Virus record (IMG/VR): IMGVR_UViG_3300025133_000724
Location: 1-20,910 of that record
Direction: 5' to 3' (one strand)
Length of the DNA stretch: 20,910 nucleotides
DNA from: a virus
Positions 1 to 20,910 of this stretch are shown in pieces. The notes beneath the pieces are model-generated. The model was not told where the DNA came from, did not search any database, and worked only from the letters and a program-made list of their open reading frames with translations. The stretch's first letter is position 1, and each line of letters opens with the position of its first letter. Position numbers and translations under genes: made by a program.

Positions 1-1
1 T

Positions 2-718
2 AATAGAGCTTTGCGTGAAATCAATAAAACAGTAAAGGATAAGACTTTAAAGCAGGATGCACAGGTTATGATGGAAGTCTGGCAGGAGCTTTATAAGAAA
101 AGTCCTACTGATGTGAAGTTAAACCAGCGATTAAGAGCATTAGATGCTGATATCCACAATAATCTTCCGAATCGAAAGCTTGGTAAAGGAGAATTCAAGT
201 ACAGGAAGAATATTGATGTACCATTAGGCAGTGATTTAAGTCAGGAACAACTTGAACGTGTTGATGAAGGATATAAGAAGGTTGATCGCCCAAGTTCTGA
301 TAAATTCAAGGTTGTTAAGCCTGAAGAGGCTGGACCTTCTACTAAAGTTAAATCTAGGCAGGGAGATCTTCTTAGACGAGGCGAAGAAACCGCAGTTGAC
401 ATAGCATGGGAGTATTCAGATGCAGATATTGAAGATACCAGCGCAAAACCCATTACAGAACCACCTCAAGAATCAAAAACAGCAAAAGTCCTTAAAAAAG
501 TCGGAAAAGTCGTCAAACCTGTCGCTAAAGTTCTCGGACCTGTTGCAATTGGCCTTACAGTCGCAGATATAGCAGAAGCCCATGAACGTGTAGTTGAACG
601 AAACGAAACAGGTGGTCGTAGTAGAGATTATCAGAAATCCTATGAAGAATTCCGATCACGTAACCCCAAAACTCCATATGACCATATTAAAGGACTCATG
701 ATGGAGGCATTTCAGTGA
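2..718 (+). CDS. Unrecognised phage protein, 3' part (5' end outside window)
   Basis: The reading frame is open from the first complete codon of the window to a TGA at 716-718, so the gene very likely begins upstream. A TTG at 11 could act as a start, but no ribosome binding site precedes it. The visible part, about 238 residues, is highly charged and rich in Lys and Glu. Numbering from the TTG, residues 158-175 are a Lys/Val-rich stretch (AKVLKKVGKVVKPVAKVL) that runs into a hydrophobic segment at about 171-188, which might be membrane-active. The tail after it is hydrophilic and ends in MMEAFQ. The stop overlaps the terminase start by four bases (GTGA), so the two genes are translationally coupled. 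I do not recognise a family. It could be the C-terminus of a larger virion or injected protein. Nothing shows it to be a small terminase. Confidence 0.7.
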   Translation, partial: NRALREINKTVKDKTLKQDAQVMMEVWQELYKKSPTDVKLNQRLRALDADIHNNLPNRKLGKGEFKYRKNIDVPLGSDLSQEQLERVDEGYKKVDRPSSDKFKVVKPEEAGPSTKVKSRQGDLLRRGEETAVDIAWEYSDADIEDTSAKPITEPPQESKTAKVLKKVGKVVKPVAKVLGPVAIGLTVADIAEAHERVVERNETGGRSRDYQKSYEEFRSRNPKTPYDHIKGLMMEAFQ

Positions 719-2181
719 GCTTAGAGAAAACAGTAGAGATTCTAGGTAAAATCGAAGATCAGAAGTCACATAACCAACTCTTCTACTTTGAACCGTATCC
801 TTATCAGAAACAGTTCCATGAAGCCAAAGATATGCAAGGTAATCCTGCACAGCAAAGGCTTCTCATGGCCGCAAATAAGGTAGGTAAAACAATTGCTGGA
901 GCTTATGAGGCAACTATCCATTTAACAGGGGAATATCCTGATTGGTGGAACGGACACCGTTTTGAAAGACCTGTTAAAGTATGGTGTGCTGGTATGACTA
1001 CTTCCAATACTAGAGACATCGTACAGGCAGAACTGTTAGGAGAACCTGGAGATATAGAGGATTGGGGTAAAGGTATGATTCCTAAAGACCGAATCCTGAC
1101 TACAGAAAGAATGCCTGGAATTCCAAATGCTATTAGTTCTGTTACAATTAAACATATTACAGGACGTAATTCTAAACTCTGGTTCAAATCCTATGAACAG
1201 GGTAAAGAACAATGGATGGGAAAGGCAGTCGATTTGGTCTGGCTTGACGAGGAACCTCCACAAGATATATATTCACAGGGACTACGTGCCACCCTGAAGA
1301 CTAGAGGTTTGATTTTCATGACCTTTACTCCAGAGAAAGGCATGACCAACGTAGTTGCCCAATTCATGAATGACCTTAAACGTGGTCAACAGCTTTATCA
1401 CGCAACTTGGGATGATGCACCTCACCTTGACGAACAAGCCAAAGAAGAAATACTTTCAGCCCTTCCTCCGCATGAAAGACAAATGCGATCAAAGGGGATT
1501 CCTGTTCTTGGTTCTGGATTGGTTTTCCCTGTTGATGAACAAAGTCTTAAAGTCCCTGCATTTCAGCTTTCAAGATACTGGCCTAAAGTATGCGCCCTTG
1601 ACTTCGGATGGGATCATCCATTTGCTTGTGTCTGGGTGGCATGGGATAGAGACTCGGATACAGTATATATATATGACACTTATTCAGTTCGTTCAGAAAC
1701 TCCAGTTACACATGCTCATGCTATTAAAAGTAGAGGGGATAAAATCCCATGTGTCTGGCCTCATGATGGGATGCAACATGATAAAGGATCTGGTGAACCG
1801 CTTTCTAAGCTTTATAGAAGGCTTGGGGTTAATATGCTTGGGAGTCATTTTAATAATCCCGATGGTGGTAATAGCGTTGAGCCTGGGATTATGGATATGC
1901 TTACGAGAATGCAGTCGGGCAGGCTTAAAGTATTTGACCACTTGGGTGATTGGTTCTCAGAACTTAGAATGTACCACAGAAAAGATGGAAAAATCGTAAA
2001 AGAAAGAGATGATATTATGTCTGCAACACGGTATGCAGTTATGAGTTTACGCTACGCCTCTATAGGCAAAGAAAAGAAAAGAGTTGACCATGCTCTGGGT
2101 TCTCAGGATCATGAGTACAATTTCTATAGTCATAAAAGCAATAGAAATGAAGCATTTAAACCAATATCAGCAATAAGGTAA
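715..2181 (+). CDS. terL: Terminase large subunit (DNA packaging ATPase-nuclease)
   Basis: This is the motor that cuts concatemeric DNA and pumps it into the procapsid through the portal. The N-terminal ATPase half shows a Walker A-like loop, ANKVGKT, at residues 53-59, a Walker B stretch VDLVWLDEE at 172-180 with the catalytic Glu after the Asp, and a coupling-type motif TFTP at 203-206. The C-terminal half looks like the RNase H-fold nuclease: ALDFGWDHP gives Asp296, VWPHDG gives Asp351, and ERDDIMSATRYA gives Asp432/433 as the likely acidic metal ligands. The length of 488 residues is normal. The start is a GTG at 715 with GGAGG at 703-707, overlapping the stop of the preceding gene. No small terminase gene is visible beside it. 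In T7 the large terminase follows the tail fibre, whereas here it leads the structural block. Confidence 0.96.
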   Translation: MSLEKTVEILGKIEDQKSHNQLFYFEPYPYQKQFHEAKDMQGNPAQQRLLMAANKVGKTIAGAYEATIHLTGEYPDWWNGHRFERPVKVWCAGMTTSNTRDIVQAELLGEPGDIEDWGKGMIPKDRILTTERMPGIPNAISSVTIKHITGRNSKLWFKSYEQGKEQWMGKAVDLVWLDEEPPQDIYSQGLRATLKTRGLIFMTFTPEKGMTNVVAQFMNDLKRGQQLYHATWDDAPHLDEQAKEEILSALPPHERQMRSKGIPVLGSGLVFPVDEQSLKVPAFQLSRYWPKVCALDFGWDHPFACVWVAWDRDSDTVYIYDTYSVRSETPVTHAHAIKSRGDKIPCVWPHDGMQHDKGSGEPLSKLYRRLGVNMLGSHFNNPDGGNSVEPGIMDMLTRMQSGRLKVFDHLGDWFSELRMYHRKDGKIVKERDDIMSATRYAVMSLRYASIGKEKKRVDHALGSQDHEYNFYSHKSNRNEAFKPISAIR

Positions 2182-2183
2182 TT

Positions 2184-2459
2184 ATGGGCGAAATAGCACA
2201 AGGTGTTCAAAAAGTCCTTCAACCTGTAGGTAAAGCAATGGGGCAAGTTCAAAATCAGGCTTTGGGAGCATTAGGCCAAACTCCAGGTGGACAATTACTT
2301 GGACAGGCAAATGAATCTTTAGGTGATCCAATGTCCCAAATGGGTAATCCAGAGATGATGGGTGGCGCATTCGGTGATCCTATGATGGGAGGTTCTTTAC
2401 TTACATCAGGAGGTAAAGGAATGAAGAATAGATCAACTAAAATGCGGAGGTATGCATGA
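2184..2459 (+). CDS. Small Gly/Met/Gln-rich phage protein, unknown
   Basis: A 91-residue protein that starts two bases after the terminase stop and ends in an ATGA overlap with the next gene. It is low in complexity. The N-terminal 40 residues are rich in Gly, Gln and Val (GVQKVLQPVGKAMG), the middle has repeated GNP/GDP-MMGG turns (residues 53-70), and the C-terminus is a basic tail, GGSLLTSGGKG followed by KNRSTKMRR (residues 69-89). The tail resembles that of the next gene product. There are no Cys residues and no membrane segment. Small proteins of this sort often lie between terminase and portal in podoviruses, but I know of no function. A role in head assembly or packaging is only an inference from position. 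Confidence 0.8.
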   Translation: MGEIAQGVQKVLQPVGKAMGQVQNQALGALGQTPGGQLLGQANESLGDPMSQMGNPEMMGGAFGDPMMGGSLLTSGGKGMKNRSTKMRRYA

Positions 2460-3022
2460 AAGAACAAATACAAATACTAGAAGATCTCAGACCTTGGGAT
2501 TGTGAGATATTTCCTGAATCCAAAACGATCTGTTATGGGGGTGGAGGTGGACCAAAAATCAATTTAACACCTCCTTCTTTACCTAAGCCACCTGTAATAA
2601 AAGCTCCTACTTTTAATGTCCCTGAAGTTAATATGCCACATGTCAGTGTTCCTGACATAACAGGAATGAATCTCACTCCATCTCAGGGCAATCTAGATGC
2701 TCTATCATCATTTGGAGAAAATGTAACAGGTGCTTTAGAGAAGAATATAGGTCAGGATTCTGCACTAGGTCAAAACTTACAAGCAAATCTGGGAGGATTA
2801 CGAGAAGGTATTGACCATAATATAAAACAAGTCGGAATTGGTGGGCAGATGATAGGTGGTATGCTTCAAAATTTATTTAATCCTGCAAAGGGAGGCGGAG
2901 GCGCAGGAGGTGGAGGTGGTGCTATGGGTCCAGGTGGTATGCTTCTTGGTAGTGTAAGAGGAAGAGATCTTTCTAAAAAGAAAACAGGTATGAGTCGTAA
3001 GAAAACAATGCTTACTGGATAA
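2456..3022 (+). CDS. Gly/Pro-rich small phage protein with CYGGGGG motif, unknown
   Basis: A 188-residue protein. The start ATG at 2456 overlaps the preceding stop as ATGA and has a GGAGG at 2446-2450. Residues 1-25 are acidic and contain two Cys (15 and 26). CYGGGGGPK (26-34) leads into a Pro-rich linker with PP and VP repeats (38-68), then a Gln/Asn/Gly-rich helical-looking region (75-140), a pure Gly run (146-161) and a basic tail GGMLLGSVRG followed by SKKKTGMSRKK (160-184). Phage proteins with a Cys next to a Gly run are common beside terminase and portal genes, but I know of no assigned function. The end overlaps the portal start by one base (TAATG). It may be a distant, expanded relative of the upstream 91-residue protein. 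Confidence 0.8.
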   Translation: MKEQIQILEDLRPWDCEIFPESKTICYGGGGGPKINLTPPSLPKPPVIKAPTFNVPEVNMPHVSVPDITGMNLTPSQGNLDALSSFGENVTGALEKNIGQDSALGQNLQANLGGLREGIDHNIKQVGIGGQMIGGMLQNLFNPAKGGGGAGGGGGAMGPGGMLLGSVRGRDLSKKKTGMSRKKTMLTG

Positions 3023-4686
3023 TGGACAATCTAGAAACTCCTTTATTTGAGTCCTTAAATAAGGAACTGGCTTCTTTAAAAGATGCTAGACGGAATTGGG
3101 AAGAACAGTGGCAGGACATAGGTGATCTCATGTCTCCTAATCGTGGAGACTTTGTTGCCCTACGTTCTGCTGGTGAGAAGAAAAGAGAAAAGATCTTTGA
3201 TTCTACGCCTGTACGTGCATTAACCAGATTCTCATCTGCAATGCATAACCTTCTTACTCCTTCTGCACAACATTGGTTTGAGTTGGAACTCAAAAACCGT
3301 GCTTTAGGACAGGAACGTGATGTCAAACTCTGGCTGGAAGAAGTAACTAGAGTTGTTATGGACGGTTTTACAAGACCGAACAATAACTTCCATCCTAGTA
3401 TGCATGAGTATTTTCTGGACTTAGGAGCATTTGGTACTGGAGTTATGTTCATAAAAGATGTGCCAGGAGAAGGTCCATATTTCATGACATTCCCTTTATA
3501 TGACTGTTATCTTGCCAAGAATGAATCAGGACGAATAGATACTATATTCAGAGTTTATGAGCATACTGCAAAAGAACTCATGGAATCCTTTGGTGAAGAG
3601 AATATGCCTGAAAAGGTTCTTGCGACTAAAGAGAAGAATACAATCTATGACAAGTTCGCTTGCTGTCATGTAGTTAAACCTAATTACTCATTCAATCAAC
3701 CTCCACAGGATCAATTCAAGTTCACAAGCATCTACTTTATGCCTGATGAAAAGAAGATTCTGAGTGTTAGTGGTTTTAACGAATTTCCCTTTATATGCAG
3801 TCGTTGGGAAAGAAACAGCCTTGAAACATATGGAAGAGGTTGTGGTGGTGAAGCATTATCTGATACGAAGATGCTTAATGAGATGGAAAAGACTTATCTC
3901 AAAGCATTACAGAAGATGGTAGATCCTCCACTCATGGTTCCTGATGATGGTTTTATTAATCCAGTTCGTACTACTCCAGGTGGTTTAAATTACTACCGTA
4001 CAGGTCTAAGCAAAGATGAACGCATATTCCCTCTACCTGCAATGCAGAGATTGGATTATGCAGAGAACAAAATGAACAATGTCCGTACTGCAATAGAGAA
4101 GGCATTCTATTTGGATTTAGTGGAATTGCCTGGACCTACTGCACAAGATGGCGATGTTTTGAGGTTTACGGCAACAGAAATTCAAGCAAGACAAAGAGAT
4201 AGGATGCAGATCCTTGGTCCTTTAGTTTCAAGACAAGAGATTGAACTATTAGGGCCAATGATTGAAAGAACAGTGAATGTTATGATGGCAAATGGAATGT
4301 TGCCACCTGTACCTGAAGTCATGCAAGGTGTCCAAGAGTTCAAGATCGAGTACAAGAATCCTATATCTATTGCAATGAGAGGATATGAATTGAACAGTAT
4401 TTCTCAGTTGATTCAGTTCTTATCTCCACTTGCTCAAATAGATCCTACTGTAATGCAACGATTGGATATTACTAGAATTGCAAGAATAGGGGCCGATATC
4501 CTGAGAACACCTCCTTCTGTTGTTAAGGATGAACAGGAATTCCAGAAAGAAATGCAGGCACAACAAGAACAGCAGGCTATGATGTCTCAATTACAACAAG
4601 GGCAGTTGGTTGCTCAAACAGATGAAATATCTGCAAATGCAGAAAAGAACAGGGCGCAAGCGGCTCAAATTATTTCTGGTGGTTGA
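3022..4686 (+). CDS. Portal protein (head-tail connector, T7 gp8-like)
   Basis: This is the dodecameric portal at the capsid vertex through which DNA enters and leaves and onto which the tail is built. The length, 554 residues, matches T7 gp8 (about 536). It has the family's N-terminal pattern: an amphipathic helix with NWEEQWQDIGDLMSPNRGDF at residues 25-44, then a segment from DSTPVRAL (60-67) to NLLTPSAQHWFEL (76-88), which is typical of the podovirus head-to-tail connecting protein family. The C-terminus (about 505-554) is rich in Gln and Ala and likely helical, as expected for the portal barrel. The ATG overlaps the preceding stop by one base. The gene is followed at once by the Bbp19-like gene and then the scaffold gene, which is the usual procapsid gene order. 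Confidence 0.95.
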   Translation: MDNLETPLFESLNKELASLKDARRNWEEQWQDIGDLMSPNRGDFVALRSAGEKKREKIFDSTPVRALTRFSSAMHNLLTPSAQHWFELELKNRALGQERDVKLWLEEVTRVVMDGFTRPNNNFHPSMHEYFLDLGAFGTGVMFIKDVPGEGPYFMTFPLYDCYLAKNESGRIDTIFRVYEHTAKELMESFGEENMPEKVLATKEKNTIYDKFACCHVVKPNYSFNQPPQDQFKFTSIYFMPDEKKILSVSGFNEFPFICSRWERNSLETYGRGCGGEALSDTKMLNEMEKTYLKALQKMVDPPLMVPDDGFINPVRTTPGGLNYYRTGLSKDERIFPLPAMQRLDYAENKMNNVRTAIEKAFYLDLVELPGPTAQDGDVLRFTATEIQARQRDRMQILGPLVSRQEIELLGPMIERTVNVMMANGMLPPVPEVMQGVQEFKIEYKNPISIAMRGYELNSISQLIQFLSPLAQIDPTVMQRLDITRIARIGADILRTPPSVVKDEQEFQKEMQAQQEQQAMMSQLQQGQLVAQTDEISANAEKNRAQAAQIISGG

Positions 4687-4958
4687 TGTTAAATAAGAGG
4701 GAAAAACGTAGAAGAGCTACATATAAAGAAATCTTTTCTACTGAAGCAGGTAAAGAAGTTCTTGACGATTTAATGAAGTCGAACTATTTTTTTAACAGTA
4801 CACAAACAGGTGATTCTCACGAAACTGCTTTCAATGAGGGTCGTAGATCTGTTATCTTGGCTATATTGAATTACGTATCTCTTGATATTGAGAAGATACA
4901 ACAACGTATGAAGGATAGTTATGAGCGAGGAGGCGGTAGCGACTTCGACAACTTCTGA
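4686..4958 (+). CDS. Bbp19-like small phage protein
   Basis: A basic, helical protein of 90 residues. It has the pattern I associate with small Bbp19-like phage proteins found next to portal or scaffold genes: YKEIFSTEAGKEVLDDLM near residues 14-31, then ETAFNEGRRSVILAIL at about 47-62. The family's function is not known to me. I chose the ATG at 4686, which overlaps the portal stop as TGATG. A TTG one codon earlier (4683) is in frame but less likely. The last 38 bases overlap the scaffold gene in another frame, so translation of the two is probably coupled. Confidence 0.8.
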   Translation: MLNKREKRRRATYKEIFSTEAGKEVLDDLMKSNYFFNSTQTGDSHETAFNEGRRSVILAILNYVSLDIEKIQQRMKDSYERGGGSDFDNF

Positions 4959-5778
4959 TGCAGGAGAAAGCACAGGAACCGAAGGAGCATCAACTTTACT
5001 TGGTGGTGGTGAGGGCGCAGCCCAACAAGCATACGGTAATCAATTTGATTACTCTCAAATGCCTGATGGATTGGCACTTGAGCCATCTCTACAGAACTTT
5101 GATACTGTAGACAAGTTGGCTAAATCTTATGTCAATCTTGTTAAAAAGATGGGAGTTCCTGCTGAACAGTTATTACGAATGCCAGAAGCAGGACAACCTA
5201 TGGATGAGATCTACAATGCTCTAGGTAGACCTGAAAGCCATGAAAATTATGAACTAGGTGATTATGCTCCAGAGCAGACTGAAGACTTCAGAAATCTGGC
5301 ACATCAACTAGGTCTTAACAACGAGCAAGCACAACATCTCTATAATGCATATGTCGAGTCTATAGACGGAATGCAGAATCAAGATGCTCAAGCATTTGAG
5401 CAATTTGAAGTAGAGAACCTAAAGGCTCTTCAAACAGAATGGGGAGATAACTTTAACGGAAACCTTGAACTTGCACGTAGAGCTTTTATGAACTTTGCTA
5501 CTCCAGAAGCAGTAGAGGTCATAGAAAAGACAGGATTGGGTAATCACCCAGAAATCCTTAAAGTGTTCAGTCAAATTGGGTCTATGTTGCAGGAAGATTC
5601 TGTCCTGCCAGGATCTAGTCAGGCTGTATTAGGTGGGATGAATCCTGCCACTGCCCAACAATCTATCAATGAACGAATGTCTGATACTGAATTCCGTTCT
5701 GCATACTTGGATCAATATCATCCAAATCATGCAAACGCAGTTAAGGAGATGACAAAACTTCATGAGTATATTGGGTAA
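4921..5778 (+). CDS. Capsid assembly (scaffolding) protein, T7 gp9-like
   Basis: An acidic protein of 285 residues lying between portal and major capsid genes, as the scaffold does in T7-like phages (T7 gp9 is about 307). The scaffold drives capsid protein into a procapsid of the right size and leaves before DNA fills the head. Residues 1-40 are low complexity (Ser, Thr, Gly, Glu, Ala). The middle has LAKSYVNLVKKMGVP (about 61-75) followed by MPEAGQPMDEIYNALGRPES (about 82-101), a pattern typical of phage scaffolds. The rest is helical and rich in Glu and Gln, with a short C-terminal helix, AVKEMTKLHEYIG, as expected for capsid binding. The ATG at 4921 has AAGGA at 4911-4915 and lies inside the previous gene. 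Confidence 0.9.
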   Translation: MSEEAVATSTTSDAGESTGTEGASTLLGGGEGAAQQAYGNQFDYSQMPDGLALEPSLQNFDTVDKLAKSYVNLVKKMGVPAEQLLRMPEAGQPMDEIYNALGRPESHENYELGDYAPEQTEDFRNLAHQLGLNNEQAQHLYNAYVESIDGMQNQDAQAFEQFEVENLKALQTEWGDNFNGNLELARRAFMNFATPEAVEVIEKTGLGNHPEILKVFSQIGSMLQEDSVLPGSSQAVLGGMNPATAQQSINERMSDTEFRSAYLDQYHPNHANAVKEMTKLHEYIG

Positions 5779-5833
5779 TTCGGACCCTTTTGGATAATCC
5801 GTAGCATTTTAAACATATAACGAAAGCGGAACT
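5779..5833 (+). promoter_or_regulatory. Intergenic leader before the capsid gene, possible small hairpins
   Basis: This 55-base gap is the longest non-coding stretch in the window and lies directly upstream of the major capsid gene, where T7-like phages often place a strong late promoter. It holds two small competing inverted repeats. GGGT (5773-5776) can pair with ACCC (5784-5787), which is followed by four Ts. Alternatively CGGA (5781-5784) can pair with TCCG (5798-5801). Both stems are only four pairs, so they may be chance. The ribosome binding site is probably the AGCGGA near 5825. I see no convincing sigma-70 or T7-type promoter, so the regulatory call rests mostly on position. Confidence 0.25.
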
Positions 5834-6814
5834 ATGTCTGTACACGTAACTACTTCCTTTGTGAAGCAGTTTTCCGCAAATGTCCAACTTCTCGTCCAAC
5901 AGATGGGAAGTAGGCTACGGAATTCTGTAACACTGGAAACAGGAAAGGTCGGTGAAGAAGTCTTCATGGACCGTATTGAATCGGTAGCGGCACAACGAGT
6001 ATCTTCTCGTCATGCTGACTCACCGTTAATGAGTACTCCTCATGATCGTAGGAAAGTAACTCCTAACGATTTTGATTGGGGTGACATGATCGATAATCCT
6101 GATAAACTCAGGATGCTCATTGATCCTGCCTCTGCTTATTCCGCTAATGCGGCAATGGCAATGGGCAGAGCGCAAGATGAGACAATCATTAGTGCATTAG
6201 TTGGCAGTGCATATTCAGATGCTTCTGATGGTACTTCTAGTGCAAATACTGCTGTAACCCTACCTGCGGCTCAAAAAGTAGCAATTAATGATGTTACTTA
6301 TGAGGTTGATTCAGGATCAGGGAATCAAGGTCTTACTGTTGGCAAGCTTATTCATGCCAGAAAGATTCTTGGTGCTAATGATGCTGATGATTATGATGTA
6401 AATGGTAATAGCAATTTGTTCATAATTGTGAATTCTGCACAATTGAGTAATTTGCTTAAATCTACTAAAGTAAACAGTGCTGATTTCAATGAAATCCGAG
6501 CATTGGTTGCTGGTGATTTAAACCATTACATGGGTTTCAATATCATCAGAACTGAATTGATCCCAAGCATAAATGGTAGTCACAGTTCAGGTTCTTTCAC
6601 CTATGATCCTACTGCACAGGAAAATAGTGGTGATCCTGACCATTGTGTTGCCTTTCACCGCAGAGGTCTTGGCCTTTGTATTTGGGAAGACATCGTAGCT
6701 AGAATTTCTGAACGACCCGACAAGCGGTTTAGCCAGTACATCTATTACAGGATGACTATTGGTGCAACTCGCTTGGAAGAAAAGCGTGTCGTGCAGATTT
6801 CCTGCCTTCAATAA
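5834..6814 (+). CDS. Major capsid protein
   Basis: The shell subunit of the icosahedral head, 326 residues (T7 gp10A is about 344). The N-terminus reads SVHVTTSFVKQFSANVQLLVQQ and is followed by GSRLRNSVTLETGKVGEEVFMDRI. Then comes the SSRHADSPLMSTPHDRRKVTPNDFDWGDMIDNPDKLRMLIDPASAYSANAAMAMGRAQDE region in short blocks at about residues 57-115, a signature I recognise from podovirus HK97-fold capsid proteins. A Ser/Thr/Asp-rich insert (about 124-165) probably forms a surface loop. The C-terminus, with YYRMTIGATRLEEKRVVQI, is the typical final strand. It follows the scaffold gene after a 55-base leader and precedes a small virion protein with a good ribosome binding site. Both should be among the most highly expressed genes here. 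Confidence 0.94.
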   Translation: MSVHVTTSFVKQFSANVQLLVQQMGSRLRNSVTLETGKVGEEVFMDRIESVAAQRVSSRHADSPLMSTPHDRRKVTPNDFDWGDMIDNPDKLRMLIDPASAYSANAAMAMGRAQDETIISALVGSAYSDASDGTSSANTAVTLPAAQKVAINDVTYEVDSGSGNQGLTVGKLIHARKILGANDADDYDVNGNSNLFIIVNSAQLSNLLKSTKVNSADFNEIRALVAGDLNHYMGFNIIRTELIPSINGSHSSGSFTYDPTAQENSGDPDHCVAFHRRGLGLCIWEDIVARISERPDKRFSQYIYYRMTIGATRLEEKRVVQISCLQ

Positions 6815-6833
6815 TTAAGAAAGGAGATCTAAT

Positions 6834-7343
6834 ATGGCTACAACTTACGGAGTAAATAAGCGTAAGCAAATCGCATCCATCACGAATCCGAGGACAATGA
6901 CTAATGTTGCGGAACAAGGTGGACGAATGCGTGTTATGTATGACACATATGAAGCAGATGGGAATACTGCCACTGACAATACAGGTGCTAATGGTACAGT
7001 TGTTGTTATTGGCTCATTCCCTAAAGGTGTAAGAATCTGGAATGTCATGCTTCAAGCTGATGCTCTTGGTTCAAGTGTCACCTTGAGTGCTGGATATGCG
7101 GCTCATACTAACAGTGATACTGAAGCGGCAGTTTCACTTGACTTAGTTGCTTTTATAGCGGCTACAGCAATGAATACTGCTAAAAAAGCAATTCATTCTA
7201 GTTGGGGTCCACAGACTGCAACAAGTATTGACAATACAGGTTTTGAATGTGTTGATAAGAATGGAACTGACATCATTGTAGATATTGATGCGGCCCATGC
7301 TACTGGCACAATCAAGTCTGCTATTTTCTATACAATAGACTGA
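6834..7343 (+). CDS. Putative capsid-associated virion protein
   Basis: A 169-residue protein in the capsid block, between the major capsid gene and a terminator hairpin, with the best ribosome binding site in the area (AAGGAG at 6821-6826). The first 35 residues are basic (GVNKRKQIASITNPRTMTNVAEQGGRMR in short blocks). The rest looks beta-rich and hydrophobic/Thr/Ala-rich, with TVVVIGSFPKGVRIW (about 61-75), a strand-turn pattern to residue 105, and a C-terminal strand IKSAIFYTID. Its position and strong translation signal suggest a decoration, cement or minor head protein made in many copies. I recognise no specific family, so the role is inferred from context. There is no signal peptide or membrane segment. 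Confidence 0.75.
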   Translation: MATTYGVNKRKQIASITNPRTMTNVAEQGGRMRVMYDTYEADGNTATDNTGANGTVVVIGSFPKGVRIWNVMLQADALGSSVTLSAGYAAHTNSDTEAAVSLDLVAFIAATAMNTAKKAIHSSWGPQTATSIDNTGFECVDKNGTDIIVDIDAAHATGTIKSAIFYTID

Positions 7344-7350
7344 CCAGTAA

Positions 7351-7366
7351 GGGGGCTTCGGCCCCC
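7351..7366 (+). terminator. GC hairpin with UUCG loop after the capsid block
   Basis: GGGGGC (7351-7356) and GCCCCC (7361-7366) form a perfect six-pair stem closing a TTCG loop. The C-UUCG-G tetraloop is known to be exceptionally stable. The hairpin fills most of the 34-base gap after the capsid-associated gene and stands out from an AT-rich genome. No T-run follows (ACAAGGCCCCT), so it is not a textbook intrinsic terminator and may only slow polymerase, mark an mRNA end, or block nucleases. In T7 the late terminator T-phi lies in the same place, between the capsid gene and gene 11. The next start codon is only 11 bases downstream, so folding could also affect its translation. Confidence 0.7.
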
Positions 7367-7377
7367 ACAAGGCCCCT

Positions 7378-8064
7378 ATGACTGATGCTGTTTCTATCGC
7401 CAATATTGCTTTAAACAATTTAGGCGACAAAACGATTAGTGATTTCTCAGATAACACAGCACAAGCTTTTGCTACCAAGACTCGGTTTACTGATGTTGTA
7501 AATCAGGTTTTGAGGGCGCATCCTTGGAATTGTGTTACTAAAAGAGCTACGTTGACTAGGTTAAGCGTGACTCCTAAGTTTAGTTTTGATTATGCCTATA
7601 CACTTCCAGCAGATTCTTTAAGGGTTTTAAGCCTTTTTGAAGAGTCAAATTATGATTATCCTTGGCAAGTTGAATTAGTTGCTATAGATGAGAATGAAGA
7701 CCGTCTTGCCTTAGTAACAAGTGCTTCTACTGCAAATATAATTTATGTTAAGAAGTATATAGGAAGTAATAATCATGATAATAGGGAAGCAGTACAACTC
7801 CTCAATCATTTTGATTCTATATTAATACAGGCTATTGGGATGGCATTGGCAGGTGAAATTGCAATGGATCTTACAGGTCAATCTCAACTTAGAGATATGA
7901 TGATGGCTAAGTATCAAGGGACTCTATCAGAAGCCAGAAGTATCAACGGACAAGAAGGTACTGCTCAAAAAATTGAATCAAATGAATGGATCAATGCTAG
8001 AACAAGAAGTGCATCTGGGTATTTCAAACCATTTTCAGCAGATACGGCAAGCGGTGTTACTTAA
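7378..8064 (+). CDS. Tail tubular protein A (T7 gp11-like adaptor)
   Basis: A 228-residue protein predicted to form the ring that joins the portal to the nozzle in podovirus tails. It has the family's N-terminal helix, SIANIALNNLGDKTISDF (residues 6-23), then a stretch from FTDVVNQVLRAHPWNCVTKRA (about 37-57) into an YTLPADSLRVLSLFE strand region (about 74-88). This Ala-Leu-Asn-Leu-Gly / HPWN / LPxDxLR pattern is diagnostic of gp11-like proteins. The C-terminus is helical and ends in a disordered Ser/Thr tail. T7 gp11 has 196 residues. The start ATG at 7378 follows the terminator hairpin and has only a modest AAGG (7369-7372) as ribosome binding site. The nozzle gene follows three bases after the stop region. 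Confidence 0.9.
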   Translation: MTDAVSIANIALNNLGDKTISDFSDNTAQAFATKTRFTDVVNQVLRAHPWNCVTKRATLTRLSVTPKFSFDYAYTLPADSLRVLSLFEESNYDYPWQVELVAIDENEDRLALVTSASTANIIYVKKYIGSNNHDNREAVQLLNHFDSILIQAIGMALAGEIAMDLTGQSQLRDMMMAKYQGTLSEARSINGQEGTAQKIESNEWINARTRSASGYFKPFSADTASGVT

Positions 8065-8066
8065 TA

Positions 8067-11000
8067 ATGACTCGTGCAACTTCAACTCAAACAAATTGGT
8101 TTGGTGGTCAGATAGCAGAGCAAAGGCATGGCTATGCATCTGATGAACTCTATTTCTCCTCATCTGCCTTATTAAAGAACTTAATTGTTCGACCTACAGG
8201 CAGTCTTACACGTAGACCAGGAACAAAATTCGTAGCTAGAACTGACTCTAATGCTCTCACATTAGGTTATGAAGGCAATACTGTCCGTTTAGTTCCTTTT
8301 GTGTTCGGACATGAAAGTGCAAGTAATTACGTTCTAGAGTTTGGCCATAGGTCTATGACTGTTACAGCATCTAGTGATTCTGGAATAAAGTTTACTACCA
8401 CATCAATACATGGGTTGATTGTTGGTGATATTGTAAATTTTAGTACGTCAAGCACTTTACCAAGTAACATATCAGCAAATACGGATTATTATGTTAGATC
8501 TGTTCCAAGTACGACTACTTTCAGGGTATCTGCATCTATGTCAGTAGAAACAGTTGGTGCTGTTGTAGCATATGGAGCTTCTCCTGGTTCTGGAGTTAGT
8601 TTCGATTTAGGTTATGTCAAATTTTATAAAGATGGAGCTGTTTTATCAGGAGAAACAAATAAAGGAACAGATCAGGACCATCTCCGATTGACAGGAAGTC
8701 CTTTTAATAGTGCTACTAAATTAAAGAATCTACAGTTTGTACAGTCTGCCGATATCATCTTTCTCGTTTCTCCAGATGTTAAACCCTATAAGATGTCTAG
8801 ATATTCTAATTCTAGTGATACTGCTGGCAGTTTTAGAACTAAAGATGGTGGAACTGTTACTACAGGATATAGATGGGTTTTAGAACCATTTGTTATTAAA
8901 GATGGCCCTTATCTAGAACAACAGGAAGATGAACGTAATGGCAATGAGGATGTAACTATTGATATAAGTAGTCCTAGTGATACACATACTGCAACAAGCG
9001 ATGGTACTGGATTTATAAATAAAAAATTCTTGGCTCCAAATAGTTCAACAGTTCAGGCAAAGATAGATAATGCTTGGTACGATACAACTGCTGGAGGTGC
9101 TACTGGAGTAGCAAATACAGATGCCAATGTTTCATATTTACAGTTAAAGAATCATGGCTTGAATGATGGGATGTTTATTACACTTACTGATGCGTCAGGT
9201 GGAACTGACCCTGTAAATGGTGATTATTATGTGGTCAATGCAACGGCTAATACGTTTAAATTGGCTGATGCTACAGATTTAACTCCAGAAGTATTTGATG
9301 TTGCTAATAAACCTAAAATCTATGCCCAATATTACCCTAAAGGTTCAACTTTACAGATAGATTCTAGTGCTGATCTCTTTTCTTCTGATGATGTTGGTCG
9401 GTTGATGCGTTTCAGTCCTTTTAAAAGAGATACGATTTATTGGGTTTATGGAGAAATAACTACTTACACAAGTGCAACTAGAGTTACTTTAACACTCAAG
9501 CAGGATTGTCCTGTATCAGATTCAAATGCTTTAACAACATGGAAACTAGGAGCATGGTATACAGGTAATTATCCTCATCATGTGGGCATATTCCAGCAAC
9601 GTATGGTCTTTGCCAGGAATTCTAAAGCTCCACAAACAGTTTGGTTTTCTGAAACAGGTTCTTTTGAACGCTTTTCTCCATCAGAACAAGAAGGTACTTC
9701 AACAGGTGCTACTGCAACAGGTTCTCAGATTGTAGGAGATCAGATTGTTCCATCTAATGGAATGACCTTTACCTTTGATTCAGGAACAATTGATGAGATT
9801 CAATGGCTTGTATCTCAAGAGAAGTTACTTGCTGGCTCAACAGGTGGAGTATATGCAGTTTATGGATCAGAACAGGATCTCACAATCACTCCTTTCAATT
9901 TTACGATTAAAAGGGAAGGTACACAGCCTGCACAAACAGGGGCTAATGCTGTTCCTTATGATAGTAATGCCCTTTATATCCAAGGAACTGGTAAGAAGGT
10001 AAGAGTTATAACTTTTGGGGATTCTGCTACTGGTGCTAAATCTGCTGATATCACATCTAGAGCAACAGATATATTGAACCAATCAGCAAAACAGGTGATT
10101 GAAACTGATATCCCTAATTTTGTCAGTTGGTTTAGAATGGGTGATGGAACAATAGTGGGATTAACATATATTCCTCAATTAGAGATTATTGCATGGCATA
10201 CGCATGAATTAGGAGGAAATTACAACTACTCAAGTACAAGAGAAGGTGATCCTACAGGTCATATGACTACAGATAAGGACCATGCTGTTGTTTTGGATAT
10301 GTGTACAATTCCTTCCAGTTCCAGAGATCAACTCTGGGTATTAGTACGTAGGACTGTTTCTGTTGCTGATACTGCACTTAATACTTTTACAGGAAGTGAT
10401 TCTTCTGGATCTTTATTATTCACTGATTCAGGGCATGGGCTTTTAACAGGTGAACAAATAGAAGTTTCTAATGCTGGTGGTGCATTGCCAGGAAATCTTG
10501 TGGCATCAACCACTTATTATGTGACTAAAGTTGATGATAATACTTTCACTGTTTCCACAACATCTACAGGTTCAGCAGTTGCTTATTCTAGTGCAGGCTC
10601 AGGAACGAATTCATGGTCCTATGCAGAACGTATTATAGAAACAGTAGAGATGATGGAAGATTGGATGTCTACTGAGTCTATATCTGACTCTAAATATCTT
10701 GATGGTCATGTTGTTGCGGAAAGTGCTGTTGATTTTTCTTCAGGAGCATTAACCCATTTACAGGCAGAAACAGTAGATATCCTTGGAGATGGTTCTGTTT
10801 TTGATAGTCAAATCGTGAATGCTAGTGGGACATTGAGTGATGACTTGACAACATCTCAAGGAACTTTAGTTGCAGGAATGGGGTATACATCTAGGCTTAT
10901 TACACTTCCTATAGCACAAGGTCCAGGAGGAACTATCCGTATTGGTAATATGAAACGTGTTCATAGAGGATGGGCAAAGCTTTTCAGAACACCTAATTTC

Positions 11001-11228
11001 AAGTATGCTATATATACTAACACGTTCTCGGATAGTGATTTGGCAGAATCAGTAACAAGAACCATTGCAGACTTATATGGAACAGCACCTACAATGTCTT
11101 CTGATACAAGAGAATTGATTCCATTAAGCCAAGGCTTTACTGATGGTCAATTCTTGATTCAACAGACAGATCCATTACCCTTGAATATTCTTGCTTTGGA
11201 ACTAGACTACGAAACTAATGATAACTGA
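8067..11228 (+). CDS. Tail tubular protein B (T7 gp12-like nozzle), with inserted modules
   Basis: The nozzle is the distal tail tube that carries the fibres and the DNA exit gate. The first 57 residues show the gp12-family signature NWFGGQIAEQRHGYASDELYF, split here as NWFGGQIAEQR and LLKNLIVRPTGSLTRRPGTKF. The core follows, with QTVWFSETGSFERFSPSE at about 523-540, TIDEIQWLVSQEKLLAGSTG at 574-593, and SNALYIQGTGKKVRVI at 633-648. At 1053 residues it is much longer than T7 gp12 (794). Part of the excess is explained by three diverged copies of a module marked by HGL, YYV and TF at about residues 105-168, 355-405 and 778-848. It starts just after the adaptor gene, has only a weak ribosome binding site, and overlaps the next gene by 11 bases. 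Confidence 0.92.
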   Translation: MTRATSTQTNWFGGQIAEQRHGYASDELYFSSSALLKNLIVRPTGSLTRRPGTKFVARTDSNALTLGYEGNTVRLVPFVFGHESASNYVLEFGHRSMTVTASSDSGIKFTTTSIHGLIVGDIVNFSTSSTLPSNISANTDYYVRSVPSTTTFRVSASMSVETVGAVVAYGASPGSGVSFDLGYVKFYKDGAVLSGETNKGTDQDHLRLTGSPFNSATKLKNLQFVQSADIIFLVSPDVKPYKMSRYSNSSDTAGSFRTKDGGTVTTGYRWVLEPFVIKDGPYLEQQEDERNGNEDVTIDISSPSDTHTATSDGTGFINKKFLAPNSSTVQAKIDNAWYDTTAGGATGVANTDANVSYLQLKNHGLNDGMFITLTDASGGTDPVNGDYYVVNATANTFKLADATDLTPEVFDVANKPKIYAQYYPKGSTLQIDSSADLFSSDDVGRLMRFSPFKRDTIYWVYGEITTYTSATRVTLTLKQDCPVSDSNALTTWKLGAWYTGNYPHHVGIFQQRMVFARNSKAPQTVWFSETGSFERFSPSEQEGTSTGATATGSQIVGDQIVPSNGMTFTFDSGTIDEIQWLVSQEKLLAGSTGGVYAVYGSEQDLTITPFNFTIKREGTQPAQTGANAVPYDSNALYIQGTGKKVRVITFGDSATGAKSADITSRATDILNQSAKQVIETDIPNFVSWFRMGDGTIVGLTYIPQLEIIAWHTHELGGNYNYSSTREGDPTGHMTTDKDHAVVLDMCTIPSSSRDQLWVLVRRTVSVADTALNTFTGSDSSGSLLFTDSGHGLLTGEQIEVSNAGGALPGNLVASTTYYVTKVDDNTFTVSTTSTGSAVAYSSAGSGTNSWSYAERIIETVEMMEDWMSTESISDSKYLDGHVVAESAVDFSSGALTHLQAETVDILGDGSVFDSQIVNASGTLSDDLTTSQGTLVAGMGYTSRLITLPIAQGPGGTIRIGNMKRVHRGWAKLFRTPNFKYAIYTNTFSDSDLAESVTRTIADLYGTAPTMSSDTRELIPLSQGFTDGQFLIQQTDPLPLNILALELDYETNDN
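8379..8570 (+). repeat. Nozzle module, copy 1 (HGL-YYV-TF)
   Basis: Protein-level repeat, residues 105-168 of the nozzle. The order of markers is: strand SGIKFTTTSIHGL with HGL at 115-117, VGDIVNF, a LPSNISANTDYYV block with YYV at 141-143, TTFRV with TF at 151-152, and a closing AVVAYG before SPGSGV. Similar beta-rich modules are widespread in phage tail proteins. It lies near the nozzle N-terminus, just after the signature segment. Confidence 0.75.
9129..9281 (+). repeat. Nozzle module, copy 2 (HGL-YYV-TF)
   Basis: Protein-level repeat, residues 355-405 of the nozzle: VSYLQLKNHGL with HGL at 363-365, a DGMFITLTDASGG strand-turn, DYYVV with YYV at 387-389, and NTFKLADA with TF at 396-397. 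It is the shortest copy and lacks the AY-x-SGSG close seen in copies 1 and 3. No obvious DNA-level identity to the other copies was seen, so the duplication, if real, is old. Confidence 0.7.
10398..10610 (+). repeat. Nozzle module, copy 3 (HGL-YYV-TF)
   Basis: Protein-level repeat, residues 778-848 of the nozzle: SGSLLFTDSGHGL with HGL at 790-792, TGEQIEV, then ALPGNLVASTTYYV with YYV at 817-819, DDNTFTVS with TF at 826-827, and SAVAYSSAGSGTNSW as the close. It is the best match to copy 1, sharing the LP-x-N turn before the YYV strand and the AVAY close. Confidence 0.75.
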
Positions 11229-11592
11229 TACTATTGTTGTACCTATTGATACTGATGAGTTGTTATTGAAAGTGCATGAAGAAGCAGATAAAGATAAAGG
11301 ACATACAATATTCAATCCAACTCATGTCATTATGAAAGATGGTCAAATCATAGGAGCATTCTCTACTTGGAGTCCAACGTGTCATTGTTGGATGCATACA
11401 GAACGTATGAATCCCAAAAGCTTTAAAATGGCATATCAGGGTATGGATACACTAATGAGGCAACAGAAGACTCCTAATTACCTCATAAATATGCACAGAA
11501 GCTCTCCGTTCTTCAATATGCTAGATAAACGTATGGAGCAATATAAGAACGATGCTGATGAAGATTGGGTTATCTTCCTGAATAGAGATTGA
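11218..11592 (+). CDS. GNAT-fold internal virion protein, T7 gp13-like
   Basis: A 124-residue protein located directly after the nozzle gene, as gene 13 is in T7. The pattern IFNPTHVIMKDGQIIGAFS (about 31-49), then PTCHCWMHTERMNPKSF (53-69) and MHRSSPFFNMLDKRM (about 92-106) resembles the gp13-type family, whose fold belongs to the GNAT acetyltransferases. I see no R/Q-x-x-G-x-G/A pyrophosphate loop, so acetyl-CoA binding and catalysis are doubtful, and a structural or assembly role in the virion is more likely. T7 gp13 is about 138 residues and is needed for assembly of the internal core. The start overlaps the nozzle gene by 11 bases, and the stop overlaps the next gene as TGATG. Confidence 0.75.
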   Translation: MITDTIVVPIDTDELLLKVHEEADKDKGHTIFNPTHVIMKDGQIIGAFSTWSPTCHCWMHTERMNPKSFKMAYQGMDTLMRQQKTPNYLINMHRSSPFFNMLDKRMEQYKNDADEDWVIFLNRD

Positions 11593-12161
11593 TGGATAGA
11601 GAATTAGCAAGAAAGCAATTTTATGATCTTTCTGAGGAGTATGGAGTAGAACACACTTTCTCTTTTGATGAAGCATGGGATTTTGTTGAATATAAACAAC
11701 ATAAGAATTTATTGAATGAACCTAATGATTTTTTCCCTTCAAAATATACGAAAGAAGAATTCAGGGTAGGAATACAGGCATTAGAGAAAAAGATGTTGGA
11801 TCAACCTGATGTAATCACTCCTGAAAATAATCCTGATTTTAATCCTGTTAAGCATACATTCACTGAACATCAGTATGTTAGAGAGATATTTAATCCAGCA
11901 GGAGAGATGCTTGTTACTAAAATACATAAGGTTGAACATCCCTTTTTTTTATTACGTGGAGAGATGTCTATTCTTTCTGAAGAAGGTGAAACCCGTATAT
12001 CTGCACCTTATTATGGTGTAACACCAGTAGGGACAAAACGTGTGATATATGCTCATTCAGACTGCACTTTTGTTACTGTACATCCTACTTCATCTAAAGA
12101 TTTAAAAGAGATTGAGGAAGAATTGATAGCAAAAGATTTTAGCCAATTGGAGGTCATATGA
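11592..12161 (+). CDS. Cupin-domain phage structural-module protein
   Basis: A 189-residue protein that T7 lacks at this place. The N-terminal 80 residues are helical and acidic (SFDEAWDFVEYKQHKNLL at about 24-41). Residues 84-166 look like one cupin beta-barrel: YVREIFNPAGEMLV, then IHKVEHPFFLLRGEMSIL, then GVTPVGTKRVIYAHSDCTF and VTVHPT. Candidate metal ligands are His112, His116, Glu124 and His155. Cupins of this type occur near tail and internal-protein genes of other phages, but I know of no proven role. The ATG at 11592 overlaps the previous stop; an in-frame TTG at 11589 is less likely. An eight-T run at 11943-11950 is read through in frame. The gene ends in an ATGA overlap with the gp14-like gene. 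Confidence 0.82.
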   Translation: MDRELARKQFYDLSEEYGVEHTFSFDEAWDFVEYKQHKNLLNEPNDFFPSKYTKEEFRVGIQALEKKMLDQPDVITPENNPDFNPVKHTFTEHQYVREIFNPAGEMLVTKIHKVEHPFFLLRGEMSILSEEGETRISAPYYGVTPVGTKRVIYAHSDCTFVTVHPTSSKDLKEIEEELIAKDFSQLEVI

Positions 12162-12697
12162 GTTGGTGGGTTGCAGGTAGTATGATCGTAGGTGCTATTG
12201 GTTCAGGCATTGGTACTGATCGTTCTATAAATAGACAACGAGAACAGTTACGTGAAAAGGAAAGGGCTTTAAGGAAGCAAGCAATTCAAACTCGGAATGC
12301 ATATGAAACGAGACACATCCAAACAGAGAATATGCATAGTGATAAACTTGAAGCTTTAGAAAAGACTAAGATTTTTAATACTAACAAAGTTCTCTCTATG
12401 GCCGGTGGATCTGGTGCAAGAGTTGGAGAAGGAACAACTGCTCATGTTGTAGCATCTGAAAATGCTCGTGGGGAATTTGCATTGAATTCATATAGGAAAA
12501 AATCAGATTTTGAATTAGAGAATATACGTGAAAAAGGAGAAAATGAGCAAGCAAGATTTAATTCAATGGCAGATGAAGCAGATGATGCATATCAATATTT
12601 AACTGATAATGGTAAACAAATGGTATTTGAATCAATGCTTACTGGTGGTATGGGAGCTACTGGTTCAGGTGTTGCAATGAAATCAGCTTGGACGTAA
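12158..12697 (+). CDS. Internal virion protein B (T7 gp14-like)
   Basis: A 179-residue protein (T7 gp14 is 196) predicted to be part of the core that is ejected and helps cross the outer membrane. It has an N-terminal hydrophobic glycine-zipper segment, WWVAGSMIVGAIGSGIGT (residues 3-20), then a long charged coiled coil (about 22-75), then GSGARVGEGTTAHVVASENA (about 84-103) and a second helical part. A hydrophobic N-terminal segment followed by coiled coil and a SGxxVGxGT block is typical of gp14-like proteins. The start ATG overlaps the cupin stop as ATGA and has a GGAGG about six bases before it. The gp15-like gene follows. Confidence 0.85.
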   Translation: MSWWVAGSMIVGAIGSGIGTDRSINRQREQLREKERALRKQAIQTRNAYETRHIQTENMHSDKLEALEKTKIFNTNKVLSMAGGSGARVGEGTTAHVVASENARGEFALNSYRKKSDFELENIREKGENEQARFNSMADEADDAYQYLTDNGKQMVFESMLTGGMGATGSGVAMKSAWT

Positions 12698-12703
12698 GGG
12701 ATA

Positions 12704-14536
12704 ATGAGAATTAATCTTTCACAATACAGTCCTTCATCTTCGGCAGTACAAGGTCCTATTGGAAGCACTACAGCCTCAATGCCTGGATCTATTGGCACTT
12801 CTGTAGCTAATATTGAAGCAAAACGAGATCAGAACTTACTCAATCTAGTACAGGGAGGTTTAGAGGCAACTGCCGCTATAGCCAATTCTCATAAGAAGAT
12901 CAAGGATGGTGAAGATGAAATAAGGATGTTAAGGGCTGAAGAATTAACAAAAGCACAAGCAAGATCTCTTTCTGATACGGCTATCTCCAATCAGGATATT
13001 TCTGTTGGTTCTGATGCTGATGAATACACATATAAAGTAGATGAAAGTTTAGGAACTTATAAACACCAAGAATGGGGTGATGCAGAAAATAGTTTAAGAG
13101 AAGGCGTAATAAATGAAGTAATGGATCAGCTTGTCTCTGAAGGCGGTGAAATAGATGAAAAGCTTGAGGCCAAGTTACGCAAGAGAATAGATATAAGTTT
13201 AGATAGTGATATTCATACAATTGAAAGGATTGTTTTAGAACGATCAGGAAAAGCCGTTAATGTCGCTATACAAAAGGAAGCTGATAAGTTGTATGAGGAG
13301 GTAGCTGTAAATCCTGCTTTATTTCATGTGAAAAGAGGTGAATTTGCTATTCATATCCAGAATCAACTTGAAAATAATGTTATCAATAAACTTCAAGCAG
13401 ATGCTTGGATAAAGAAAGTCGATGAGGATTTTTCTACTAGCATAATAGCAAGTTATTTAGATTCTGGTACTGATGCAGATATCGCATCTTTTAAAAGTGA
13501 TAAGGATTCTGGAGCAGGATTATGGAAATATGTACCTACGGATCAGCAGATCAAGTTCACCTCTCAGCTATCTAAAATTGAAGGGAGAACAAATGATGCT
13601 GAGATGAAGAATCTTGGTCTTAAATGGATAGATGATGCTGATAGTAGATATGCTGGTGCTGGAGGTTCTTTATTACTTGATGAACTTATAGGAACGGAAG
13701 GTTGGAGTTTTGACACTGAAACAGGAAAAGTTAATATTAAAAAAACGGATTTAAAGTCGGAATCTCAATTTGCAGGTACTAAAACTGGAACAGTAGGCGC
13801 TCTTATAGAGAGTGCAAAAAAAAGGTTAGAATCAGATTGGAAAAGCAAAAATGTCTTATCTCCAGAAGATGCAAGGCAACTTGATCAAGATTTAATTGAT
13901 TGGGGTGTGAATATAAATAAAGGTATTGCTCAAGGCTGGGGTGGCACTGCTGATGGTTATGGATTTAAGCAAAATACTCAGAAATTTCCTGAAAACTTTT
14001 TAAATAATGAACTTTTTAAAAAATCTAAAGTTGATAAAAGGTATCCAAATCTAACAAATGATACATCAAAGTTGGAGGGGTTATTGAAAAGCCATGTGAA
14101 TTTTGCTAATAAAGTTGTTAATTGGGATATTAGTAAAAAGAAATATGAGTCACATATGAAGACTCTTCATTCAGAAATTATAAAAATTAAGAATAGTCGT
14201 ATTAAAGCAATAGGTCTTACTTATTATGAAAATGTTAACAGACATTTCAATTATAGAAATAATGTTTTAAATAACATGAATGATCCTAATAAAGATAATT
14301 TTAATAATATTTATTGGGTTGATTGGGCAAGGAAAAATAATAAAGGTAGTATTCCAGGTATGGGTAATAGAAAAGATATGGAGTTAAGAAAAAATCTAGA
14401 AAAAAGATCAAATTGGGCTATGTTTATATGGCTTGGTGTGGATTCCAAGCTTTGGAGAAGAGATGATTATAAATCAAATAATGAATTAATGGGTCTATTG
14501 CGTGATAATAACTTGCCAAAAGGTGAAGGTTTTTAA
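12704..14536 (+). CDS. Internal virion protein, gp15-like
   Basis: A 610-residue protein with an N-terminus of the kind seen in podovirus gp15-like proteins: MRINLSQYSPSSSAVQGPIG, then GSIGTSVANIEAKRDQNLL, then a long charged helical stretch to about residue 120. The rest is mostly predicted helix with no recognisable enzyme motif, signal peptide or membrane segment. The position after gp14-like supports a role in the ejected core. AAGGG at 12696-12700 is close to the ATG. The last 170 residues are encoded by very AT-rich DNA (about 17-30% G+C in lines near 14221-14400) and are rich in Asn and Lys. At 610 residues it is shorter than T7 gp15 (747), and the next gene may carry the missing part. 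Confidence 0.75.
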   Translation: MRINLSQYSPSSSAVQGPIGSTTASMPGSIGTSVANIEAKRDQNLLNLVQGGLEATAAIANSHKKIKDGEDEIRMLRAEELTKAQARSLSDTAISNQDISVGSDADEYTYKVDESLGTYKHQEWGDAENSLREGVINEVMDQLVSEGGEIDEKLEAKLRKRIDISLDSDIHTIERIVLERSGKAVNVAIQKEADKLYEEVAVNPALFHVKRGEFAIHIQNQLENNVINKLQADAWIKKVDEDFSTSIIASYLDSGTDADIASFKSDKDSGAGLWKYVPTDQQIKFTSQLSKIEGRTNDAEMKNLGLKWIDDADSRYAGAGGSLLLDELIGTEGWSFDTETGKVNIKKTDLKSESQFAGTKTGTVGALIESAKKRLESDWKSKNVLSPEDARQLDQDLIDWGVNINKGIAQGWGGTADGYGFKQNTQKFPENFLNNELFKKSKVDKRYPNLTNDTSKLEGLLKSHVNFANKVVNWDISKKKYESHMKTLHSEIIKIKNSRIKAIGLTYYENVNRHFNYRNNVLNNMNDPNKDNFNNIYWVDWARKNNKGSIPGMGNRKDMELRKNLEKRSNWAMFIWLGVDSKLWRRDDYKSNNELMGLLRDNNLPKGEGF

Positions 14537-15120
14537 ATATGAAAGAACAAGATATTGAAAAATCTGATTCCATACCAGTATTTGATAAGATCGAATATTT
14601 GAAATTTTCCTGTGATGGTGATCAGGGTTGTATGGATAGGAAGTTAAGAAGAGCAACAAAATTAGGATTAATAAGACCAGCAGTAAGAGCCTTAATAAAT
14701 AATAATATGGACCCGAATCCTACGAGTGGAGTAGTATCTCCTGCTATTATGGATATGTTAAGTGATTCCATGACTATAAAAGCATCTAATACTAATCTTG
14801 CATCTTATGCTCAATCTAAAGATTTAGATATTGTTGATATAAGAGAAGATGCACAAGAGGCTAAAAGTCTTATAGATTCTACTTTTGAATTAGATCCAGA
14901 TTTGGATATCGATTTGTTTGAAGCTATTCAATATTCAATGATACAAAATAAGGATGGTATTAAAGGAGAAGATTGGTTTAAATCTGTTATTGAAAAACAG
15001 TACCATGTTGTTAGTAACCCTGCTAATTCAAGTTATAATATTCCTATTAGTATATATAATATAAATAATTATACAGATGCAAATGGTAATAAAATGGATC
15101 TGGGTTTTGAAAAGCAGGAT
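14161..15120. other. AT-rich stretch across the internal-protein genes
   Basis: Hand counts of single 60-base lines give about 17% G+C at 14221, 23% at 14281, 30% at 14341, 25% at 15001 and 28% at 15061. By contrast, lines in the terminase (1201) and capsid (5941) genes give about 50%. The encoded residues shift toward Asn, Lys, Ile and Tyr. The reading frames remain intact. The boundaries are approximate. Confidence 0.7.
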
Positions 15121-16245
15121 GCTGAAGTAATAGTCCAAAGTCTACATGAAACATTTACTGGTACTGTTGTAAGAGAATGGGAAAAAGCAATAGATTTATA
15201 TAAAGAAGGAGGTGAAGGCTGGTCTAAGGCTACAGATAGACAAAAAGAATTAGTTAAGCAAACAGAATTTAAAGTTAAAACTATTGAAGATATCCAAACA
15301 GGTGGTAGTAATTACAACGCATATCTATATCCTTCTTCAGATGGCAAAGGTTTAACCTTTAAAATATATGGACTTGGAGAAAATACGTTTGATGTTAAAG
15401 GTTTTGAGCTTACTTCAATCAGTTCAGCCTATGTTATACCTTGGTCAAATGTTCAGAAAATGATGATTTCTCGTTCCATTCATTCTTATGCAGGGGATAT
15501 ATTAGAAAATTGGGAAAGTTTTAATATACTTGGAGGTGACTCTTATTTAGAGTCTATGATTGCTATGCGAGATGAATTTAGAAAAATATACATAGACCCT
15601 TCTACTGGAAAGCTTAAAAAGGATAATAAATTAAAAACAAGGCGTAGCGGAATTAATAATTTTTGGGCTGGAGAACCAACTAGACCTGAAACAGTTTTAG
15701 GATTCCTTTCTAGTTTCGCTTTGGATTGGAAAGGAAATTGGGAAAGGGTTGCTGAGTTATCTGGAGATACTCCATTTGTAGGAGCAACAGCAGAATTTAT
15801 GGCTAAACATTGGCCCACATGGTTGCAAACACCTGGATTTGAAGGTCAGGTTAGAACAAGAGGCCCATTTGAGTTTATGGAAGAAGTAAATCTTATAGAA
15901 AGTCTTTGGGGGTCAGGGTCAAGGATAGGTAAAATCGAATATGATTGGATTCAATCTGTATTTGGCGATATGCCATTAGATACTCCAGCTAGTGAAATAA
16001 GGAAAATATTAAAAAAAGAAATGGATAAACATGAATTAGATTTTAAAGAAATCCATGAAGATTTTCGTTTAAACTTGGAAATGATGGGTCAAAGTCTTAA
16101 TCAGGTTGCTAGAGGTGTAGGCAGAATGGGTGTCAATTTTAGAAGGAAAAAATTAGGAATACCAGATGAGCCTGAAGTTTTGAGGAAACAAAAAGAAGCT
16201 TTAGATTTTTCTGGAATTAGTGGCGATTTACCTAGTGCTTTATAA
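14539..16245 (+). CDS. Predicted internal/ejection protein, unknown
   Basis: A 568-residue protein whose start lies two bases after the previous stop, with GAAGG at 14525-14529. It has no recognised domain. Features visible: two Cys close together (CDGDQGC, residues 25-31); RPAVRALINNNMDPNPTSG at about 46-64, a loop pattern reminiscent of gp15-like proteins; a mixed middle rich in Asn, Ser and Tyr (150-300); an aromatic-rich region with WAGEP, ALDWKGNWER and HWPTWLQTPG at about 376-433; and a helical C-terminus. The position between a gp15-like gene and a membrane-active protein, and an overlap with the latter (TAATG), argue for a virion core protein. It may be the second half of a split gp15 equivalent, which is inference. 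Confidence 0.65.
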   Translation: MKEQDIEKSDSIPVFDKIEYLKFSCDGDQGCMDRKLRRATKLGLIRPAVRALINNNMDPNPTSGVVSPAIMDMLSDSMTIKASNTNLASYAQSKDLDIVDIREDAQEAKSLIDSTFELDPDLDIDLFEAIQYSMIQNKDGIKGEDWFKSVIEKQYHVVSNPANSSYNIPISIYNINNYTDANGNKMDLGFEKQDAEVIVQSLHETFTGTVVREWEKAIDLYKEGGEGWSKATDRQKELVKQTEFKVKTIEDIQTGGSNYNAYLYPSSDGKGLTFKIYGLGENTFDVKGFELTSISSAYVIPWSNVQKMMISRSIHSYAGDILENWESFNILGGDSYLESMIAMRDEFRKIYIDPSTGKLKKDNKLKTRRSGINNFWAGEPTRPETVLGFLSSFALDWKGNWERVAELSGDTPFVGATAEFMAKHWPTWLQTPGFEGQVRTRGPFEFMEEVNLIESLWGSGSRIGKIEYDWIQSVFGDMPLDTPASEIRKILKKEMDKHELDFKEIHEDFRLNLEMMGQSLNQVARGVGRMGVNFRRKKLGIPDEPEVLRKQKEALDFSGISGDLPSAL

Positions 16246-17600
16246 TGTTACTATCAAGAGATACTGATAATCCAGCTTTAATACAGAGTTATTTTGATAG
16301 CTATGTCCCATCTGCTGGAAGATTATTTTCAGAATCGATGAAGTTTGGTTTTAATACTTTATGGATGAATGAACTATTACAAGAATCTAGGTTTGATGAG
16401 GCGGCTAAAGAAAGACCAATAGATAAAACTGAATATAAAGATAGTAGATTTTATAGGGACGGAATAAATTGGTTTGATGGAATGACCTTGGGTCAAGCAG
16501 AGATAATGTCTGAGAATCATGATAGGAAGACATATTATGCTCAATTGACAAAGAATGTTAATATGTTCTCTGGATTAGGTTTAGTGAGTTTTGGCGGAAT
16601 GATGGCTGGTTCGTTACCTGATCCTTTGAATTTTGTCCCATTTTGGGGTATTGCTAAAAATGTTGTTCGTGCAAAAAAGATAGCAGGCTCTATTCAGAAA
16701 ATGAAAATGCTCCAAAGAGTTAAAGGTATTAATAAAGTAACTCCATCTTCTGAAGCTTTATATAGTATTGCTGATCCCATGTTTGGTGCTGGATTAGCTA
16801 CTTATTTTGTCCAAGATAAACGGATGAAGTTTCAGGAAGAATGGGACATGAAAATGGTAATGATGGATGCCTTGATTGCTGGAGGTTTAGGCTTTTCCAT
16901 GTGGAGCATTGGGAAAGTAGCAAGAAAATTAAAAAAGTCTCCTATAAATGAACGTATAGACAGGTCTGCAAGAGGATCGGAGCAAATAGAAGAAGCACCT
17001 TTTGGTGGTCCTAATTTGAAACCTGATGGAGGTGCTGGTGGGATGAATTATGCAATACCTGCAAGTCGTGGGATTAATACAAGTGTAGGAATAATCACTT
17101 TAAATGGTACTGTTAGTGTATCAGAGAGAATATATGCAGTAGTTGACAGCATTAATGTGAAAACATCAGAAGAATCTTTGATTGCAATTAATGAAGCACT
17201 TGATGTTATGAACGCTGAAGGCTTTGATGGTTTACATATTTCTGATAATCTAGATGCAAATCAATTGAATAATATTGTAGAGAATCTGGATATGACTTCA
17301 ATGAAACTTGAAACCAGACCAGATTCAAATGGACACACTATAGAAAGGATACAGGATGAAGCTAATTGGAATCATGTTAGAAGAGATCAGGAACCACTTG
17401 CAGACCCTGATCAAGAAGCTGAAATCGCTATGGCAAAAGATTCTCAAGCTGAAGCAGACTACAATGCTTCTTTTGAAACTGACGAAACTTTTACGACTAA
17501 TATGAATCGTATGTCTGAATCAGAAACTATTAGTGCAGATGCACAAAGGATACGAGATGGTGTTAACCAAGCGGCAAGTTGTGTGACGAAAAATGGCTAG
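16245..17600 (+). CDS. Predicted ejection protein with hydrophobic segments
   Basis: A 451-residue protein that overlaps the preceding gene by one base and the next by eight. Residues 107-134 form a hydrophobic Gly-rich stretch ending in AGSLPDPLNFVPF, a motif style (membrane segment then DPxN) that I associate with large podovirus internal proteins of the gp16 type. A second hydrophobic segment, MMDALIAGGLGFSMWSIG, lies at 206-223 and is followed by a Lys-rich run. The last 200 residues are acidic, rich in Asp, Asn, Glu and Gln, and poorly conserved in look. No transglycosylase motif is present. Together with the next gene it totals 1359 residues, close to T7 gp16 (1318), so the two may be a split gp16 counterpart. 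No slippery site was seen at the junction. Confidence 0.7.
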   Translation: MLLSRDTDNPALIQSYFDSYVPSAGRLFSESMKFGFNTLWMNELLQESRFDEAAKERPIDKTEYKDSRFYRDGINWFDGMTLGQAEIMSENHDRKTYYAQLTKNVNMFSGLGLVSFGGMMAGSLPDPLNFVPFWGIAKNVVRAKKIAGSIQKMKMLQRVKGINKVTPSSEALYSIADPMFGAGLATYFVQDKRMKFQEEWDMKMVMMDALIAGGLGFSMWSIGKVARKLKKSPINERIDRSARGSEQIEEAPFGGPNLKPDGGAGGMNYAIPASRGINTSVGIITLNGTVSVSERIYAVVDSINVKTSEESLIAINEALDVMNAEGFDGLHISDNLDANQLNNIVENLDMTSMKLETRPDSNGHTIERIQDEANWNHVRRDQEPLADPDQEAEIAMAKDSQAEADYNASFETDETFTTNMNRMSESETISADAQRIRDGVNQAASCVTKNG

Positions 17601-20319
17601 ATTTGATGTTTGTCATTCTGCGCTTGTAGAGAATCAGGGTTTTACTCCTGAAGAAGCACAGGCAATTTTAGATGAAATCCGTGCTGGTGGTAATCCAGAA
17701 CAGATTGCAAACAATGCCCAAAGGTATTCAGCAAGGCTTGATTTTGTACAGGAATCCAGAGCAGGAGCAGGAGAGAAACAGAAACAAGCTTATGCTACAG
17801 GTCATAAGTTTATATTCCAAGATGGAGATCCATCTAAGATTATGCGTAGATTCTTAGCATATCTTACAGGCTCAACTAGAGAAGGTTTTGGTATGTTGAA
17901 TTCCATTGCTTCTGAACAAATGGCTAGAGCAGATGGAATACATGGAAGACTGATCACAAGCTTTATGGACGAAACAGGTCTTTCCAAGTCTGAAATGAGA
18001 AGGCTTATAAGAAATAAAGAATTTGGTAAGGATGTTGTAAGAGAACTGTATCCATATGATGGAACACAGAAGCATGGGAATAAGGAAGCATTCACGTTAG
18101 CAAAACTTATAGCTGAAGAACAAAGGGTTGTAACAGCAAGAGCTAATAAGAATGGTGGTTCTGTCTGGTATGATCCTCAAGAAATCACTACAGAATTCCA
18201 TAACAGGGCTTTAATAAGGCAAGTGGATAAAGATGAATGGGTTCGTTTTGTAAGTGATCTAGTAGATAAAGATCGTATGTCTAAAGGTCCAGGTGGTTTC
18301 AAGAAGAAAACGCTGGAAGATATATATGAGCGATTAATAAAGAGTATGGATGATATTCAGGGCATTTCTGAAAAGTCTAGTTTAGGTGATATCATGGCTA
18401 AACAAAGCATGATCATCTTTGATAATCCAGATGCTTGGATGTCATATAATGCAAGATTTGGTCATGAAGATCCCTTAATGGCAATCATCCAGGGATTAGA
18501 AATCCAAAGCGATAGAGCAGTAATGTTGGGTCGTATGGGTCCAGATATAGATCAGACATTCAAGGCTTTATTTGAAGCAGTTAAAGATAAGACAGGTTCT
18601 AAGTTTGATGAGAATGCGATTACTGCAAGATGGAAGATACTTACAGGTGAAGCATACATTCCTGGCAATGTTTCATTACAAAGAATAATCACAGCTATCA
18701 ACAACTTTCATATATTCACAAAGTTAGGAATGGCAACGATTTCCAGCGTTTCGGATGTCTTTGCAACTGCACTAACAATGACTTATCAAGGCAAGGGTTT
18801 CATGTCTACTTATGAAACTGCTTTGAGAAACATTAAAAGAACTGCACTCAATGAACATGGATTAGCAGAAAAAGATCTCTTCCATTTTATGGGTTTAGGT
18901 GTAGATGGAATACTTGGATCAACGATAAATCGTTATGTCCCAATAGATTCTACATCAGGCAAAATGTCTCGTATGGCAGATGCAATGTTTCATTGGAATG
19001 GTCTGAATTGGTGGACTAATGCAGGTCGTGATGGATTTGCAAGAATGGCATCTGCATGGATGGCAGAACAAATAGGTAAATCTTTTGATGAATTAGATCC
19101 TTCATATCAACGTGTCTTATACCAATATGGAATAGATGGAGAAGATTGGGCAAAGCTGAATAAGGCAGGTGTTTTGGATATGAGGACAGCAGAAGCATTA
19201 AAGTCTGATGTACCTATTATATATAGAAAGAGTACCCATAAGAGAGGTGGACAATCTTATGGTGATCAGGTAATGGCTTATTATGATCCAAAGACAAATG
19301 AGATTATTATAGATCGTGATCTAGCTATGCAGAAGTTCAATGAGAAAGCATGGACTAAGCCAAAGGTTAAAGGTGTAAAGGCTCTGTCTGATGATAAGTT
19401 TAAAACGTATGATGAATGGGAACGATTTCTTATAGAGCATGAGAAGGCTCATACACGTTTACCTAAAGAAAAAGGAGAAGGTAAAGGGGCATATGAGCAA
19501 AGAATGAATGATGAAGCATTTGTTAAACTTGAAGAAATCAATCAAAACGTAGCTTCATACACGAATGAACAGTATGTTACGCCTGACCATATACGTAGAG
19601 TATTAGGTGATGAAGGGATGGATCTAGCTGATAAGCTTGAGGTTTTCTTTGTTAATGAGGCAAAAATTGCCGTTCCTGCTCCTGGCAAGAATGAACAGGC
19701 AATTATGATGCGTAATTTTAAAAGAGGTACGGTTCCTGGTGCATTGGCAGAAATGTTTTGGCTTTTCAGGAGTTTCGGATTAACTTTCCTAGTACAGCAG
19801 GGGCCTAGAGCTTTACAACAAGGTTCTCCTGCGTTATGGCATCTAGCACCAGCTATTGCTTTGGGATATGCTTCGATGTCAATTAAGGATATGATCAGAG
19901 GAAAGGAACCTAAAGATCCTACTGAAATAAAAACTATAACTGATTCTCTGATTCAATCAGGTGCGGCTGGAATTGTTGGTGATCTCGTATATGCAGAATT
20001 TACTAATTACCATAGGGATTTTTCAGACTTGGCTGTTGGAGCTTCTTCAAGTCTATTACCATGGAAAGATCCTCATACTTTATTCATGGGGCTTGTCGGA
20101 GACGAATCAGATGCCTCAAGAGCTTGGAAAGCCCTCAAGTCCAACACACCATATGCTAACTTATTTTTCTTAGAGCCTATTGTGAATTACGGATTGCTTT
20201 ACCCAATACAGGAACACGTAAATCCTGGCTATTTAGAACGTGCTGAAAGGGCAATTAAGAATCTTGAAGGGCAAGAGTATTACTTGAGTCCTAATTCTTT
20301 ATATGGAAGTACCCAATGA
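17593..20319 (+). CDS. Large polyvalent ejection protein with embedded HExxH domain
   Basis: The largest internal protein, 908 residues. The N-terminus has a Cys and a helical EEAQAILDEIR segment; residues 70-500 are mainly helical. The C-terminal third has a pattern I know from large podovirus virion proteins: KLEVFFVNEAKIAVPAPGKN (681-700), RGTVPGALAEMFWLFRSFG (711-729), a hydrophobic stretch at 751-764, NTPYANLFFLEPIVNYGLLY (851-870) and a final NPGYLERAERAIKN (877-890). Between about 540 and 660 lies an apparent insertion with HEKAH (616-620), which looks like a zinc-peptidase motif. The protein presumably enters the cell with the DNA. The start overlaps the preceding gene by eight bases, and the stop overlaps the fibre gene as ATGA. 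Exact role unknown. Confidence 0.78.
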   Translation: MARFDVCHSALVENQGFTPEEAQAILDEIRAGGNPEQIANNAQRYSARLDFVQESRAGAGEKQKQAYATGHKFIFQDGDPSKIMRRFLAYLTGSTREGFGMLNSIASEQMARADGIHGRLITSFMDETGLSKSEMRRLIRNKEFGKDVVRELYPYDGTQKHGNKEAFTLAKLIAEEQRVVTARANKNGGSVWYDPQEITTEFHNRALIRQVDKDEWVRFVSDLVDKDRMSKGPGGFKKKTLEDIYERLIKSMDDIQGISEKSSLGDIMAKQSMIIFDNPDAWMSYNARFGHEDPLMAIIQGLEIQSDRAVMLGRMGPDIDQTFKALFEAVKDKTGSKFDENAITARWKILTGEAYIPGNVSLQRIITAINNFHIFTKLGMATISSVSDVFATALTMTYQGKGFMSTYETALRNIKRTALNEHGLAEKDLFHFMGLGVDGILGSTINRYVPIDSTSGKMSRMADAMFHWNGLNWWTNAGRDGFARMASAWMAEQIGKSFDELDPSYQRVLYQYGIDGEDWAKLNKAGVLDMRTAEALKSDVPIIYRKSTHKRGGQSYGDQVMAYYDPKTNEIIIDRDLAMQKFNEKAWTKPKVKGVKALSDDKFKTYDEWERFLIEHEKAHTRLPKEKGEGKGAYEQRMNDEAFVKLEEINQNVASYTNEQYVTPDHIRRVLGDEGMDLADKLEVFFVNEAKIAVPAPGKNEQAIMMRNFKRGTVPGALAEMFWLFRSFGLTFLVQQGPRALQQGSPALWHLAPAIALGYASMSIKDMIRGKEPKDPTEIKTITDSLIQSGAAGIVGDLVYAEFTNYHRDFSDLAVGASSSLLPWKDPHTLFMGLVGDESDASRAWKALKSNTPYANLFFLEPIVNYGLLYPIQEHVNPGYLERAERAIKNLEGQEYYLSPNSLYGSTQ
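19210..19578 (+). other. Zincin-like domain inside the 908-residue protein
   Basis: Residues about 540-662. The order is: YRKSTHKRGG, then a strand pair MAYYDPKTNEIIIDRDLAM (561-579), KFNEKAWTKPKVKGVKAL, TYDEWERFLIEHEKAHTRL (605-623), and AYEQRMNDEAFVKLEEI (633-649). His616, Glu617 and His620 fit HExxH; Glu641 in NDEA is a plausible third ligand, as in other zincins where a downstream Glu lies in a helix. All key residues are present, so it could be active. It interrupts the helical virion protein between two conserved-looking parts. Confidence 0.6.
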
Positions 20320-20910
20320 CAGTAACATCCACAACTACACGATTTTCTTTTAATGGAAATGGATCTGCATTTTCATCAGGTGGAACTCCTGTTGGAGCAG
20401 GTCCACATGATGCAGGTTTTAAGGTCATTGATTCCAGCCATATCCAAGTATATTGGACTAAAGGTTCTTCTACTGTAGGTACACCTATTTCCAGTGGTTC
20501 TTTTACTGCTGGAGTATCAGGTTATCTTGTTATAGATGTCCATTATACAATACAAAATGCAGGGACTACATCAAATGCAACAATTACTTGGAGGGAAGCA
20601 GGATGGACTTCAAGCAGTACAGTCATATATCCAACAAGTAATGATCTTATTGTTGTTACTAGGAATGTTCCATTAACACAGGTCACAAATTATCAAAATA
20701 ATGCTTCTATTGATGCAGAAACAATTGAATCTAGTTTTGATAAGTTAACTCAGACAACACAGCAGTTAGATGATGGTAAGGATTATTCTTTTAAGTTCGC
20801 ATCTAATCTAAGTGGTGCAACAGGATTTGATTCAACTGCTGATACTGCATCAACCATTACTCTTGGGAAAACTGCTAGAGCAAACAAAGTATTAGGTTTT
20901 AATGCTGATG
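20316..20910 (+). CDS. Tail fibre protein, N-terminal part (T7 gp17-like), cut by window end
   Basis: A frame open from ATG at 20316 to the last base, giving 198 residues and no stop. The ATG overlaps the preceding stop as ATGA. The N-terminal 150 residues match the tail-attachment domain of T7-type fibres: a strand-rich segment SSHIQVYWTKGSSTVGT (40-56), YLVIDVHYTIQNAG (70-83), then NDLIVVTRNVPLTQVTNYQ (109-127) and DAETIESSFDKLTQTTQQL (133-151). This part binds the nozzle/adaptor ring. The receptor-binding C-terminus lies outside the window. Placement after the ejection proteins is the same as in T7. Confidence 0.88.
   Translation, partial: MTVTSTTTRFSFNGNGSAFSSGGTPVGAGPHDAGFKVIDSSHIQVYWTKGSSTVGTPISSGSFTAGVSGYLVIDVHYTIQNAGTTSNATITWREAGWTSSSTVIYPTSNDLIVVTRNVPLTQVTNYQNNASIDAETIESSFDKLTQTTQQLDDGKDYSFKFASNLSGATGFDSTADTASTITLGKTARANKVLGFNAD

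Follow-up and report, generated by a model that had tools for sequence, protein, structure and literature searches.

Ejection proteins of podoviruses build a conduit for DNA, and the enzyme named for one of them, T7 gp16 (phrog_342), is a transglycosylase. In T7, gp16-type proteins leave the head and span the periplasm, the inner membrane, and the cytoplasm, with the C-terminal part reaching furthest (PMC8954989). A different set of enzymes is associated with injected polyvalent proteins, in which several unrelated enzymatic domains reside in one polypeptide. Zincins are the commonest domain of these proteins, and either self-processing or cleavage of host proteins has been proposed as their role (Iyer et al., 2017, PMC5512222). 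Likewise, the virion RNA polymerase of phage N4, a very large ejected protein of a podovirus-type phage, contains an HExxH domain, C1 (PMC5512222; PMC12633501). A zincin in an ejected phage protein is therefore a known theme (Iyer et al., 2017; PMC12633501).

The locus described here belongs to the same scaffold family as T7 gp16 and likewise has an enzyme-like domain riding on an ejection protein. However, the enzyme of T7 gp16 is a lytic transglycosylase at the N terminus, whereas here a zincin-like domain is inserted at other positions. Unlike the C1 domain of N4, which we compared by description rather than by sequence, it is joined to a gp16-type scaffold and not to an RNA polymerase. The family to which it belongs would extend the polyvalent-protein zincin theme (Iyer et al., 2017) to the T7/epsilon15-type ejectosome.

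An insert in a gp16-like scaffold

The window, by which we mean the whole stretch of DNA analysed, is a 20.9-kb virus record. Its features that define the carrier protein are as follows.

16245-17600, plus strand: upstream internal-protein gene, 451 aa, with weak colinear similarity to the N-termini of gp16-like proteins (best E 0.008)
17593-20319, plus strand: ejection (internal virion) protein gene, 908 aa, matching phrog_684 and related by homology both to proteins of the epsilon15 gp17 type and to the C-terminal portion of T7 gp16-like proteins (phrog_342)
18457-19170, plus strand: scaffold N-module, residues 289-526, from an iterated profile search (E=2.9e-56 in the window), common to most carriers and to non-carriers
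19195-19572, plus strand: zincin-like insert at residues ~535-660, which 20 phage homologues lack and which belongs to a portable family
19624-20190, plus strand: scaffold C-module, residues 678-866, from an iterated profile search, with a membrane-helix-like stretch at 716-734

The 908-aa protein matches the PHROGs profile phrog_684 (virion structural protein) over residues 42-902 with E=2.4e-103. By tblastn it finds about 107 phage records at 20-30% identity, from phages of Pseudomonas, Vibrio, Pelagibacter, Salmonella, and Escherichia, epsilon15 among them. Both the match to the whole scaffold profile and a gp14-gp15-gp16 gene order place it among the phrog_684/gp16-like ejection proteins; the T7 gp14-like gene lies upstream at 12158-12697 and is recognised by phrog_805 and PF24072, both weakly. 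Judging from sequence similarity, the 451-aa neighbour and the 908-aa protein are possibly a gp16 split into two genes, with the neighbour as the N-terminal half.

An alignment with 20 homologues, of which 18 come from annotated phages and two from unannotated records, showed that the protein has about 125 extra residues (~535-660). These are flanked by a conserved helix ending in ‘..YGIDGEDW’ and by a segment equivalent to ‘MTPDGVAD’. A first-pass annotation of this DNA had proposed an embedded HExxH domain at 19210-19578 (residues 540-662) and a comparison with homologues that lack it. Its interval brackets the insert almost exactly, and the comparison bears the proposal out, in that all 20 homologues are without these residues. 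It had also correctly located HEKAH at residues 616-620, which is the sole HExxH in the 908-aa protein; none of the 20 insert-lacking homologues has HExxH anywhere. Because HExxH arises in 2.3% of composition-preserving shuffles of the protein, the motif by itself is weak evidence, and it is conservation that makes it real.

Conservation of the inserted domain and its predicted metal site

Direct searches with the window insert alone returned no relatives, and degenerate DNA-pattern scans were needed to find the family. The first pattern, W..F(x)(x).HE..HT, matched 68 viral contigs, 66 of which encode a shared domain of the form ‘F..K.WT.PKVEGVKPLPED.FKTP.EW..FV..HE..HT...YENRIN.LAL’. Compared by blastp, the insert and the carriers are similar with E-values down to 1e-26 and identities up to about 50%, although the proteins otherwise differ in their surroundings, and the window scaffold gave only scattered weak matches to the same carriers. 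The insert is thus a portable, separable domain.

Since the first pattern fixes HExxH, a second pattern without it was used, which instead fixes W587, T588, P590, G594, V595, the P/A597 and L598 positions, F603, W609, and F612. Among the 104 stretches found in this way, HE..H is kept in 93 of the 103 measurable contigs other than the window, or in 48 of 53 clusters at 80% identity. Where the motif is lost, both histidines usually go together (KELNQK, KEANRN, REYKYN). The two scans together place the domain in more than 130 viral contigs. In an alignment of 58 sequences, W587, G594, F603, W609, F612, H616, E617, E635, and N639 are invariant, and A562, P590, V595, H620, and A642 are conserved at 90% or more. 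The codons for the histidines and glutamates of the site vary synonymously, and the median dN/dS among near pairs is 0.19 (a rough, ungapped estimate). The inserted domain is under purifying selection. It also looks viral, because scanning 84,980 prokaryotic genomes with a degenerate pattern turned up a single match. This match is to a phage contig that had been binned with a Rhodobiaceae MAG and on which gp15- and gp16-like genes occur in order.

AlphaFold modeling of residues 530-668 with the family alignment yielded a model (pLDDT 88.7, pTM 0.80) with strands at 542-544, 562-565, and 570-573, a helix at 575-583, an ordered loop without secondary structure, and helices at 606-622 and 631-659. 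The model of a second member (L134) has the same layout from the hairpin onward. The elements of the domain, in order, are listed below.

19276-19314, plus strand: predicted beta-hairpin, residues 562-574, with A562 nearly invariant and I571 and D574 conserved, accompanied by a third short strand at 542-544 (AlphaFold and alignment)
19342-19398, plus strand: ordered loop peculiar to this family, residues 584-602, reading K-x-WT-x-P-K-V-x-G-V-x-P-L-P, in which W587 and G594 are invariant
19408-19458, plus strand: predicted active-site helix, residues 606-622, with invariant W609, F612, H616, and E617 (AlphaFold)
19438-19452, plus strand: HEKAH, residues 616-620, presumed to supply two zinc ligands and the general base
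19483-19569, plus strand: predicted second helix, residues 631-659, bearing E635-x3-N639-x2-A642 (AlphaFold and alignment)
19495-19497, plus strand: codon of Glu635, the probable third zinc ligand, invariant in the alignment and paired by hhalign with the M78 ‘E..AN..A’ glutamate
19513-19515, plus strand: codon of Glu641, the ligand of the earlier proposal, in a variable column and probably not a ligand

The compact strand pair noted in the first-pass annotation corresponds to residues 562-565 and 570-573. The annotation had reasoned that a fold without a helix carrying both histidines would speak against a zincin, and the predicted helix 606-622 carries both. The arrangement expected of a gluzincin, with HExxH on one helix and a conserved downstream glutamate on the next, is therefore seen in the model and the alignment.

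The identity of that glutamate differs from what had been supposed. The annotation assigned the role to Glu641 in NDEA, which is present at that location, and asked whether it and the HExxH residues are conserved across homologues. His616, Glu617, and His620 indeed do not vary freely, but column 641 contains E in only four of 59 aligned sequences and L in 32, and this variability led us to reject Glu641 as the probable ligand. Because Glu635 is invariant while Glu641 varies, the third metal ligand is most likely Glu635 in the motif E-x3-N-x2-A. In the model, Glu641 would lie six residues beyond Glu635 on the second helix, and hence on another face of it. We infer that Zn is bound by His616, His620, and Glu635.

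Relation to known zincin families

No Pfam, PHROG, or NCBIfam model passes its cut-off for the inserted domain. Among 58 members, sub-cut-off Pfam contacts were with MPTase-PolyVal in six (best E 0.0057), M91 in three, and M78 in one (E 0.1); PF18818 does not match the window domain, and the curated Pfam scores of both PF18818 and PF06114 go unreached. A Foldseek search of solved structures with two models gave nothing significant. The top-ranked solved zincin was the minigluzincin proabylysin (4jiu), which is also a small peptidase with HExxH and a glutamate, but this match is not significant (E 0.95, TM 0.30). Ahead of the HExxH helix the model has three short strands, and its overall fold has no significant match in the PDB. 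Searches of PDB sequences found nothing with the single protein and nothing meaningful with the profile. A viral structure library returned phage proteins that are large and for the most part unnamed (best E 1.4e-7) and that are probably carriers of the same domain.

More distant relationships were assessed with hhalign against alignments that we built from members of PF18818, PF06114, PF06262, and PF10263. The probabilities were 68% for PF18818, 64-75% for PF06114, 20-23% for PF06262, and 18-20% for PF10263; the first two come close to the 78% obtained for PF18818 versus PF06114. Column-shuffled controls stayed below 1%, and a scaffold alignment gave 0.1-0.3%. Removing residues 584-599, which belong to the family loop, raised PF18818 from 68% to 88% and SprT to 56%, but the choice of this cut was made with the alignment already in view, so the rise is post hoc and supportive only. 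SprT and Zincin_1, at 18-23% with the loop in place, were rejected as closest relatives despite the post hoc value for SprT.

Proteins of the M78 family (ImmA/IrrE, PF06114) serve in cellular or prophage regulation and defence and are not known as ejection proteins. The window family nevertheless resembles them in having an HExxH helix followed by E-x3-(N/D)-x2-A on the next helix, and in the hhalign comparison E635-x3-N639-x2-A642 falls on the M78 ligand helix. In one subgroup (L104, L111, L131, L134) the sequence is E-N-H-A-N-x2-A, which is close to the M78 form. In contrast, M78 lacks the family loop at 584-602.

MPTase-PolyVal (PF18818, ArdC type) is also an HExxH zincin embedded in large proteins that accompany phage or plasmid DNA into the host, and it shares the order of a hairpin ‘A-x-Y ... 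I’, F-x5-(Y/W), and HExxH(-x)T. However, its ‘Y-A-x-EEL-x-AE’ ligand helix, seen as ‘EEL..AE’ in the aligned plasmid and genome members of PF18818, is replaced here by ‘Y-E-x3-N-x2-A’, and the window family has an extra invariant W-x2-P-x3-G loop. Nor does the carrier resemble the polyvalent proteins in combining several unrelated enzymatic domains: PHROGs and Pfam scans detect no second enzyme domain in the window protein, and in five other carriers no further enzyme domain exceeds the Pfam cut-off. One 54.8-kb viral contig (L163 and L073) encodes the new domain together with a separate, full ArdC-type MPTase-PolyVal protein, which is the sole PF18818 match over the cut-off in the carrier records.

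Taken alone, residues ~535-660 are very probably a zincin-type domain. Profile comparisons suggest that it is of the gluzincin type, yet outside PF18818 and PF06114 by their own cut-offs. Neither the family, with its W-x2-P-x3-G loop and Y-E-x3-N-x2-A helix, nor its repeated occurrence in gp16/phrog_684 ejection proteins was found in the protein-family libraries and papers that we searched (the alignments of Iyer's 12 MPTase clades aside).

Carriers and a proposed role at infection

Most of 14 carriers scanned against PHROGs match phrog_342 (T7 gp16-like), usually from profile position ~213-280 onward, so that the transglycosylase part of the profile is usually not covered. Two carriers match both phrog_342 and phrog_684, which links the scaffold seen in the window to the C-terminal region of gp16-like proteins. 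Using scaffold profiles iterated from residues 270-534 and 665-900 of the window protein, we distinguished a site A between the two scaffold modules (the window and about 20 clusters), a site B upstream of the first module (about 25 clusters), and other or unrecognised surroundings (about 30 clusters). On the domain tree, copies with the same site label tend to group together. The window domain adjoins L081, outside the main site-A clade, but separate acquisition of its insertion was not upheld, since a single site-A clade is not rejected (p-AU 0.24).

Several carriers (L141, L125, L124, L073) have tandem pairs in which one copy has HExxH and the other is dead, with the dead copy keeping parts of the W/F framework. 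In cultured phages, the sole trace found is a dead copy in pelagiphage Hodr (L162, OQ414635.1). It lies in a gp16-like protein of 1247 aa (3167-6910), annotated as hypothetical, and reads KKEVYRGV where HExxH would stand.

We favour, as somewhat better than an even prospect, the reading that the domain is an injected accessory zinc metallopeptidase, set in a T7 gp16/epsilon15 gp17-like scaffold, that cleaves a host protein early in infection. As is known for related families, Zn2+ would be held by His616, His620, and Glu635, and Glu617 would activate water. As a self-contained module set within a helical ejection scaffold, the domain would leave the virion together with that scaffold and could then cleave a host protein located in the envelope or the cytoplasm. 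We infer its entry into the cell with the DNA from membership in the gp16/phrog_684 family; the scaffold is gp16-type, and it is the C-terminal part of gp16 that the window protein represents. The protease reading of the first-pass annotation thus survives in part, with an embedded, independently evolving zincin-like domain whose histidines and glutamate are conserved on a predicted helix. Its third ligand is corrected to Glu635, and the candidate targets still include the envelope, host defence, and the core itself.

The main rival, which we regard as rather unlikely, is that the same zincin acts on the ejection proteins, in cis or among neighbours, during head maturation or ejection, as has been proposed for phage P1 DdrB. 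Autoproteolysis is discussed as a main role for zincins in injected proteins, and P1 DdrB is processed before packaging, although the zincin-bearing N4 vRNAP and ArdC/TraC1 are transferred unprocessed (PMC5512222). The domain is always found within large multi-part proteins, which favours self-processing, but its occurrence at different sites of the same scaffold and its absence from all 20 phage-collection relatives examined do not suggest a conserved maturation step. Together with the decay of copies beside live ones, this patchy distribution is more in keeping with an accessory effector than with a step that maturation requires. Dead copies also bear on a further proposal, that a former peptidase now serves as a structural or binding module and retains HExxH through constraints on the fold rather than for catalysis. 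Of 103 contigs, 10 have lost His at the site yet keep the domain, dead copies adjoin live ones, and Hodr has a dead copy only, so that the module can be kept for reasons other than catalysis. We nonetheless judge this improbable, given that 48 of 53 clusters retain an intact HE..H, that losses usually take both histidines as for an abandoned metal site, and that E617 and E635 have no obvious role in the fold.

Still less probable is that the domain is a cell-wall endopeptidase replacing the lytic transglycosylase of T7 gp16 for peptidoglycan crossing. The first-pass annotation saw no lytic transglycosylase in the internal proteins of the window, and Pfam agrees; the SLT domain (PF01464) is missing from all 36 carrier contigs, and carriers that match phrog_342 do so only from about position 213, past the transglycosylase part. 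However, 19 of the 21 relatives that do not carry the domain lack SLT as well. With 0/36 carriers versus 2/21 non-carriers no association is shown, and the hint that the zincin stands in for a missing transglycosylase has no support. The profile relatives M78 and MPTase-PolyVal are not known as wall enzymes, which likewise speaks against this role. Furthermore, the window copy resides in the C-terminal part of gp16, which reaches the inner membrane and cytoplasm in the T7 model (PMC8954989). A chance HExxH without a metal site, which the 2.3% shuffle frequency might invite, is contradicted by conservation, purifying selection, and profile similarity, and we consider it hardly credible.

If the domain is indeed an injected accessory peptidase, many environmental podoviruses would deliver a protease from a family nearly absent from cultured phages; that some of these phages deliver a protease while infecting is probable. 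A broader view, which we hold only tentatively, sees here a virus-specific family of injected zinc proteases. It would be a transferable cassette, borne by ejection proteins in uncultivated podoviruses, whose members cleave a host protein as soon as infection begins, and its adjoining live and dead copies and changes of site would record an arms race. The analysis offers four concrete residues to mutate (H616, E617, H620, and E635) and a signature for finding the family elsewhere.

Two minor observations concern protein size. The domain also occurs in very large viral open reading frames of 2100-3200 aa (L059, with 3219 aa, L100, L115, L116, and L134); a Pfam scan of L116 found no domain above cut-off. 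In the window itself, positions 8067-11228 encode a tail-tube/nozzle protein (phrog_376) of 1053 aa, compared to 712 positions in the profile, in which three segments resemble one another, ‘HGL..G..........YYV......tF.v’, near residues 115, 363, and 790.
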